A stretch of DNA of 58,797 nt from a virus, in IMG/VR virus record IMGVR_UViG_3300018420_000021, positions 1-58,797 of that record; one strand, 5' to 3'. Positions within the stretch are counted from its first letter, which is position 1, and every line of letters begins with the position of its first letter. Of the stretch, positions 1 through 58,797 are shown piece after piece. The notes under the pieces were generated by a model. That model ran no database searches, was not told where the DNA came from, and saw only the letters and a list, made by a program, of their open reading frames with translations. A program made the translations under genes and the position numbers.

Positions 1-1
1 A

Positions 2-505
2 GAAGAATTTAGACAAGATGTAAAATATGCAATTAAACAAGATCATCCAGAACTATATAGCAAAATTTTTATGTATGATATCGGTGAAGGCACTGGAAGT
101 AAAGTATGTGATCAATGCGAAGATGGCAAAGACGAAGACGGTAAAGAATGTTCTGAGTGCGGCGGAACTGGATATTCAGATCTTGCTGAAGAATCAGTGA
201 GTCTACAAGAAAAAGATGATGTATTGTTTAAAGTCAAAGATGAAGACGGTGATGTATACCAGATTGTAAAATACATGGGTAGATTACAAGCATTTGATGA
301 TGATCCAGACTCAGAAATGGGCGGAGGCATGGGTCCTTATGATTACGATGAAAAGACAAGTACTATTGAACATCCTAAAGATGCGGACCTTAAAGTAACA
401 AAAATTACTAACCAGGCAGAACAGGCAGAACAGGCAGAACAGGCAGAACCACGTCTTGGTGAATCTTGGTTACAAAACTACCAATCAATTCTAGTTCAGA
501 GGTAA
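2..505 (+). CDS. partial acidic protein with a DnaJ-like CxxC zinc motif (5' end outside window)
   Basis: The reading frame is open from the left edge, so the N-terminus is missing. The visible part has a CxxC...CxxCxGxGY motif (CDQC then CSECGGTGY), which resembles one or two CxxCxGxG repeats of a DnaJ zinc finger and could hold one zinc ion. The rest is very acidic. It ends in a glutamine/alanine/glutamate run encoded by a 9-bp tandem repeat. It sits just before other T4-like virion-type genes, so a structural or assembly role is possible. I do not recognise a specific family. Confidence 0.7.
   Translation, partial: EEFRQDVKYAIKQDHPELYSKIFMYDIGEGTGSKVCDQCEDGKDEDGKECSECGGTGYSDLAEESVSLQEKDDVLFKVKDEDGDVYQIVKYMGRLQAFDDDPDSEMGGGMGPYDYDEKTSTIEHPKDADLKVTKITNQAEQAEQAEQAEPRLGESWLQNYQSILVQR
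413..448 (+). repeat. 9-bp tandem repeat, four units
   Basis: CAGGCAGAA is repeated four times without change inside the coding sequence. It encodes a short Gln-Ala-Glu run near the C-terminus. The perfect identity suggests recent slippage. Confidence 0.9.
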
Positions 506-510
506 GCAAT

Positions 511-1443
511 ATGAAAAGTTTCGTAACATATCTAAGAGAAACAGAACTTCCAACTCAAGGTGATAACATTGATTTTGAGATGGACGAAACTTGTGTATCT
601 ACATATGTATTAGAAAGTGAAGAAGATTACATTGTTGTAGCAGGTGATCCTAAATCTTTTAAAATGCTAGAAGGCTTATTTGAAAGCAGTTTTGGCGACA
701 ACTCATTGGCTGACTTACAAATTAAAAGAGATATGGCTGGCAAGAAATCCAAAAAAGAAGAACTTAAAGCCTGGCAAGAAAAATACAACAAATACTTAGG
801 CGGCAATGGTGATAAACTAGCAGATGGTTTTTTCGAAGCATACCTTGATACAGGTATTTTAACTGATGCGACAGAAGAAGATGAATTTAACAAAGCAGTA
901 GATGATGTTTTTGGTGGCGACAGTGCAAGAGCAGAATACGAACTGTTTGGTAATGAAGATTTAAAGAGAAAACATTTGCCAATCACTTATGCAATGCATA
1001 AAGAATTTGAAGATATTATGGGCGGACCGGTCGGATCAAGCACAGGACCCGATGACGAAGACAATGTTATGCAAGCGGCAAACATATTAAGTCTATCCGA
1101 AGAACAACATGGATATAATAATACTGAAACATCAGTTGACGATGATGTTGAAGATGTCAATGAAGAGTTAAATAGTTTACGTCGCACACTTGGTTTAGAT
1201 GAAGCTGAGTATCAAGGACGTAAAGTTAAACTAAACAAGCCTATGCAAGGCGATGTTAAAAAGTTTAAGGTATATGTAAAAGATCCAAAAACAGGCAATG
1301 TTAAGAAAGTCAACTTTGGTGATCCTAACATGCGTATTAAAAAGTCTAACCCAAAAAGACGCAAGAGTTTTCGTGCTAGACACAACTGCGATAATCCAGG
1401 ACCAAAAACAAAGGCACGTTATTGGTCTTGTAGAAAGTGGTAA
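511..1443 (+). CDS. T4-like phage protein with conserved basic C-terminal domain
   Basis: The start is taken at MKSFVTYL because GAGG lies upstream at normal spacing; a longer frame upstream overlaps the previous gene. The N-terminal two thirds are acidic and helical. The last ~75 residues (about 236-310) are basic and end in RKSFRARHNCDNPGPK...ARYWSCRKW. From memory this C-terminal module recurs in T4-like marine myoviruses, often linked to prohead core or protease genes (DUF5872-like). The invariant-looking Cys, Asn and Trp residues suggest a small folded domain. A capsid-associated role is inferred. Confidence 0.65.
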   Translation: MKSFVTYLRETELPTQGDNIDFEMDETCVSTYVLESEEDYIVVAGDPKSFKMLEGLFESSFGDNSLADLQIKRDMAGKKSKKEELKAWQEKYNKYLGGNGDKLADGFFEAYLDTGILTDATEEDEFNKAVDDVFGGDSARAEYELFGNEDLKRKHLPITYAMHKEFEDIMGGPVGSSTGPDDEDNVMQAANILSLSEEQHGYNNTETSVDDDVEDVNEELNSLRRTLGLDEAEYQGRKVKLNKPMQGDVKKFKVYVKDPKTGNVKKVNFGDPNMRIKKSNPKRRKSFRARHNCDNPGPKTKARYWSCRKW

Positions 1444-1444
1444 T

Positions 1445-1804
1445 ATGCGGGCTAAAGATTTCTTAACCGAACGCAAGCGCCGCCTGCTTCGTAAAAGTAC
1501 ACAACACGCATTACCAGGTGCTCAAACAATGAACACTGACTTTTACGGTGCGTATCGTTTTGCTCTAAGTCTAGCTGGATCTCCAGACGGTGTTGATATG
1601 CCTGAAGATGGTCCTACACAAGGACGTATGGTAACACTAGCATATACACAAGGTGAACAAGAGATTATTGATACCGCCAAAAAGCGTATGGGTGTTACTA
1701 CACAGCATACGTTAACCAAAGGCAAAGGCAGTAACGAACTTCCAGATGTAAACACACAAAGCATCACCGTTGCACAAGGTCCTGTCAAACGTAAAAATCG
1801 ATGA
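1445..1804 (+). CDS. conserved phage protein, function unknown
   Basis: The start MRAKDFLTERKRR sits one base after the upstream stop. The protein is basic at both ends (N-terminal KRRLLRK, C-terminal VKRKNR) with a central FYGAYRFALSLAGSP segment. It lies in a tight run with the neighbouring genes and overlaps the next start by ATGA. Position suggests a virion-related role. No domain is recognised. Confidence 0.65.
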   Translation: MRAKDFLTERKRRLLRKSTQHALPGAQTMNTDFYGAYRFALSLAGSPDGVDMPEDGPTQGRMVTLAYTQGEQEIIDTAKKRMGVTTQHTLTKGKGSNELPDVNTQSITVAQGPVKRKNR

Positions 1805-2001
1805 ACGATTTAGAACGTTTAAAAAAACTTGCCGGTATAACTGGACACGCTAACGAAAGCACACTGTTAGACAACATTAGCCATACCGGCACAGAAAAAG
1901 CTCAACTACAACGCAAGCACAACATTAAACCAGGAACTGAAGAATGGTTTAAACTCTGGTTTGCCAGACCATATCTAACTGGCGAAAAACCTATTGATTA
2001 A
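1801..2001 (+). CDS. small phage protein with an LKKLAGI motif
   Basis: 66 residues, overlapping the upstream gene by four bases, so translation is probably coupled. The N-terminus reads MNDLERLKKLAGI. The same LKKLAGI string ends the large protein at 5974-7464. Residues 36-66 contain HNIKPGTEEWFKLWFARP, a segment I have seen in several T4-like phage proteins but cannot name. Function unknown. Confidence 0.65.
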   Translation: MNDLERLKKLAGITGHANESTLLDNISHTGTEKAQLQRKHNIKPGTEEWFKLWFARPYLTGEKPID

Positions 2002-2012
2002 CCAATCGTAAA

Positions 2013-2031
2013 ATGTAACATAACTGTAATA
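2013..2031 (+). promoter_or_regulatory. Pho-box-like direct repeat upstream of the permease
   Basis: TGTAACA and TGTAATA occur 11 bp apart on the same face of the helix. The 18-bp site matches the bacterial PhoB consensus (CTGTCAT, 4 bp, CTGTCAT) at about 14 of 18 positions by my count. It lies ~90 bp before a PiT-like phosphate permease, which makes host PhoB control plausible. The -10 is not clear; a GTTAAATA box lies at 2050-2057. Confidence 0.45.
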
Positions 2032-2121
2032 TTTTTCTTCTTGCTCTTTGTTAAATATTCATGTAATATAAAAATTACATTGTGAGTGACGGGGTAAAGC
2101 CGTCAAGCAAAGGAGAAAATT

Positions 2122-3081
2122 ATGGATCAACTCACCTTATGGATGGCTGTTGGTTTCTTGTTCGCAGGATACGCAGTTATCGCAAATGATTCCGTACAAA
2201 CATTAGGTACATGGATCGCAAGTAATAACGAAAAATTTAATTGGAAAGTTATGTGGGGAGCGGCTTCAGCCGTACTCTTATATACGCTTTGGTATGGCTG
2301 GTATGTGAATGGTGGAGACATCAGTTACGGCAGACTTAACAAAATTCCATTCCAAGAAATACAATGGTATCACGCAATGGCTCCGGCCTTGCTATTAATA
2401 CTTACAAGAATAGGCGTGCCGGTTAGCACGTCTTTTTTAGTATTAAGTGCCTTTGCTTCTACATTTGTATTAGAAAAAATGCTTATGAAATCTATGATGG
2501 GATATGCAGTCGCGGCTGTGGCGGCGTATGCTATTTGGATAGTAGTAAGCAAGATACTTGACGAAGCAAAACCTGTCAAAGAAGAACACAAGAATTTGTG
2601 GCGAATAGGACAGTGGGTAACCACAGGCTTCCTATGGTTTACATGGCTGTCACACGATATGGCTAACATCGCTGTGTTCCTACCTAGAGAGATACCTTGG
2701 GATCTAATGATTTTAGTCAGTACTGTATTTGTAATTGGCTTAGGATTTATGTTCCGTGAAGGTGGAGGTAAGATACAAAAGATTGTATTAGAAAAACACA
2801 ACACAAGATACGTAAGGTCAGCAACTATTATTGATGCTGTGTATTGGGTTATCCTTTGGTTCTTCAAAGAACTAAATGACATACCAATGTCGACTACTTG
2901 GGTGTTTGTGGGTCTACTGTGTGGACGTGAACTTGCTATGGCAACTATGACAGGCAAGGAAAAGTTCAAATCAGTGTTTCCACTTGTAACACGAGACTTC
3001 TTTAAGATGATGATTGGATTAGGCGCAAGCGTAGGTATTGTGCTGTTTATACATTATCTTGTTGTACCCAATGGTTGGTAA
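2122..3081 (+). CDS. PiT-like phosphate permease (putative), multi-pass membrane protein
   Basis: 319 residues with about nine hydrophobic segments. Residues ~20-33 read VIANDSVQTLGTWI, close to the GANDVANAFGT signature of PiT inorganic phosphate permeases. A second, weaker copy (SHDMANIAVFLP, ~180-191) fits the internal repeat of that family. The protein is shorter than typical PiT proteins (~400-500). AAAGGAGAAAATT precedes the ATG. A small hairpin (GACGG/CCGTC) lies in the leader at 2088-2104. It could raise phosphate uptake by the infected cell. The family call is moderate. Confidence 0.5.
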   Translation: MDQLTLWMAVGFLFAGYAVIANDSVQTLGTWIASNNEKFNWKVMWGAASAVLLYTLWYGWYVNGGDISYGRLNKIPFQEIQWYHAMAPALLLILTRIGVPVSTSFLVLSAFASTFVLEKMLMKSMMGYAVAAVAAYAIWIVVSKILDEAKPVKEEHKNLWRIGQWVTTGFLWFTWLSHDMANIAVFLPREIPWDLMILVSTVFVIGLGFMFREGGGKIQKIVLEKHNTRYVRSATIIDAVYWVILWFFKELNDIPMSTTWVFVGLLCGRELAMATMTGKEKFKSVFPLVTRDFFKMMIGLGASVGIVLFIHYLVVPNGW

Positions 3082-3086
3082 TAACA

Positions 3087-3094
3087 GATAAGTA
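3087..3094 (+). promoter_or_regulatory. late-promoter box GATAAGTA, five bases before the ATG
   Basis: GATAAGTA is followed by GTTTT and then ATG at 3100. T4-type late transcription starts about six bases after such a box, so the message would start at the initiation codon. There is no ribosome binding site. Confidence 0.45.
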
Positions 3095-3099
3095 GTTTT

Positions 3100-3240
3100 A
3101 TGAGTAAAGATAAAAATACAAACAAATATACTCAAAGGGAATGGGACCGCACTGTAGGGTGGGGTCCTGTGCCCGATGAATATAAGAATGAAATTGAACA
3201 GGAACAAAAAAAGACTTCTAACGAGAAGTCTGAACGTTAA
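3100..3240 (+). CDS. small hydrophilic protein, 46 aa
   Basis: MSKDKNTNKYTQREWDRTVG...KSER. Highly charged, no domain recognised. No Shine-Dalgarno sequence; a late box ends five bases before the ATG. Its 3' end overlaps the end of the convergent HNH gene, and the hairpin that terminates that gene lies inside this coding region. Confidence 0.5.
   Translation: MSKDKNTNKYTQREWDRTVGWGPVPDEYKNEIEQEQKKTSNEKSER
3206..3230 (-). terminator. intrinsic terminator of the HNH gene
   Basis: On the minus strand GACTTCT-CGTT-AGAAGTC is followed by seven T. The stem overlaps the last codons and the stop codon of the HNH gene. Confidence 0.75.
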
Positions 3241-3766
3241 CTTTTTGTTCGTCTACGTGTAAAAACTTTAGCCATTCGGCCCGAACACTAATATTGCCAG
3301 GCCTCCGACGCCACTTAGCTACCAAGTGATAATATTCAGGATTAACAGGTTCTTTAAGAGGCTTCATAATCTTACTGCCTTTGCGGAAGTTGCATTCCTT
3401 ACATGCAGTTACACAATTTTCCCAACTGATAATACCACCTTTGCTTTTAGGTATAACATGATCGATAGTTAGGTCTCTAGGACTAAAAACATCAGCACAG
3501 TATTGACACTGATACATATCACGCAGATATAGATTATTGCGTGTGAATTTAACATGCTTCATTGGGTTGAAATATTCTTTAGTAACACAAATACTAGGTA
3601 ATCTAATCTCTGTGCTTGGGCTACGGATCACACGATTTTCGTAATTTTCAACAACTTTTACACGATCCAAAAAGATTAATTTAATAGCCTGTTGCCAGCC
3701 AATCACACTTAATGGCAAAATACTGATGGGTTCATAGTTAGCGTTCAGTAGTAGTGTGTCGCTCAT
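3218..3766 (-). CDS. HNH endonuclease
   Basis: 182 residues. The C-terminal half is a classical HNH fold with structural zinc: C87xxC90, the DH pair at 102-103 (LTIDHVIPKSKGG), N117 and C122xxC125. The N-terminal ~75 residues form the extension typical of the bacterial and phage HNH family that begins with LLLNANYEPI. It is divergent from terminase with a 78-bp gap. HNH proteins next to terminases can assist genome packaging, or it may be a free-standing homing-type nuclease. No ribosome site; a late box TATAAGTA ends five bases before the ATG. Confidence 0.88.
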   Translation of the reverse strand: MSDTLLLNANYEPISILPLSVIGWQQAIKLIFLDRVKVVENYENRVIRSPSTEIRLPSICVTKEYFNPMKHVKFTRNNLYLRDMYQCQYCADVFSPRDLTIDHVIPKSKGGIISWENCVTACKECNFRKGSKIMKPLKEPVNPEYYHLVAKWRRRPGNISVRAEWLKFLHVDEQKVNVQTSR

Positions 3767-3771
3767 AACAA

Positions 3772-3779
3772 TACTTATA
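3772..3779 (-). promoter_or_regulatory. late-promoter box TATAAGTA for the HNH gene
   Basis: Minus strand TATAAGTA-TTGTT-ATG: box, five bases, start codon. This predicts a leaderless late transcript. A GATAAGTA box on the plus strand (3795-3802) may serve terminase in the other direction. Confidence 0.5.
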
Positions 3780-3844
3780 GCCCTGTTTGTGAATGATAAG
3801 TAACAGTATTATATAGTATTCAGAGGAATAGTAACCGAAATAAC

Positions 3845-5410
3845 ATGGCTAAGAGTTTAGAAGGCGTATTGGTTAAACCTGCACACAAGCAGGAAACATA
3901 TACACAGAATCAGTTGCTGGAATTTGCTAGTTGTGCTGATTCAAAAACAGGCGCTAAATATTTTTTATCAAAGTTTTTTTACATTCAGCATCCTACTCGA
4001 GGACGTTTGTTGTATGATCCTTTTGACTATCAAGACGAACTAATCGATATCTATCACGGGTATCGTTTTAGTATTAACTTGCTTGGACGTCAGATGGGTA
4101 AAACTACTACAGCCGCAGGATATTTGCTATGGTATGCTATGTTTGTTCCAGATTCGACCATTCTTATCGCCGCACACAAATACACTGGCGCACAAGAAAT
4201 CATGCAACGTATTCGCTATGCATATGAACTATGTCCTAATCACATACGTGCAGGTGTTACCAGTTACAATAAAGGTAGTATTGACTTTGAAAACGGTTCA
4301 CGTATTGTAAGCACAACAACTACTGAAACTACTGGTCGTGGTATGAGTATTACATTGCTATACTGTGACGAGTTTGCTTTTGTGCGTAACACTATTGCTC
4401 GTGAATTTTGGACTAGTATTAGTCCTACACTAGCAACTGGTGGTAAAGCTATTATTACTTCAACACCAAACAGTGACGAAGATCAGTTTTGGCTATTGTG
4501 GACCGGTGCTACTAAAACTGAAGATGAGTTTGGAAACAAAACAGAACTAGGACAAAATGGCTTCAAAGGCTACATGGCTCGATGGAATAGACATCCAGAA
4601 AGAGACGATGCTTGGGCTACTCAAGAACGTGCAAGTATTGGTGATGAGCGATTCAAACGTGAGCATGAATGTGAACCAATTATCTATGATGAAACACTTA
4701 TTAGTGCAGTTAAGTTACTTGAGATGGAAGGTAAAGAACCAGCAGAAAAGCAAGGTGAAGTGCGTTGGTACAAACGTCCAAACTCAAACTGTCAATATGT
4801 AGTTGCATTAGATCCAAGTCTTGGTACAGGCGGCGACTATAGTGCTATACAGGTATTTGAAGTTCCTACTATGCTACAAGTTGCTGAATGGAAGCATAAT
4901 AAAACTCCTATTCAACGACAAATAGTTATAATGAAAGAGATTATTGACTATATTGCAGACATTGTTGGACATAATGAACGCATATATTATAGTATAGAAA
5001 ACAATACATTAGGCGAAGCAGGACTTGTAACTATTGCTGAGATTGGTGAAGAAAACATACGTGGTATATTTTTAAGCGAGCCAGCTAAAGTGGGCAATGC
5101 AAGACGATTTCGCAAAGGATTCACTACAACTGCTAAATCAAAATTGGCGGCGTGTAGTAAATTTAAGATGCTGTTGGAAACAGACAGGATCACAATTAAC
5201 AGCAAGGCACTGATGAGCGAGCTTAAAAGTTTTGTTGCCCATGGTATGAGCTTTTCGGCGAAGCCAGGTGAACATGACGATCTAGTTATGGCAACATTGT
5301 TGATTGTACGCATGGTGCAATACATGCAAAACTTTGACAGTGAACTAGATACTGTACTCAAAGACAGCATGGACGACTTTATCGAACCAATGCCTTTTAT
5401 AGTGGTGTAA
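3845..5410 (+). CDS. terL: terminase large subunit (T4 gp17-like)
   Basis: 521 residues, the usual size for T4-type large terminases. The packaging ATPase has Walker A at 81-88 (GRQMGKTT), Walker B at 171-175 (LLYCD) with catalytic E176, and the STTTTETTGRG region near 156-166. The RNase H-like headful nuclease has acidic residues at D323 (ALDPSLGTGG), a YSIENN strand and the terminal D478/D479 pair (EHDDLVMA). The packaging motor works at the prohead portal. The next gene follows after three bases. Confidence 0.97.
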   Translation: MAKSLEGVLVKPAHKQETYTQNQLLEFASCADSKTGAKYFLSKFFYIQHPTRGRLLYDPFDYQDELIDIYHGYRFSINLLGRQMGKTTTAAGYLLWYAMFVPDSTILIAAHKYTGAQEIMQRIRYAYELCPNHIRAGVTSYNKGSIDFENGSRIVSTTTTETTGRGMSITLLYCDEFAFVRNTIAREFWTSISPTLATGGKAIITSTPNSDEDQFWLLWTGATKTEDEFGNKTELGQNGFKGYMARWNRHPERDDAWATQERASIGDERFKREHECEPIIYDETLISAVKLLEMEGKEPAEKQGEVRWYKRPNSNCQYVVALDPSLGTGGDYSAIQVFEVPTMLQVAEWKHNKTPIQRQIVIMKEIIDYIADIVGHNERIYYSIENNTLGEAGLVTIAEIGEENIRGIFLSEPAKVGNARRFRKGFTTTAKSKLAACSKFKMLLETDRITINSKALMSELKSFVAHGMSFSAKPGEHDDLVMATLLIVRMVQYMQNFDSELDTVLKDSMDDFIEPMPFIVV

Positions 5411-5413
5411 AAT

Positions 5414-5959
5414 ATGATTATCGAAAACATACCTCCAACACAGGATTTATTCAGAATTACTGATGTTGTTTCTGCAGGACTTTCCAAACGTATAGTAGAA
5501 CACGATTGGCTAAGTGAACCTCTCAAAAAACAAGAAGCACAAGAAGAATGGACACGATGGATGGTAGACGATCACAGTCTACTACGTGAAATAGATGCTC
5601 AATTGACCCTTAATATTAATCAAATAAATGAAGCATGTAATACGAACTTCTTTGTAGCAGAAGGAACTCGTATGTGGATCGATCCACCGGGATTTACAGT
5701 GCCTATTCATTTAGATGGAGTAGTTGACGAATTTACAGGAGATATTAAAGGGGTAGAACAAGCAATGCAGGCATTTTGGCTAGGTCCTGAAGAAACAGGA
5801 ACCTGCTTTTATTCTACTGCTAGCAAAGATGCAGTTAGATATCGGTTTCCTTTTGAAACAAACACCGCATATTTTATGATTATTACGCCTGATTTATGGC
5901 ATGGCATGATTGTACCTGGTAAAGATTACAGATTCACTACTTACACATATTTTCGTTAA
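5414..5959 (+). CDS. 2-oxoglutarate/Fe(II)-dependent oxygenase-like protein
   Basis: 181 residues. The iron-binding facial triad is visible: H99-x-D101 (VPIHLDG) and H163 (DLWHGM). R173 lies ten residues on, where 2-oxoglutarate is usually bound. The fold fits the small phage oxygenases found in marine T4-like genomes. The substrate is unknown: protein, nucleic acid or a small molecule are all possible. It sits between terminase and a virion-type gene in a tight run. Confidence 0.65.
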   Translation: MIIENIPPTQDLFRITDVVSAGLSKRIVEHDWLSEPLKKQEAQEEWTRWMVDDHSLLREIDAQLTLNINQINEACNTNFFVAEGTRMWIDPPGFTVPIHLDGVVDEFTGDIKGVEQAMQAFWLGPEETGTCFYSTASKDAVRYRFPFETNTAYFMIITPDLWHGMIVPGKDYRFTTYTYFR

Positions 5960-5960
5960 A

Positions 5961-5968
5961 GGTAAATA
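5961..5968 (+). promoter_or_regulatory. late-promoter-like box GGTAAATA
   Basis: GGTAAATA, then five bases (GTATT), then ATG at 5974. Same spacing as at 3087, 3772, 30643 and 35427. An AAAGG overlapping the box could act as a weak ribosome site, so this case is ambiguous. Confidence 0.35.
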
Positions 5969-5973
5969 GTATT

Positions 5974-7464
5974 ATGAAAGAACTTGACAGCATAGCAGAA
6001 GCACTTTTTGATAAACTACGAAGCCGTTTTGATCGTATAAGTCTTGGTGACAAAGATGCGAAAGCTACAGATGACCCAACACAAGCACGTTTTTATAATT
6101 TCGATTACACTGTAAACGACAATAACTTTGGTAATGTTACTGTTAGCATTATCGACGATCAATCACTGAAGATTTACTTTAGCAAAGAATTATCTAATAA
6201 ACTTACTAAAGAGGAACAAGATGATTGGTTTGCGTTTTTAAAAGAAATGCGTAGATTCTCAAGAAGAAATATGCTAACGTTTGATACTAGAGATATCAAT
6301 CGCAGTTCATTGAATCTAAGGGACATTAAACAACAAACAACCAATGGCAATTGGAAGTCAAAAGAAGTAGATATTCAGGAAAGTAAAATGTACGGTACTA
6401 GAAAGAAAAGCTACGATCACGTTGGAGAAACACGTTTAATCATTAGACATCGAACAGAAGTTGATGAAGATAAGCGTGGCGCACGTAGTCGTAATATTGA
6501 TGTTATTTTTGTTGAAAATAGTTTAGGTGAGCGTTTTAGGCTACCATTTACAAATCTGCGAGCCGCTCGTGCAGTTGGACAACATGTTGCACACGGCGGA
6601 ATGATCTCAGATGATCGTACACAAGAGATCTACGCAATGGTAGAAGAAATGCAACAACTAAGCAAGTTTCTACGTGCTACACGTAATGTTGAAGCATTTG
6701 AAGACAAAGAAGTTCCTGATCTAGTTGAATGTGCTAGAGAACGCTATTACGAATGTCGCAAAGGTTTAGATAGAATGAGTACACCAAAAGGCTATCAAGC
6801 ATTTTGGGAAGACTATATGGCACCAGAAATGGTTGAAATGGAAGATGAAGATGCACTCAGAGAGCGTTTTACAAAACGTTTTATTGACCAGCGCATTGAA
6901 GAAGCTCTACCATATGTTTACAAAGCATTTGCAAATCGTCCAGTTATAGAAGCCAACGCAACTGAATTTGAAAGCTGGGCCGACAAGCTAACCGAAGGTA
7001 CTTGGGCATTGCCTGAGAGCGATGAAGATGTTGAGAAGTTTAAGCGTATCTTTGCTAAACCAATTCAGTTTGGTCCAGAAGGTAATGATGCTACATCTGC
7101 AATGTATGATATATTTGGTGATGACGATCTTTTTGATGATCTTGGCACACTGGCTGACATTAAAGGTCCAGAAGCCGACGCTCGTCCAACCATTGTAAGA
7201 TGGTTTACTAATATACACAAAGATATAGTTACTGGTAATGCATCAGTAAGTAGAGACATTCAAGAATCAATGGCTAAGATATTTGAATATCTTAAAACTT
7301 GGCAACCAGAAGCAGAAGCTCCAGCAGAAGAACCAACTGACACAGAAGAGCAACCTGCTGAAGAGCCTGCTGACGCCGAAGCGCCAGCTGACGCCGAAGC
7401 GCCAGCTGAAGAACCAAAAGAAGAATCAGTAGACAATCTTAAAAAACTAGCTGGCATTTCATAA
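5974..7464 (+). CDS. large conserved T4-like phage protein, function unknown
   Basis: 496 residues, mixed alpha/beta, acidic. Residues ~430-485 form a proline/alanine/glutamate linker with an 18-bp DNA repeat. The extreme C-terminus is VDNLKKLAGIS, matching the start of the protein at 1801-2001. I recall homologues of similar length in marine T4-like phages without known function. The position between terminase and gp32 and the shared LAGI tail suggest a virion or DNA-associated protein. Confidence 0.6.
   Translation: MKELDSIAEALFDKLRSRFDRISLGDKDAKATDDPTQARFYNFDYTVNDNNFGNVTVSIIDDQSLKIYFSKELSNKLTKEEQDDWFAFLKEMRRFSRRNMLTFDTRDINRSSLNLRDIKQQTTNGNWKSKEVDIQESKMYGTRKKSYDHVGETRLIIRHRTEVDEDKRGARSRNIDVIFVENSLGERFRLPFTNLRAARAVGQHVAHGGMISDDRTQEIYAMVEEMQQLSKFLRATRNVEAFEDKEVPDLVECARERYYECRKGLDRMSTPKGYQAFWEDYMAPEMVEMEDEDALRERFTKRFIDQRIEEALPYVYKAFANRPVIEANATEFESWADKLTEGTWALPESDEDVEKFKRIFAKPIQFGPEGNDATSAMYDIFGDDDLFDDLGTLADIKGPEADARPTIVRWFTNIHKDIVTGNASVSRDIQESMAKIFEYLKTWQPEAEAPAEEPTDTEEQPAEEPADAEAPADAEAPAEEPKEESVDNLKKLAGIS
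7369..7404 (+). repeat. 18-bp tandem repeat, two units
   Basis: GCTGACGCCGAAGCGCCA occurs twice in direct tandem inside the Pro/Ala/Glu linker of the preceding coding sequence. Confidence 0.85.
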
Positions 7465-7488
7465 AATCTATTTTGGTAAAATTTTCCT

Positions 7489-7517
7489 TTGACTGCTAAA
7501 TAAAACTAGCATATACT
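7489..7517 (+). promoter_or_regulatory. sigma70-like promoter for gene 32
   Basis: TTGACT, 17 bp, TATACT, followed by a ~45-base leader and AAAGGAG before the gp32 ATG. This near-consensus host-type promoter fits early or constitutive expression of the single-strand binding protein. Confidence 0.8.
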
Positions 7518-7569
7518 GTGTGTATGTGCTCAGGCAAAAACATTATGGCACATTAAAGGAGAAAACATT

Positions 7570-8565
7570 ATGGCTACATTGGCTGAAATCCGAGCAAAAC
7601 TACAAGCTCAAGAAACCCGCACAGGCGGTAACACTACAGGTGGCGACAACGCCATTTTCCCTCATTGGAATATTCCAGAGGGCTCAACTTCCCGAATCCG
7701 TTTCCTTCCAGACTCTGACACAAAGAATGATTTCTTTTGGGTAGAGCGCAACATGATCCGACTTCCATTCAATGGGATCAAAGGAGACGTTAATAGCAAA
7801 CCTCAGATTGTACAGGTACCCTGCGTAGAGATGTGGGGCGATAGTTGTCCTATTCTTGCAGAAGTACGTACATGGTTCAAAGACTCAAGTCTTGAGGAAA
7901 TGGGTCGTAAGTATTGGAAGAAGCGTTCTTACTTGTTCCAAGGCTTTGTACGTGAAAGTTCACTTGCAGACGACTCAACGCCTGAGAATCCAATCCGTAG
8001 GTTTATTATTAGTCCTCAGATCTTTAACATTGTTAAAGCGGCTCTGATGGATCCAGAGATGGAAGAACTTCCAACTGATTACGAGCGTGGTCTAGACTTC
8101 AGTGTTGTTAAGACCAGCAAAGGTGGATATGCTGACTACAGCACTTCTAAGTATTCTCGTAAGGAATCTGCACTTACTGAAGTAGAACGTGCGGCAGTTG
8201 ACCAATACGGTTTGCATAACCTTGCTGACTTCCTACCTAAAAAGCCTAACGAAACTGAACTAAAGGTTCTAACAGAAATGTTTGAAGCATCAGTTGACGG
8301 TCAGGCTTATGATCCTGACAAATTTGCATCTTACTACAAGCCCAGTGGGTTTCAAGGTGGCGGATCAAATAGTACTTCGAAAGATAGTACTCCAGCACCA
8401 GCACCTCAAGCGACACCAGCACCAGCACCAGCACCTCAGCCAGTAGCTGAAGAGCCTGCTGTTGCAACTGCTCCAGTTGCAGAACCTGCAACTGAAGAAA
8501 GCGGATCGACTAAGAGGACTGAAGATATTCTTGCTATGATTCGTAGCAGACAAGCTTCTAGCTAA
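7570..8565 (+). CDS. 32: single-stranded DNA-binding protein (T4 gp32-like)
   Basis: 331 residues. The basic N-terminal segment (MATLAEIRAKLQAQETR) corresponds to the cooperativity domain. The core has FPHWNIPEGSTSRIRFLPD and KKRSYLFQGFV, typical of gp32 of marine T4-like phages. A Pro/Ala/Glu-rich linker (about 265-310) leads to an acidic tail ending in TEDILAMIRSR, the usual contact site for replication and recombination partners. Only two cysteines (PCVEMWGDSCP) lie where T4 has its zinc ligands, so zinc binding is doubtful. It coats ssDNA for replication and UvsX-driven recombination. Confidence 0.92.
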   Translation: MATLAEIRAKLQAQETRTGGNTTGGDNAIFPHWNIPEGSTSRIRFLPDSDTKNDFFWVERNMIRLPFNGIKGDVNSKPQIVQVPCVEMWGDSCPILAEVRTWFKDSSLEEMGRKYWKKRSYLFQGFVRESSLADDSTPENPIRRFIISPQIFNIVKAALMDPEMEELPTDYERGLDFSVVKTSKGGYADYSTSKYSRKESALTEVERAAVDQYGLHNLADFLPKKPNETELKVLTEMFEASVDGQAYDPDKFASYYKPSGFQGGGSNSTSKDSTPAPAPQATPAPAPAPQPVAEEPAVATAPVAEPATEESGSTKRTEDILAMIRSRQASS

Positions 8566-8586
8566 GTAGAAACAAAGAATATTATA

Positions 8587-8636
8587 CTGCGAGTTCCGGC
8601 AAAAATCTCCATTCGGTAACCAGCGAGATCTCGCAG
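8587..8636 (+). other. structured intergenic RNA between gene 32 and uvsX
   Basis: CTGCGAG (8587-8593) can pair with CTCGCAG (8630-8636), enclosing a CCG/CGG pair. The right arm can instead fold locally (GCGA-GATC-TCGC, 8623-8634), so the two hairpins exclude each other. A short T run follows. It could be the gene 32 terminator, an RNA control element of uvsX, or both. Confidence 0.5.
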
Positions 8637-8662
8637 ATTCTTTTAATAAGGTAGGAAAAAAT

Positions 8663-9733
8663 ATGGCTAAACCATTTGACGTAAGTAAATTTCGTAAAGA
8701 TATTACAAAGTCAATCAACGGATTGACAATTGGTTTCCATGATCCAACAGATTGGATTTCAACAGGAAACTATGCACTAAATTATCTTGTCAGCGGAGAG
8801 TTTGACAAGGGAGTTCCAATGGGTAAGGTAACTGTATTTGCTGGCGAGAGCGGCGCAGGCAAAAGTTACTTTGTCTCCGGCAACATTGTTAAAAACGCAC
8901 AAGAGCAAGGTATCTTTGTTGTGCTAATTGACAGTGAGAACGCACTAGACGAAGCATGGCTACATGCACTAGGTGTTGACACAGACGAGAGCAAACTGCT
9001 AAAACTAAGCATGAGCATGATTGACGACGTTGCTAAAACTATTAGCACGTTCATGGCAGACTACAAGAGTATGACCGAAGAAGAACGACCTAAGGTATTG
9101 TTTGTTATTGATAGTTTAGGTATGTTGCTCACACCCACTGACGTAGATCAATTTGACAAAGGCGATCTAAAAGGTGATATGGGTCGTAAGCCTAAAGCAC
9201 TAACAGCATTGGTACGTAACTGTGTTAATATGTTTGGATCGCATAACGTTGGTATGGTATGTACTAACCATACATACGCATCACAAGATATGTTTGATCC
9301 AGATGATAAGATCTCAGGCGGACAAGGTTTCGTGTATGCATCAAGTATTGTTGTTGCTATGCGTAAGCTCAAACTCAAAGAAGATGAGGACGGCAACAAA
9401 GTAAGCGATGTGAATGGCATTCGTGCCGCTTGTAAAGTAATGAAAACTCGTTATGCAAAACCTTTTGAAGGTGTGCAGGTTAAAATTCCTTATGAAACAG
9501 GTATGAATCCTTACAGCGGTCTTGTAGACTTATTCGAGAAAAAAGGAATTCTTCAGAAAGACGGTAATAGGTTAAAATACATCTCGTCAACAGGTGAAGA
9601 AACCAAAGAGTATCGTAAAGCGTGGGAACGTAACGAAAACAGTTGTTTAGATTCCATAATGCAAAATTATCGAGAGCCTACCGTTCCGGAGGTAGATACT
9701 GAGCTAGAAGAGGCGTTTGAACAAGAGGTTTAA
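8663..9733 (+). CDS. uvsX: UvsX recombinase (RecA-like)
   Basis: 356 residues. Walker A is GESGAGKS at 61-68. Walker B is VLFVIDSLGML, and a CTNHTY segment matches the RecA/UvsX core. The C-terminus is acidic (ELEEAFEQE). It forms filaments on ssDNA and carries out strand exchange in recombination-dependent replication, together with gp32 and UvsY, both encoded next to it. AGGTAGGAAAAAAT precedes the ATG. Length is close to T4 UvsX (391) and its marine relatives. Confidence 0.95.
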   Translation: MAKPFDVSKFRKDITKSINGLTIGFHDPTDWISTGNYALNYLVSGEFDKGVPMGKVTVFAGESGAGKSYFVSGNIVKNAQEQGIFVVLIDSENALDEAWLHALGVDTDESKLLKLSMSMIDDVAKTISTFMADYKSMTEEERPKVLFVIDSLGMLLTPTDVDQFDKGDLKGDMGRKPKALTALVRNCVNMFGSHNVGMVCTNHTYASQDMFDPDDKISGGQGFVYASSIVVAMRKLKLKEDEDGNKVSDVNGIRAACKVMKTRYAKPFEGVQVKIPYETGMNPYSGLVDLFEKKGILQKDGNRLKYISSTGEETKEYRKAWERNENSCLDSIMQNYREPTVPEVDTELEEAFEQEV

Positions 9734-9734
9734 T

Positions 9735-9989
9735 ATGAGCGAAGTCGTAGACACGGAAAGTCTGGTAACAACATACACTATCTTAATCGATTATGTTCCA
9801 TCTGGTAATCGGCAAGGAGCCGCAGATCATTTAATGGGATTACTAGTTGATAGCATGGATGAGATTGAACTACAGGAACTAGTGAAAGCTATTAACTGTG
9901 ATTATCTAACCAATGCTTATAACGAGTATGATTTTGATGATTATGTAGATGACGAAGACGAAGACGAATGGAAATATGACGAAGAATGA
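9735..9989 (+). CDS. acidic protein between uvsX and uvsY
   Basis: 84 residues starting one base after uvsX, with GAGG ahead of the ATG. The C-terminal 25 residues are almost all Asp, Glu and Tyr. Very acidic small proteins can mimic DNA, but nothing here proves that. Part of the recombination operon. Confidence 0.65.
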   Translation: MSEVVDTESLVTTYTILIDYVPSGNRQGAADHLMGLLVDSMDEIELQELVKAINCDYLTNAYNEYDFDDYVDDEDEDEWKYDEE

Positions 9990-9992
9990 TTT

Positions 9993-10448
9993 ATGTGGTA
10001 TAATCGTGTAGTTAAAGACCTTGGTGAACTGCCTGCATTCATTGCATACTACGAAGCTGAACTTGAAAAAGCACGTAAAGATGCAAAGATATCAGGCATC
10101 ATTGAAATTAACTTAAAAGAGATGCCAGGAATAACCGAGCACCGTTTTAATCAACTACAAGAGATTGAAGCGGTGCTCGAGTTTCTCAACATACAACTTA
10201 GAAAAATTCGACGTAAACATTTCCAAAAATATCTAGAAGGATATGCTCGAGCGTTGAGTAGTAGAGACGCTGAAAAATATGTTGACGGCGAAGACGATGT
10301 TATTGATTTTGAAACCCTTATCAACGAAGTGAGCTTGTTGCGAAACAAGTGGTTAGGTATACACAAAGGATTGGATAACAAGCAATGGATGCTCGGACAT
10401 ATTGTAAAACTACGTACGGCGGGCATGGAAGATGTTACACTCCAATAG
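9993..10448 (+). CDS. uvsY: UvsY recombination mediator
   Basis: 151 residues, close to T4 UvsY (137). Helical, with basic clusters in the middle (QLRKIRRKHFQKYLEGYARAL) and the C-terminal DNKQWMLGHIVKLRTAGMED found in UvsY of marine T4-like phages. UvsY loads UvsX onto gp32-covered ssDNA. Its place right after uvsX supports the call. Confidence 0.85.
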   Translation: MWYNRVVKDLGELPAFIAYYEAELEKARKDAKISGIIEINLKEMPGITEHRFNQLQEIEAVLEFLNIQLRKIRRKHFQKYLEGYARALSSRDAEKYVDGEDDVIDFETLINEVSLLRNKWLGIHKGLDNKQWMLGHIVKLRTAGMEDVTLQ

Positions 10449-10728
10449 TATTAGAAAAAATTTAAATCGATGGGAAGCATTACGTGATGCTAAACCTAAA
10501 GCAGAATGGCAGGACATGTTTAAGCTACAACGTTGGCAAGCAGAACTAGACATGTATGCACTACAACTTAGACAACTCACGTTATTTGCAGATAACTTAA
10601 CTGAATACGATATCAAGCAATTAAATCAAGAGTTCAGTTCTAAATTAGATAATTATAGTAAACAAGTAACATTGGATATTCTCAAACATGGATCATTTTG
10701 TAAGCCCTCATCAAAGTCATCTGCATAG
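10432..10728 (+). CDS. helical protein of unknown function
   Basis: 98 residues, overlapping the end of uvsY by 17 bases and the next gene by 41. Sequence such as KLQRWQAELDMYALQLRQL suggests a coiled coil. The large overlaps on both sides argue for coupled translation. No family recognised. Confidence 0.5.
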   Translation: MLHSNSIRKNLNRWEALRDAKPKAEWQDMFKLQRWQAELDMYALQLRQLTLFADNLTEYDIKQLNQEFSSKLDNYSKQVTLDILKHGSFCKPSSKSSA

Positions 10729-11443
10729 TCTTAAAACACTTAATCAAATATATCAGTACGATAGTTTTCTTGACAGTATTAAAAACATTGCAGACTTTGG
10801 ATGCGGATCAGGATTAGACACTAATTGGTGGGCTACGCTTTCTACTAGAGATGATCCTCCTCAGCCTAGAAACTATAATGTAGCTTCTGTTGATATAGTA
10901 GACAAAGTAGACCCAAAAGTTAAAGAACTAAAAAATGTTAAACTAATAACCAACGACTTCGAAAAAGAAGGTGTTGTTGGCAATTCAATTGATTTGTTAT
11001 GGTGCCATGATGCGTTTCAATATGTAGTGAATCCATTACAAACTCTTTGTAACTGGAACAAGATGATGGTCAAAGATGGAATGTTAATCATCATTATGCC
11101 TCAGTATGCAGGATATGTCAACAACAAAGTTCATTTCCGCATATACAACGGAACACTATATCCACATAACATTGTTAATTTGATGTACATGCTAGCAGTA
11201 TGTGGCTTTGATTGTAATGATGCATTTTTTAAAGTAGAGGTACATGATTATGTTCCTTGGATTCATGCGGCAGTTTACAAAGCAGGAGACCCAATTGATC
11301 CTAAAACAAGTTTGTATCAACTAGCAGACATGCAGTTGTTAAATCCAAGTGCAACAAAAAGTTTGGATGCTAATGGATATATTAGACAAGAAGACTTAAT
11401 AACAAGTTGGTTTGACAAGGATTGGCACAGACACGTATTATGA
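10688..11443 (+). CDS. SAM-dependent methyltransferase-like protein
   Basis: 251 residues. Motif I is IADFGCGSGLDT (about 34-45), followed by an acidic residue at the end of strand 2 (SVDIVDK) and a motif IV-like LLWCHDAFQYV, a class I methyltransferase layout. A segment MVKDGMLIIIMP fits the strand after it. The substrate is unknown. It overlaps the downstream nucleotidyltransferase-cupin gene by ATGA, so a role in small-molecule or glycan modification is possible. Confidence 0.7.
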   Translation: MDHFVSPHQSHLHSLKTLNQIYQYDSFLDSIKNIADFGCGSGLDTNWWATLSTRDDPPQPRNYNVASVDIVDKVDPKVKELKNVKLITNDFEKEGVVGNSIDLLWCHDAFQYVVNPLQTLCNWNKMMVKDGMLIIIMPQYAGYVNNKVHFRIYNGTLYPHNIVNLMYMLAVCGFDCNDAFFKVEVHDYVPWIHAAVYKAGDPIDPKTSLYQLADMQLLNPSATKSLDANGYIRQEDLITSWFDKDWHRHVL

Positions 11444-12204
11444 AAGTATCACTAGTAACAGGTGGGTTTGATCCTATACATAGCGGTCATATCGAAATGA
11501 TACGTGCCGCTAGAGAATATGGCGAACAAGTTTGGGTTGGCGTAAACAGTGACGAATGGCTTGTTCGCAAAAAAGGTTTTGTGTTTATGCCCTTTCAAGA
11601 ACGGGTGTCTATTATAAAAGCACTGGCTGATGTAGATAAAGTTATTAGCTGGGACGATTCAGATGGAACAGCAAGTGGTGCAATCTTTAAAGCACTGAGT
11701 TTGGGTGCTAGTGAAGTAGCATTTTGTAACGGCGGCGATCGGTCTGACGTACAAGCTCTTCCTAAAGAAGAGCGGTTATGGGCATCGCATCCTAAGTGTG
11801 AACTTGTTTTTGGTGTTGGCGGCACTGACAAACGCAATAGTAGTAGCACACTAGTAGAAAACATACAAGCACCTAAAACCATGCGTCCGTGGGGTTATTA
11901 TAAGGTAGTTTTTGAATCAGAAGGTGTTAAAGTTAAAGAATTAGTAGTCGATCCGGGACAGAAATTATCTATGCAACGTCATACCAAGCGCAGTGAGTTT
12001 TGGATGGTATATAAAGGACATTGTGTAGTCAATACTCCAGATGAAAAGCAAGAGCCCACAGTTATGGGTCCTATGCAGAGTACGTTTATTCCCAACACAA
12101 TGTGGCATCAGTTAATGAATCCATTTCCTGAACCTTGTCATGTTGTTGAAATTCAATATGGGAAAGAATGTGTTGAAGAAGATATAGAAAGATGGGAAGA
12201 GTAA
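11440..12204 (+). CDS. cytidylyltransferase-like / cupin (mannose-6-phosphate isomerase type II-like) fusion
   Basis: The start is at MKVSLVTGG, overlapping the upstream stop (ATGA). Residues 1-140 form a nucleotidyltransferase with GGFDPIHSGH (HxGH at 14-17), as in glycerol-3-phosphate cytidylyltransferase and RfaE-like enzymes. From ~147 (RPWGYYKV) to the end is a cupin like the C-terminal domain of mannose-6-phosphate isomerase/GDP-mannose pyrophosphorylase, with QRHTKRSEFW and MWHQL metal-site segments. A cytidylyltransferase with this cupin is unusual. Together with the phosphomannomutase at 19678 it points to nucleotide-sugar synthesis. Confidence 0.72.
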   Translation: MKVSLVTGGFDPIHSGHIEMIRAAREYGEQVWVGVNSDEWLVRKKGFVFMPFQERVSIIKALADVDKVISWDDSDGTASGAIFKALSLGASEVAFCNGGDRSDVQALPKEERLWASHPKCELVFGVGGTDKRNSSSTLVENIQAPKTMRPWGYYKVVFESEGVKVKELVVDPGQKLSMQRHTKRSEFWMVYKGHCVVNTPDEKQEPTVMGPMQSTFIPNTMWHQLMNPFPEPCHVVEIQYGKECVEEDIERWEE

Positions 12205-12219
12205 TTACTACTCTTCCCA
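12193..12219. terminator. bidirectional terminator hairpin
   Basis: TGGGAAGAGTA-ATTAC-TACTCTTCCCA gives a perfect 11-bp stem between convergent genes. Neither side has a long T run, but the position fits a shared terminator. Confidence 0.65.
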
Positions 12220-12226
12220 ATAATTC

Positions 12227-12415
12227 TTAGTTAGATATATTCCAACGCTTAAGAAATTCTTTTTGTGTGTCTGGATCAAGTTGATGCCAATGCTGACGAA
12301 TAACATTCTGAGCATGCACTTCGCCCCAGGCTTCCATCTTAGCCCAAAACTTCTTACCAAAGCCTTTAAAAGGGTTGTCTAATGTGATTGTTTTGTCAAG
12401 TACTGTTACGGTCAT
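12227..12415 (-). CDS. small protein, 62 aa
   Basis: MTVTVLDKTITLDNPFKGFGKKFW. Basic and aromatic-rich. GAGGA lies ahead of the ATG in the 3' end of the upstream minus-strand gene, which it overlaps by four bases. No family recognised. Confidence 0.6.
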   Translation of the reverse strand: MTVTVLDKTITLDNPFKGFGKKFWAKMEAWGEVHAQNVIRQHWHQLDPDTQKEFLKRWNISN

Positions 12416-12606
12416 AGGTTTAATCCTCTTAATTTATTATTACCAAAATGGTTACCATAGCGAAGATTGTGAAGTCTGCGCTCTAGATCTGCATGATCTG
12501 TAGATTGTCCGAGATATTCTTCAATATCTCGAGCATTGTTAATACTTTCGAAGAAATTCGCCACTGCTCGTAACGGTAATGTCATCCAATATAGGATTGT
12601 ATTCAT
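12412..12606 (-). CDS. DUF3563-like small protein
   Basis: 64 residues from MNTILYWMTL; AGGAG lies ahead of this ATG, while a longer frame upstream has none. An N-terminal hydrophobic helix is followed by IEEYLGQSTDHADLERRLHNL, which matches the YLxxSxDxxDLExR pattern I associate with DUF3563, a short family in proteobacteria. Function unknown. Downstream of a ~150-base structured leader. Confidence 0.6.
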   Translation of the reverse strand: MNTILYWMTLPLRAVANFFESINNARDIEEYLGQSTDHADLERRLHNLRYGNHFGNNKLRGLNL

Positions 12607-12764
12607 TCTTTTTACTCCTGTATGTGTATGTGTGCTTGAGGAGAGCAATACCCCGGTCTCTTCCGGCGTCACCACGATACCTGTCTTTCAGTACCACTTG
12701 TAAGGCATGGGATATGCCCTAGTCTTTCCTAGTGCCACTCATTTTTTATGAGCTGAGGTCGCTC
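12607..12764 (-). ncRNA. candidate structured leader RNA with serial hairpins
   Basis: There is no gene here. Read on the minus strand, five short hairpins follow one another: CTCAT/ATGAG (12738-12752), CTAG-GAAAGA-CTAG (12719-12732), GGCAT/ATGCC (12704-12718), a seven-pair stem with AAAGA loop (12677-12697) and CCGG-AAGAGA-CCGG (12653-12666). Three loops are purine-rich and alike. A late box lies upstream at 12770-12777 and a ribosome site downstream. It could be a riboregulatory leader or an independent RNA. Confidence 0.45.
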
Positions 12765-12769
12765 AATGT

Positions 12770-12777
12770 TATTTATT
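12770..12777 (-). promoter_or_regulatory. late-promoter box AATAAATA
   Basis: AATAAATA on the minus strand places a predicted start near 12764, at the 5' end of the hairpin-rich leader. The stretch 12778-12941 holds no gene and no structure that I can support. Confidence 0.4.
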
Positions 12778-12941
12778 GTAGTAATGCCCAATTTACAACA
12801 GTTGTTTGGGAAAAACACTATTGCTATTTTAGCATTAATACACTAATCTGATAACAAATTGTTAACAGATATGCAATAATACGTGGTATTTACCTGTTGC
12901 ACTGCAAAATAATTTAAAGTTATAAAATGGCAAACTAACGG

Positions 12942-12970
12942 TTGACATCACTAAGTAAGTCTGCTATATT
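12942..12970 (+). promoter_or_regulatory. sigma70-like promoter for the tRNA cluster
   Basis: TTGACA, 17 bp, TATATT, with a predicted start ~10 bases before tRNA-Ser. It probably drives the whole run of tRNAs and small genes up to ~14 kb. Confidence 0.8.
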
Positions 12971-12986
12971 ATACAAACTAAACAAA

Positions 12987-13078
12987 GGTGAGGTGACTGA
13001 GAGGCCGAAAGTGGCAGATTGCTAATCTGTTGTACCTAGCAATGGGTACCCAGGGTTCGAATCCCTGTCTCACCGCCA
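12987..13078 (+). tRNA. tRNA-Ser (GCT)
   Basis: 92 bases with a long variable arm as expected for Ser. Acceptor GGTGAGG/TCTCACC, anticodon GCT, T loop TTCGAAT, discriminator G and encoded CCA. Confidence 0.93.
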
Positions 13079-13097
13079 CTCTAAAAAGGATATGTTA

Positions 13098-13289
13098 ATG
13101 AAGTTAATAGATAAGTTATCAAAGGTCGATGAAGATATCACCATCAGACAACTAGACAACGGTTTTGTATTTGAAGTCGGTGGTCGTGACGATGACGATG
13201 AATGGGCAACGGCAAAGATTGTGTGTAACGATCTTGCAACTGTTCAAAGTTTAGTTGAAGAAGCAACAAAGTTACCTCGCAATACCTAA
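13098..13289 (+). CDS. small phage protein, paralogue of 53048-53224
   Basis: 63 residues. The ATG at 13098 is preferred because AAGGA is seven bases upstream; an ATG at 13092 is too close. The pattern IRQLDNGFVFEVGGRDDDDEW also occurs, shortened, in the protein at 53048. Small proteins with this NGF...DDD pattern occur in marine T4-like phages. Function unknown. Confidence 0.6.
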   Translation: MKLIDKLSKVDEDITIRQLDNGFVFEVGGRDDDDEWATAKIVCNDLATVQSLVEEATKLPRNT

Positions 13290-13316
13290 TAACATTTAAG
13301 TTGGTACACAATATGT

Positions 13317-13393
13317 CTGCCCTTAGCTCAGCTGGATAGAGCAACAGCCTTCTAAGCTGTGGGTCAGAGGTTCGAATCCTCTAGGGCAGGCCA
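13317..13393 (+). tRNA. tRNA-Arg (TCT)
   Basis: 77 bases. Acceptor CTGCCCT/AGGGCAG, anticodon loop CTTCTAA, TTCGAAT T loop, discriminator G, encoded CCA. Confidence 0.93.
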
Positions 13394-13395
13394 CC

Positions 13396-13480
13396 GCCCA
13401 CGTGGTGAAATCGGTAAACACAAGGGACTTAAAATCCCTCGGCATCTGCCTTGTCAGTTCGAGTCTGACCGTGGGCACCA
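13396..13480 (+). tRNA. tRNA-Leu (TAA)
   Basis: Acceptor GCCCACG/CGTGGGC, anticodon TAA, long variable arm, encoded CCA. It starts two bases after tRNA-Arg. Confidence 0.93.
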
Positions 13481-13497
13481 ACTTAAAGGAGAATGGT

Positions 13498-13728
13498 ATG
13501 TGGATTGATGTAAATGAAAGATTGCCTAAAGTAGGCGAAAATGTTTGGTACTATTTCGAAATAGTAGGCATTCATAGAGGATGGTATGAAGGTATATACG
13601 TAGATGACTATGGTACTGAATATCCTGACATGCATGTATTTGCATGTGACTATGGATGGTTAACTGGTGATGTAACTCATTGGCATCCAGATCAAGATGA
13701 GGAGCCGGTATATCCGACTGTTCATTAA
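13498..13728 (+). CDS. DUF551-like small protein
   Basis: 76 residues from MWIDVNERLP, with AAAGGAG upstream. The W-I-x-V-x-E-R-L-P start and the VTHWHPDQDE end match DUF551, a family common in phages and prophages and of unknown function. It lies between tRNA genes in the same transcription unit. Confidence 0.75.
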   Translation: MWIDVNERLPKVGENVWYYFEIVGIHRGWYEGIYVDDYGTEYPDMHVFACDYGWLTGDVTHWHPDQDEEPVYPTVH

Positions 13729-13737
13729 GTTGTAGAC

Positions 13738-13813
13738 GACCCCTTCGTCTAGTGGTTTAGGACACCGCCCTTTCACGGCGGTAACACGGGTTCGAATCCC
13801 GTAGGGGTCACCA
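13738..13813 (+). tRNA. tRNA-Glu (TTC)
   Basis: Acceptor GACCCCT/AGGGGTC, anticodon loop CTTTCAC, T loop TTCGAAT, encoded CCA. Confidence 0.93.
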
Positions 13814-13814
13814 A

Positions 13815-13910
13815 GGTCCTGTAGTTTAATGGTAAAACACCCGCCTTATACGCGGTTAGATGTCTCCAGATTAGAGAGCGATCCCGGTTCGAATCCGGGC
13901 AGGACTACCA
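13815..13910 (+). tRNA. unusual tRNA: anticodon TAT (Ile-type) with a long variable arm
   Basis: 96 bases. Acceptor GGTCCTG/CAGGACT with a G1-T72 wobble, D stem GTTT/AAAC, anticodon stem with loop CTTATAC (anticodon 13847-13849), T stem CCCGG/CCGGG, discriminator A and CCA. The variable region is ~26 bases with a TCTC/GAGA stem. Such class II arms belong to Leu, Ser and Tyr tRNAs, none of which carries UAU. It would read AUA if charged with Ile. The charging amino acid is uncertain. Confidence 0.8.
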
Positions 13911-13925
13911 ACTTTTTGTATAACA

Positions 13926-14378
13926 ATGTTATCTAAACAAGATTATTCACATATCAATACAGCGTTTGAAATCGCTAAGAGCACCGAGCGTGTTCGCGGT
14001 AGTCGTATGGCAGCGGTTCTTGTACGCAAAAACAAGGTAGTAGGTGTGGGCTTCAATCATATGAAGTCGCATCCGTTTCAGACCAAGTATGCTCGGAATG
14101 AACACGCAATATTCTTTCATGCTGAAACGCATGCTATTAAGAATGCACTACAGTCACTTAACGTTGATGATTTAGAAAAGTGTACCTTATATATCGCACG
14201 AGCTCGTAAAGGTGATGGCAAAGATAAGCGCCATTGGGAATATGGTTCCAGCAAGCCTTGTACAGGTTGTGCTCGTTGTATCAATGAGTTTGGCATTCGT
14301 CGTGTAGTCTATACTGAAAACGGAAACGAAGTGGTCATGCTCGATAATTATGATCTAGATATTAAAGGTTATAAATGA
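13926..14378 (+). CDS. deoxycytidylate/cytidine deaminase-like protein
   Basis: 150 residues. The zinc-deaminase motifs HAE (FFHAETHAI) and PCxxC (KPCTGCARC) are present. It differs from the second deaminase at 45753 in its spacing and in a basic insert (RARKGDGKDKRHW) between the motifs. The substrate could be a cytidine nucleotide or a tRNA/DNA base; I cannot decide. No clear ribosome site. Confidence 0.75.
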   Translation: MLSKQDYSHINTAFEIAKSTERVRGSRMAAVLVRKNKVVGVGFNHMKSHPFQTKYARNEHAIFFHAETHAIKNALQSLNVDDLEKCTLYIARARKGDGKDKRHWEYGSSKPCTGCARCINEFGIRRVVYTENGNEVVMLDNYDLDIKGYK

Positions 14379-14382
14379 CTTT

Positions 14383-14390
14383 GATAAATA
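14383..14390 (+). promoter_or_regulatory. late-promoter box GATAAATA
   Basis: GATAAATA, then seven bases, then ATG at 14398. There is no Shine-Dalgarno sequence. The predicted start lies two bases before the ATG. Confidence 0.5.
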
Positions 14391-14397
14391 TGTTATC

Positions 14398-15954
14398 ATG
14401 AGATACTTAGATTTTAAATTACTACCAGAAACTAGAATGTATGTAGAAGCAAATTCTGAAGCCGAGACTGCTAAGAAGGATTTAACTACATTAGAAAAAG
14501 TACTCACCGATCTGCCAGCAGAACAGAGTCAAACCAAAGAAAATGTTATCGGCAAATTACAACAGATGTCATCAGCTGTACAGAATTTTATTTCTAAAAT
14601 AGTTGGACATCCTGTAAAAGAAGATAAACTTGATGATTCTATTGCAGGTCTAATAGACACTTTAAAACAACAAATACAACAAGTAGAAGATTCTGATATA
14701 GATGAATCTGCAAAATCAAAGTTTATTGCTCCTATTAGGCAAAATCTTGAAGCACTTACAGGTCAAGTAGAAAAACTTACTAAAGTAAAAGACCAAGCAG
14801 TTGCTACCGCTGAAGAAGCAAAAGCATTTGTTCAGCAAGTAAGTGGATACTTAGTTACTCTAGGAAATAAAGTACAAGGTTATACTGAATCTGACCTAGA
14901 ATCTTTATCAGGCAAAGAAAGAGCTTTAGCTAAATCTGCCGCAGTAAATGCTCAAAAATTTAGCAACACACTTAAACAGGCTTTGTTTGGTAAGATTGTT
15001 GATATTCAAGAACAAGGTATTAAACCAGACGATATCAAAACATTCTTGCAAGCATGCGTTGACGGTGAAGTTATTGATATGAAGCAATTAATTAATAACA
15101 GCACAGGAAACGTCAGAGACTTTGTAAAAGAACAGCACCTACGAATGTTTGATATATTCGTTAATCAGAATATATTCAGCTATAGTCCTGGGTCAACTTC
15201 TGGCAACATTGGCCCTGGAGAGATGGCACTTTCAATGATGGGTAACCCTGCAGAAAAAGGAAAAACTGGAGATCTACTAATTGATGGAAAAGAACTTGAA
15301 ATCAAAGCAGGCGGCGTTAAAGGATCTGGTGGCAGATTGAATAGTAAAGCGTTGACTAAACCTACTACAGGATGGAAAGTTTTTAGCAAACATATCTCAG
15401 AGATATTACAAAATGCACCTGACGAACCTCTAACCCGTGTGCCTAATGTAAAGACTGGCAAAGTAGTAACTATTACTAAAAGTCTAAAAGGATGGGATGG
15501 AAACTTCAAATCAGCTTCAGGTAAAACAGGTAGTGCTTATAACTTCTTACCAACGATTATTCCTTTGCTAAATTCAGAAGTACTAGGACCTTACAGTGAT
15601 AAACAAAAAACAACTGAGTTGTTTGTAGAATCGTTTAAGGCAATGACAGGCAACTGGGACCAACTAAAGATAGAAGGTACTACACCAGAAGCATTAATCG
15701 CTGATGCTGTTAAATCTGATGGTACTACAGAATTTGTTGACATGGCAAAAGCATGGGCTAGAATTGCATACGAAAGTTATCATTTAGCAGACGGTATAGA
15801 ATCGATTATGTTCTTACGTACAGATACTCTTAACTTTGTTATTGTGGATGACGGCACTGACTTTATAAGAAACTTTGGTAATCTTAAAGTCTCAGGTTTT
15901 GTTTGGAATGATGATCAGCAAAATCCAACACCTGGATTCCTGCCAGCTACATAG
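14398..15954 (+). CDS. coiled-coil protein with PD-(D/E)XK-like nuclease motif
   Basis: 518 residues. Residues ~15-230 are mainly coiled coil (TAKKDLTTLEKVL, LEKLTKVKDQAV). Around 290-303 the sequence GDLLIDGKELEIKAG has the D...ExK pattern of PD-(D/E)XK nucleases, followed by a Gly-rich GGVKGSGGRL. The C-terminal region (450-518) is a mixed alpha/beta part. A DNA-processing or virion-associated nuclease is possible, but the motif alone is weak evidence. The start follows directly on a late box. Confidence 0.55.
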   Translation: MRYLDFKLLPETRMYVEANSEAETAKKDLTTLEKVLTDLPAEQSQTKENVIGKLQQMSSAVQNFISKIVGHPVKEDKLDDSIAGLIDTLKQQIQQVEDSDIDESAKSKFIAPIRQNLEALTGQVEKLTKVKDQAVATAEEAKAFVQQVSGYLVTLGNKVQGYTESDLESLSGKERALAKSAAVNAQKFSNTLKQALFGKIVDIQEQGIKPDDIKTFLQACVDGEVIDMKQLINNSTGNVRDFVKEQHLRMFDIFVNQNIFSYSPGSTSGNIGPGEMALSMMGNPAEKGKTGDLLIDGKELEIKAGGVKGSGGRLNSKALTKPTTGWKVFSKHISEILQNAPDEPLTRVPNVKTGKVVTITKSLKGWDGNFKSASGKTGSAYNFLPTIIPLLNSEVLGPYSDKQKTTELFVESFKAMTGNWDQLKIEGTTPEALIADAVKSDGTTEFVDMAKAWARIAYESYHLADGIESIMFLRTDTLNFVIVDDGTDFIRNFGNLKVSGFVWNDDQQNPTPGFLPAT

Positions 15955-16099
15955 AATCTTTAATAATCACTTCCCACACAAGTAATACCCAAACAGGTAA
16001 CATCCATGCGAGTGCTAACAGTAAAACTCCGTTTGGATTTGACATGATTATACTATAGATGATTAGGGTCAATAGACCCAATGCTAATTTAGAATTCAT
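15947..16099 (-). CDS. small membrane protein, 50 aa
   Basis: Two hydrophobic stretches (LALGLLTLIIYSIIM and VLLLALAWMLPVWVLLVW) separated by SNPNG make a hairpin membrane protein. AAAGG lies upstream. It follows the next minus-strand gene by six bases and overlaps the convergent gene end by eight. Possibly a small holin- or spanin-type protein, but unproven. Confidence 0.6.
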   Translation of the reverse strand: MNSKLALGLLTLIIYSIIMSNPNGVLLLALAWMLPVWVLLVWEVIIKDSM

Positions 16100-16105
16100 A
16101 ATTAC

Positions 16106-16702
16106 TTAACCTTTAAACCAACTTTTAACTTTAGCCCAGAGACCTTTGCGAGGTTTTTCAACTTCGACAATTTTGTCAACTTCCACAAGTTTCTCAACTT
16201 CGACAACTCGTTCGACAACCTTTTCAACTTCGACGATCTTTTCAACTTCGATTGGTTTTTCAATTTCTACCACACGTTCCACTTCACGCTCTATAACAAC
16301 AACTTCAGGAACTTTGGTGTTATCAATTTCTTCTTGGGTAGGTAATTTGATTTCTTCTTGACGTTTTAATTGCTGAACTCTTTGAAATGCAATATCAAAT
16401 GCTGTTTTACGTTGCACATTGATTTCATGTATCATGCCTTGAGATATTTCGTCAGCAGTTCCAACTCTTTTTAGTATGCGATTCCCAGCTTCTAAGATAC
16501 GTGTCTTATCCCATGGGATATCTTGATTAGTGAGTGTGATGTGTATAATGCTCTGCCCTCCAGAATTTAGCATCAGCACATTGTTGTTCAATGTGCATTG
16601 TCCACCTTGCTTGGCAATGAGATCTACCGGACCTACTGTTTGTGCAGTATAGTGCGGTGCGCTCATTTTGAGCAGTTCATTTTCAGCTTCTTGTAAGTTC
16701 AT
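16106..16702 (-). CDS. repeat-containing protein with VEKxVE repeats
   Basis: 198 residues. N-terminal ~120 residues form an unknown folded domain. Residues ~133-183 are a charged repeat (VEKIVEVEKVVERVVEVEK), probably an extended rod or coil. The last ~14 residues (LWAKVKSWFKG) form an amphipathic aromatic helix that may touch membranes. A GTTAAATA box lies seven bases before the ATG and there is no ribosome site. Confidence 0.6.
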   Translation of the reverse strand: MNLQEAENELLKMSAPHYTAQTVGPVDLIAKQGGQCTLNNNVLMLNSGGQSIIHITLTNQDIPWDKTRILEAGNRILKRVGTADEISQGMIHEINVQRKTAFDIAFQRVQQLKRQEEIKLPTQEEIDNTKVPEVVVIEREVERVVEIEKPIEVEKIVEVEKVVERVVEVEKLVEVDKIVEVEKPRKGLWAKVKSWFKG

Positions 16703-16709
16703 AACTTAA

Positions 16710-16717
16710 TATTTAAC
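16710..16717 (-). promoter_or_regulatory. late-promoter-like box GTTAAATA
   Basis: GTTAAATA-TTAAGTT-ATG on the minus strand. Like 14383, the spacing of seven bases predicts an almost leaderless message. Confidence 0.35.
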
Positions 16718-16769
16718 CGTTTTATATAGAAAATAATATGAAATCTTTCGGTTATGTTAAATAGAACTA

Positions 16770-16799
16770 CCACAGCCTAGCGTAATTTGCTGTGGTTTT
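16770..16799 (+). terminator. terminator hairpin upstream of the porin gene
   Basis: CCACAGC, 12-base loop, GCTGTGG, then TTTT. It would isolate the porin promoter from transcription entering from the left. Confidence 0.55.
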
Positions 16800-16810
16800 C
16801 ATTGAGTATG

Positions 16811-16830
16811 TGTTATATACTCATATAACA
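16811..16830. promoter_or_regulatory. perfect inverted repeat before the porin gene (possible operator)
   Basis: TGTTATAT-ACTC-ATATAACA, 8-bp arms, ~37 bp before the start codon in the promoter region. It could bind a dimeric regulator. It may also just form the AT-rich -10 region. Confidence 0.4.
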
Positions 16831-16866
16831 TACACACATTCAAAATAAAACTAAGGAAGGTAAAAG

Positions 16867-17754
16867 ATGAATAAATTTAGTATTATTGCTGTCTCTATGC
16901 TAGCAATTTTCGCTACCAATGGTGTTGTAGCTGACGAAGCTAAGACACCAGTAACTGCAAAAGTTTTTGGAGAAGTTCGTGCATTTGTTAACGTAACTAG
17001 CCAAGACAATGTAGATGCTAGTGTTGAAAGCTCCAGCTCAAAAATTGGAGTGGTAGCAAACGCCGATGCTTCTGATAATATCAGTGTGTTCGGTGAACTA
17101 AGTGCTGACGTTGATGTTAATAGCAGTAGTGCATTAACAACTCGTTTTGGATATGCAGGTGTCAAGCACGATACACTTGGTGCAATTAGTCTTGGTAAGC
17201 ATATGAGCATTATGGAAATCTTTGTTGATAAAGGCGATCAGTTTTTCGAAGGCGGAAACGCAGGCGTACAGAAGCAAGACTTCTATCAATCAAACAGTGT
17301 ACGTTACATGAACAAGATTGGCGATATTGAAATCGGCGGACTTGCTGTGATGACAGACGATGCACAAAATGAAGCAATCGACAGTTTTCAGATTGGTGCA
17401 GGTTACGCTGGTATTGGTATTGCATATGCATATAACAATTTAACAGATATCGGACACTATGGTATTGGTGCTGAACGTAAGTATGGTCCAATTCTATTAG
17501 CTGGTAGCTTGAGTATGCAAGATGCGACGACAGACGTAATCGGGTATGAAGCAGTTGTTGGTTATGATGTAACTGACGCAGTAACTATCAAAGGTGGTTA
17601 CAGTGACACAGATGCGGCAAATGATGACGGTGTTATTACTGGCGGAACAGAATACAAGTTTGGCGACAGTGGTGCAGTGGCATTTGCAACAGTTGACTAC
17701 GACAATGATTCAGAAGACTGGACAGCTCGTAGTGGTATTAGTCTTACCTTCTAA
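16867..17754 (+). CDS. outer-membrane porin
   Basis: 295 residues. Signal peptide MNKFSIIAVSMLAIFATNGVVA with cleavage near residue 22. The rest is an alternating beta-strand pattern (KVFGEVRAFVNV, GYAGVKH, TVDYDNDSEDWTARSGISLTF) that ends in Phe, the outer-membrane assembly signal. Such proteins form trimeric diffusion channels. It is flanked by its own terminators and an inverted repeat, like a separately regulated unit. A porin gene in a phage would change permeability or receptors of the host surface. Gene family: Gram-negative porin type. Confidence 0.78.
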   Translation: MNKFSIIAVSMLAIFATNGVVADEAKTPVTAKVFGEVRAFVNVTSQDNVDASVESSSSKIGVVANADASDNISVFGELSADVDVNSSSALTTRFGYAGVKHDTLGAISLGKHMSIMEIFVDKGDQFFEGGNAGVQKQDFYQSNSVRYMNKIGDIEIGGLAVMTDDAQNEAIDSFQIGAGYAGIGIAYAYNNLTDIGHYGIGAERKYGPILLAGSLSMQDATTDVIGYEAVVGYDVTDAVTIKGGYSDTDAANDDGVITGGTEYKFGDSGAVAFATVDYDNDSEDWTARSGISLTF

Positions 17755-17780
17755 GAAAGTAAATATAATATCAAACTCAA

Positions 17781-17810
17781 ATAAGCAGGGTTCATCCCTG
17801 CTTATTTTTT
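17781..17810 (+). terminator. intrinsic terminator after the porin gene
   Basis: ATAAGCAGGG-TTCAT-CCCTGCTTAT, ten perfect pairs, followed by T5. Confidence 0.88.
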
Positions 17811-17850
17811 GACTACTAAATACGTGAAAAGCAAATCAAAAGGTTTTTCA

Positions 17851-18054
17851 ATGACACCCAACGAGCTCGAACATGCAAACAGATTATTCTGGATTGTAAA
17901 GGGACGACTAGTTCCAAAAGGTTGGAGCGATAAAACTATCCAAGATATGGTTAGAGACTATACCAAACGTGTATGGTATAATGAAGAATCATATATCTAC
18001 GAAGAAGGTTTTGAAAAAGCCTGGCAAAAACACTTGACAAATCCTCTTAACTAG
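17851..18054 (+). CDS. small protein, 67 aa
   Basis: MTPNELEHANRLFWIVKGRL. An in-frame GTG at 17824 and a TTG at 17809 could extend it; an ACTAAATA box just before the GTG makes that start possible. Basic with many aromatics. No family recognised. The promoter of the tmRNA lies inside its last codons. Confidence 0.5.
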   Translation: MTPNELEHANRLFWIVKGRLVPKGWSDKTIQDMVRDYTKRVWYNEESYIYEEGFEKAWQKHLTNPLN

Positions 18055-18064
18055 CGTATAAATA
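18034..18064 (+). promoter_or_regulatory. promoter of the tmRNA: sigma70-like and late box combined
   Basis: TTGACA, 17 bp, TATAAA; the -10 is also a perfect late box TATAAATA (18057-18064). The gene could thus be read both early and late. Confidence 0.75.
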
Positions 18065-18074
18065 ATACTGCGAT

Positions 18075-18131
18075 GTTGAAGCAATTCAAACGCTATACAG
18101 GACTCGGGGGCAGTACCCGACGCCTCCACCA
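18075..18131 (+). ncRNA. ssrA: permuted tmRNA, acceptor piece
   Basis: The 3' acceptor half of a two-piece tmRNA, encoded upstream of the coding half. The segment ends in ACTCGGGGGCAGTACCCGA and CGCCTCC, A, CCA. The acceptor strand pairs with GGGGGCG at 18281-18287 and gives the G3-U70 wobble that alanyl-tRNA synthetase needs. GACTC at 18101-18105 can pair with GAGTC at 18321-18325 to build the P2 helix. The non-standard T loop is that of alphaproteobacterial two-piece tmRNAs. The 5' end of the piece is approximate. Confidence 0.88.
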
Positions 18132-18149
18132 TAAACACATGAGGATATC

Positions 18150-18293
18150 ATGAATTGGGATTGGCACTGGATTAGTTGGTTTAAAGGAACTCCTTTTCAA
18201 TGGGGCGATTTTAAATTAAATAGTGGAAATCCTTATAAAAGTTATAGATTTGGACCATTACTTATTCGTGTGTTTATGAGGGGGGCGAAATAG
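18150..18293 (+). CDS. possible 47-aa protein in the tmRNA intervening segment
   Basis: An open frame MNWDWHWISWFKGTPFQWG... with GAGGATATC ahead of the ATG lies wholly in the segment between the two tmRNA pieces. It ends 13 bases inside the coding piece. It is very rich in Trp, Phe and Gly. If real, processing of the tmRNA would destroy its message, linking its synthesis to the unprocessed precursor. It could also be chance. Confidence 0.4.
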   Translation: MNWDWHWISWFKGTPFQWGDFKLNSGNPYKSYRFGPLLIRVFMRGAK

Positions 18294-18460
18294 GATCGAC
18301 TGGTAGTTAATAGGAGAGTGGAGTCGTCCCGATGTAAGCTGGGTTAACGCGAACAATACTATAATTGCAAACGATAATTTTGCATCTGAGGATTTTGCCC
18401 TAGCGGCATAATTGCTCTGGGCGGGACCTGCCTGGAAACAGAAGTGCCACTTTGATTTGG
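18281..18460 (+). ncRNA. ssrA: permuted tmRNA, coding piece with tag reading frame
   Basis: It begins GGGGGCGAAATAGGATCGAC. The tag frame starts with the resume codon GCA at 18367 and reads ANDNFASEDFALAA, stop TAA at 18409-18411. The ANDNFA start and hydrophobic ALAA end match alphaproteobacterial proteolysis tags. The segment after the stop (GGGCGGGACCTGCCTGG) can form a pseudoknot-like stem. It would release stalled ribosomes and tag proteins for proteolysis in the infected cell. The 3' end is approximate. Confidence 0.9.
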
Positions 18461-18466
18461 GGTAAA

Positions 18467-18616
18467 ATGAAAGTAGTTAAAGTTGACAACCGTTATCAAT
18501 ATATTGTTTATAGAGACGATGGTACAGTAGCTTTGGTTACATCTAATAGTAAAATTGCTCAAGACTATATTAAAAATAATACAATACGATCAGGTTATCA
18601 AGAAGACAACAAATGA
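18467..18616 (+). CDS. small protein, 49 aa
   Basis: MKVVKVDNRYQYIVYRDDG..., directly after the tmRNA with GGGGT ahead of the ATG, and overlapping the next start by ATGA. A small beta-rich protein; no family recognised. Confidence 0.55.
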   Translation: MKVVKVDNRYQYIVYRDDGTVALVTSNSKIAQDYIKNNTIRSGYQEDNK

Positions 18617-19275
18617 GATATATTTGGATTAGTGGTGATAGTTTTTGTTGGCAACGAAAAAATCCAGAAACAGATTGGCCTCTTATACTAGCTAATCAAT
18701 TAGAACTAAAACTCGAAGGTGAAGGGTTTCCAGGACAACACTGGTGGCCCGTTATGAAAACTTTACTAGACTACGCTCAAACTGAAAAGTTCTCACGAAC
18801 CGAATATTTTATAATCTGCCACACAGACTGTGACAGACTTATTACACCACCTGATATTAAAATAGTTAGACAAGAGCAGTTTACACTTAAACAACGTGAA
18901 CACATCAGTGAAATATATTTCAAATATATCTACAGTAGAGAAATGATACAGTGGATGTCTGAGATGTATTTCAAAGATCTAAACCGAATACTAGCAGATA
19001 AAAAACCTATCTATCTAAACGTATTTGGTGAGCTTGGCGAAGGTTTTGAAACAGATAAGCATCTGTTTAATAGCATTTTAAACGGAATGAAAACGTCTCC
19101 AGATCAAAATCTCAGAGATTTTTGTATGCATGACTATGATGCATACGGGCCTGACACACACCCAAATCATTTTACACCTGATCAAAATCAAAAATTTGCT
19201 GACATACTGTTCAACAATATACAAAACTACACGCCTAATTCGTTTGTGCAAGATTTGGATTCGTTGCATAAATAA
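18613..19275 (+). CDS. SGNH/GDSL-hydrolase-like protein
   Basis: 220 residues. The GDS at 8-10 (WISGDSFCW) and a C-terminal DTHPNHFT resemble the nucleophile Ser and the Asp-His pair of SGNH hydrolases. The middle blocks (Gly, Asn) are not clear. Related proteins lie at 31646 and 41257. An esterase or sugar deacylase acting on envelope glycans is possible; activity is unproven. Confidence 0.5.
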   Translation: MRYIWISGDSFCWQRKNPETDWPLILANQLELKLEGEGFPGQHWWPVMKTLLDYAQTEKFSRTEYFIICHTDCDRLITPPDIKIVRQEQFTLKQREHISEIYFKYIYSREMIQWMSEMYFKDLNRILADKKPIYLNVFGELGEGFETDKHLFNSILNGMKTSPDQNLRDFCMHDYDAYGPDTHPNHFTPDQNQKFADILFNNIQNYTPNSFVQDLDSLHK

Positions 19276-19309
19276 TTCTACCAAATACATACAATTGGTA
19301 ACTTAGTAG

Positions 19310-19338
19310 TTGACATCGCTAAGTATTAACGTTATATT
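19310..19338 (+). promoter_or_regulatory. sigma70-like promoter
   Basis: TTGACA, 17 bp, TATATT. The -35 and the start of the spacer (TTGACATCxCTAAGTA) nearly repeat the promoter at 12942. A CATAAATA box (19267-19274) lies upstream. Confidence 0.8.
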
Positions 19339-19373
19339 ACAGTTATAACACAGACACACACAAGGAGAATATT

Positions 19374-19613
19374 ATGTCTACAAATAAAAACCCATTCGAA
19401 ATCCGTTTAGAACTACTAAAAATGGCTAAAGAGATGATGGATCGTCAGTATGAAGATCAGATCAACTTAGCACATCATGCTATGGAGCAGTTTAAAGAAC
19501 AAGGTCAGTCAGTAACTGAATTTTTTGAAACTTATACTCCAAAGATGTATCAGCCAAAAGAAGTCATGGAAAAAGCCAATGAGCTTTATACTTTTGTTAC
19601 TAAAAAGGACTAA
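19374..19613 (+). CDS. small helical phage protein
   Basis: 79 residues, MSTNKNPFEIRLELLKMAKEM, with AAGGAG upstream. I recall similar short proteins in marine T4-like phages; function unknown. It has its own promoter and terminator, so it is a single-gene unit. Confidence 0.7.
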   Translation: MSTNKNPFEIRLELLKMAKEMMDRQYEDQINLAHHAMEQFKEQGQSVTEFFETYTPKMYQPKEVMEKANELYTFVTKKD

Positions 19614-19636
19614 TACTTTTAATAACACCTAAGCGG

Positions 19637-19664
19637 TAATGGGCCCATTGGGCCCATTACTTTT
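19637..19664 (+). terminator. intrinsic terminator
   Basis: TAATGGGCC-CATTG-GGCCCATTA followed by CTTTT. Confidence 0.75.
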
Positions 19665-19677
19665 ATAAGGAACTGGC

Positions 19678-20388
19678 ATGCAACACATATTGTTATTTGA
19701 TGTAGACGGAACACTTACTCCCAGTCGTCAACGAATCGATGAAGAATTTAGACTTTGGTTTTACGATTTCGTATGGAAACGTAATTATCATATAGGATTG
19801 GTTACAGGAAGTGACTATCCTAAAACAGTTGAACAACTTGGTAGAGAAATTTGTGAACGTGTTGGACGATCATTCAATTGTTTGGGCAATGATGTTTGGG
19901 CACAAGGTAAGAATGTCTATACTAATCCTTGGCACTTGCCAGCTGAAGCAGAATTCTTTCTATTAGAAAAACTTTTTCAAAGCAAATATCCTATTCGCAC
20001 AGGAACACACATTGAGCATAGACCCGGTCTATGCAACTTTAGTGTAGTTGGACGTGAAGCAACACAAGAACAGCGTCAAGAGTATCATGCGTTTGATAAC
20101 CAGGATGGCGAACGCATTCGTATTGCTACAGAACTAGGCGTTCACTTTCCAGACTTAGAAGCTCGTGTAGGCGGGGAAATATCAATTGATATCTATCCCA
20201 AAGGTGCCGACAAGCAACAGGTAATCGATACACTAGAAGGCGATTACACTATAAAGTATTTTGGTGATAGAACTGATCCAACAGGAAATGATCACACAAT
20301 CGCCCAGCGCATCATAAACGACAGGCTGGGCGATGTATATACAGTAACAGACTGGAAAGAAACTTGGGAGTTACTCCGTAGTCTTTAG
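19678..20388 (+). CDS. phosphomannomutase, PMM (HAD) type
   Basis: 236 residues. The HAD nucleophile motif DVDGTLTPS has D8 and D10. GLVTGSDYPK, the NFSVVGR segment, GGEISIDIYPKGADK and YFGDRTDPTGND match the eukaryotic-type PMM family rather than the bacterial alpha-phosphohexomutase family. It interconverts mannose-6-phosphate and mannose-1-phosphate. With the cupin and nucleotidyltransferase fusion at 11440 it may feed GDP-mannose or another nucleotide sugar for surface or DNA glycosylation. Confidence 0.82.
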   Translation: MQHILLFDVDGTLTPSRQRIDEEFRLWFYDFVWKRNYHIGLVTGSDYPKTVEQLGREICERVGRSFNCLGNDVWAQGKNVYTNPWHLPAEAEFFLLEKLFQSKYPIRTGTHIEHRPGLCNFSVVGREATQEQRQEYHAFDNQDGERIRIATELGVHFPDLEARVGGEISIDIYPKGADKQQVIDTLEGDYTIKYFGDRTDPTGNDHTIAQRIINDRLGDVYTVTDWKETWELLRSL

Positions 20389-20855
20389 TTCCACCATGGA
20401 TGGTTATGGCTGTAACGTCTTTCGTTGTTATATCCATAATTATATGCATGTTGCATTTCATGTCGATTCTGACCTGCTCTACAAGCCTGTCTATTACGTG
20501 CTTTGTGATAACGTAAGCATGGATCAAAGTTTTGAGGCTGTTGGTATATCACACGTTGCTTTGGACGGTGTGGTCTATGAATATCATGATATTCAACAGT
20601 TTCTCTGTATACTCGACGAGTATGATGGTTGTGTCTGTGGTTGGCAATGTTATCACCAACTACGGCACCTAAGAGTGTACCGCCAATAATAGCAACGTTA
20701 CGATTCTTATGCCCTTTGGTAATAGTACTTCCTAGTATACCACCAACAATACCACCTAGCAACAGACCTGATTGGTCGTCTGCTTTGGCTGTACTAACAT
20801 TAGCAGTTGCTAAAGCTAGTGCGGAAGTAGCTATAATAAGAGATTTTTTAAACAT
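20385..20855 (-). CDS. glycine-zipper outer-membrane protein (17 kDa-antigen-like)
   Basis: 156 residues. Signal peptide MFKKSLIIATSALALATANVSTAKA. Residues ~30-70 hold a glycine zipper (LLLGGIVGGILGS, GGTLLGAVVGDNIA) like Rickettsia 17 kDa surface antigen proteins. The remainder is rich in His, Arg and Tyr. Probably exported to the periplasm or outer membrane of the host. It overlaps the convergent phosphomannomutase gene by four bases. Confidence 0.7.
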   Translation of the reverse strand: MFKKSLIIATSALALATANVSTAKADDQSGLLLGGIVGGILGSTITKGHKNRNVAIIGGTLLGAVVGDNIANHRHNHHTRRVYRETVEYHDIHRPHRPKQRVIYQQPQNFDPCLRYHKARNRQACRAGQNRHEMQHAYNYGYNNERRYSHNHPWWN

Positions 20856-20900
20856 GTGCTCTCCTTCTGATATTTAACTTTATTACTTAGCTTATATATT

Positions 20901-20929
20901 AATATACTATAATATAATAGGTTTGTCAA
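20901..20929 (-). promoter_or_regulatory. sigma70-like promoter for the glycine-zipper gene
   Basis: Minus strand TTGACA, 17 bp, TATATT, then a leader with GAAGGAG before the ATG at 20855. Confidence 0.75.
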
Positions 20930-20931
20930 CC

Positions 20932-21001
20932 AAAAAAAAACCGTTTAGAAAAACTAAACGGACATGTTGGCGCCTTATCCCAACTTGCGAATCTTTTTGT
21001 T
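20932..21001 (-). ncRNA. candidate ~70-nt small RNA with intrinsic terminator
   Basis: On the minus strand a late box (21007-21014) is followed by a predicted transcript with a GTTGG/CCAAC hairpin (20966-20984) and then CCGTTTAG-TTTTT-CTAAACGG with nine T. The transcript would end just before the promoter of the next minus-strand gene and contains no gene. It looks like a free-standing small RNA, or the leftover terminator of a lost gene. Confidence 0.5.
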
Positions 21002-21006
21002 AAAAA

Positions 21007-21014
21007 TATTTATC
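21007..21014 (-). promoter_or_regulatory. late-promoter box GATAAATA for the small RNA
   Basis: GATAAATA on the minus strand; the predicted start six bases on is ~21001. Confidence 0.4.
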
Positions 21015-21031
21015 TTTTTTGCATTTTTTGG

Positions 21032-21059
21032 TTGACTTTCGGCTATTTGGTGCTATACT
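21032..21059 (+). promoter_or_regulatory. sigma70-like promoter with conserved leader
   Basis: TTGACT, 16 bp, TATACT. From the -10 onward the sequence (TATACTGTATATAACAG, then TTAGGAAA) is identical to that at 55771-55795, so the two genes share a regulatory cassette. Confidence 0.85.
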
Positions 21060-21092
21060 GTATATAACAGTTAGGAAATAGGAGAACAACAG

Positions 21093-21425
21093 ATGACAAA
21101 GACTTTCGAACAAGAAATGGATTACTTTAACAACTACAAAGATGCTAATGGTTTTGAAGCTATTTTTAGCATGTACGATGAAGGAATTGAATTCGATAAG
21201 CCTCATAACATCAAAACTCCAATGGTCATTCGTAATAAGTGTGATGTTTGGGGTTATGATACTTCTGCTGTTTGTACTGGTAAAACATGGGGTGATGTCT
21301 ACCAAGCATGTGATGCGGCAATTCGAAATGCCGTTGATAGTGAAGGTAACAGAGACCACCACGTTTTTATTGAAGATCTTGAAGTTCAAGATGATGGTTC
21401 ATGGAAGCTAGTAACTGGTTCTTAA
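21093..21425 (+). CDS. small acidic phage protein
   Basis: 110 residues, MTKTFEQEMDYFNNYKDANGF, with AGGAG upstream and a strong promoter. Rich in Asp and aromatic residues; no family recognised. Probably an early host-takeover protein, judged only from its promoter. Confidence 0.65.
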   Translation: MTKTFEQEMDYFNNYKDANGFEAIFSMYDEGIEFDKPHNIKTPMVIRNKCDVWGYDTSAVCTGKTWGDVYQACDAAIRNAVDSEGNRDHHVFIEDLEVQDDGSWKLVTGS

Positions 21426-21436
21426 CTAACTGATAT

Positions 21437-21455
21437 GGGCCCGATGCGAGGGCCC
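21437..21455 (+). terminator. weak hairpin after the small early gene
   Basis: GGGCCC-GATGCGA-GGGCCC, no T run. May be a processing or termination site. Confidence 0.35.
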
Positions 21456-21531
21456 GTGTCAAACACTGCATCGAAGTGATTAACGCCCATGGAGATGTAG
21501 ACGAAACGTATATACTATACAAAGGAGATGT

Positions 21532-21607
21532 TCCTGGATAGCTCAGTTGGTAGAGCAAGCGGCTGTTAACCGCTCGGTCGTAGGTTCGAGTCCTACTCCA
21601 GGAGCCA
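21532..21607 (+). tRNA. tRNA-Asn (GTT)
   Basis: 76 bases. Acceptor TCCTGGA/TCCAGGA, anticodon loop CTGTTAA, T loop TTCGAGT, discriminator G, encoded CCA. Confidence 0.94.
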
Positions 21608-21612
21608 ACAAA

Positions 21613-21647
21613 GTTAGACGGAGCTACGGCTTCGTCTAACAGTTTTT
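21613..21647 (+). terminator. intrinsic terminator after tRNA-Asn
   Basis: GTTAGACG, 12-base loop, CGTCTAAC, then AGTTTTT. Confidence 0.8.
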
Positions 21648-21659
21648 AAGGATGGAATT

Positions 21660-22031
21660 ATGAATACAGTTGTAATGGTCACTATGCTCGCAGGAGCAAT
21701 TATTGGAAGAGCAGAATTTGCTGATATGGATACGTGCTTGAAACAAGCAGAGCATGTTCGCACTCAGAGCGTTGCCGCACAAATGGCTAAAAATTTTCCT
21801 GATAGTCACGGAGAATGGATGGATGTTGCTTGTACCTATCATGTCAAAGAGCCTAACTTTAGCAAGTATACTAAGAACCTAGTAGAAATTTTAGACTTGT
21901 TAATGATGGATCAGATTACTGCTGAAGAAGCTTCAGATCGCATTGGCGTAGATTCTTTGAAGATTTTAGAAGAACTTGAAGAATATAATCGTATTCAAGG
22001 AATGGTTAATCAACAAAATCTAAGGAAATAG
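21660..22031 (+). CDS. small protein with N-terminal signal-like segment
   Basis: 123 residues. The N-terminus MNTVVMVTMLAGAIIGRAEFA is hydrophobic and could be a membrane anchor. DMDTCLKQAEHVRTQS resembles the Cys-containing start of small exported phage proteins. The C-terminal half is helical and acidic. AAGGATGGAATT precedes the ATG. Function unknown. Confidence 0.55.
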   Translation: MNTVVMVTMLAGAIIGRAEFADMDTCLKQAEHVRTQSVAAQMAKNFPDSHGEWMDVACTYHVKEPNFSKYTKNLVEILDLLMMDQITAEEASDRIGVDSLKILEELEEYNRIQGMVNQQNLRK

Positions 22032-22033
22032 AT

Positions 22034-22393
22034 ATGAGCATGCATCTTGTTGGTCCATACATGACCACTACAAACTATAAAAAGCGCAAGGCTAAGAAAA
22101 AGACCAAATCGCAACTTGAAGCTGAAGCACGTCATGCAAAGTTTCTCAAGAGTGTTGGTTATACTGGCAACAACAACGACTATCGTTCTGCGATGCCCAA
22201 CTACAAATCAGATCGCAACATTGCTCCAACGTCAGATGTGATTGCCACACACAACTCTGCGACGGCAAAGAAACAGCCCAAGGTATATACAGGTACACTT
22301 ATCAAAGGTATTGCAACCATGCACAAAAGTAATGCCGTTCCTGTAACCAGCAGAGAAGATGCTATTGCAGTTTCGAATATGAGGAGAGGTTAA
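22034..22393 (+). CDS. conserved phage protein of the RNIAPTSD / ATMHKSNAVPV type
   Basis: 119 residues. Basic N-terminal KKRKAKKKTKSQ, then MPNYKSDRNIAPTSDVI and a C-terminal KGIATMHKSNAVPV...RMRRG. This pattern recurs in many tailed phages, but its function is unknown to me. It follows the preceding gene by two bases and shares one base with the next start. Confidence 0.72.
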   Translation: MSMHLVGPYMTTTNYKKRKAKKKTKSQLEAEARHAKFLKSVGYTGNNNDYRSAMPNYKSDRNIAPTSDVIATHNSATAKKQPKVYTGTLIKGIATMHKSNAVPVTSREDAIAVSNMRRG

Positions 22394-22755
22394 TGAGAAA
22401 ATTTGTTTATGATTCGTGGAATGGGGTTATGAATGCTGACATGAATCCTTTAAAGCACATTCCAGATTTACATGTTAGGCACATGGTATTACAGGTTCTA
22501 GCATGGATGTGGTGTCTAATTTTTGCAATGATCGTAGGTAGCTGGACAGTATGGGGAATTAGTGTAATTTCACATCTACTCTTTATTGCAGGCATCGTAG
22601 TAACTGTAGGAACATTTGCAACAGCGAAACAAGCACCAAATAGTTTTAATTTTATTAAAGGCTATCATAGTTTAGGAAGAAGCCGCGGAACTATCTGGGT
22701 AGACGGCAAACGTGTAACATTACCTAAAGGAGATCCTGGTGGCGAACACGAATAA
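22393..22755 (+). CDS. small membrane protein
   Basis: 120 residues with two membrane helices (LQVLAWMWCLIFAMIVGSW and ISHLLFIAGIVVTVGTF). The C-terminal 40 residues are soluble. It overlaps both neighbours by one base. Unknown role in the envelope. Confidence 0.6.
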   Translation: MRKFVYDSWNGVMNADMNPLKHIPDLHVRHMVLQVLAWMWCLIFAMIVGSWTVWGISVISHLLFIAGIVVTVGTFATAKQAPNSFNFIKGYHSLGRSRGTIWVDGKRVTLPKGDPGGEHE

Positions 22756-23003
22756 TGAAAACAATAATACACATAAACAAAAATCTAAAACAGTCAAACG
22801 ACAAACACGGTAGAACTCTGCCTGTGTGTCGTGTTGAAGTAGAAGGCCAGACTTGGTATGGAAGTAGTGTAGATATACTTGGACCAAGTTCTATGATATA
22901 CTCACCAGACAAACCTAGAAAGTGTGGTGCAAAACTTTGGATCGAAACTGATGCTAAAGTTGTTATACATGATAAAACAACATTTAAAGAAATGAAGTCA
23001 TGA
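22755..23003 (+). CDS. small protein, 82 aa
   Basis: MKTIIHINKNLKQSNDKHGRTLPVCRVEVEGQTWYG... A beta-rich small domain of a type common in marine T4-like phages, unknown function. Last gene of the run before a strong terminator. 23004-23107 holds no supported gene. Confidence 0.62.
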   Translation: MKTIIHINKNLKQSNDKHGRTLPVCRVEVEGQTWYGSSVDILGPSSMIYSPDKPRKCGAKLWIETDAKVVIHDKTTFKEMKS

Positions 23004-23107
23004 AGATAAAAAGGTGTGGTGTAATCTTTAAAAATCGCCGATCCTACTAAATATTGTATACAGAATAGTTTTAGAAGCTAGGACAGGAATGTATACTACA
23101 AAAGTTA

Positions 23108-23138
23108 AACCGCTACTTTTTAAGTAGCGGTTTTTTTT
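23108..23138 (+). terminator. strong intrinsic terminator
   Basis: AACCGCTACTT-TTT-AAGTAGCGGTT followed by T6. It separates the upstream run from the curli module. Confidence 0.92.
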
Positions 23139-23145
23139 ATAAATA
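23138..23145 (+). promoter_or_regulatory. late-promoter box TATAAATA of the curli module
   Basis: A perfect TATAAATA begins on the last T of the terminator, 21 bases before csgF. A short leader with GAAGGA follows. The curli genes would therefore be expressed late. Confidence 0.65.
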
Positions 23146-23166
23146 CGACTGGGGAGTGAAGGATTT

Positions 23167-23613
23167 ATGAAAACTGTATTAACTACAGCGATTTTCTGCT
23201 TGATAGTCTTTGGGCAAGCATTTGCTAGTGAACTAACACATTCATGGTCAAGTCCTACGTTTAGTGGACAAGGATACAGTAGTCATGTATTGACTATTGA
23301 AAACCTAACACATCAACGAAAAAAGGATCTTAAGTCTGCTGAAGAATCTGCCAAGCGTGAAGCAGAACGTGATGCTGAAAATACAAACATAAACAAATTC
23401 CTTAGAAACTTTGAAAGTCGCGTTTATGCTGAATTGAGTAAACAACTTAGTGAGAAACTATTTGGCGAATCAGCTGAAGACAGCGGCACTATCGAAATAA
23501 TGGGAAATACCATTGAGTATAGCAGTGATGGATCAGTTGTAACTATGATTGTAACTGATGCTGATGGAACTACTACTACTCTTACAGTACCACTAAGTGG
23601 ATTTGGGTTTTAA
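23167..23613 (+). CDS. csgF: CsgF-like curli assembly factor
   Basis: 148 residues. Signal peptide MKTVLTTAIFCLIVFGQAFA. Mature start SELTHSWSSPTFSGQGY matches the N-terminal CsgF segment (FxNPxFGGN) that inserts into the CsgG pore. NINKFLRNFESRVYAELSKQL and the C-terminal DADGTTTTLTVPLSGFGF fit the rest of the family. A charged helical insert lies at ~50-75. CsgF sits outside the outer membrane at the CsgG channel and couples secretion to fibre nucleation. One-base overlap with csgG. Confidence 0.8.
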   Translation: MKTVLTTAIFCLIVFGQAFASELTHSWSSPTFSGQGYSSHVLTIENLTHQRKKDLKSAEESAKREAERDAENTNINKFLRNFESRVYAELSKQLSEKLFGESAEDSGTIEIMGNTIEYSSDGSVVTMIVTDADGTTTTLTVPLSGFGF

Positions 23614-24452
23614 TGTTAAAGATTTTAGCAACTATATTATTTGCATTTAGTTTGACTGGGTGTGCAGGTACACTTAGCAAAGTTTCGCCTCCTAGTACTG
23701 CAATTACACCTGTAACCAAAGGACTCAAAGACTTTCCTAAAATTGGCAATGGCAAACCAGTAGTTGTAGCAGTATACAGTTTTACAGATAAAACAGGGCA
23801 ACGCAAGCCTTCAGATTCATTTAGCAATATCAGTACTGCGGTAACTCAAGGTGCAGAAATATATTTAATAAAAGCACTAGATGACCTAGCCGACGGAGGT
23901 TTCTTTGATGTAGTTGAACGTGGAGGAATGGAGAGTCTGGTTAAAGAACGACAGATTATTAGACAAGCAAGAGAAAAGTTTAATCCCGAAAAAGGATTAG
24001 GACCACTTAAATTTGCTGGTGTTATTATAGAAGGTGGTGTTGTAGGATACGACACAAACAAATACACAGGCGGAGTAGGCGCTCGTGTAATGGGAATAGG
24101 CCCACGAACAGAATGGCGTGTAGATGTTGTTACTGTAGGTATTAGAGCAGTAAGTGTTCTAACAGGCGAAGTTTTACTAGCAGTAAGTGCAGAAAAAACA
24201 ATTATAAGCACTGCTACTGCTATTAATGTTTTCAAGTTCTATGATCTTGGAACAAAGGTACTTGAGATTGAGGCAGGTACTTCTACGAATGAACCTGTAA
24301 ACTATGCTGTAAGACAAGCAATAGAATACGGAGTAATTCAAATGGTCAAGGAAGGAAAAAGAAAAGGATACTGGAATTTCGATAGTACAAAGATTCCAGA
24401 AAAATTTATTGAAAAAGAGGACCGTTTAAACATAACAAAAGTTAAAAAATAA
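23613..24452 (+). CDS. csgG: CsgG-like curli secretion channel lipoprotein
   Basis: 279 residues, the usual CsgG length. Lipobox LTGC with the lipidated Cys at 17. Family features in order: VVAVYSFTDKTGQRK, the DLADGGFFDVVERGGMESLVKER segment, GVIIEGGVVGYDTN, GGVGARVMGIG and VTVGIRAVSVLTGEVLLAVSAEKTI (channel strands). It forms a nonameric outer-membrane pore that exports curlin subunits. It stands directly after csgF and before curlin-like genes, which strengthens the call. Confidence 0.9.
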   Translation: MLKILATILFAFSLTGCAGTLSKVSPPSTAITPVTKGLKDFPKIGNGKPVVVAVYSFTDKTGQRKPSDSFSNISTAVTQGAEIYLIKALDDLADGGFFDVVERGGMESLVKERQIIRQAREKFNPEKGLGPLKFAGVIIEGGVVGYDTNKYTGGVGARVMGIGPRTEWRVDVVTVGIRAVSVLTGEVLLAVSAEKTIISTATAINVFKFYDLGTKVLEIEAGTSTNEPVNYAVRQAIEYGVIQMVKEGKRKGYWNFDSTKIPEKFIEKEDRLNITKVKK

Positions 24453-24478
24453 ACGTCACTCTGGGAGGAGCAACTACG

Positions 24479-25183
24479 ATGAGAAGCGTAGTATTAGGAG
24501 GAGCAGTTATTATACTTTCAGCAATGTTAAGTCCAGCATTTGCTGATAACTTGATCTATATGGATCAGTCAGGTAGTAATGCCTCTATTAACATTAATCA
24601 GGACGGTTCAAGTAACCGTGTTGGTGCAAGTGGTGATGACAGCGTCAGTGACGGTGCTACAACCACTATGGACATCGATCAAGTTGGTACAAGCAACGAA
24701 TTAGATTATGATATCTATGGCGATAACGCCAACATTACTTCTAACATAACCGGTAATTCATCAGACGTTGATGTACAGGTTGGTACTACAGGTGGTAGCA
24801 ACGGTGGATCAGACGATGTTAACATTACTATTAACGCAAGTGGCGGTAACTCAAACACAGTTAGTACTAATGTAGGATCAGTTGATAGTGGCGTTGATGA
24901 TGTTGACATTGATGTTGATATTACTGGCGGAAGTAACAGTGTAACAATTACAGAAAATTCAACAGCAACGAGTATTACAGACAAGCTCACAGATGTTGAT
25001 ATTATTGGTAGCACTAACACTGTAACAATTACTAAAAGTGGTGCATCACAGCATGATACCACAATCAATCAAACAGGTTCGAGCAGTACATTTAGCGTGA
25101 ACCAATCAGGAGCGGAAGCGAGTACTGTAGATGTTACAACGTCAGGGTCTAGTTCTAGCGTTACTATTACTGTTACAGATTAA
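24479..25183 (+). CDS. curlin-like amyloid fibre subunit (CsgA/CsgB type)
   Basis: 234 residues. GGGAGGAG lies ahead of the ATG; signal peptide MRSVVLGGAVIILSAMLSPAFA. The mature part is a low-complexity repeat rich in Ser, Asn, Gly, Thr and Asp with recurring IxQxGxxN and SxNxVxI units (MDQSGSNASININQDGSSN, DIDQVGTSN, NQTGSSSTFSVNQSG). This is the curlin repeat that builds an amyloid beta-solenoid. It is longer and more degenerate than E. coli CsgA (151 aa). Predicted substrate of the CsgG channel. Confidence 0.8.
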   Translation: MRSVVLGGAVIILSAMLSPAFADNLIYMDQSGSNASININQDGSSNRVGASGDDSVSDGATTTMDIDQVGTSNELDYDIYGDNANITSNITGNSSDVDVQVGTTGGSNGGSDDVNITINASGGNSNTVSTNVGSVDSGVDDVDIDVDITGGSNSVTITENSTATSITDKLTDVDIIGSTNTVTITKSGASQHDTTINQTGSSSTFSVNQSGAEASTVDVTTSGSSSSVTITVTD

Positions 25184-26219
25184 TTCTGTAACCGTGGCGC
25201 ATGCCGCAGTAGGAAAAGTTGAACAGCAGATAGGAACTGCTGAAGTGTTTCGTGGTGGCGGCAAGAACACCAGCGAAATAGGCTTTGGCATCGAAATGCA
25301 AGATGATGTCAGAACAGGCAACGGTGTTGTAGGTATAGGATTTGAAGATAAAACAAAAGTTCGTGTTGACAAACACTCAAAGTTAGTTATAGATGATTTC
25401 ATCTATGACCCCAAGAAACCTAATGCAAGCAAACTAGGATTAAAAATTGCGCTAGGTACAGTCCGATACGCCAGTGGACTTATTGCTAAACAGAACCAAC
25501 AGTCTGTTAGTATCCGCACTCCCACTGCTTCTATTGGTGTCAGAGGAACAGCATTTAGTATGACCGTGGATGAAATTGGTCGTTCATTGGTCATACTATT
25601 GCCAAATCCAGACGGCTCAGTAGGTGAGATTTCTGTCACCAGTGATATTGGAACTGTAATTATGAATCAAGCATTTCAAGCAACACTAGTAACTGCCACC
25701 GAACGAGCCCCTGTAAAACCAGTAATCTTAGATCTAACAGAAGCACAAATTAATAATCTTTTAATAATCAATCGTCCACGTAAAATTGAAAAAGAATACG
25801 AGACTGATGATCAATCAACCAACATATTAGATTTCAACGAGTTGGATATAGACTTACTGGCTAACAATGAGCTTGAAGAAGAACAGCTAGTATTTACAAG
25901 ACTAGATTTTAACTTATTAGATGTTGATCTACTGGCTAATATACTAGACATTCTGAATCAGAGACTTTACGAAACCGTAGATCGTTTTCCTAAGGATCCA
26001 ATTGTGGCAGGTGCTTATGAACAAGGTAGCACACAGATATTTGGTGGCGATGGAGAAGAATGGGAAATATATAGACAAGTTGATGGGCGTGTTGTAAGCA
26101 TTGTCACTCCTAGTTCACAAGGCACTAGAATAACATTAAATCAGGCAGGAGTACCTGAACTGGTTCTTCATACTACAGAAGGCGGAAATGATTCTCAAAT
26201 TTTTATTACTCAAAATTAG
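25131..26219 (+). CDS. FecR-domain exported protein
   Basis: 362 residues. Signal peptide MLQRQGLVLALLLLLQINSVTVAHA is read in a second frame over the last 53 bases of the curlin gene. Residues ~27-180 hold a FecR-type domain (GKVEQQIGTAEVFRGG, TPTASIGVRGTAFSM). Then comes a region with two related copies (LDFNELDIDLLANN, LDFNLLDVDLLANI) and a C-terminal beta part. FecR domains occur in surface and fibre-related proteins. Probably a periplasmic or surface partner of the fibres. The start has no good ribosome site; coupling is likely. Confidence 0.75.
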   Translation: MLQRQGLVLALLLLLQINSVTVAHAAVGKVEQQIGTAEVFRGGGKNTSEIGFGIEMQDDVRTGNGVVGIGFEDKTKVRVDKHSKLVIDDFIYDPKKPNASKLGLKIALGTVRYASGLIAKQNQQSVSIRTPTASIGVRGTAFSMTVDEIGRSLVILLPNPDGSVGEISVTSDIGTVIMNQAFQATLVTATERAPVKPVILDLTEAQINNLLIINRPRKIEKEYETDDQSTNILDFNELDIDLLANNELEEEQLVFTRLDFNLLDVDLLANILDILNQRLYETVDRFPKDPIVAGAYEQGSTQIFGGDGEEWEIYRQVDGRVVSIVTPSSQGTRITLNQAGVPELVLHTTEGGNDSQIFITQN

Positions 26220-27021
26220 TATCGTGATCTTCGTGGGAGCGGCCCATGCTGATAATATAATTAGTATTGGACAGATCGGCGATAACGTTACGTTAGAATT
26301 AGTTCAAGATGGTAGTAGAAACACTATTACGGGTTTAACCACTACAAGCAAGTTGGATGGCGACAATATGGATGTGTCAATCAAACAATATGGTAACGAT
26401 CACGTCGCGAAGGGTAACGTAGACGGATATGATAATACTCTAAATTCTTATCAGGGCAATGGTCAAGATAATAACACAACCCATGCTGAAGTTATAGGTG
26501 ATTATAATAGTTTAGACGTGCGTCAAGGTAAACACATGGACGGTACAACTGATGATGATGAAACTGGCGACCATGAGGCTTATTGGACTGTAACAGGAGA
26601 TAGTAACACTCTTGTAAGCGCACAAACTGATGTAAACAGAGGTGGAGGCGGCGGCGCCGGTCATTACCTAAATAACACAATTACAGGCGACAGTAATATA
26701 TTAAACCATACTCAAATGGGCAAAGCAGGACATACAGGTTATGTTGATATATCAGGCAGTTCAAATACTGTTGACTTATATCAGAGAGGAAACGGCGGTC
26801 AAAAGACAGCTGATATAGATTTAAGTGGTGACGGTCATTCAGTTGATATAAGTCAACGAGGGAGTAACAGTGCTAGTGCTACTGTTGATCTTACAAATGG
26901 CGGAGGTGGGTATGATTTTACCCTTTCACAAGATGTTACTACAAGTCCTGCAAGTTATAGCTTGACAGGTACATGTGTAACAATATCTGGATGTACAGTA
27001 TCAGTAAATCAAAGCAATTGA
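26188..27021 (+). CDS. second curlin-like fibre subunit
   Basis: 277 residues. The signal peptide MILKFLLLKISIVIFVGAAHA is encoded in another frame over the last 32 bases of the FecR gene. The mature part has repeated curlin units (ISIGQIGDNVTLELVQDGSRN, DSNTLVSAQ, GSSNTVDLYQRGNGG, VDISQRGSN) plus a Gly-rich loop GGGGGAG. It differs enough from the first subunit to be a nucleator or minor subunit, as CsgB is to CsgA. That division is an inference. Confidence 0.75.
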   Translation: MILKFLLLKISIVIFVGAAHADNIISIGQIGDNVTLELVQDGSRNTITGLTTTSKLDGDNMDVSIKQYGNDHVAKGNVDGYDNTLNSYQGNGQDNNTTHAEVIGDYNSLDVRQGKHMDGTTDDDETGDHEAYWTVTGDSNTLVSAQTDVNRGGGGGAGHYLNNTITGDSNILNHTQMGKAGHTGYVDISGSSNTVDLYQRGNGGQKTADIDLSGDGHSVDISQRGSNSASATVDLTNGGGGYDFTLSQDVTTSPASYSLTGTCVTISGCTVSVNQSN

Positions 27022-27035
27022 TTGAGGAGGAATCA

Positions 27036-27251
27036 ATGAGTGGAGAATTTAATCAAGACAACTATTATACAGAGAATTATAAAAAAATAATGTTATGCCT
27101 AGGACTTTTTGTGGTATTGGCATGTGCTTATGTAACATTTCTCTATTTTGAATATAGAGTAGAAAATGCTCTCTGGGAAACAGTTTTTATTAGCCCAACA
27201 CATTTTTGGAATCAGGTTCCGGTTTGGGAATGGAAATCTGTATTCAACTAA
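27036..27251 (+). CDS. single-pass membrane protein, 71 aa
   Basis: MSGEFNQDNYYTENYKK, with GAGGAGG upstream. One membrane helix (IMLCLGLFVVLACAYVTFLYF) and a Trp-rich outer end (FWNQVPVWEWKSVFN). It lies between the fibre genes and the cyclase, and may link them. No family recognised. Confidence 0.65.
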   Translation: MSGEFNQDNYYTENYKKIMLCLGLFVVLACAYVTFLYFEYRVENALWETVFISPTHFWNQVPVWEWKSVFN

Positions 27252-27254
27252 ATA
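27247..27254 (+). promoter_or_regulatory. late-promoter-like box ACTAAATA before the cyclase
   Basis: ACTAAATA, six bases, ATG at 27261 (a GTG at 27258 is in frame). No ribosome site. Fits the short-spacing pattern, with a weaker box. Confidence 0.3.
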
Positions 27255-27260
27255 TGTGTG

Positions 27261-29333
27261 ATGGGAAAACTTCTAACTAGCACATGGGTTGCATTGTTAA
27301 CTCTATTAATCTTAGTAACACTTCGTGTCTGGGATCCTACACCTGTTGAAACACTGAGATTAAAAGGCTTTGATTATCTTCAAAGCACAGAACAAAAATC
27401 ACAAAGCAAAGATATTGTACTACTAGACATTGGTGAACCCAGTCTAGAGGCATTTGGTCAGTGGCCCTGGCCCAGAGATTATTTTGCAAACATAATGATG
27501 AAGTTGCGTGAGAACGGCGCACAACTTATTACGTTTGTAGTATTTTTTCCAGAACAAGATCGCATGGGCCAAGATCAGGTATTTGCAGATATACTAGCAC
27601 AAGATCCATACACCATGCTAGCACAAACAGCAACGGATCGTGCGCTCAAAACTCATGGTAAACACATTGCCGCAAATTGGATAGGCGACGATCCCAAACC
27701 TTGGTTATACAACTGGCCCGGTCTAGTAAAGAACATTGACTTATTAGAAAATGCTGCCAAAGGTGTTGGTATGGTTGCAGTAGCACCTGAAGTAGATAAT
27801 CTTGTTAGACGTTTGCCATTGGTGGTAAGAATTGCAGATCAAATATATCCTAACCTTGCTATTGAGTTTATACGTGTAGCTACAGGTGATCCTGGTTACC
27901 AGATTAAAACAGGCCCTAGTGGTGTTCAGGCGGTTAGAGTGCCTGGATTTAATATTGTTAAAACTGATCCTCATAGTAGAATGTGGATTGACTACAACAA
28001 AACATTTGATAGAGTTGAAGTATCCGACGAAGACTGGAGCAGAGTTAATGGCAAGCATGTGTTCATTGGAACTACAGCCGCTGGACTTGCTAACTTTATT
28101 AGTACTCCAAATGGTCTTGTATATCCACATGAAATACAAGCGAGCTTAGTTCAAACAATCCTAGATGGAACCTTTATACAACGACAAGACTTTATGAACA
28201 CACTGGAAGCAATAGTGTTTGCGGTGTTTGGTGTTATACTCTTGTTGGTTGTACCTCGTACAAGTGTCTTACTCACAGTACCGGTATTAGTATTATATCT
28301 AGGTGGTGTAGCAGGATATACTTGGTACGAATGGACAGGCAGTAAAAATCTAGTAGATGCTACATTCCCAATGGCGGCAGGCTTTTTACTATTTGCTCAT
28401 CTCATATACAATAACTTTGCAAGAGAATTCCGTCAGAAGATGGAGATTAAAAAGCAGTTTGCAGGATACTGTTCACCCGAAGTTGTTAAAATATTACAGA
28501 CAAATCCAGACCTAATCAAGAAAGGCGTAAAGAAAGATGTAAGTGTTATGTTTAGTGACTTGCGTGGCTTTACTCCTATTGGTGAACACTATGGCAATGA
28601 TGTCAAAGGACTAGGCGATTATATGAATGGGTACATGGATTCAATTACTAAACCTATTCTTGATAAAAACGGTATGGTTATCAAATATGTTGGTGACGCT
28701 AGTATGCACATTCATGGTGCTCCTATAGACGATCCTAATCATGCTCATACTTGTGTGGGCGTAGGACTACAAATGATCGATGCTGTTGAAAAATATAGTG
28801 CAGAAATGCAAGCAAAAGGATTACCCAAAGCAGAGATGGGTTTTGGTATTAACACTGGTGAAGGCTTTATTGGTGAAATGGGATCTAGTGCCAGACACAG
28901 TTATGACATACTAGGCGATATGGTTAGCACAGCCGCACGTTTAGAAGCACGTTGTAAAGCATATGGTGTATTGTGTATTATTGGTGCAGAAACATACAAG
29001 CGTACAAGTAACGACTTTTTCTACTTGTTTTTAGATAATCTACAACCCAAAGGCAAAAGCACTCCGGACTTTATCTATACAGCGTTAAGCACATCAGAGT
29101 ATATGCTGAAAAACACAAACTGGTGTGTTGCAGAAAATCAACACAACAAGATGCATGAATACTATAAAAACCAACAGTTTGATCATGCTATTAGATTGTG
29201 TAATGCTTTACGTGGTGAGTTCAATGGTAAGATGGACAAGTATTATGACATCTGGATTGAACGCTGTGAACTAATGAAGACTCAGGACCTGCCTAAAGAC
29301 TGGAATGGCGCATTTGTTGCGACCGAGAAATAA
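27261..29333 (+). CDS. CHASE2-domain adenylate/guanylate cyclase
   Basis: 691 residues. An N-terminal membrane helix (TWVALLTLLILVTL) is followed by a CHASE2 sensor (~30-310: DYLQSTEQ, DIVLLDIGEPSLEAFGQWPWPRD, VFIGTTAAGLANFISTP). Three membrane helices follow (~315-390), then a class III cyclase domain with metal-binding VMFSDLRGFT and KYVGDASM, and FGINTGEGFIGEMG. It would sense a periplasmic signal and make cAMP or cGMP in the host cytoplasm. It follows the curli module. Confidence 0.9.
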   Translation: MGKLLTSTWVALLTLLILVTLRVWDPTPVETLRLKGFDYLQSTEQKSQSKDIVLLDIGEPSLEAFGQWPWPRDYFANIMMKLRENGAQLITFVVFFPEQDRMGQDQVFADILAQDPYTMLAQTATDRALKTHGKHIAANWIGDDPKPWLYNWPGLVKNIDLLENAAKGVGMVAVAPEVDNLVRRLPLVVRIADQIYPNLAIEFIRVATGDPGYQIKTGPSGVQAVRVPGFNIVKTDPHSRMWIDYNKTFDRVEVSDEDWSRVNGKHVFIGTTAAGLANFISTPNGLVYPHEIQASLVQTILDGTFIQRQDFMNTLEAIVFAVFGVILLLVVPRTSVLLTVPVLVLYLGGVAGYTWYEWTGSKNLVDATFPMAAGFLLFAHLIYNNFAREFRQKMEIKKQFAGYCSPEVVKILQTNPDLIKKGVKKDVSVMFSDLRGFTPIGEHYGNDVKGLGDYMNGYMDSITKPILDKNGMVIKYVGDASMHIHGAPIDDPNHAHTCVGVGLQMIDAVEKYSAEMQAKGLPKAEMGFGINTGEGFIGEMGSSARHSYDILGDMVSTAARLEARCKAYGVLCIIGAETYKRTSNDFFYLFLDNLQPKGKSTPDFIYTALSTSEYMLKNTNWCVAENQHNKMHEYYKNQQFDHAIRLCNALRGEFNGKMDKYYDIWIERCELMKTQDLPKDWNGAFVATEK

Positions 29334-29336
29334 TAA

Positions 29337-29489
29337 CTATATAGCTAGTCCAAAAAACATTCCAAACCATAACCCTACAACTAATCCTCCACAAAGTGCA
29401 ACAATTATATCCACACCTTTGTATTGATAAGGAAATTGTTTTTTAATCTGATCCCATTGTCTTTTTTCTGCTTCGTTTAGATACCTCAT
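29337..29489 (-). CDS. small membrane protein, 50 aa
   Basis: MRYLNEAEKRQWDQIKKQFP..., with AAGGAGG upstream inside the preceding minus-strand gene, which it overlaps by 47 bases. One hydrophobic stretch (IIVALCGGLVVGLWFGMFFGLAI) ends the protein. Possibly part of a lysis or membrane cassette. Confidence 0.6.
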   Translation of the reverse strand: MRYLNEAEKRQWDQIKKQFPYQYKGVDIIVALCGGLVVGLWFGMFFGLAI

Positions 29490-29757
29490 CCTTTTCCTCC
29501 TTAAGGTAATCGATTTTGTGTAATTTTTGTTTTTCTTGATATTCTAATATCATATTCAATTTTTGGTTTAGACGTATTAGATCATTGTCTAACATTCTTA
29601 CTCTGTCAATCAATCCAATAAGAGTTTTGTTTGCATCGCCAATAATAGGCTTGACCACAGAGGTGCTCCATTGCCAGACATAATACACAAAATATCCTAG
29701 ACCAACGGCAGCAATAATAGGAAAACCGAAGTCTTTAATCAGTTGTGCTACGTCCAT
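29443..29757 (-). CDS. holin-like membrane protein with coiled coil
   Basis: 104 residues. N-terminal FGFPIIAAVGLGYFVYYVWQW is a membrane segment, followed by a coiled coil (RVRMLDNDLIRLNQKLNMILEYQEKQK) and a basic tail. It is related to the protein at 29967 (VGFPIASACGAGYFVF, then a coiled coil). This plan resembles BhlA/holin-type small phage proteins. A lysis role is inferred; no endolysin is seen nearby. Confidence 0.6.
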   Translation of the reverse strand: MDVAQLIKDFGFPIIAAVGLGYFVYYVWQWSTSVVKPIIGDANKTLIGLIDRVRMLDNDLIRLNQKLNMILEYQEKQKLHKIDYLKEEKDEVSKRSRKKTMGSD

Positions 29758-29963
29758 GACACTTCATCGACTAGTTTTTTAAGACCGTCTGTCTTTCTTA
29801 ACACTCCGTTTTTGTCAACTACAAATACGTCACCGGGTCTATAAAGACAAGTTTCTTTTTGTGTTCCATCTTTTTTGATGCCCATTACTTCTCCGGGCCA
29901 GTCTCCACTCACTGTGAAACTTCCATCTGGAAAACTTTCGATATTATAATCCATCCACAACAT
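29748..29963 (-). CDS. small soluble protein, 71 aa
   Basis: MLWMDYNIESFPDGSFTVSGDWPGEV..., with AGGAGA upstream. A small beta-rich protein between two holin-like genes, overlapping the next start by ten bases. Unknown; an antiholin-like or unrelated role cannot be told. Confidence 0.6.
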   Translation of the reverse strand: MLWMDYNIESFPDGSFTVSGDWPGEVMGIKKDGTQKETCLYRPGDVFVVDKNGVLRKTDGLKKLVDEVSWT

Positions 29964-29966
29964 AAA

Positions 29967-30245
29967 TTAATCTCTCCTTGCGTCGTTTTTGCCATCTGCT
30001 CGTGCAATGCGATCTATATCAGGTCGCACTCCGAAAGCATTACTCATTTGAGTGTCAATACGAATCACGTCGTGATTCATAGTTTGAACACGATTGTCTA
30101 AGGAACCAATGATATTTTTCATACCATTGATACTACCTTCAACAGAACTTAAAATAAATTTTACTGATAAAAATACAAAATAGCCTGCGCCACATGCCGA
30201 GGCGATGGGAAAACCCACTTCGGCTATTAACCCGAAGATTTCCAT
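29967..30245 (-). CDS. holin-like membrane protein with coiled coil
   Basis: 92 residues, with AGGAGGG upstream. IAEVGFPIASACGAGYFVFLSVKFIL is the membrane part, followed by a coiled coil (GSLDNRVQTMNHDVIRIDTQM) and a charged tail. A paralogue of 29443. Small proteins starting in this way are frequent in marine T4-like phages and are often called holin-like. Confidence 0.65.
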   Translation of the reverse strand: MEIFGLIAEVGFPIASACGAGYFVFLSVKFILSSVEGSINGMKNIIGSLDNRVQTMNHDVIRIDTQMSNAFGVRPDIDRIARADGKNDARRD

Positions 30246-30283
30246 ATCTTCGCCCTCCTAACTCTTGCTCCAACAGTATTTAG

Positions 30284-30637
30284 TTAAACAAGTAGTATAA
30301 TTAAGTAGTAGGTGAGATAGTGTAGAATCTGATCAACAGTGGTCAGCCACCACCATTGTTTGCTCTGAGGTACGATTTTTAGATGCTTTACTGCACTGCT
30401 CTTTATAAAATCTATCTGCCAATGAGCTAGCCAATCTAATATACCTGCAATGATTGCAGTAATTGGACCTGTAAAAAAAATAAACGCAACAAAGGTGCCA
30501 ATACCGTGTGGAATATAATGGTATTGGGCTCGTTTACTGCGATAATTGGCTTTAAATAACTGTCCTTGATGCCTCTGCAAGCCTATGTCTACAACTGCAT
30601 GTTTGAGGAGAAGAAACAGTAATAATGTCAGTTCCAT
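30284..30637 (-). CDS. DUF3307-like membrane protein
   Basis: The start MELTLLLFLLLKHAVVDIGLQ is chosen because a GCTAAATA box lies five bases upstream and DUF3307 proteins begin this way. Two upstream in-frame ATGs (30655, 30682) have no ribosome site. 117 residues with hydrophobic segments and the pattern HAVVDIGLQ...HYIPHGIGTF...DWLAHWQIDFIKS...TVDQILHYLTY typical of DUF3307. Function unknown. Confidence 0.65.
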   Translation of the reverse strand: MELTLLLFLLLKHAVVDIGLQRHQGQLFKANYRSKRAQYHYIPHGIGTFVAFIFFTGPITAIIAGILDWLAHWQIDFIKSSAVKHLKIVPQSKQWWWLTTVDQILHYLTYYLIILLV

Positions 30638-30642
30638 ACTGA

Positions 30643-30650
30643 TATTTAGC
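30643..30650 (-). promoter_or_regulatory. late-promoter-like box GCTAAATA
   Basis: GCTAAATA-TCAGT-ATG on the minus strand, five-base spacing as at 3772 and 35427. Confidence 0.4.
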
Positions 30651-30711
30651 GGCATAAGTATTATTACACACAAATACCACACTGATTCGTTTGTTACAAA
30701 TGAGAGGGATC

Positions 30712-31137
30712 ATGAAGTATTGGGTAGAATACATCAAAGCTGGATATGAGCTAGTTATGGAAGCTGAACATATCACAGATATAATGCTAGAACAAGAAGT
30801 TGAACGGCATTTAGTAGAAATGTTTGCTCGCAGTATTGATCGTACAGATATAGGCGATACTCCTGTAGGTGTTGAACTTAAAAGAGCTGTTGCATATCGT
30901 GATCGCAATGGCATACTTAAAATAGCAGACGAATGTTTGCTAATACACAGTTATCCACTACGTAAAAAACGTTGGCCCACTGAGACCTACTATTTGGATC
31001 TAGGTCTAATAGGATACAACTATGCTGAACACGAGCATATGCGTGAACGTGATAACTTTGTAAGTGCCAGTGACATACTCAAGTTTATGTTTACAAGATC
31101 ACTGAGACCGAATCCAAAAAATATTCTTGTTGTGTAA
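30712..31137 (+). CDS. phage protein of unknown function
   Basis: 141 residues from MKYWVEYIKAG, with GAGAGGG upstream. Charged, mixed alpha/beta, with SYPLRKKRWPTETYYLDLGL in the middle. Proteins of this general appearance occur in marine myoviruses, but I cannot name the family. Confidence 0.6.
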   Translation: MKYWVEYIKAGYELVMEAEHITDIMLEQEVERHLVEMFARSIDRTDIGDTPVGVELKRAVAYRDRNGILKIADECLLIHSYPLRKKRWPTETYYLDLGLIGYNYAEHEHMRERDNFVSASDILKFMFTRSLRPNPKNILVV

Positions 31138-31145
31138 TATTCACG

Positions 31146-31153
31146 TATAAGTA
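31146..31153 (+). promoter_or_regulatory. late-promoter box TATAAGTA before tRNA-Thr
   Basis: TATAAGTA 12 bases upstream of the mature tRNA-Thr end, a good distance for a late start at ~31159. Confidence 0.45.
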
Positions 31154-31164
31154 TTCTTGTGAAT

Positions 31165-31240
<76 letters not shown>

Positions 31241-31259
31241 TTTACTGAAAGGGAATAGA

Positions 31260-31448
31260 ATGGAAGTTATTTGGCAAATTCTATTAACAGTGTGTTTAGG
31301 ATCTACCTGTCTTGATCAGGATATCCAACATTTTGATACAAAATTAGAATGTGATAAAACACTTGAACTGTATTTAGAATTACCATCTGACGGAGATTGG
31401 GATACTGTAGAGTATCAATGCAAACCAATTAATTCTGTTTCAATATAA
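31260..31448 (+). CDS. small Cys-containing exported-like protein, 62 aa
   Basis: MEVIWQILLTVCLGSTCLDQDIQHFDTKLECDKTL..., with AAAGGGAA upstream. The short hydrophobic N-terminus could be a signal or anchor, and four Cys (12, 17, 31, 54) could form disulfides. Placed between tRNA genes. Unknown. Confidence 0.5.
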   Translation: MEVIWQILLTVCLGSTCLDQDIQHFDTKLECDKTLELYLELPSDGDWDTVEYQCKPINSVSI

Positions 31449-31451
31449 ATG

Positions 31452-31536
31452 GCCCATGTGGTGGAATTGGTAGACACGCAGGTTTTAGGTACCTGTGCTT
31501 CACAGCGTGGGGGTTCGAGTCCCTCCATGGGCACCA
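31452..31536 (+). tRNA. tRNA-Leu (TAG)
   Basis: Acceptor GCCCATG/CATGGGC, anticodon TAG, long variable arm, T loop TTCGAGT, encoded CCA. Confidence 0.93.
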
Positions 31537-31548
31537 ACCAACAATCAA

Positions 31549-31624
31549 GGGGAATTAGCTCAGCTGGGAGAGCGCCTGATTTGCATTCAGGAGGTCAGCG
31601 GTTCGATCCCGCTATTCTCCACCA
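31549..31624 (+). tRNA. tRNA-Ala (TGC)
   Basis: Acceptor GGGGAAT/ATTCTCC with the G3-T70 wobble of alanine tRNAs, anticodon TGC, encoded CCA. Confidence 0.94.
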
Positions 31625-31645
31625 TTTTTATATACGGAGCGTTTT

Positions 31646-32284
31646 ATGAGATTGCTGGTGTCGGGTTGTAGTGTAACTCACGGTGCTGAACTTGACAACG
31701 GCTTTATAAGCAAACGCAATATAGAACTATCCTATAGTCAACACCTGGCTGATTGCTTAGGTTTTGAAAATACCAATGTTGCTATGTCTGCTGGTAACAA
31801 TGCATATATCTTCAACTCTCTATTAGAAAACATATACAAGTATAACGATATACATTCAGTCATAGCTATGTGGACTACTCCTTATCGTTTTTATCATCGC
31901 CATAATTCGAGACATTTTTTAATACGTGGAAATTTTGTTGCCAGTTTCGAAAACCTAGAAGATGCTGATAAAATAAAATTTACCAAACGTGGTTGCCGTT
32001 ACACAGGTGACAATCAAGAAGTACTAGATAAACTATCCAAGCACCATGAGTTTTTTGTTGACTATGGGTTTGATGAACACAATCATAGCAAAACACTACA
32101 AGTATACAAAAAAGCATTGCAGGATATTTGCAATCAGCGTGATCTAAGGTTCATAGATTTATCTTGGCATATCGAACCATTAAAGGCTGCTTTGACAGGA
32201 AAAGAAATACGTCATCCAACTGCACAAGAACACAAAGAAGTAGCTGATTGGATTTACAACAAATACTATAAAGATTTTGCTTGA
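31646..32284 (+). CDS. SGNH-hydrolase-like protein
   Basis: 212 residues. GCS at 7-9 (LLVSGCSVTHG) replaces the usual GDS, followed by CLGFENTNVAMSAGNNAYIF, which carries a Gly-Asn block like SGNH block II/III. The C-terminal KEIRHPTAQEHKEVADWI supplies a possible catalytic His. The CGGAG ribosome site is clear. Related to 18613 and 41257. Possible esterase on glycans or lipids; unproven. Confidence 0.5.
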   Translation: MRLLVSGCSVTHGAELDNGFISKRNIELSYSQHLADCLGFENTNVAMSAGNNAYIFNSLLENIYKYNDIHSVIAMWTTPYRFYHRHNSRHFLIRGNFVASFENLEDADKIKFTKRGCRYTGDNQEVLDKLSKHHEFFVDYGFDEHNHSKTLQVYKKALQDICNQRDLRFIDLSWHIEPLKAALTGKEIRHPTAQEHKEVADWIYNKYYKDFA

Positions 32285-32308
32285 CAAACTTCTTTTTTAT
32301 GTTATATT
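32281..32308 (+). promoter_or_regulatory. sigma70-like promoter for tRNA-Trp and tRNA-Arg
   Basis: TTGACA, 16 bp, TATATT, overlapping the upstream stop codon. Predicted start ~32315, just before tRNA-Trp. Confidence 0.8.
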
Positions 32309-32319
32309 AAGTATATTGA

Positions 32320-32393
32320 ATCGGTAAAGTGTTACGGTAGCACGACAGTCTCCAAAACTGTAAGCCGGGGTTCGACTCCCTGTACCGATGCCA
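32320..32393 (+). tRNA. tRNA-Trp (CCA)
   Basis: 74 bases. Acceptor ATCGGTA/TACCGAT, anticodon stem ACAGT/ACTGT with loop CTCCAAA, discriminator G, encoded CCA. Confidence 0.9.
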
Positions 32394-32400
32394 ACCTAAT

Positions 32401-32477
32401 GCACCAGTAGCTCAGCTGGATAGAGCATCGGTCTACGAAACCGAGGGTCGGAGGTTCGAATCCTTCCTGGTGCACCA
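32401..32477 (+). tRNA. tRNA-Arg (ACG)
   Basis: Acceptor GCACCAG/CTGGTGC, anticodon stem TCGGT/ACCGA with loop CTACGAA, T loop TTCGAAT, encoded CCA. A34 needs host TadA for inosine. Confidence 0.93.
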
Positions 32478-32494
32478 AAAATTTATTTGAACTC

Positions 32495-32523
32495 TTGACA
32501 AAACAAAGCCTATATACTATACT
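32495..32523 (+). promoter_or_regulatory. sigma70-like promoter abutting a start codon
   Basis: TTGACA, 17 bp, TATACT. The -10 is followed at once by ATGAAT and ATG (32530), so the message would begin at the second ATG. Confidence 0.75.
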
Positions 32524-32529
32524 ATGAAT

Positions 32530-33357
32530 ATGAAAGCACTTGTAATAGGTTTAGGAATGGGACGACAGTATTGTAGCTGGTTTTATCAGCTGGGCTACGA
32601 TGTAACAACTGTTGATGCTGATCCTAATAAGCAGGCAAAATATCTATCAGTACAAGATGCACTTGTACAGATGTATGATATAGTGTATATCGGCACACCA
32701 AACTATACACACGAACCTATTGCACATGTGGTTGCGGACCATGCACATATTGTACTAGTAGAAAAGCCTGGGTTAGCAGATGCTGACAGTTGGCAAAAAC
32801 TAGTAGACAAGTTTCCAAAAACACGTTTCGTAATGGTCAAGAACAATCAGCACAGATCAGAAATGCCTGGCTTTGCTAAACTAGCGGCAATGGCAGAAGG
32901 TGGCAAAATTGTTTGGAGCAGACGAGACGGAATCCCACAAGGTGCATGGTTCCTAAATCCAAAACAAGCATTTGGTGGTGTGAGTAGAGATCTAATGCCA
33001 CACCTACTTAGTATATACTATAACCTAAATATAATTAAAGAGTCACGTAGTTATAAAACATTGGAAGATAATAGCAATGTAGGTATTGACACATTCTGTG
33101 AAATACAATATGGTACATGGAGATTGATTGCGTGTTGGCAAAATCACAGTAAAGATGAATTTTATATTGAATTTATAATAAATGGCAAAGCGATTCGCTT
33201 TGATATAGGCGATGCATTTACAGCATTTGGTGGTTGTCCCAGTGGACCATATATGAGTATGATTAACACCCTACAAGAAAATATCAATAACAATGAGTAT
33301 TGGTTACACGAAAACGGAGTAGACTTATGGATACATCAGCAACTAGAATCCTTGTAA
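32530..33357 (+). CDS. Gfo/Idh/MocA-family oxidoreductase
   Basis: 275 residues. MKALVIGLGMGRQYCSWF begins a Rossmann fold (GxGxxG) and VDADPN binds the cofactor ribose. VYIGTPNYTHEPI and VLVEKPGLAD are the usual landmarks, with the catalytic-type EKP. The C-terminal half fits the dimerisation domain. It likely oxidises or epimerises a sugar or inositol with NAD(P). An ATG at 32524 would add two residues, but the promoter -10 ends right before it. It overlaps the next gene, probably the same pathway. Confidence 0.78.
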   Translation: MKALVIGLGMGRQYCSWFYQLGYDVTTVDADPNKQAKYLSVQDALVQMYDIVYIGTPNYTHEPIAHVVADHAHIVLVEKPGLADADSWQKLVDKFPKTRFVMVKNNQHRSEMPGFAKLAAMAEGGKIVWSRRDGIPQGAWFLNPKQAFGGVSRDLMPHLLSIYYNLNIIKESRSYKTLEDNSNVGIDTFCEIQYGTWRLIACWQNHSKDEFYIEFIINGKAIRFDIGDAFTAFGGCPSGPYMSMINTLQENINNNEYWLHENGVDLWIHQQLESL

Positions 33358-34247
33358 CAGAAGGCACTGGTAACTTTAAAGAAAGTACCTATTATCCTAG
33401 TACTCTAAAGGCTAAAGAGGTGCGTGTGCGTAGTAGAATGACTGGCGTGTGTCGCAGTGACATCGATATGATGACAGGAGATTTTCCGTTACTAGCAAAA
33501 GAAATGATGGGTCACGAAGGTTTAGGAGAAGTTGTTGAAGTAGGTAGTGCTGTCGACGATGTTGTGATAGGCGACTATGTTGCTACTCGTGGTGAGCCTG
33601 CATACGCAGATGAATACAATGCTCAACATTATGTAAAAGTACCTGAACTTAATCCACGCTATATTATAGAACCTGTTGCTTGTGCAATTAACGTTGGCAA
33701 TTCAATTGGCTTAGGTAGTACAGTTATTATTGGTACAGGTTTTTTAGCTACAGTTCTAGCCCAATGGCTAATTCAGCCACAAGGATCAATTATTGACAAT
33801 ACACTAAATGAACGTCATTTTCCAGATATGGTGGGCAACAGTAACATTGATATATTATCAGATTGGGACATCCATCCGTTTGAAACTATTGACGAACTTG
33901 TAGATACTTACGACAACGTAGTAGTACTAAAGCCTATCAATTGGCTGACTGCTATCAACCTCGTGAATGAAAATGGACGTTTGATTATTGGCTCACCTTT
34001 AATACGTTCTTCTATTGATTTCAGTGAAGCACTTTGGAAAAACATCAGTATACATTGCCCAAGTCCGCGTGATACTAAATTCGATGTCTGTATGCATCAA
34101 GCAGTTGATATGATTGAACACGGAGAATTAGAGGTTGACACGTTTTGGACTAGAGGCTATAATAGAGAAACAGAATGGAAACAGGCGTTTGCTGATGGAG
34201 CAAACCGTCCGGAACATTATTCAAGAGGATATATCGAATGGGACTAA
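33327..34247 (+). CDS. medium-chain dehydrogenase/reductase (zinc alcohol dehydrogenase-like)
   Basis: 306 residues from MDTSATRILVTEG, overlapping the preceding gene by 31 bases. The GroES-like half has TGVCRSDIDMMTG and MMGHEGLGEVVEVG with the Cys, His and Glu of the catalytic zinc site. A shortened Rossmann part follows (STVIIGTGFLATVLAQWL). It may act with the Gfo/Idh/MocA enzyme on a sugar. The exact substrate cannot be read from sequence. Confidence 0.72.
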   Translation: MDTSATRILVTEGTGNFKESTYYPSTLKAKEVRVRSRMTGVCRSDIDMMTGDFPLLAKEMMGHEGLGEVVEVGSAVDDVVIGDYVATRGEPAYADEYNAQHYVKVPELNPRYIIEPVACAINVGNSIGLGSTVIIGTGFLATVLAQWLIQPQGSIIDNTLNERHFPDMVGNSNIDILSDWDIHPFETIDELVDTYDNVVVLKPINWLTAINLVNENGRLIIGSPLIRSSIDFSEALWKNISIHCPSPRDTKFDVCMHQAVDMIEHGELEVDTFWTRGYNRETEWKQAFADGANRPEHYSRGYIEWD

Positions 34248-34744
34248 ACACTGAAGAACGTCAAGACGTTGTTTATTTTACGGGGTATGAAGTGGAACAC
34301 ACAATCTGTCACGGCAAGCTAACACTGTTTGTAGTTGGTACTCCTCCACTGGATGAGATCCTTGCCAAAGTAGAAGAAACAGGTGCAGACCATGTATATT
34401 TTGGGACCAGTCAAAGTTATCATCCCTCAGACGACAACTATGATCTATGGGATAGGATTATCCTAGGCTGTTTGGATGAAGACCTTTGGGTTACACTAGA
34501 CTTTGATGTGCGCTACACAGACATAGTACACGAGTCAGGATACAATGAACACAATCGCTTTGTACCAATGATTAGTGTTAAACTTCCTTACATTGGGTTG
34601 TTTAACTATAACGCAACGCTAAAGTTAGATGACACAACTTGGGGAAAGACCAATCCAGGTGTGTGGACACATTCGTTGTATAACCTAATGAAGAAAGAAA
34701 ACTTTACTCATTGGGATCAATATGTTCAAGACGACCCTGTTTAA
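34238..34744 (+). CDS. conserved phage protein, function unknown
   Basis: 168 residues overlapping the preceding gene by ten bases. VEETGADHVYFGTSQSYHPSD and LWVTLDFDVRYTDIV are acidic beta/alpha segments. I associate similar proteins with marine T4-like phages; their role is unknown. Last gene of the sugar-type operon. Confidence 0.6.
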   Translation: MGLNTEERQDVVYFTGYEVEHTICHGKLTLFVVGTPPLDEILAKVEETGADHVYFGTSQSYHPSDDNYDLWDRIILGCLDEDLWVTLDFDVRYTDIVHESGYNEHNRFVPMISVKLPYIGLFNYNATLKLDDTTWGKTNPGVWTHSLYNLMKKENFTHWDQYVQDDPV

Positions 34745-34761
34745 GACTATATATTATTAAT

Positions 34762-34836
34762 GCGGGTGTAGCTCAGTGGTAGAGCATCTCGTTGCCAACG
34801 AGAATGTCGAGAGTTCGAATCTCTTCACCCGCTCCA
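34762..34836 (+). tRNA. tRNA-Gly (GCC)
   Basis: Acceptor GCGGGTG/CACCCGC, anticodon loop TTGCCAA, T loop TTCGAAT, discriminator T, encoded CCA. Its 3' end overlaps the end of the convergent oxygenase gene by 12 bases. Confidence 0.94.
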
Positions 34837-35421
34837 TTTCAACCAAAACTTAATACCATATCTTTTGTGTTCGCTATAATTGGTAATACAATGTAGCGAA
34901 CGTTCGTTGTTCATGGTCATCCAACCTACTTGATATCCTGTGGGTATAACAATGTTATAGGTTTGGTCCCAATTTTTGAACACAGTGCTTCTGTTAGGTT
35001 GATCACCATCCATAAAATAAAACAGTCCATGACAGATCATTTTATCCAATGGACCGTCATAGTGCATGCCTCCTATACCAAAATGTTCGCTTACTAGATA
35101 ATAGTTTGAGTTGATTGAAGTTTTTTCGTCCAGCTCTTGCTTGGTATAAGCAGGCTCGCCAGCAAAAAGTTGATTTCTTAATACAATGTCGAGCAATTGA
35201 CTTTTTAGACTTAAAATTTTGTCTAGGTATGCACATAGTATTTCGTCACTAGGATGAGGATTGTAGTCTCCTATATAAGCGGTTTCACTGTCGTGACTTA
35301 GTTTCCAAAGTGGTAAACTAATTGATTCTAACAGTGGTAAAACGTCTCCGCTAAATGATGGAGTATCGTGTAGTTTCAGTATATAGAGATGTTTATCAAT
35401 TTCGTTGTGTATCAACTTCAT
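34825..35421 (-). CDS. 2-oxoglutarate/Fe(II)-dependent oxygenase-like protein
   Basis: 198 residues. H120-x-D122 (GGMHYDGPLD), H177 (RSLHCITN) and R187 (KRYGIKFWL) provide the iron triad and a 2-oxoglutarate arginine. Clearly different from the oxygenase at 5414. Lies among glycan-type genes, so a sugar or surface substrate is possible. A perfect late box ends five bases before the ATG and there is no ribosome site. Confidence 0.65.
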   Translation of the reverse strand: MKLIHNEIDKHLYILKLHDTPSFSGDVLPLLESISLPLWKLSHDSETAYIGDYNPHPSDEILCAYLDKILSLKSQLLDIVLRNQLFAGEPAYTKQELDEKTSINSNYYLVSEHFGIGGMHYDGPLDKMICHGLFYFMDGDQPNRSTVFKNWDQTYNIVIPTGYQVGWMTMNNERSLHCITNYSEHKRYGIKFWLKWSG

Positions 35422-35426
35422 AATAA

Positions 35427-35438
35427 TATTTATAAGTA
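35427..35438. promoter_or_regulatory. overlapping divergent late-promoter boxes
   Basis: Minus strand TATAAATA (35427-35434) is five bases from the ATG of the oxygenase. Plus strand TATAAGTA (35431-35438) shares four bases with it and faces the gene at 35457, which has a GAGGA ribosome site. Confidence 0.6.
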
Positions 35439-35456
35439 TAGCTTAGTGAGGAATCG

Positions 35457-36287
35457 ATGATATATTTAGAAAGACTTTTATTTGTAGGACCTGGCAAAGC
35501 CGTTGAAAGCGTACTCACGCTCAAAACAGATCACCATATTCAGCCATTGCCATTTAAAACAACTGTATATTCTCCTACTGTAAATCTATTAGATATATAC
35601 CAGCAGTTTGGAATTAATATTGAAAACTTTAAACTAATACTAGACCATCGAGTACCCAATTATGATAAAGTAAAGCATTTAGATCCGTGGTTAAGACAAC
35701 AGTTTATTAAACTACTTGCGATTGACTCAACTGATACAGCATATAATATAATACAAGATGCAGATATGATGTTGACTGCTCCTTATAGACCATTTAACAT
35801 AGGCTATCCTAATCCGTTTATTCTAGAGAATCAAACACCGGAGCCGGAATACTCTGAACTTGCTGAATTGTTTACAGGTATCCCAAGACAAACTGCTCAC
35901 AGCTTTGTTAATGATCTGATGCCGTTAATGAAAGGCGATTGGTTGTTTATGCGTAAACAAATTGAAGAACGCTCACAGCGTCCGTGGTTAGACACACTGT
36001 TAGATGAAGTTAATCGTCGTGTAGAACAAAAAGGATACGCAAACTTTAGCGAATATGAAATGATTGGCAACTGGCTTGCTAAAAACTACAAACTCATGCC
36101 AACTACAGTTCAAATTGGTGAACAAATTACAAATGAAATAGCTCGCGCAATCAAAAAACAAGAGCTAGATATAGCGCCTTGGCAAAACAACTTGCACAAT
36201 GTAATTCCTATTAAAATATATGATGAGGATGCACGTTTAGATTTTGAAGATATTGAATACATACTAGATAGTTTTAGGTTGACATAA
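35457..36287 (+). CDS. glycosyltransferase-like protein (DUF6492-like)
   Basis: 276 residues. LLAIDSTDTAYNIIQDADMML has the DADxxL form of the DxD site of GT-A folds. TAHSFVNDLMPLM and GYANFSEYEMIGNWLAKNY match the later conserved blocks I associate with DUF6492. It probably transfers a sugar to a surface or phage structure. Divergent from the oxygenase at 34825. Confidence 0.55.
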   Translation: MIYLERLLFVGPGKAVESVLTLKTDHHIQPLPFKTTVYSPTVNLLDIYQQFGINIENFKLILDHRVPNYDKVKHLDPWLRQQFIKLLAIDSTDTAYNIIQDADMMLTAPYRPFNIGYPNPFILENQTPEPEYSELAELFTGIPRQTAHSFVNDLMPLMKGDWLFMRKQIEERSQRPWLDTLLDEVNRRVEQKGYANFSEYEMIGNWLAKNYKLMPTTVQIGEQITNEIARAIKKQELDIAPWQNNLHNVIPIKIYDEDARLDFEDIEYILDSFRLT

Positions 36288-36307
36288 AAAAATATTAATG
36301 TTATATT
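36279..36307 (+). promoter_or_regulatory. sigma70-like promoter
   Basis: TTGACA, 17 bp, TATATT, overlapping the end of the upstream gene; AAGGAG follows before the ATG at 36339. Confidence 0.78.
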
Positions 36308-36338
36308 ATTAAAATAACTCAGATTATAAGGAGATCCA

Positions 36339-36551
36339 ATGGGATTAATAGCAGTATTAGCAATATTATTTTCAGTAGATAATGCAGAATTTCATAAAAC
36401 AGTTGCAGAACAAAAAGCCGCAGGATTTAAATGGTACAACTTACCTGAATGTAGACAAGTTACATCAGACCTTCCTGCTATTACTGTCGACAGTGTAAAA
36501 GGCAAAAGAGTTTGCTACAAACTAGCTCTAACAAGAGATGGTGCAAAATAA
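36339..36551 (+). CDS. small exported-like protein, 70 aa
   Basis: MGLIAVLAILFSVDNAEFHK: short hydrophobic N-terminus, then a soluble part with two Cys (38 and 59) that could pair. Has its own promoter. No family recognised. Confidence 0.6.
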   Translation: MGLIAVLAILFSVDNAEFHKTVAEQKAAGFKWYNLPECRQVTSDLPAITVDSVKGKRVCYKLALTRDGAK

Positions 36552-37487
36552 TTGATTAAAGTTTTTACAAAGGATGAACGATATGCTCCGATGGTATTTG
36601 TACCCATCGGAAATCCTTTTGTTGAAAAATTTCTAGTCAAACTTGCAGATTCAGCCAGCAAGTATCGTATACGTGACTGGAACGAACGTATACCTTATAT
36701 TCGGAATATTGATTACACCACATGGCGTCGAACACAACGTGATGTTCGCAAAAGTTTTATAGCCACTATTGATCGAATCAATGAGCTTGGTTATAGGTTT
36801 CCAATTGGCACAGATGATATTAGACTAGAGCAGGATCTCGAAACACAACTGTTTTTAAATATGATGCATAGGTGTTTTACCACCGCACACCGTAGCAGTA
36901 CTGAAGCACAACAGACCTATGACGATGTTAATTTTTTTGAAGTTGAGCGCGAACACATAGAAGAATTTAGAACCTTAGTGCATGCAATCAATGACGGTGT
37001 ACATGCTATTGAGAACTTTATTACCACAGACAGAATGCGGGAGTTTCCAGCACAACACGAATATCAAATTGAGTTTGATGCATTTGATCCTTATGATGCT
37101 AATAATGTAGCAAAGGAATACTTTGTAGATCTAACAGAAGAAGATTACAACTACTTTAGTGATAATCTCGATTACGACTTATGGTTACCTTGGCATCAAA
37201 TACAAGGCAAGTGCTATTGGGACGCATATTTTGCTTATGATGATCCTACACAATGGGATATCAGCGAGCATAAACAATACAGCGGAAGTATTGCTATTGG
37301 TAGTAGACAACAAGCAAGAGATCCCAAACTGGAAACATGGTTACAAGAACATGGTGTAACGCCCGGACCAATGACTTGTGGATTACCTATTGCTAAATTA
37401 GTAGAAGGACGTGAAACTTTGGATTGGTTGTATACACAACCAGGCGGCCCAATAAACTTAATCAAGGAAGTCACATGCTCTATGTAA
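36552..37487 (+). CDS. phage protein of unknown function, TTG start
   Basis: 311 residues. The TTG directly after the upstream stop gives MIKVFTKDERYAPMVF; the next in-frame ATG is 13 codons on. Middle segments (EEDYNYFSDNLDYDLWLPWHQIQGKCYWDAYF) are rich in acids and aromatics. The C-terminus has GVTPGPMTCGLPIAKLVEG. No family recognised. It overlaps the next start by 13 bases. Confidence 0.55.
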   Translation: MIKVFTKDERYAPMVFVPIGNPFVEKFLVKLADSASKYRIRDWNERIPYIRNIDYTTWRRTQRDVRKSFIATIDRINELGYRFPIGTDDIRLEQDLETQLFLNMMHRCFTTAHRSSTEAQQTYDDVNFFEVEREHIEEFRTLVHAINDGVHAIENFITTDRMREFPAQHEYQIEFDAFDPYDANNVAKEYFVDLTEEDYNYFSDNLDYDLWLPWHQIQGKCYWDAYFAYDDPTQWDISEHKQYSGSIAIGSRQQARDPKLETWLQEHGVTPGPMTCGLPIAKLVEGRETLDWLYTQPGGPINLIKEVTCSM

Positions 37488-37807
37488 CTGAACGTTGGAA
37501 TACAACGCACACTGACGAAGACCGTATTAAAATATGGGATTTCTTGCACAACATGAGAATGGTTGGCAAACATAAGATGGCAAGCAACGGCACTTACTCT
37601 ACATACTTGGAAGATGGTTCACCTTGTAAACGTTTCGACGTACAGGAAAGTGTAGACGAGTATGTGAATTTTTTAAATGAAACGTTCGGTGCCGACACAT
37701 TCTCTGTAGAAGTCACAGACTACGAACCCGACGGACAACTGCCGGGCAGACATCCTAATAGCCCTTATGTGCAGGGCCGTGTTGTAGACTATAAACCTCC
37801 TTCATAA
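37475..37807 (+). CDS. small protein, 110 aa
   Basis: MLYVTERWNTTHTDEDRIKIWDFL, with AAGGAAG upstream. Acidic, aromatic; no family. It overlaps the end of the convergent glycosyltransferase-like gene by 53 bases. Confidence 0.55.
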   Translation: MLYVTERWNTTHTDEDRIKIWDFLHNMRMVGKHKMASNGTYSTYLEDGSPCKRFDVQESVDEYVNFLNETFGADTFSVEVTDYEPDGQLPGRHPNSPYVQGRVVDYKPPS

Positions 37808-38906
37808 CAGCATCTGTCATTTGTTCACAGATCCTACGGCGTAGATGCAGTAGATGATTTCTATTGCTTTCTAGTATGTGTTGTGCTTGCTCTTGAATCT
37901 TTGCAGGATCTTGACGTGCTAGCCACAGCACTTGATCGAATGCAGTTTCAAACCGTTGTATATAGTCTCTTATATCGTCATAGCTTTCGTCAATGATTGA
38001 TCCAAATGTTTGAAATCCGTACAGTTCACGAAGTTGACGTAGGTATTGATAGCAACCAAACATAACAAACAATCGTCGAGCTAGTATAGGCTTTGCGGTT
38101 TTTTCACTCATTAAAAATGTACGATGCGAATAACTTTCAGTTACAATACTATAACGTGCATGAGCAAGTATATCCCAAGGGATAGTCCATGTTTTTATTG
38201 GCGAAGGGCAACTATCAAACTCCATACTGTGTGCGTCATTTTCTATTTCCCATGCAGGATCTAAATTAGGACTCACGTACGGATAAGGAATATGTTGCCC
38301 ATGTAGATAGTTTCGAAATTTTTCTGATACAAACTCACCGTGACTAAAGTTTTCTCGATATGTGACAATACTCTGATCTAATAGTTTGGTTTGAAATAAT
38401 CTACTCATCACGAAGTCTCTGTGATCTTTTCGTGTTCCCAACAAACTTTCAAACATAAACACAGGTTCTTGAAGAGGGCAATCGCGTACTTCGCTATTAC
38501 GCATTATTTCCCACACATACCATGGTCTAATAAAGCAACGGTCCGGAACATCGTAACCTTCAACTGCACCTAATGCAATCAGATAGCGTTTGATGTTCAT
38601 GTTTTCGATCCACTCAATAAGTGATTCGTAGTGTGTATGATCGGTAACTGTGATGAGAATTAAATCAAACGGTGTGTGATCAAAGTCTGGTGCAATGCGA
38701 TCAAAGTATTCAGGAACACAAGCGATCTTTATGTCCTGTGCTAGCACTTCTTCAAGATTGTTTGATGGTGTGAACTCTTTGCTGTAGGCAAACCAATCAG
38801 TATAACAGTCAACAAAGCCTGGTAGTCCTGGCTTCATTGGTTCAAATGAACCTACAAAAATATTATCCAGTGTATTTGCATAAAAGGTAAAAACCTTAAT
38901 CATCAA
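37755..38906 (-). CDS. glycosyltransferase-like protein, paralogue 1 of 3
   Basis: 383 residues. The C-terminal half has YSIVTESYSHRTFLMSEKTA, then KPILARRLFVMFGCYQYLR and GFQTFGSIIDESYDDI. This SEK(T)xKPxxxxxxFVxxG plan resembles the nucleotide-sugar-binding half of GT-B transferases (compare the TEKxxxxxxxxxVPxxxG of fucosyltransferases). Two paralogues follow upstream in tandem. Probably modifies a glycan on the host surface or virion. Confidence 0.6.
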   Translation of the reverse strand: MMIKVFTFYANTLDNIFVGSFEPMKPGLPGFVDCYTDWFAYSKEFTPSNNLEEVLAQDIKIACVPEYFDRIAPDFDHTPFDLILITVTDHTHYESLIEWIENMNIKRYLIALGAVEGYDVPDRCFIRPWYVWEIMRNSEVRDCPLQEPVFMFESLLGTRKDHRDFVMSRLFQTKLLDQSIVTYRENFSHGEFVSEKFRNYLHGQHIPYPYVSPNLDPAWEIENDAHSMEFDSCPSPIKTWTIPWDILAHARYSIVTESYSHRTFLMSEKTAKPILARRLFVMFGCYQYLRQLRELYGFQTFGSIIDESYDDIRDYIQRFETAFDQVLWLARQDPAKIQEQAQHILESNRNHLLHLRRRICEQMTDAVMKEVYSLQHGPAHKGY

Positions 38907-39936
38907 CTAATCCTCGATCTCGCAGTTCACGAGTTAAACGCTGTCTAAAACTATCGCTAACAGCATACTCTTGATTGTACGCAAGTTCACGAGTTTTACT
39001 AAAGTATATTTCTTCAATGTTGTCATATAGAATGTCCAAAGTGCGTACCAGACCCTCCATTCGTGGTGCTATTTGTACAAACCATTCGTATAGATGATCG
39101 TCAAATACATCATCAAAAGTTTCAAAGCCCAACTGTTTTAAGAATCTTGTTTGTTTATATCCGCCTGCCATCATAAACAGTTGCCCTGCTACCAGAGGTT
39201 TAAATGTTTTTTCACTGAAGAAAACTGATCCCCAGTGTGTTTCTGTAACAATATTTAGATAACTATCAGTGAATGCTGGATGAAGCCATGAATGATCTCC
39301 GGGATTACCTTCAACATTACTGGTATCTACGTCATTTTCAATAGGTATCATAGGAGGTTTAGTTTTAACCCATTCGAATACTTCAACAGGCAGATCTTCC
39401 AATCTATCATTATTCAATTCTATAGTTTCGTTATTGTAGTTGTCTAATAGCCCGCCAAAACTAAACAGCATGTCATTAAAATACGCACGTTGACTGAGTA
39501 GATAGTACAAATAAATCCTATGTGTTACAGGTTGTCTGTTTAAACTGCTCACACGATACTGACGTTTGCTTATTGTGGGCAATGGTTGCCCTTGGTATCT
39601 TGTGTTACATCGATACAACCAGCTAGGAAAGAATATGTCGTCGTGGTGATTGGGTTCGCAGGTTAGTACATTAACCTGTCCTGTGTAGTTTACCACAGTC
39701 TGTCTAAACTTATCAAACAACAAACGCATTTCAGTTGTTGAAAAACCATCATGACTACCATCAAGTACTAGTTGAGCATGCTCTGGAAGCAATCGTTTAT
39801 AATATTCTATTTGTTTTTGCAAATTGTGTTTTGCAATAGCAGTTATAAACCCAGGTTCAGCAATGGATAGATAGGTTTTGCTGATATAAGGCACACAGAA
39901 CTTGGGAAGTTCTGGATGTAAATCATAGTTGATCAT
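38896..39936 (-). CDS. glycosyltransferase-like protein, paralogue 2 of 3
   Basis: 346 residues, AGGAT upstream. The shared core reads LNIVTETHWGSVFFSEKTF, KPLVAGQLFMMAGGYKQTR and LGFETFDDVFDDHLYEWF. The N-terminal half is different from its neighbours, which suggests different acceptors. It overlaps the next gene by eleven bases. Confidence 0.6.
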   Translation of the reverse strand: MINYDLHPELPKFCVPYISKTYLSIAEPGFITAIAKHNLQKQIEYYKRLLPEHAQLVLDGSHDGFSTTEMRLLFDKFRQTVVNYTGQVNVLTCEPNHHDDIFFPSWLYRCNTRYQGQPLPTISKRQYRVSSLNRQPVTHRIYLYYLLSQRAYFNDMLFSFGGLLDNYNNETIELNNDRLEDLPVEVFEWVKTKPPMIPIENDVDTSNVEGNPGDHSWLHPAFTDSYLNIVTETHWGSVFFSEKTFKPLVAGQLFMMAGGYKQTRFLKQLGFETFDDVFDDHLYEWFVQIAPRMEGLVRTLDILYDNIEEIYFSKTRELAYNQEYAVSDSFRQRLTRELRDRGLVDD

Positions 39937-39940
39937 CGAG

Positions 39941-41029
39941 TTATCCTAAGATATTATTGAGCTCGTCTGACACATGCTGATGCCAGTTGGTATTCAAGAA
40001 ATGCTTGTAATTATGTATTCTTATTTTTTCAGTCTTGTGATATATTTGTTCAGGATCTTCAAAACTCAATGCTGTTAGTGCATCCACTGCACACTGCCAG
40101 CGATCTTCGTAAACTTCAATTTCGTCATAGCTTTCATCAATAATTCCGTTAAAGGTTTTAAATCCTAGTCTACGTAAATTTCTTAGATATCGATATCCAC
40201 CAAACACAACAAAAGGTCGACGCCCAATGATTGGCTTTGCAACTTTTTCAGTAAATTGAGAATATGTGCTATGGTCACTGGTTTCAGCAACAATGGAATA
40301 ATAACTTTGATTGTACAAGTCCCAAGGAACTACACTATATCGAGACACTGCTCTAAAACCTAGACTAGGTCCTGGAACTTTGCTACTGGAATGTGTAATC
40401 CAGAAATTATCCCCGTCAGGCCAGGCATGGTATTGTGGCATGTTTAGAGCTTTCCACGTACCCTTTTCTAATTCTCCGTCTTTTTCTCTGAAGTAACTTA
40501 GAAATGTTAGGTCTTTTAATCTAGTATTGTTATTGATAGCATCGTAAACAAAAGTTCTATTGTGTTTTTGCATACCCAGCAGTGCATCAAATAGCTTAGG
40601 ACGGTTGGGACTATAATCATTGATCAAATTCTTTCTAAGATCTATGGCCCATTGATGAGAATTCTTTTTCCAGCCATTGCTGTTTGATGAATAATAGTTG
40701 GTTGGCTCAACAAACCAACTAATAGAAGGTCGGTGGTTTGTTAAATCAGTCATTGTTGGGAGAAAGTCTCCAAAAAACATTAGTCTAGGTTCGTCTTGAT
40801 ATTCTTTAATAACATCTACTAGCTCTGGATGATTGGATTCGTTTATCATAACAAAGATGTGAGGGATATTTGTGTTTAGCAGTTTATTAACTTTGTCCTT
40901 AATGATGTTAATGTTGCCAGTCCATATCCATTCTCCCCAAACTTTGGTGTTGTCTGGTATTGTGTGGTCATTGACCCATGTAAATCTTTTATCTACTATA
41001 TTAAATACTAGGTCATTACAAAAAATCAT
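39941..41029 (-). CDS. glycosyltransferase-like protein, paralogue 3 of 3
   Basis: 362 residues from MIFCNDLVFNIVDKRF; a frame extending to 41074 adds 15 hydrophobic residues of doubtful reality. The core is SIVAETSDHSTYSQFTEKVA, KPIIGRRPFVVFGGYRYLR and GFKTFNGIIDESYDEI. First gene of the three-gene minus-strand run. Confidence 0.6.
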   Translation of the reverse strand: MIFCNDLVFNIVDKRFTWVNDHTIPDNTKVWGEWIWTGNINIIKDKVNKLLNTNIPHIFVMINESNHPELVDVIKEYQDEPRLMFFGDFLPTMTDLTNHRPSISWFVEPTNYYSSNSNGWKKNSHQWAIDLRKNLINDYSPNRPKLFDALLGMQKHNRTFVYDAINNNTRLKDLTFLSYFREKDGELEKGTWKALNMPQYHAWPDGDNFWITHSSSKVPGPSLGFRAVSRYSVVPWDLYNQSYYSIVAETSDHSTYSQFTEKVAKPIIGRRPFVVFGGYRYLRNLRRLGFKTFNGIIDESYDEIEVYEDRWQCAVDALTALSFEDPEQIYHKTEKIRIHNYKHFLNTNWHQHVSDELNNILG

Positions 41030-41086
41030 CAGTATCTCGCTAAATATTCCATTAATAATGTACTTATATAACAAGGAGTAAGTGCT

Positions 41087-41248
41087 ATGGCAAAACGTCC
41101 GGGCGGCAGCGCAAACACAAAAATGACACTAAACAGAATGGGAACCAAAAAGCGTACCAGTATTGGTTCTAGCAATCTATCAAGACCTAAAAATAAACAC
41201 ACCCGAGCAAATCATAAACTATATCGAGGCCAAGGCAAGTCTAGATAA
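41087..41248 (+). CDS. small very basic protein, 53 aa
   Basis: MAKRPGGSANTKMTLNRMGTKKRTSIGSSN..., with AAGGAG upstream. About a quarter Lys and Arg, no hydrophobic core, so it likely binds nucleic acid. A GCTAAATA box lies 40 bases upstream. No family recognised. Confidence 0.55.
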   Translation: MAKRPGGSANTKMTLNRMGTKKRTSIGSSNLSRPKNKHTRANHKLYRGQGKSR

Positions 41249-41256
41249 TTAATAGT

Positions 41257-42072
41257 ATGAAACTATATGAGAATAAAAAACTATACACATTCGGTTGTAG
41301 TTTTACTCATTACGATTGGATTACTTGGGCTGACATTTTAGCTAAGGAATTTGCGAACTTCCAGAATTGGGCACAATCTGGAGGATGTAATTCATTTATA
41401 TACAATAGTGTCGTTGAATGTATACATCGTAATCCTCCTGAGGGCAATGACGTTTATTGTATAATGTGGACAGGAGTTACAAGAATGTCTTGGTATCAAG
41501 ATGGATTCTGGGTTACTCCTGGAAACATATTTTCACAACCTAAAATACCAAAAGATCTTGTTAAAAAATATTGGTCTGATTTTAAATGGCATCAGATGCG
41601 AGATTATGCGTTAATATACGGTATAAAAACAATATTAGAAAGTCTGGGTATAGAATATTATTTTATGTCGATGGCAGATTTTTTGCAGTTAGAGCAATAT
41701 CGAAGTGCTAAATCAACTGAGCCAAGAGTACAACAATTATATAAACCTCAATCCTATGTTAGACCTAGTGTAATTGATGTAGTATATGATGGTGATTTTG
41801 ACAAGTATCTTAAAACTAATCCACCTGCGAGACAAACAGATCTGTATTGTAGTCAGGTTCATAGACCCGACCAACACTGGGCAATCCGTAAGCCCTTGCG
41901 AAGAGATATGCATCCATTCCCGCAAGAGCACTTAGACTACATAACAAAAGTTATTCCTGAGTATACTGTTAGTGATTCTACACGAATGTGGGTTGAGCAA
42001 CAAAATCAGTTACTACTACAGGGCGAGTACATAGTTCATAGCCACCATCATTCTGCCCCACGTAGATTTTAA
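41257..42072 (+). CDS. SGNH-hydrolase-like protein
   Basis: 271 residues. GCS at 13-15 (LYTFGCSFTHYDWITWADIL), AQSGGCNSFIYNSVVE as a Gly/Asn block, and MHPFPQEHLDYI as the C-terminal His region. Same plan as 31646 and, less closely, 18613. GATAATTA, five bases, ATG suggests a degenerate leaderless late promoter. Possible esterase; unproven. Confidence 0.5.
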   Translation: MKLYENKKLYTFGCSFTHYDWITWADILAKEFANFQNWAQSGGCNSFIYNSVVECIHRNPPEGNDVYCIMWTGVTRMSWYQDGFWVTPGNIFSQPKIPKDLVKKYWSDFKWHQMRDYALIYGIKTILESLGIEYYFMSMADFLQLEQYRSAKSTEPRVQQLYKPQSYVRPSVIDVVYDGDFDKYLKTNPPARQTDLYCSQVHRPDQHWAIRKPLRRDMHPFPQEHLDYITKVIPEYTVSDSTRMWVEQQNQLLLQGEYIVHSHHHSAPRRF

Positions 42073-42073
42073 T

Positions 42074-42526
42074 TTATTTTTGTTTTCCGTTTTTGATATT
42101 TTCGATCTCAGCCGCATTTTTTTGAATGCCTTCATTCTGAACACTGTCGATTAATGCTTGTAGTTTACGACCTTTTTCTTCTCGGCTATCCAGATGTAGG
42201 TTAGGATTAATAACCTTTTCTAGCTTTAGGAAAGCAATGCGTTCGTTGGGAACATAACGCCAGGTATAGCCTCGTTCTCCATAAACACCAAACACAGTTT
42301 CTGTTACACCAATTTTTACAATAACAGAATCATTGCCATCTAGTATTACTTTGTCGCCTTCGTTGAACGCACCGTTCATTTTAAACTTTAAACCTTTTGC
42401 CAGACTGGTAGCAAAGTCTTTAAACATCATTGTAACAACTAATGCAATTAATACAACTGCAAATGGTGTTAGCATTTCAGCTATTTCAAAGCCAACGGCA
42501 TTGGCTGAAAGAACATTTGGATCCAT
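42074..42526 (-). CDS. MscS-like (mechanosensitive channel-domain) membrane protein
   Basis: 150 residues. One membrane helix (LTPFAVVLIALVVTMMF) is followed by FKMNGAFNEGDKVILDGNDSVIVKIGVTETVFGVY and RYVPNERIAFLKLEKV, the beta domain of MscS proteins (FxxGDxVxxxGxxGxV..., then xPNxxI). It lacks the other helices and the C-terminal vestibule of full MscS. It may join host channels or act alone in the envelope. AGGAGG ribosome site. Confidence 0.68.
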   Translation of the reverse strand: MDPNVLSANAVGFEIAEMLTPFAVVLIALVVTMMFKDFATSLAKGLKFKMNGAFNEGDKVILDGNDSVIVKIGVTETVFGVYGERGYTWRYVPNERIAFLKLEKVINPNLHLDSREEKGRKLQALIDSVQNEGIQKNAAEIENIKNGKQK

Positions 42527-42549
42527 TACAACCTCCTAGGTTATTTTAG

Positions 42550-42557
42550 TATTTATA
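42550..42557 (-). promoter_or_regulatory. late-promoter box TATAAATA
   Basis: Perfect box 24 bases before the MscS-like ATG, with a normal leader. An ACTAAATA box on the plus strand (42569-42576) points the other way toward 42605. Confidence 0.55.
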
Positions 42558-42604
42558 AGAAATACTATACTAAATATCAATGAAACAATCTGAGGAAATT
42601 AATA

Positions 42605-42778
42605 ATGACACCAAGTTGTCAAAATTGTGGACATGAAAGTCACTGTGGTATTGCTTTAGAAAAAGCACTTGATGTTCGCGAACCTGAAGAGATGACTCGA
42701 GTTTGTAATCAGTGTCGTTGTGCTCGTTGTTCTAAAGCGACCGACGAAGATTTCAAAGAATTTTGGAAAATTCTATAA
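42605..42778 (+). CDS. small zinc-ribbon-like protein, 57 aa
   Basis: MTPSCQNCGHESHCG...RVCNQCRCARCSKA, with GAGGA upstream. Seven or eight Cys in CxxC pairs suggest one or two zinc ions. It lies seven bases before the TctA-like gene. Role unknown. Confidence 0.65.
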   Translation: MTPSCQNCGHESHCGIALEKALDVREPEEMTRVCNQCRCARCSKATDEDFKEFWKIL

Positions 42779-42784
42779 TTTATA

Positions 42785-44083
42785 ATGTTTGATTTAGTTT
42801 TTGTGTCCTTCGCGGGCATCTTGGTAGGCATGCTTGCTGGATTATTACCAGCACTACCTGTATTTACAGGCCCATTGATCTTGTACTATTTCGTACAGGA
42901 CTATTATCCTGTTGAATATCTTTTGGTGTTTTGGTTAGCTAGTTACAGCGGCACACAGTTCTTTGGTAGCATTGCTACTATTACCACACGTATACCGGGT
43001 GAAGAAAGTGCGGCAATTTACTTAAATGATATCGACAATTTAACCACAGAACAAAAGCGCAATTTATTATATGATACCGCCATGGGTAGTTATATTGCGG
43101 CAACACTAAGTCTTGTGTTTGTATGGATTGTAGTAACCTACTTTGGCATAGGCATGTTTCCAGAACTTATGAGTATGCCTGTACAAATTGCAGTTTACTC
43201 AGTTGCAATACTGTTGTTCTTTTTAATACAGCCCAGCAAATGGCTTGTAACTCTTGTGCTTATTTCAGTAGGATTATTAATAGGTCCTCGACAAAATTAC
43301 GCATTACCTAATCTATGGTATGACATCCAACAGCTTTATAATGGTTATACTTTGTACATGGTTGTATTAGGTACTATTATATTTCCTGCACTAATAGATC
43401 CCGTCAAACGAATTACAGAAGTAGAACATTTTGGGCGAGTACGTAATAGAGGATATAGCATACTAGCTGGATTGCGTAGTACATTAATTGGTGCAGTGGC
43501 AGGATTAATTCCTGGACCTAGTGCAAGTGTAGCTACAGCTTTTGCATATCGCACTGGCGGATCTAGTAGTTATCGCAGAATTCTAAATGCAGAAACAGCT
43601 AACAACTCAGCAGTAGTAACCTGTGCATTGCCATTCTTTTTGTTAGGGATACCTATTAATCAAAATACATTGCTGATGAGCAACATTATGGATGTACAAA
43701 GTTTGGACATTGTTTCTGTAATACAAGAAACTGGTATGTTTGGATGGACAATATTTGATCTAGTTATTGCAATATCATTATGTGTTATGGTCATCTATTT
43801 TTGGTTAAGTACACATCTAATAGACTTCTATGCAGGTCTAGTTCAACGTTTACACCATCATATGAGATGGGTTGTAGCATTAATATTATTAGCACTGATA
43901 GCAGTAGATTTACAGTACGCTGAAATTGGACTAGGACGATATCTAATGTTATTAGCCAGTTTTACTGTTTTAGGATTTTGGTTACGCAAAATCAAAGTAA
44001 GTGCGATCCCATTCTTGTTTGCTATTATATTAGCTGATAAAATTATTTGGTTAGGCGTTCAAGCCTCGACTATATATTTCTAA
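42785..44083 (+). CDS. TctA-like tripartite tricarboxylate transporter membrane subunit (pair 1)
   Basis: 432 residues with ~11 membrane helices. FAGILVGMLAGLLPALPVFTG is the TctA N-terminal motif; SGTQFFGSIATITTRIPGEES and GLRSTLIGAVAGLIPGPSAS are the other landmarks, including the second GxxxGxxPG. AETANNSAV is typical too. It would carry a carboxylate across the inner membrane with a cation. No TctB is present. The binding-protein gene follows 17 bases later. Confidence 0.85.
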   Translation: MFDLVFVSFAGILVGMLAGLLPALPVFTGPLILYYFVQDYYPVEYLLVFWLASYSGTQFFGSIATITTRIPGEESAAIYLNDIDNLTTEQKRNLLYDTAMGSYIAATLSLVFVWIVVTYFGIGMFPELMSMPVQIAVYSVAILLFFLIQPSKWLVTLVLISVGLLIGPRQNYALPNLWYDIQQLYNGYTLYMVVLGTIIFPALIDPVKRITEVEHFGRVRNRGYSILAGLRSTLIGAVAGLIPGPSASVATAFAYRTGGSSSYRRILNAETANNSAVVTCALPFFLLGIPINQNTLLMSNIMDVQSLDIVSVIQETGMFGWTIFDLVIAISLCVMVIYFWLSTHLIDFYAGLVQRLHHHMRWVVALILLALIAVDLQYAEIGLGRYLMLLASFTVLGFWLRKIKVSAIPFLFAIILADKIIWLGVQASTIYF

Positions 44084-44100
44084 CATATCGGAGATTAAAA

Positions 44101-44985
44101 ATGAAAAAATTATTAATTGCCCTGGTGGCGATTGGCGCTGTTTCAGTCGTCGCATACAACTTTAAACAAGATGCTTCAATTGACACTGTTAAACAAGACT
44201 CTTCACCAGTAGAGTATACAGTTATTAACCAGAGTTCAAAAGCATCTCCTGCAGGCGTATTTGCTCAGGCAGTACGTAAAGCGGTAGACGGAAAATGGCA
44301 TCAGAGTAGCAACTGTACAGATGCTACAGACAAATTTAGAAGTACCAAAGACGCTGTTATGGTTTACAACTCAAGTGTAGCCTTTGCGGCACTAAACAAG
44401 AAACTTGCAAACTGTCAACTTGACGAAATTGCCAAAAGCAATGCAAAGGTTGCGTTGATCTCAAGTAGTCGTATGTTGATTTGTCAACGTGCAGATGCCA
44501 ACACAGACTTGTTTGGCGATCCTAGTCGTGCAGAAGAAAATCTAACACTGGGTATGGCAAGCATGTATGCTGTTCCAAAGCATGAAGCACAATGGAATGC
44601 CAGTGGTTCTGCTGTAAAGATTGTTCCTTATTCAGGATCAAAGACAGTATTACAAGCACTGATGGCTGGCGATATCAACTGGGGTTGGATGGGACAAAGC
44701 CTAGCACTCAAGCAAGGCGACAAACTCAAGTGCGAATACAGCACAGATCCATTAAGTACACGCTTTTTAGGTAAAACAGCTCCAAATTTAGTAATTCCTG
44801 ACTTTAGAATCAATGTCGTGGTATATAGTAATACTGCAAATATTGAGCGTTTAAGAGAAACACTTCAGAATAGTTCTACATTTCAGAAGTATATCTCTAG
44901 CAGTAAAAACAAAGTTGAAAGCGTATTGGATGCTAACTCAGTTGACCAATACGTTCAACGCATGTATAATACATGGGCAGACTAA
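44101..44985 (+). CDS. TctC/Bug-like periplasmic binding protein (pair 1)
   Basis: 294 residues from MKKLLIALVAIGAVSVVAY, with GGAG upstream. The N-terminus is a signal peptide or uncleaved anchor. QSSKASPAGVFAQAV, LGMASMYAVPKHEA, GSKTVLQALMAGDINWGWMG (the GD(V/I) loop) and VVYSNTANIERLRETL match the Bug-receptor plan. Four or more Cys are unusual. It would capture the substrate for the TctA-like protein before it. Confidence 0.75.
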   Translation: MKKLLIALVAIGAVSVVAYNFKQDASIDTVKQDSSPVEYTVINQSSKASPAGVFAQAVRKAVDGKWHQSSNCTDATDKFRSTKDAVMVYNSSVAFAALNKKLANCQLDEIAKSNAKVALISSSRMLICQRADANTDLFGDPSRAEENLTLGMASMYAVPKHEAQWNASGSAVKIVPYSGSKTVLQALMAGDINWGWMGQSLALKQGDKLKCEYSTDPLSTRFLGKTAPNLVIPDFRINVVVYSNTANIERLRETLQNSSTFQKYISSSKNKVESVLDANSVDQYVQRMYNTWAD

Positions 44986-45011
44986 ACCATAGTTAACAAG
45001 GGAGGTTTTTA

Positions 45012-45665
45012 ATGTTTGCGAAATTAGATAGTGTAGATAGAGGACTAGTATATAAACTAGTAATTCTACACACATTGGTAATTGCAGTCAGTAACTACTT
45101 GGTGCAATTCAAGTTTAACCTGTTCCCAGGTGCTAATTTACCATTCTTTGGTGAGTTTCCACTGGCGGCGGCAGCGTTTACTTTTCCACTAGTAGTTGTT
45201 GCTACTGATTTAACTGTTCGTATGCTTGGAAAAGAATCTGGACGAGCAGTTGTAGCAATGGCTGTTATTCCTGCTATTATTGCAAGTATCCTAGTCATTG
45301 GTCTAGGTGGTGCACCATGGGAAAAGGCACTACGCATTGGCGCCGCATCCGGTGTAGCATATGGCGTTGGCACAATGCTTGACGTTTATGTCTTCCAACA
45401 CATTCGTGACCGTTGGAGTGAAGCATGGTGGGCGGCACCAGCAATTAGTACAGTTGCCGCTAATGTTATAGACACCTATGTTTTCTTTGCTACTGCATTC
45501 GCAGGACAAATGGGACCAGACGGTAAACTAACATGGATTGGTGAGAACTGGCACATTGTTGCACAGAACAATACACTTACCAAGATCGTTGTTGGTCTTA
45601 TTGTGTTCCTACCAGCTTATGGAGTACTATTACGTGAGCTACGCAAGCGTATGGAGACAAAGTAA
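45012..45665 (+). CDS. VUT/YhhQ-type queuosine-precursor transporter
   Basis: 217 residues, six or so membrane helices. LVIAVSNYLVQF, FTFPLVVVATDLTVRMLGKESGR and YGVGTMLDVYVFQHIRDRW fit the YhhQ/QueT-like (VUT) family that takes up 7-cyano- or 7-aminomethyl-7-deazaguanine. GGGAGG ribosome site. In a phage it could supply precursors for tRNA queuosine or for 7-deazaguanine DNA modification. A terminator follows. Confidence 0.8.
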   Translation: MFAKLDSVDRGLVYKLVILHTLVIAVSNYLVQFKFNLFPGANLPFFGEFPLAAAAFTFPLVVVATDLTVRMLGKESGRAVVAMAVIPAIIASILVIGLGGAPWEKALRIGAASGVAYGVGTMLDVYVFQHIRDRWSEAWWAAPAISTVAANVIDTYVFFATAFAGQMGPDGKLTWIGENWHIVAQNNTLTKIVVGLIVFLPAYGVLLRELRKRMETK

Positions 45666-45702
45666 AACTTAGGACGAAACATATTTTATATAGTATGTAC
45701 TA

Positions 45703-45735
45703 AGAAAAGCGAGTTTCAAGACTCGCTTTTCTTTT
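45703..45735 (+). terminator. intrinsic terminator
   Basis: AGAAAAGCGAGT-TTCAAG-ACTCGCTTTTCT, then TTT. Closes the transporter operon. Confidence 0.88.
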
Positions 45736-45752
45736 ATGCAAAGGAACGCACA

Positions 45753-46199
45753 ATGAAAGAAAAGTTTATTCAACTTTATATGAACTGGGCATGTGAAGCC
45801 GCAAAACTTAGCCATGCAAGACGGTTGCAGGTAGGTGCAGTTGTAGTCAAAGACGACACAGTTATCAGCTATGGTTATAATGGCATGCCTGCTGGTTGGG
45901 ATAACGATTGTGAAGATGAGGTCTATTCTAAAGTATCTGAGATTGAGGTAACAAAGGAGTTAATTACTAGACCAGAAGTGTTACACGCAGAGTCTAATGC
46001 TATTGCTAAACTAGCACGTTCGAATAATAGTGGGTTAAATGCCGATATTTTTATTACACATAGTCCTTGCATGGAATGTGCAAAGTTGATATTTCAAAGT
46101 GGAATAAAAAGAGTTTTTTATGCTGAAGACTATCGCAATAGTGTTGGGTTAGATTTTTTGAGAAAATCTAACATTGAAGTGACCCAAGTTGATAAATAG
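45753..46199 (+). CDS. deoxycytidylate (dCMP) deaminase
   Basis: 148 residues. HAESNAI (zinc His and catalytic Glu), SPCMECAK (zinc Cys pair), GYNGMPAGWDNDCED (substrate loop) and the late GIKRVFYAEDYR strand match phage dCMP deaminases. It makes dUMP for thymidylate synthesis. AAGGA lies ahead of the ATG. Confidence 0.88.
   Translation: MKEKFIQLYMNWACEAAKLSHARRLQVGAVVVKDDTVISYGYNGMPAGWDNDCEDEVYSKVSEIEVTKELITRPEVLHAESNAIAKLARSNNSGLNADIFITHSPCMECAKLIFQSGIKRVFYAEDYRNSVGLDFLRKSNIEVTQVDK
46191..46198 (+). promoter_or_regulatory. late-promoter box GATAAATA of the desaturase operon
   Basis: GATAAATA overlaps the stop codon of dCMP deaminase; the predicted leader is ~80 bases before the first desaturase. 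Confidence 0.45.
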
Positions 46200-46282
46200 T
46201 TTTATAACCCTCAACAAACTTTAAATATGTTTACGAGCTCATCGAGAGCTTAGTAACAAAGATAGCCGGGAAGTTCTCACCA

Positions 46283-47110
46283 ATGACATTTTTAAATATA
46301 AATCTAAACAGTTTCCATCATAGACTTCTAATACTAGTCTATAGCTTGCATTTATTAGCTATAGCTGGATTAATCTACTATTGGGATCCTATCTACCTAT
46401 TATGGACGTTACTAGGAAAAATACTATTCTATAGTATTGGAGTAGAAATTGGTCTACATCGTTATCTAGCACATAGAAGTTTTAATATGGCAAAATGGAA
46501 AGAACGTATTTTATTATGGCTCAGCATCTATGGTTGCTACGGCAGTAGTCTAGGTTGGTGTGCTAATCATCGTGTGCATCATAAAAATGCAGACAAGCAC
46601 AATGATCCACATCCAAGTAAGAACTGGTTTACTACATGGTTTTGGGTTGACACAGAAAAAAATGTTGTGATTAGTCCAACAGTAGTTAAAGATTTAGTTA
46701 AAGATCCTTTCCATAAATGGATGCGTGACTATTATTTCCATATTTGGGCAGTTACATTAATAGTATCAGCAGTATTGGTTTCACCTAAGTTCACACTTTA
46801 CATGTTTATTGTTCCTGGAGCACTAGCACAACTTAGTGGCGGACTAGTAAACGTTGTTTGTCACAAATGGGGTTACAAAACTTATGACATTGACGATTAT
46901 AGTAGAAACAATTTTTGGGTGAACTTATATAGTCAATTCTCTGGAGTAGGGCTACACAATAATCATCATGCCAAACCTTGGAGTTATACCACATTGCCTG
47001 AAAATCCAAAATGGTATGAAATTGATTTAGGTGGCTGGCTAATTAGAAATTTTCTAATGGATAAAGAAGGCGAAGATTGGGACAACAAGAAAGAAAAAGC
47101 AAAAGCATGA
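46283..47110 (+). CDS. fatty-acid desaturase 1 of 3
   Basis: 275 residues. All three histidine boxes: HRYLAH (H59...H64), HRVHH (H96, H99, H100) and HNNHH (C-terminal). Hydrophobic stretches lie before and between them, as in acyl-CoA or acyl-lipid delta-9 desaturases. A di-iron centre would insert a double bond using O2 and electrons from host ferredoxin or cytochrome. It overlaps the next gene by ATGA. Confidence 0.88.
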   Translation: MTFLNINLNSFHHRLLILVYSLHLLAIAGLIYYWDPIYLLWTLLGKILFYSIGVEIGLHRYLAHRSFNMAKWKERILLWLSIYGCYGSSLGWCANHRVHHKNADKHNDPHPSKNWFTTWFWVDTEKNVVISPTVVKDLVKDPFHKWMRDYYFHIWAVTLIVSAVLVSPKFTLYMFIVPGALAQLSGGLVNVVCHKWGYKTYDIDDYSRNNFWVNLYSQFSGVGLHNNHHAKPWSYTTLPENPKWYEIDLGGWLIRNFLMDKEGEDWDNKKEKAKA

Positions 47111-47889
47111 ACATGAATCCATACTATCAAACACTATGGGCAGTATGGGGCAACCACATATTAACCGTAGTATTTTTAACACTAAATTTTGAATGGTGGC
47201 TGTTAGCATTTATGTTTGTTAACCTGCACATATTTGCATTCTTTAGTGAAGCAAGTATACACAGGTACTTCACACATCGAGCTTACACAGTAGGGTCACG
47301 TTTTAAGGAACATGTGTTAAAGTTATTTGCATTCCTAACAGGACAAGGTGCAATACTAAGTTGGGTTACAGTACATCGACATCATCATGCTCACGAAGAC
47401 AAACCGGGTGATCCACATAGTCCATACTTTTTTCCTTGGTGGAAAATCTATCTAGGACTATTCCCCAAAGAAGGTTACCAAAAAAATCTAATCATGGATT
47501 TGATTAGACATCGTGACAGAAAATATTTTATATTTGAAAACAAATATTACTGGTTGTTATGGACAGCAACATGGATTGTGAGCTATGCAATTCATCCATT
47601 GTTCTTTTTCTTTATTGTTAGCGGCAGTGCTATGTGGTACTTTGCTACCAGTGTAGTAAACATTCTTGCACACAAGCATCTAGTAGGATATAAAAAGTAT
47701 CCCGAAGCAGTTGCTAACAACAGTTTATTTTTACAATTACTAACTAGTATTGGAAATCACAATAACCATCACAAACGTCCTAGGAGTTATACCTATGCAC
47801 TTGACGAGTCTGAAAAAGACTGGATTGGTTTACTAATAGAAAAAGTATTTGCTAATACACTTGCAGTACCTAGAGGAGCAAAAAAATGA
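47107..47889 (+). CDS. fatty-acid desaturase 2 of 3
   Basis: 260 residues from MNMNPYYQTLWAVWG. Boxes HRYFTH, HRHHH and HNNHH are complete. Three to four membrane helices. It differs greatly from its neighbours outside the boxes, so it is not a recent duplicate and may act at another position or substrate. It overlaps both neighbours by four bases. Confidence 0.88.
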   Translation: MNMNPYYQTLWAVWGNHILTVVFLTLNFEWWLLAFMFVNLHIFAFFSEASIHRYFTHRAYTVGSRFKEHVLKLFAFLTGQGAILSWVTVHRHHHAHEDKPGDPHSPYFFPWWKIYLGLFPKEGYQKNLIMDLIRHRDRKYFIFENKYYWLLWTATWIVSYAIHPLFFFFIVSGSAMWYFATSVVNILAHKHLVGYKKYPEAVANNSLFLQLLTSIGNHNNHHKRPRSYTYALDESEKDWIGLLIEKVFANTLAVPRGAKK

Positions 47890-48770
47890 GTAAATCATTA
47901 TTACACACAATAGACCCAGATAGATGGCGTCCCACAGCGACAGGCAATAAAATTAAAGTAGGCATGTTCTTAGCACATGTTGTATTTTTTGCATGGTGTT
48001 TCTCAGATGAATTCAGCTGGACATTCTTGTTGATTGCTACACCGTTTCTTTGGTTCTTTGTTGGTAAGATGGGTATGGAAGTAGGCTATCATAGACTATG
48101 GTGCCACAGAAGTTTTACTACATACAAATGGGTAGAGTGGTTGCTTATGATCTTAGGTGTAGTAAGTAATGCTGGTAGCTGTATTACTTGGGTTGCAATG
48201 CATCGTGTTCATCATCAGAAGGCAGACAGACCCGGTGATCCACAAAATCCGCACACTCACAAACGTTGGCAATTATGGCTAACAGACTTTGGTGATGATT
48301 GGAGCTCCGGCCCAAGGCATATCAAAGACCTGTTGCATGACCCAATGCAAAGATTTTTCCATAGAAACTATTTCAAACTTGAAATTGCTTATGTGTTGTT
48401 CTGGGGAGCATTGAGCTTGTACTTTCAATCTTGGTATCCTATTTTGGCAGCCTGGAGTATTCCGGTTATAAGTAACTTCAACTTAGCTGGATTCTTAAAT
48501 GCTCATTTTCACAGAGCCAAGAAAAAGAACTGGAAGCCTATAGGTAGTTATCGTAACTTCGATACTCAAGACGACAGTTTGAACTCAGCTATTTTAAATA
48601 TTTTTATGTGTGGTGGAGCATTGCATAATAATCATCATGCACATGATAAGAGCTACACATACAATGTGTACAGACGTTGGTATGAACCAGATCTGACTGG
48701 TTGGTTTGTTAAAAACTTTATGGCAACCAGCGTAGTTGATGTACATTTACCGGACCCTAAAAAGGCTTAG
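47886..48770 (+). CDS. fatty-acid desaturase 3 of 3
   Basis: 294 residues. Boxes HRLWCH, HRVHH and HNNHH are complete. The VGYHRLWCHRSF and TWVAMHRVHHQKADRPGDP context is closest to delta-9 acyl-CoA/acyl-lipid desaturases. Last desaturase of the operon. Confidence 0.88.
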   Translation: MSKSLLHTIDPDRWRPTATGNKIKVGMFLAHVVFFAWCFSDEFSWTFLLIATPFLWFFVGKMGMEVGYHRLWCHRSFTTYKWVEWLLMILGVVSNAGSCITWVAMHRVHHQKADRPGDPQNPHTHKRWQLWLTDFGDDWSSGPRHIKDLLHDPMQRFFHRNYFKLEIAYVLFWGALSLYFQSWYPILAAWSIPVISNFNLAGFLNAHFHRAKKKNWKPIGSYRNFDTQDDSLNSAILNIFMCGGALHNNHHAHDKSYTYNVYRRWYEPDLTGWFVKNFMATSVVDVHLPDPKKA

Positions 48771-48771
48771 A

Positions 48772-49437
48772 ATGTTTACTACTCGAATATACACTGCTGA
48801 AGATCTACAACAAGACAAAAACTTACAAAAACAATTCTTAGATGTTATGCTTTCTAAAAGTAAAGACATGGGAATAGTTCATGACAAACTAGCAACATTT
48901 ACGGAATTTAAAAGTTTATTAGCCAATGCACCTGCCTTTGTTAAATGTTACATTGCTGTATATGATCAAGATAAGTTTCTTGGTTTTATGTTATTAAAAG
49001 TATTAAACACCGGAGAGACCAACGTCGTTTGTTTTACTAGTATTAACTTTGTTTATCAAAACCTATTAGATTGGTCTAAACCACATCCGTGGAAATCTGC
49101 ATTAGATACTGCCGCCGAGTATATGATAGAAAATAACATTTATGATGCATATTCGATGCAACCCAACCGTCCAGCTATACAAAAACATTGGAAATCTGGT
49201 AAAGATGCTATGCGTTACTGCCGTGAATGGTATGATGACGAAAAACAGACATATAAATGGCACAAGTTTGTAGAATCTGTATTAGAACCTGATGAAACGC
49301 CTGCTAATTCTTTTTTGTATTCGTTGGTGATGGGAAGAAAACTGCAAAAGGTTCCTGTTGTTATTAGACGCTTTACCCTTAAAAACGAATACCGTCCAGA
49401 CTGGAAAAAAGTCAAACATTGGTGGCCCGAAGACTAA
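48772..49437 (+). CDS. unknown protein of the desaturase operon
   Basis: 221 residues from MFTTRIYTAEDL, one base after the third desaturase. Segments such as FVKCYIAVYDQDKFLGFMLLK could belong to a GNAT-like acyltransferase fold, and SALDTAAEYMIENNIYDAYSM to its later helix, but no acetyl-CoA motif is clear. The operon position suggests a link to lipid modification. Confidence 0.55.
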   Translation: MFTTRIYTAEDLQQDKNLQKQFLDVMLSKSKDMGIVHDKLATFTEFKSLLANAPAFVKCYIAVYDQDKFLGFMLLKVLNTGETNVVCFTSINFVYQNLLDWSKPHPWKSALDTAAEYMIENNIYDAYSMQPNRPAIQKHWKSGKDAMRYCREWYDDEKQTYKWHKFVESVLEPDETPANSFLYSLVMGRKLQKVPVVIRRFTLKNEYRPDWKKVKHWWPED

Positions 49438-49445
49438 ATATTTTT

Positions 49446-49472
49446 GCAACGCCGGTGCAACGCCGACGTCGG
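49446..49472. repeat. GCAACGCCG direct repeat with adjoining palindrome
   Basis: GCAACGCCG occurs at 49446-49454 and 49457-49465 (11-bp period) and runs into the palindrome CCGACGTCGG (49463-49472). It is GC-rich in an AT-rich genome and lies 42 bp before a promoter. Possible regulator site. Confidence 0.45.
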
Positions 49473-49513
49473 AATTATTTGGACGCTTTGGTTGAATTAA
49501 CCATTTATCAATG

Positions 49514-49543
49514 TTGACATTGTAACGCCCTTCCGTGTATAGT
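49514..49543 (+). promoter_or_regulatory. sigma70-like promoter for TctA-TctC pair 2
   Basis: TTGACA, 18 bp, TATAGT. AAGGA lies before the TctA-like ATG. Confidence 0.65.
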
Positions 49544-49594
49544 GTGTAGATACATCTATTAGCAAAATAATAAGTTAAGGAACAATCTACACAA

Positions 49595-50866
49595 ATGCTT
49601 GAAATAGCGACAGCAGGATTTGTTGGTATAATTTCTGGGGTGCTAACTGGACTCGCTCCTGGTATCCCTATCTTACTAGGATATTTTCTGTTCTTACCAA
49701 TTATTGATCCTACCCCTTTGCCTTTGTTGTGTTATGCAATGGTAGCACTGATGGGTACTCAGTTCTTTGGTAGTCAAGCCGCTTTGTATTATCGTATTCC
49801 TGGCGAATCAAGTTCCTTTCCGATTCTATTTGAACTAAAAAACTTTAAAACACCTGGTGAGATTTATCAAGCGGTGCAAACAACTACCTATGGCAGTTTA
49901 GTAGCTAGTTTGTTTGCCAGTGGTATACTGACATTAACTTTGATGGCTGGATTACTACAAGGTCTCACTCTTCCAATACTGGCAAAATTTGCAATATTTG
50001 TATTTTTGATAGTAGTGTCTATCACTAGCGATAGACGCTGGATAATCAACACATTAACAATAGTATTTTGCTCTTTTATTTCGTTCTATGAAGATCTAGC
50101 TCCTTATGTTGGTACACCAACATATTATTTCAACAGTTTATTAGCATTGATTATTATAGTATCAATGCAGATGACTTTTAAAGATCCTGAAGAAATCAAT
50201 TACGACTTGGTCGATAAAACAGATAAGCAACCTTTTCCTGTAAGAAAATGGATTGGACCATTTTCCATATACAGCCTACTAGGATCGCTCTTTGGGTTTG
50301 TACCACAGTTAGGAGCTTCACTTTCAAGTTATTGTTGTTACCTCTATCAAAAATTCAGAGGGCATTCGCCACTGGCACGTGTAGCCGCTAGCGAAACTGC
50401 TAATAACTCTGCTATCATAACAGCATGGTTACCTTTGTTAGTATTTGGAATTCCTATTACTGCAACTGAAGTGTTTTTTGTACAGTATTTTAATCAATTG
50501 GGGTTTGGGTTTGAGTTTATGAAAGAAACATCAAACCAACTTACTCTACTAGGTGTGTTAGTCTTTGCCACTTTTACGTTTTCGGCGCTGGCATTGACTA
50601 CAAATAAGTATTTTTATAATTGGATTGCGCTAATTTTAACTACACGCTGGTTTGGTGTAATCATAGCAACAATTAGTATTTCGATGTTCTTTTATGCTAA
50701 CAGCTATACGTTTCAGTATATACTAGTTCATCTTGCTGTGTTTTTACCAATCAGTTATATTGTAGCAAAATTAAAAGTAAACCTTTTACCGATAGTAATT
50801 GGATTCTTGTTAACAGGACAGATCTTACAAACAGGTTATCGAGTGTTCCAAATTTACATATTCTAA
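49595..50866 (+). CDS. TctA-like tripartite tricarboxylate transporter membrane subunit (pair 2)
   Basis: 423 residues, ~11 helices. FVGIISGVLTGLAPGIPILLG, GTQFFGSQAALYYRIPGESS and SLLGSLFGFVPQLGASLSSY match the TctA landmarks; SETANNSAI is shared with pair 1. The second GxxPG is changed to GFVPQLG. Sequence divergence from pair 1 is high. It would work with the binding protein that follows 19 bases later. Confidence 0.83.
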   Translation: MLEIATAGFVGIISGVLTGLAPGIPILLGYFLFLPIIDPTPLPLLCYAMVALMGTQFFGSQAALYYRIPGESSSFPILFELKNFKTPGEIYQAVQTTTYGSLVASLFASGILTLTLMAGLLQGLTLPILAKFAIFVFLIVVSITSDRRWIINTLTIVFCSFISFYEDLAPYVGTPTYYFNSLLALIIIVSMQMTFKDPEEINYDLVDKTDKQPFPVRKWIGPFSIYSLLGSLFGFVPQLGASLSSYCCYLYQKFRGHSPLARVAASETANNSAIITAWLPLLVFGIPITATEVFFVQYFNQLGFGFEFMKETSNQLTLLGVLVFATFTFSALALTTNKYFYNWIALILTTRWFGVIIATISISMFFYANSYTFQYILVHLAVFLPISYIVAKLKVNLLPIVIGFLLTGQILQTGYRVFQIYIF

Positions 50867-50885
50867 ACCATAAGGAGAAAACAGA

Positions 50886-51740
50886 ATGTTAAATAAAATC
50901 TTAAAGACTTCCGTACTGGGTGCGGTTCTGTCTATTGCAGTTGCTACTTCTGCAAGTGCGTTCGAAGTAGTTGCTACTTCAACTCTCAAAGGCCCACAAG
51001 GCGTGTTAATTAATAACATTGCTGAACTTGGTAAAAAGTCAGACTTTAATATTTCCGCTAAACAGACTGGCGGTTGTGGTGAGTCAGTTAGTTACTTTGA
51101 ATCTGCTACGGATCCAGTAGGTATTATTTGGTCAAATAGCATGTATCGTAACAGCAAAAAGAAAAATCAAAACTGCGTAATAGATTTTGCAAAAGCAAAG
51201 CCAATTGCTGTTACATATGCACCATACGACATCTGCGTTAGAAAAGGCGTTACACTTAAACCAGGTAGCAACCTTTTGTTTGGTAACAATAAGTTTAACC
51301 CACAGGCTAGTCAAATTGAGCATATTAATGCCAATAACATGAACATTACTTTTAAGAATGTTACATACGGCGGCAGTGGTCCAGCTCTAACAGGTTTGGT
51401 CAATGGCGAAGTTGATGTTGCAATGATTGCTACTTCAGTTGCTAGTAGCGGAATTAAAGCAGGCACAATCGATTGTCTGTACTCAACTGGTTCAACACGT
51501 TATGGTCAAAGCCCAATGAGCGACTTAACTGGTGACAATCCACTTAGTGAATACAGCCTTGGTATGATGCTCTTTGTTCGCAACATGTCAGACAAAGATC
51601 TAGCTACACTAGAAAAGTCATTAAGTGACTTAGGTCTAAGACTTGAGCCGCAAAACATGGTTAACACTAAAGTAGGTGTTGACTCTGCAACACTCGATGA
51701 ATACATCGAAGGTGCTAAAATCCAACTTAACTGGAAATAA
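50886..51740 (+). CDS. TctC/Bug-like periplasmic binding protein (pair 2)
   Basis: 284 residues. AAGGAG upstream; signal peptide MLNKILKTSVLGAVLSIAVATSASA. KGPQGVLINNIAELGK, DPVGIIWSNSM, TYGGSGPALTGLVNGEVDVAMIA (the GE(V)D loop) and LSEYSLGMMLFVRNMS match periplasmic binding proteins of the tripartite type. Cys-containing like pair 1. It would deliver a carboxylate or other substrate to the pair 2 TctA. Confidence 0.75.
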   Translation: MLNKILKTSVLGAVLSIAVATSASAFEVVATSTLKGPQGVLINNIAELGKKSDFNISAKQTGGCGESVSYFESATDPVGIIWSNSMYRNSKKKNQNCVIDFAKAKPIAVTYAPYDICVRKGVTLKPGSNLLFGNNKFNPQASQIEHINANNMNITFKNVTYGGSGPALTGLVNGEVDVAMIATSVASSGIKAGTIDCLYSTGSTRYGQSPMSDLTGDNPLSEYSLGMMLFVRNMSDKDLATLEKSLSDLGLRLEPQNMVNTKVGVDSATLDEYIEGAKIQLNWK

Positions 51741-51744
51741 TATT

Positions 51745-52971
51745 ATGAAGGTAGTCAGTCCATCTAGTATCGGTGACCGTAACGGCTTTTATCAGATCGG
51801 TAATCGTAAGACTTATCTTAAAACCGAACTGATGGACTGGCACCATCATATGCCACAAGAATGGAAATGGAATTATAACGATGACTTCTTTGGGCAATTT
51901 GATTGGAGTCAAGAGCCCAAAGAAGACATTCGAGAAATATACAAACAACGTGCGTTAGAACTTCGACGCAGTTACGATTATCTAATATTATATTACAGCG
52001 GTGGACACGATAGTGCCAATATGCTATATGCCTTCTTAGACAACAATATTCCAATTGACGAAGTGTGTGTTTACTATAGCAAATATGACAAAGTCAGTAA
52101 TCAATACAAAGAGTTAACTGCACTAACTTGGAACAAAATCAAATGGCTAAAAACTAAATATCCTTCATTGAATGTGCGTATAATCGACTATGGTGATATG
52201 TTCAAGAACTGGAAAGATATTATTTGCAAGTACGGTTTCGGAGATAATCTGTTTGATGTATTTGGTAGCATGCTTAGTATTAACCGAATTATTGCCGACG
52301 AGTTTTACTTAACTATCCCAGACTGGAATAAGTTACTGGAAAAGGGTAAGAATTTAGCATGGGTTTTTGGATCAGACAAACCTATGATCCGTTACCTAGA
52401 CAACAATTGGATATTTAATTTTCATGATGCATTTGTGCAAGCTCGCATGACTCCATTGCGTCAGTTATACGATGATGGCACAAAAGGCAGTTACGAATAT
52501 TTTTACTGGAGTCCCACTGATATTTGCCAAAAGATTATACGTAAACAATGTCACTTATTAGTTAATAATTATCACGAACGTGCTAAACAAGACTTTAGTA
52601 AAATTCCTGGTGCTAAACCACACAACCCGAGTTATGGTTGGGAAGTAGATAGTATGAGTCCTGAGTTCGTACAAACTATCTATCCGCGATTGTTTGACTT
52701 TGGCGAAACATACTTTATCGAAAAAAATCAAAAGTATATCTTTGGTAACCGAGATCAATGGTACTTTGACAGTAACCACGAAGGTGCTCTTGATCACTAT
52801 GACATGTATTCAAGCCTTAACAGCAGTTTATACAGTCATTACCATATGTGGATGAACAACGGCAAGCAGATCGAAAACGGATTGAAGAATGCTATAAGCC
52901 AAAACTATGTTATATATAGTAGTCCAAAAGAAGATGTTGTTGATACTACATTGGTTACTGGAAAAATCTAA
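51745..52971 (+). CDS. PP-loop ATPase-like protein
   Basis: 408 residues from MKVVSPSSIGDRNGF. SGGHDS at 85-90 (LILYYSGGHDSANML) is the PP-loop of adenine-nucleotide alpha hydrolases (asparagine synthetase C-domain, QueC, TilS types), which adenylate a substrate. The C-terminal 200 residues are aromatic and unusual. The substrate is unknown. A link to the queuosine-type transporter at 45012 is only a thought. Confidence 0.65.
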   Translation: MKVVSPSSIGDRNGFYQIGNRKTYLKTELMDWHHHMPQEWKWNYNDDFFGQFDWSQEPKEDIREIYKQRALELRRSYDYLILYYSGGHDSANMLYAFLDNNIPIDEVCVYYSKYDKVSNQYKELTALTWNKIKWLKTKYPSLNVRIIDYGDMFKNWKDIICKYGFGDNLFDVFGSMLSINRIIADEFYLTIPDWNKLLEKGKNLAWVFGSDKPMIRYLDNNWIFNFHDAFVQARMTPLRQLYDDGTKGSYEYFYWSPTDICQKIIRKQCHLLVNNYHERAKQDFSKIPGAKPHNPSYGWEVDSMSPEFVQTIYPRLFDFGETYFIEKNQKYIFGNRDQWYFDSNHEGALDHYDMYSSLNSSLYSHYHMWMNNGKQIENGLKNAISQNYVIYSSPKEDVVDTTLVTGKI

Positions 52972-52981
52972 TCAAAATGGC

Positions 52982-53010
52982 TTGACTTTCTATACTATAG
53001 ACGTTATATT
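52982..53010 (+). promoter_or_regulatory. sigma70-like promoter
   Basis: TTGACT, 17 bp, TATATT; then TAGAGGA before the ATG at 53048. Confidence 0.8.
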
Positions 53011-53047
53011 AACATAATACAACAATCTGTAAGTAGAGGATATTATA

Positions 53048-53224
53048 ATGCCAGATACATTTGAAAACATCGAAATTCGTAAAGCCGCGAACGGGTTTAT
53101 TTTAATCGTTAGCGACGAAGATGACGATGCACGTGAGTATGTCTATGACACCAGTCGTAAACTAATGCGTATGCTCAAGCCTATACTTGAAGGGCGCAAG
53201 AACTCAAAACTGGAGCCAGTGTAA
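53048..53224 (+). CDS. small phage protein, paralogue of 13098-13289
   Basis: 58 residues. EIRKAANGFILIVSDEDDDARE shares the NGF...DDD pattern with 13098. GAGGA upstream, start of an early-type run. Function unknown. It shares one base with the next start. Confidence 0.62.
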   Translation: MPDTFENIEIRKAANGFILIVSDEDDDAREYVYDTSRKLMRMLKPILEGRKNSKLEPV

Positions 53225-53904
53225 TGGCTTCGTTGGAAGAGCAAGAACGCACCGTTGAAACTCTTAAACACGGACCCAGAACCTATTTCATCTCCCTCGG
53301 AGGCTATGGTGGAGAAATGGTCTATGGGCGTTTGACCAAAGAGCAGTTTACATACTGGAAAGAACGTGAAGAAGATTTTGAAGAGTATATGTGTGATTGG
53401 GAAAGGAATTTCCCAGAAATGAAAGAATGGGCTGACGTCCCAGCACATGCTCAAATCGAAGGCGAGTGGCATGACATGAGTGATATACTACACGAAAACG
53501 GTTGTGCTGTATCCGGTGCATGGGTGCAAGTTGAAAGCGAAGATCCTCAAGGCAATAAAGAAGAAGTTTTTGATGGAGCGTGGGAAGATTTTGCTGGAAG
53601 ATATGGCGTTGAAGCCGTAGAAGAAGTTGACAATGAAGAACTGCCCGACGATGCTCCTTATGTTTATTTTGGTATGAGCGTAGAAAAAGGACATTTTCAT
53701 ACATACAGTTTTGAATCTTCAGTGCCTCCACGGTGGAACTTGTTGCGCTATGATACTGCAATATATCCTAACGGCGATACACTCTTTTATGATCTTTACT
53801 TTGTTAACGAAGATGGGTCCGTCAATGAAAGTATTAACGTTGAGGATAACGGCGGAGACGGCACAACAGGCAAAGCTATGTATCACGAACTGTTTGAAAA
53901 TTAG
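53224..53904 (+). CDS. acidic phage protein of unknown function
   Basis: 226 residues. Very acidic. RTYFISLGGYGGEMVYGRLTKEQFTYWKER begins a domain I recall from early regions of marine T4-like phages. The C-terminal half (DAPYVYFGMSVEKGHFHTYSF) is probably a beta domain. Role unknown. Confidence 0.6.
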   Translation: MASLEEQERTVETLKHGPRTYFISLGGYGGEMVYGRLTKEQFTYWKEREEDFEEYMCDWERNFPEMKEWADVPAHAQIEGEWHDMSDILHENGCAVSGAWVQVESEDPQGNKEEVFDGAWEDFAGRYGVEAVEEVDNEELPDDAPYVYFGMSVEKGHFHTYSFESSVPPRWNLLRYDTAIYPNGDTLFYDLYFVNEDGSVNESINVEDNGGDGTTGKAMYHELFEN

Positions 53905-53905
53905 G

Positions 53906-53934
53906 TTGACACAACCTAATTTCAGTGCTAGTAT
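53906..53934 (+). promoter_or_regulatory. sigma70-like promoter, imperfect -10
   Basis: TTGACA, 17 bp, TAGTAT, before the SprT-like gene. Confidence 0.55.
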
Positions 53935-53969
53935 AGGACACACTTAAACAACAAGCAGAGTTTTGCCTA

Positions 53970-54296
53970 ATGTACAAAGTTACGGAAAAGCGTCTACGTC
54001 ATGAGTTTGCGAAAATCAGTCGCACAGTGTTTGACGGTGAACTAGAGTTTTCTGCAATTGACGTGTTGGAAATAGAAGACTCTGACAGCGAAGCTGGATG
54101 GTGTGTACCTGAAGATGACGGCAACGTTTATTTTGGTGTTATGGCAGAGTTTCCGTGTGTACATTCATTCACAGATACACTTGCCCACGAGATGATCCAC
54201 TTACATCAGATTGTGAATAACAAGCCTGTAAACCACGGAAAATACTTTAAAAAATGGGTAGAACGTTGTGAGAGTCAAGGTTATTACGCAGATTAA
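53970..54296 (+). CDS. SprT-like zinc metalloprotein
   Basis: 108 residues. H73-E74-x-x-H77 (LAHEMIHLHQ) is the zincin motif in the SprT-like setting, with a third ligand H84 or H88 (NNKPVNHGKYF). Much smaller than bacterial SprT and without a zinc ribbon. Related domains act on DNA-protein crosslinks; a phage protease or anti-host role is possible. Confidence 0.7.
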   Translation: MYKVTEKRLRHEFAKISRTVFDGELEFSAIDVLEIEDSDSEAGWCVPEDDGNVYFGVMAEFPCVHSFTDTLAHEMIHLHQIVNNKPVNHGKYFKKWVERCESQGYYAD

Positions 54297-54309
54297 ACGT
54301 CTTTTTTGG

Positions 54310-54338
54310 TTGACATTTTGATACCTTGGTGCTATATT
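54310..54338 (+). promoter_or_regulatory. sigma70-like promoter
   Basis: TTGACA, 17 bp, TATATT, leader ATATAGACAATAAGGAATTAGGAG. Resembles the cassettes at 21032 and 55749. Confidence 0.82.
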
Positions 54339-54370
54339 ATATAGACAATAAGGAATTAGGAGACTCGTCG

Positions 54371-54793
54371 ATGCAAGTAGAACTTAAAGATATTGCCCGT
54401 CAAGACCTTGAGATGTTCATTTACGAAGAGCATAAAACTGCTTTTGGTACCAAAGGTCGTCATTACAACTTTGCTAGCATGAGCATGGAAGAGCTTCGTG
54501 CAGAAGCTGAGTACATTGCAGATGCATGTGATCGGGTGGCTAAGGAAGAAGCCCGACGAGCCCAAGAGGCTGTTACTGAGTGTGAAAACCTCATCAACAA
54601 CACTATAAATTTAGGTGCTGGCGACCGTGCAACGGCTCTACGTTGGTTGACTGAGGATGAACGTTTCTATCACAGCCAAGACGTTGAGCATTGGGTTTGG
54701 AATCAAGGTGTTCTGTTTACCGATTACGGACGTGAGCTTGTTAAAGAGCTCGAGGCTGTTGTTGTTTATGAAGAGTATGAGGATGCGGCATGA
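54371..54793 (+). CDS. early-type phage protein, 140 aa
   Basis: The start MQVELKDIARQDLEMF follows TTAGGAG. Acidic helical protein with many Glu and Ala. No family recognised. First of a five-gene run with overlapping ends. Confidence 0.62.
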   Translation: MQVELKDIARQDLEMFIYEEHKTAFGTKGRHYNFASMSMEELRAEAEYIADACDRVAKEEARRAQEAVTECENLINNTINLGAGDRATALRWLTEDERFYHSQDVEHWVWNQGVLFTDYGRELVKELEAVVVYEEYEDAA

Positions 54794-55137
54794 GCAAGAC
54801 TATTAGCCTTAGTGAAACCGGAGTTGGCGTTGATATAGTTGGAACCAGCTACAGCGGTTTAATCAAAGCCACATACGATGAGCTGGTAGCTTTGTTTGGT
54901 GAGCCCGAAGCATCATCTGGCGATGGTAAAGTTAATAGCTCTTGGAATATTGAGTTTTTTGTTGAAGACTTGGAAAATGAAACACAAGACTATGTGATCA
55001 CTACCATCTACGATTGGAAAGAAAAAGAAACTCCAATGGGTAGCTACGAATGGCACGTTGGTGGACATGGTCCCGATGCACTCTACACACTAGAAGACTA
55101 TTTACTGGAGCAGAAGCATGCAACCAGCACAAATTGA
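54790..55137 (+). CDS. early-type phage protein, 115 aa
   Basis: MSKTISLSETGVGVDIVGTSYSGLIKATYDELVALFGEPE. Similar short proteins with KATYxELVxLFGxP occur in phages and bacteria; the function is not known to me. It overlaps the neighbours by four and twenty bases. Confidence 0.65.
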   Translation: MSKTISLSETGVGVDIVGTSYSGLIKATYDELVALFGEPEASSGDGKVNSSWNIEFFVEDLENETQDYVITTIYDWKEKETPMGSYEWHVGGHGPDALYTLEDYLLEQKHATSTN

Positions 55138-55303
55138 AATAGAATTTACACAACCGTGGATAAACGAACATTTTGATCTATTCATGAAAAAGGTGTTTGA
55201 TTTTCATCAACAGTATTCTGCAGATTATTCGATAACTGTGGATAACGCCTGCAACGGGCGTGTTAAGTACATCGCTAAACAAAAGGAAACAGTTAATGGG
55301 TGA
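55118..55303 (+). CDS. small protein, 61 aa
   Basis: MQPAQIEIEFTQPWINEHFDLFMKKVF, overlapping the upstream gene by 20 bases and the next by eight, with GGAG upstream. Unknown. Confidence 0.55.
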   Translation: MQPAQIEIEFTQPWINEHFDLFMKKVFDFHQQYSADYSITVDNACNGRVKYIAKQKETVNG

Positions 55304-55472
55304 AGTAGTTGAAGTTCGTGAGTTTTGGGAACGTAAAGTAGACAACGTGTTTATGCGTTTTCAGTATACGGGAGATACCCGTGAGTTTGTTACTGATCTA
55401 ACAAGACTTGGTTACAACGAAGAAAAAGTTGAGGCTATTCTCGATAACTGGATGGAGAGTATTGATGGTTGA
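55296..55472 (+). CDS. small protein, 58 aa
   Basis: MGEVVEVREFWERKVDNVFMRFQYTGDTREF, a charged protein in the same overlapping run, AAAGGA upstream. Unknown. Confidence 0.58.
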   Translation: MGEVVEVREFWERKVDNVFMRFQYTGDTREFVTDLTRLGYNEEKVEAILDNWMESIDG

Positions 55473-55710
55473 AGATCGTGAAGGGGTGCTTTGCACCTAC
55501 AAGTACAAGTTTCCTGTGGACAGGTTTGACCGTCCCGGCGGCTTTTATAGCATGGCTGATTTGCCTATTGCTGGACACAAAGTTCTAGTTCGTGAGGGCT
55601 ATGCTACGGCCCGTGACAGGGATCAAGAGGTCTATGAGATCTACGATGCCGAGAACGATTGGCGTATGGTGGTGCCATTTGCCGATGTAGAATTTCCAGA
55701 AAATTCCTAA
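55465..55710 (+). CDS. small protein, 81 aa
   Basis: MVEDREGVLCTYKYKFPVDRFDRPGGFYSMADLPIAG, overlapping the upstream stop by eight bases. A beta-rich protein; unknown. Confidence 0.58.
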   Translation: MVEDREGVLCTYKYKFPVDRFDRPGGFYSMADLPIAGHKVLVREGYATARDRDQEVYEIYDAENDWRMVVPFADVEFPENS

Positions 55711-55748
55711 GTCGTTGAAATACAACACTTTTTTCTAGCACAAAATAG

Positions 55749-55776
55749 TTGACATTTTGGACAGTGATGCTATACT
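55749..55776 (+). promoter_or_regulatory. sigma70-like promoter with conserved leader
   Basis: TTGACA, 16 bp, TATACT. Identical to the 21032 unit from the -10 for about 25 bases, including the inverted CTGT/ACAG. Confidence 0.85.
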
Positions 55777-55807
55777 GTATATAACAGTTAGGAAAGAGGA
55801 GTAGGGA

Positions 55808-56005
55808 ATGACAAAGATTTTCAGTTTTTTAGCAGTTGGCGCACTAGGAGCAGGCTTAGTCTATAGCATGAATTCAGCACTGAGCCTTCCTGATGTGCAT
55901 GTTAGTTACAGCACCAATGAGTGTGTTAAGGTGGTGAACTATGCTTCTACTGCATATTCATGCGAAAATCTCCCTACTAAGTTTTATCATGTTTGGACCA
56001 AATAA
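55808..56005 (+). CDS. small exported or membrane protein, 65 aa
   Basis: MTKIFSFLAVGALGAGLVYSMNSALS: signal-like N-terminus, then a soluble part with two Cys (38 and 51) that could pair. Strong promoter and GAGGAG. Possibly an early envelope-acting protein; unknown. Confidence 0.6.
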   Translation: MTKIFSFLAVGALGAGLVYSMNSALSLPDVHVSYSTNECVKVVNYASTAYSCENLPTKFYHVWTK

Positions 56006-56009
56006 GAGG

Positions 56010-56037
56010 TTGACAAACCCGTAATAGGTGCTATACT
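56010..56037 (+). promoter_or_regulatory. sigma70-like promoter for the AAA ATPase
   Basis: TTGACA, 16 bp, TATACT, leader with TTAGGAAC and GGAG. Confidence 0.82.
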
Positions 56038-56082
56038 AAGTGTATAGTTAGGAACAACGAAAACGACATAGGAGCAATAGGA

Positions 56083-57114
56083 ATGTCAGAATCAAGTTTT
56101 ATCCGTATCGCAGAAGGCACTTACCGTAACGCAGATGTTAGTGGTCAGGTGTTCCGTCTTGCAGAACAATACAAGCACACCGCTAAAGGTGGTCAAGTTA
56201 CAGTTTATAATGACAACAAGTTTCATGGTTGTCCCGACAAACTTCGCATCAAAATTACTAGCATGAAGCATTATGAGTTTGTGAGTGCAGATGCTACCGA
56301 TGCAGAAGTTGTTGAAGTAGAAGACAACGATAGCAAATCCGACGAACAACGTATTGAAGAAATCCGTGAGCGTTTTGATATCCTCACTGATATGACTAAG
56401 GCTTGTGTTAGTGGTGACATTCGTGCAATGATTGTTAGTGGCCCTCCAGGTGTTGGTAAATCTTACGGTGTCGAACAAGAAGTTGAAAAAGCTACACTGT
56501 TTGATCAGATTGCAGGTCGCCCTCTAAAGGCAGATGTTGTTAAAGGTAGCACCAGTGCTATTGGTCTCTACACCACACTCTACAAATATAGCGATGCTAA
56601 TTCTATGTTGGTGTTTGATGACTGTGACAGTGTGCTGATGGACGATGTTTGTCTAAACCTTCTGAAGGGTGCATTAGACTCTGGCAAGAAACGTAAGATT
56701 AGCTGGCTTGCAGACAGTAACCTATTGCGTCGAGAAGGCGTTCCAGACAGTTTTGAGTTCAAAGGTTCCGTGGTGTTTATCACCAACCTTAAGTTTGAGA
56801 ATGTTCGTTCTCAAAAGATGAGGGACCATTTGGATGCACTTCAATCACGTTGTCACTACCTAGACTTGACCTTGGACACGATGCGAGATAAAATGCTTCG
56901 TATCCGACAGATTGCAGGCGATGGTGCGTTGTTTGAAGGATACAATTTTAATCAAGAACAACAGGATTCAATCCTAAACTTCATGGAAAAGAATAAGAAT
57001 AATTTGCGTGAAATGAGTCTGCGTATGGCGCTCAAGATCGCAGACCTAGTAAAGAGTTTTCCTGACCGTTGGGAATCAATGGCTTTGGTTACCTGCGCTA
57101 AAGCAGGTAGCTAG
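56083..57114 (+). CDS. AAA-family ATPase
   Basis: 343 residues. Walker A GPPGVGKS at 120-127, Walker B MLVFDDCDSV near 184-193, sensor 1 VVFITNLKFE and an arginine-finger-like QSRCHYLDL. The N-terminal ~95 residues are a separate domain. It has the form of a MoxR-like or clamp-loader-like AAA protein. I recall such ATPases in early regions of marine T4-like phages. Partner and role unknown. Confidence 0.82.
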   Translation: MSESSFIRIAEGTYRNADVSGQVFRLAEQYKHTAKGGQVTVYNDNKFHGCPDKLRIKITSMKHYEFVSADATDAEVVEVEDNDSKSDEQRIEEIRERFDILTDMTKACVSGDIRAMIVSGPPGVGKSYGVEQEVEKATLFDQIAGRPLKADVVKGSTSAIGLYTTLYKYSDANSMLVFDDCDSVLMDDVCLNLLKGALDSGKKRKISWLADSNLLRREGVPDSFEFKGSVVFITNLKFENVRSQKMRDHLDALQSRCHYLDLTLDTMRDKMLRIRQIAGDGALFEGYNFNQEQQDSILNFMEKNKNNLREMSLRMALKIADLVKSFPDRWESMALVTCAKAGS

Positions 57115-57117
57115 AGA

Positions 57118-57160
57118 ATGCCGGTAGTTACTCCTCCTAGCTCCTAAAAACTAGCGGCAT
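57118..57160 (+). other. stable hairpin with CTCCTCC in the loop
   Basis: ATGCCG/CGGCAT and TAGTT/AACTA pair around a G-G mismatch; the 19-base loop carries ACTCCTCCTAG, which resembles the anti-Shine-Dalgarno. It stands between the ATPase stop and its terminator. Confidence 0.45.
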
Positions 57161-57166
57161 ACCTTT

Positions 57167-57204
57167 GGGCTTGTGAGTTTTCGGATTCACAAGCCCATTT
57201 TTTT
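57167..57204 (+). terminator. intrinsic terminator after the AAA ATPase
   Basis: GGGCTTGTGA, 10-base loop, TCACAAGCCC, then ATTTTTTT. Confidence 0.92.
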
Positions 57205-57206
57205 AA

Positions 57207-57235
57207 TAGACAAAACTTATTCAGGATGCTATAGT
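57207..57235 (+). promoter_or_regulatory. sigma70-like promoter abutting a start codon
   Basis: TAGACA, 17 bp, TATAGT, then GTGAT and ATG at 57241. The start of transcription is predicted at or next to the ATG, and there is no ribosome site. Confidence 0.6.
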
Positions 57236-57240
57236 GTGAT

Positions 57241-58422
57241 ATGATGAAAACATTCAAACACTTAGAAGATTACATACTAACTATTGCAGGCTACACAGAA
57301 AACGAAAAAGGTCGTTGGGTAGTAGGCAACTGGGCATATACTAATCAAGCTATTGTAAAGCTAGCACGATATGATGTTAGTGTATTGGATAATTTCGCAC
57401 ATCAAATCGTACAAGGTATAGGCTTTACGCCCAAGCAGGTTGATCTAGCCGCTAAGATTGTTACCAAATATCGTCGCCAACTAGCCAAGCATGCTATTAG
57501 TGTTGAACCTGTAGAACAAGGTTCTGTTACTTGTAAACTTCCGTTACGAGATATTGATTACCGACGCAGATTAAAAGTTGAGAACGAAGAACTTAAAGTA
57601 TTCTTTCCTTTTGATCAAAAGATAATTGAACATTTGAGAAGTTTTGCAAGAGACACCAGTCATGGAACAGTAGCTTGGAACCAAACAGACCGTTATTGGA
57701 AAATAGCACTCACTGACTATAACATTATGTGGGCATATAATTCTTTAGTGGCGGACTACAAGTTTGAAACCGATTCAGAGTTTGACGCTCTAATTGAGCT
57801 ATGTAATAGTTCTGAATACAATGTTCCGCATCTAACACTACGAGATAATGAGATGGTGTTTGTTAATGCACCCTCAAGTCTAACCAACTACATTGCAGAG
57901 AATGTTGGTACTGTAGACATGACCAACATCACACGACTGATAGACCTCAGTGGTGTCTGCAAGTACAATGTTGACGAAAGTTTGCTTACGGCTTGTGTTC
58001 CTGACACTGTGTCGCACGAGTTTATGCTCAATAGTTGGACTGAAGTATCCGAGTCTGATAGGCTAGTAGACATTGTGCGATACATTGAACATGTGGATCG
58101 TTTTCCTATTGCTATCTATCAAAATGCTGGCGAAAGATTGGTAGACTGGTTTAAAGATTTTACTGGGCTTGAAGTTTACAGTGAGCCTCAGCCAGACAAA
58201 CGCCGTTACATATTGGAAGTTGGAACTAAACTAAACAAAAAAACACTGGACACTTATCCCGTACTAATTACTAGTAACGGATTGATTCGTGGAGGCAGTA
58301 TACGCCAAGGTATGTTCCAACGAGCAGAAAAAACAATCTTTGTTAGCAACGGTAATGCAAGACCCAATCTTTCACGACTTGGAGTCGTACTTAAACAAGC
58401 ACTAGAGGAGCAAACTATATGA
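57241..58422 (+). CDS. phage protein of unknown function upstream of uvsW
   Basis: 393 residues, starting MMKTF or MKTF. RGGSIRQGMFQRAEKTIFVSN at the end and helical segments before it. I recall similar proteins next to uvsW in marine T4-like phages, probably in replication or recombination. No nucleotide-binding motif is seen. It overlaps the next gene by four bases. Confidence 0.65.
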   Translation: MMKTFKHLEDYILTIAGYTENEKGRWVVGNWAYTNQAIVKLARYDVSVLDNFAHQIVQGIGFTPKQVDLAAKIVTKYRRQLAKHAISVEPVEQGSVTCKLPLRDIDYRRRLKVENEELKVFFPFDQKIIEHLRSFARDTSHGTVAWNQTDRYWKIALTDYNIMWAYNSLVADYKFETDSEFDALIELCNSSEYNVPHLTLRDNEMVFVNAPSSLTNYIAENVGTVDMTNITRLIDLSGVCKYNVDESLLTACVPDTVSHEFMLNSWTEVSESDRLVDIVRYIEHVDRFPIAIYQNAGERLVDWFKDFTGLEVYSEPQPDKRRYILEVGTKLNKKTLDTYPVLITSNGLIRGGSIRQGMFQRAEKTIFVSNGNARPNLSRLGVVLKQALEEQTI

Positions 58423-58601
58423 AATGTTATGTATGTAATAATGAACTTATATGGGGTGGAGATCACGACATAGAAATAGATGAACATGATTTATCATGGA
58501 ACGAAGGTGGACATACTATCCTAACCAACCTATCATGTAACCACTGCGATGCATACGTGGAAGTATATCACGGCAATGTCATAAAAGATGGATCCGAATG
58601 A
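58419..58601 (+). CDS. small zinc-finger-like protein, 60 aa
   Basis: MKCYVCNNELIWGGDHD...LSCNHCDAYVEVYHG: two CxxC pairs (C3/C6 and C40/C43) make a zinc ribbon. GAGGAG upstream; overlaps both neighbours by four bases. Probably a nucleic-acid-associated accessory of the uvsW operon. Confidence 0.7.
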   Translation: MKCYVCNNELIWGGDHDIEIDEHDLSWNEGGHTILTNLSCNHCDAYVEVYHGNVIKDGSE

Positions 58602-58797
58602 GTAGATGCATACTACATATTAAAGACGAAGTGAATGTTAAGATTGAAGGTTTAGATCTTAACATGCGTCGTCGACTCATGAACTTGTTTAAGTATGAGA
58701 TACCTGGCGCACGTTATATGCCAGCAGTACGACTAGGACGGTGGGATGGTACGGTTAGCTTCTTCCAATTGGGAGGCTCAACTTATATCAATCTACT
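58598..58797 (+). CDS. uvsW: UvsW helicase, N-terminal part (cut by the window end)
   Basis: 66 residues visible. MSRCILHIKDEVNVKIEG...YEIPGARYMPAVRLGRWDGTVSFFQLGGSTY matches the N-terminal DNA-binding domain of T4 UvsW (FRYGNWDGRIRLL in T4). UvsW is an SF2 helicase that unwinds R-loops and branched DNA. The motor domains lie outside. Confidence 0.8.
   Translation, partial: MSRCILHIKDEVNVKIEGLDLNMRRRLMNLFKYEIPGARYMPAVRLGRWDGTVSFFQLGGSTYINL

Follow-up and report, generated by a model that had tools for sequence, protein, structure and literature searches.

A 58,797-nucleotide IMG/VR virus record of a large marine-type phage (IMGVR_UViG_3300018420_000021), referred to here in its entirety as the window, carries a curli-type (type VIII) secretion module in which genes for a CsgG pore, its CsgF partner and two curlin subunits stand in one run with FecR-domain and CHASE2-adenylate cyclase genes. 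For SAR11 and OM43 phages, curli modules that include FecR and cyclase genes have been published (PMC7029224, PMC9004378, PMC9599517), and the core finding is thus already known; what appear to be new are the jumbo-phage lineage that hosts the module, a curlin-like tail on the FecR protein, the generality of the FecR-CHASE2 pair, and a PA14 domain that the second curlin of related phages often carries. We favor, with moderate confidence, the explanation that this is a late-expressed phage type VIII module of which the curlins would form fibers on the infected cell, and of which the FecR-CHASE2 relay would make cAMP that tracks their export. This explanation draws on gene content and order, catalytic residues, domain folds, purifying selection, and late-promoter placement, all of which were read from the sequence. 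A first-pass annotation of the window had recognized a phage-borne curli module behind a likely late promoter, a reading that is upheld here, but had overlooked the CHASE2 cyclase, the curlin-like tail of the FecR protein, and the earlier publications.

Organization of the module and its likely late promoter

The module is encoded on the + strand and lies behind an intrinsic terminator that closes the upstream operon (23107-23133; 12-pair stem followed by a T-run). It opens with TATAAATA, a T4-type late promoter box (23138-23145), 22 nt before a csgF-like gene for the pore-capping/anchoring factor (23167-23613; PF10614, E=3e-14). This is followed by a csgG-like gene encoding the outer-membrane secretion pore lipoprotein (23613-24452; PF03783, 1.5e-47; solved CsgG 3x2r, E=7e-44; lipobox LTGC), the gene for the amyloid subunit curlin A with its signal peptide (24479-25183; NCBIfam CsgA, 9e-6), the gene for the FecR-domain protein, likewise with a signal peptide (25131-26219; PF04773, 1.3e-8; 53-nt overlap with curlin A), and the gene for a second amyloid subunit with a signal peptide, curlin B (26188-27021; PF07012, 2.4e-7; NCBIfam CsgA, 4.9e-5). 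The Pfam and NCBIfam profile searches thereby located the csgF-, csgG-, and FecR-like genes and both curlin-like genes where the first-pass annotation had placed them. Its span of 23138-27021 was correct for these five genes but not for the end point, as the run continues to 29333 with a small single-span membrane protein (27036-27251; an ORF with a ribosome-binding site) and the CHASE2-adenylate cyclase, composed of a periplasmic CHASE2 and a cytoplasmic class III cyclase domain (27258-29333; PF05226, 8.6e-40; PF00211, 4.5e-17). No relative of the small membrane protein was found, and no other locus in the comparison has it. Several neighboring genes overlap by their start and stop codons in the manner of an operon, and the FecR, csgG, csgF, curlin, and cyclase genes reproduce the csgF-csgG-curlin-FecR-curlin-AC order of the T8SS module of PMC9599517.

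The first-pass annotation had described the promoter as a perfect late box. With four copies found against 6.5 expected, the window shows no enrichment of TATAAATA, and its count was dropped as promoter evidence in favor of placement and conservation. Each of the four copies precedes the start of a gene on the same strand by 6-24 bases (p ~5e-7, or ~2e-5 relative to other A/T-only octamers, with a gene list compiled by hand), the genes behind them being csgF, two further coding genes, and the modeled 5' end of a tmRNA. Moreover, the terminator and TATAAATA likewise precede csgF in the closest relatives, L002-L005, and the stem sequences of the terminators at this same place differ in L002, L004, and L005. 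The copy of TATAAATA before csgF is likely a real promoter, and its placement, in combination with the terminator and box kept in L002-L005, makes it most likely that the module starts from a late promoter of its own. The tmRNA mentioned above is a permuted two-piece molecule of the alphaproteobacterial type (18030-18453, + strand; Rfam 111-113 bits) that is missed by ARAGORN and of which the modeled 5' end lies 6 nt past a TATAAATA box; two-piece tmRNAs are known from marine phages (PMC9004378).

The secretion pore

The sequence contains the constituents that characterize type VIII secretion, namely a CsgG pore lipoprotein, a CsgF with a CsgG-binding N-terminus, and curlin subunits. The E. 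coli-type double pore ring (CsgG Tyr51/Asn55/Phe56, CsgF Asn17), which is no requirement for membership of type VIII, is not matched. In the alignment, CsgG retains Asn55 and has Tyr51 and Phe56 replaced, and in CsgF the equivalent of Asn17 is gapped, whereas the N-terminal P-x-F-x-G motif of CsgF is retained, including the Phe12 position, with an aromatic Trp at the position of Phe7 (residue roles from PMC6957492; numbering carried over by manual count on the alignment). The CsgF sequence gave no match to solved structures at E up to 1. The altered ring residues imply that the pore may work differently from that of E. coli, and we consider it probably functional, with a different gating.

A match to CsgE (PF10627) was absent from ten phage records, comprising the window, which is a fragment, the complete HTVC008M and Melnitz genomes, and seven large contigs, in agreement with the earlier observation that csgE is not seen. 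CsgE is helpful to curli secretion and not essential, and many bacterial operons lack it. The absence of a CsgE match and the altered ring residues would suit the proposal made for phage Melnitz, according to which CsgG and CsgF form a pore only, repurposed for envelope permeabilization or for lysis timing (PMC9004378). This proposal appears improbable for the present module, since the Melnitz record as deposited includes two proteins annotated with curlin repeats and thereby contradicts the premise in PMC9004378 that fiber subunits are missing, and since the curlins are retained in order, are under purifying selection, and in some phages carry PA14 domains. CsgG-like genes of Brevundimonas giant phages (26% identity, no annotated curli module) were set aside as candidates.

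Curlin subunits

Curlin A has no Pfam match, and its AlphaFold2 model, based on a 22-sequence alignment, is a confident beta-solenoid (pLDDT 85.5, pTM 0.80). A Foldseek search with this model returned nothing at E<=0.001 and the E. coli CsgA fibril only at E=1.7, and many unrelated beta-solenoids also match it. Comparison of curlin B with the PDB gave chance matches only, and this subunit constitutes the variable part of the module across phages. In four related contigs, the second curlin has an N-terminal PA14 (lectin-like) domain by Pfam (L018, 9631-10935; L023, 8534-9853; L039, 5879-7231; L049, 9715-10759), and a derived HMM detects PA14 in curlin B of HTVC008M (L174, 10579-11904) and of other phages; it is absent from curlin B of the window. 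These fusions suggest that the PA14-curlin may be an adhesin-bearing amyloid subunit in phages. In three contigs, a large exported protein of unassigned family is encoded between curlin B and the cyclase (L002, 10478-12469; L005, 10477-12414; L055, 11257-12167; 645-663 aa where complete), and the window has no such insert before its cyclase.

The FecR-domain protein and its curlin-like tail

Residues 55-211 of the FecR model match a PupR/FecR-type signaling domain (Z 15.1, 134 residues, rmsd 2.8). The protein starts with a signal peptide and has no cytoplasmic sigma-binding N-terminus, and FecI and FecA are not adjacent, its neighbors being the curlins and the cyclase. Its C-terminal domain is modeled as all-beta with strands spaced one curlin repeat apart, and residues 294-361 (26010-26213) constitute the curlin-like tail, in which Q361, adjoining the C-terminus, is invariant across 37 phage FecRs. 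Taken by itself, the domain (pLDDT ~80) does not significantly match any solved structure, and Pfam Curlin_rpt is found in none of the 37 phage FecRs and does not reach the tail, so that the assignment depends on custom motif and HMM tests. A two-motif test, which demands two curlin kernels (hydrophobic-x-hydrophobic-x-Q) one repeat apart and ending within the last 14 residues, was positive in 28 of the 37 phage FecRs (shuffles: mean 0.9, maximum 4 of 37), in none of 19 cellular FecRs, and in 101 of 161 true curlins. Likewise, a curlin-tail HMM scored at least 5 bits on 12 of the 37 phage tails, compared to 1 of 1110 shuffles. Among the FecR matches listed for 372 alphaproteobacterial genomes, all end at or before position 266 of the full-length model except on two contigs of a single MAG, which are phage-like and carry the same phage-type module. 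The curlin-like tail seems to be a newly noticed feature that would apply to this whole kind of phage T8SS modules.

Such a tail could also belong to an anchor or nucleator instead of a sensor, in which case the FecR domain would reside in the periplasm or plug the CsgG vestibule, and the tail would template the fiber, combining the tasks of CsgB and CsgE. Its position at the extreme C-terminus of FecR would be appropriate for this role, as would the absence of a CsgE match, the implication of the imperfect C-terminal repeat of CsgB in contact with CsgF (PMC10192328), and the resemblance of FecR residues 24-119 to an adhesin cell-surface anchoring domain (5ix9, Z 7.5), although this Z falls in the range of common arrangements. 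We consider the anchoring role unlikely, since the FecR-CHASE2 pair is common without curli, which argues for signaling.

The CHASE2 cyclase and its pairing with FecR

Both metal Asp residues, the adenine-site Lys, and the transition-state Arg are intact in all 46 phage cyclases compared, and the transition-state Asn is replaced by Ser in about half of them (motif GDxVSTAAR), a replacement not seen among 21 cellular CHASE2 cyclases. The window cyclase belongs to the half with Ser and keeps CHASE2 and the other catalytic residues of a class III adenylate cyclase. Of 103 CHASE2 genes in 96 alphaproteobacterial genomes, 34 have a FecR gene no more than 5 kb away, against 0.8 expected by random placement, and a FecR-CHASE2-cyclase cluster has also been described in Campylobacterota (PMC9239204). 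The pair is widespread without curli, and its adjacency points to a general cellular pair that is not specifically concerned with iron regulation. Five alphaproteobacterial csgF loci, in turn, have no FecR or cyclase gene within 8 kb. Given that the pair occurs in cells and that these csgF loci have neither partner, the phage module gives the impression of two cellular systems combined, a reading that differs from that in PMC9599517, where FecR is taken as an iron-dependent regulator. The same paper considered import of nutrients or iron through the pore with FecR as the iron regulator; the FecR family name and the capacity of an open pore to pass small molecules would be in line with this, whereas the module contains no sigma factor or TonB receptor and FecR generally pairs with CHASE2 cyclases, which makes import very improbable. 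PADLOC PycC matches the cyclase domain only (1.8e-15), and no Pycsar-type toxic effector was recognized among the neighbors of the cyclase; a Pycsar anti-phage reading has just this generic cyclase match in its favor, and the CHASE2 architecture appears to fit ordinary signaling better.

Phage lineage, distribution, and probable exchange of the module

The large terminase encoded by the window is 53% identical to that of PA5oct-type Pseudomonas jumbo phages (~286 kb), 50% to that of Sinorhizobium phage Phosso (469 kb), and, across 81% of its length, 53% to that of Agrobacterium phage Atu_ph07 (490 kb), and the 58.8-kb contig probably represents only part of a far larger jumbo-phage genome. Elsewhere the window encodes two TctA-family tripartite tricarboxylate transporter proteins (42785-44083, 1e-32, and 49595-50866, 9e-31; both + strand), and near these it encodes a Vut_1 vitamin transporter (45012-45665) as well as a fatty acid desaturase (47077-47889). 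Host-like cargo such as the TctA transporters and the desaturase could indicate host DNA or a chimera, an origin that is hardly credible, as UvsX, SSB, the T4-type terminase, and further phage-family proteins are encoded on the same contig, the module is found again in numerous viral contigs, among them one of 183 kb (L047) with a terminase 65% identical to that of the window, and the phage CsgGs form one clade apart from six cellular ones sampled. The first-pass annotation had named host DNA around a prophage as the finding that would overturn its reading; the hallmark genes on the contig and the sharing of the module by jumbo-phage and Kyanoviridae relatives support the phage origin that it assumed.

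A scan of viral contigs in IMG/VR yielded 80 loci, and the order csgF-csgG-curlin-FecR-(curlin)-cyclase, for which the first-pass annotation had suggested a survey, recurs wherever these contigs reach far enough, as well as in the cultured phages HTVC008M and Melnitz. The module genes are under purifying selection, with dN/dS mostly 0.05-0.2 for all six genes. All 43 phage CsgGs fall in one group in a tree with six cellular sequences (98/99 support, with thin cellular sampling). The window CsgG is ~48% identical to that of L047, which is as much as to those of T4-like contigs with 31-34% identical terminases, and L047 is placed elsewhere from the window in this tree; distance and placement together suggest that phage lineages have exchanged the module. 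The scan of genome contigs reached mainly phage contigs inside MAGs, and the cellular loci were derived from a separate genome search. The curli modules in Rhodobacteraceae and Pirellulales MAGs (L082, L083, L084) resemble misbinned phage contigs, which calls for caution with origin trees made from MAGs.

Discussion

In the explanation that we favor, the module would be expressed late in infection, CsgG and CsgF would assemble an outer-membrane pore, and curlins A and B would be exported through it and grow as amyloid fibers on the infected cell. FecR and the CHASE2 cyclase would bind each other and act as a periplasm-to-cytoplasm relay that makes cAMP; most likely, the curlin-like tail of FecR would bind curlin subunits or the growing fiber, by which cyclase output would follow fiber export. 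Amyloid export, both binding events, and the coupling of cAMP to export are what we infer from the genes described above. The least certain step is the purpose, for which keeping nearby cells or virions close to the cell undergoing lysis, or protecting that cell from other phages, may be envisaged; the first-pass annotation had likewise suggested that the fibers may coat cells, hold them together, or block superinfection, and 'sibling capture' and superinfection exclusion are published proposals (PMC7029224, PMC9599517). The absence of a CsgE match and the changed pore-ring residues are points against this explanation, as is the absence of clumping in cultures infected with Melnitz, a phage that shares this module (PMC9004378). 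More tentatively still, phages may have linked curli to a FecR-CHASE2 cAMP sensor of cellular origin through the curlin repeat of FecR, creating a second-messenger circuit that reads amyloid and in which cAMP would follow the export of fibers as infection proceeds.

Curli modules of phages are common in marine waters, and the presence of one in a jumbo phage, with a CsgG equidistant from T4-like relatives and a jumbo relative, indicates that the module is passed on as a whole between unrelated phages and is of use to its carriers. The FecR tail ties the fiber genes to the cyclase in a specific, testable way, and it makes the label 'iron regulator' look wrong.

Comparison with known systems

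The T8SS of pelagiphages (HTVC008M, pelagimyophage MAGs, and HTVC023P-type podophages; PMC7029224, PMC9599517) has like genes in like order, including FecR and the cyclase, and the CsgG of HTVC008M is 47% identical to that of the window. The window differs from these phages by its jumbo lineage (PA5oct/Atu_ph07-type terminase), by the lack of a recognized histidine kinase directly upstream of csgF, and, relative to HTVC008M, by a curlin B without PA14. The Methylophilales phage Melnitz (PMC9004378) carries the same module, with CsgG and cyclase 44% and 47% identical to those of the window, and also has a two-piece tmRNA; it is a T4-like member of the Kyanoviridae, and its module was read as a lysis-timing pore without fiber genes. 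The jumbo lineage, the FecR tail, and the PA14 fusion are absent from PMC7029224, PMC9004378, and PMC9599517, and a full-text search, with subscription papers and preprints outside its scope, returned none of these three features and no paper linking a FecR domain to curlin, or curli or CsgG to a jumbo phage.

Bacterial curli operons (E. coli csgBAC-csgDEFG and the alphaproteobacterial loci L134-L138) share the CsgG pore, CsgF, and curlins with the phage module, which differs from them in having no csgE match and in the addition of FecR and the cyclase. In cellular FecR-CHASE2 clusters (Campylobacterota, PMC9239204; Alphaproteobacteria), an exported FecR-domain protein adjoins a CHASE2 class III cyclase, as it does in the phages, whereas the curlin-like tail, which the cellular FecRs examined do not have, is specific to the phage proteins in this comparison.
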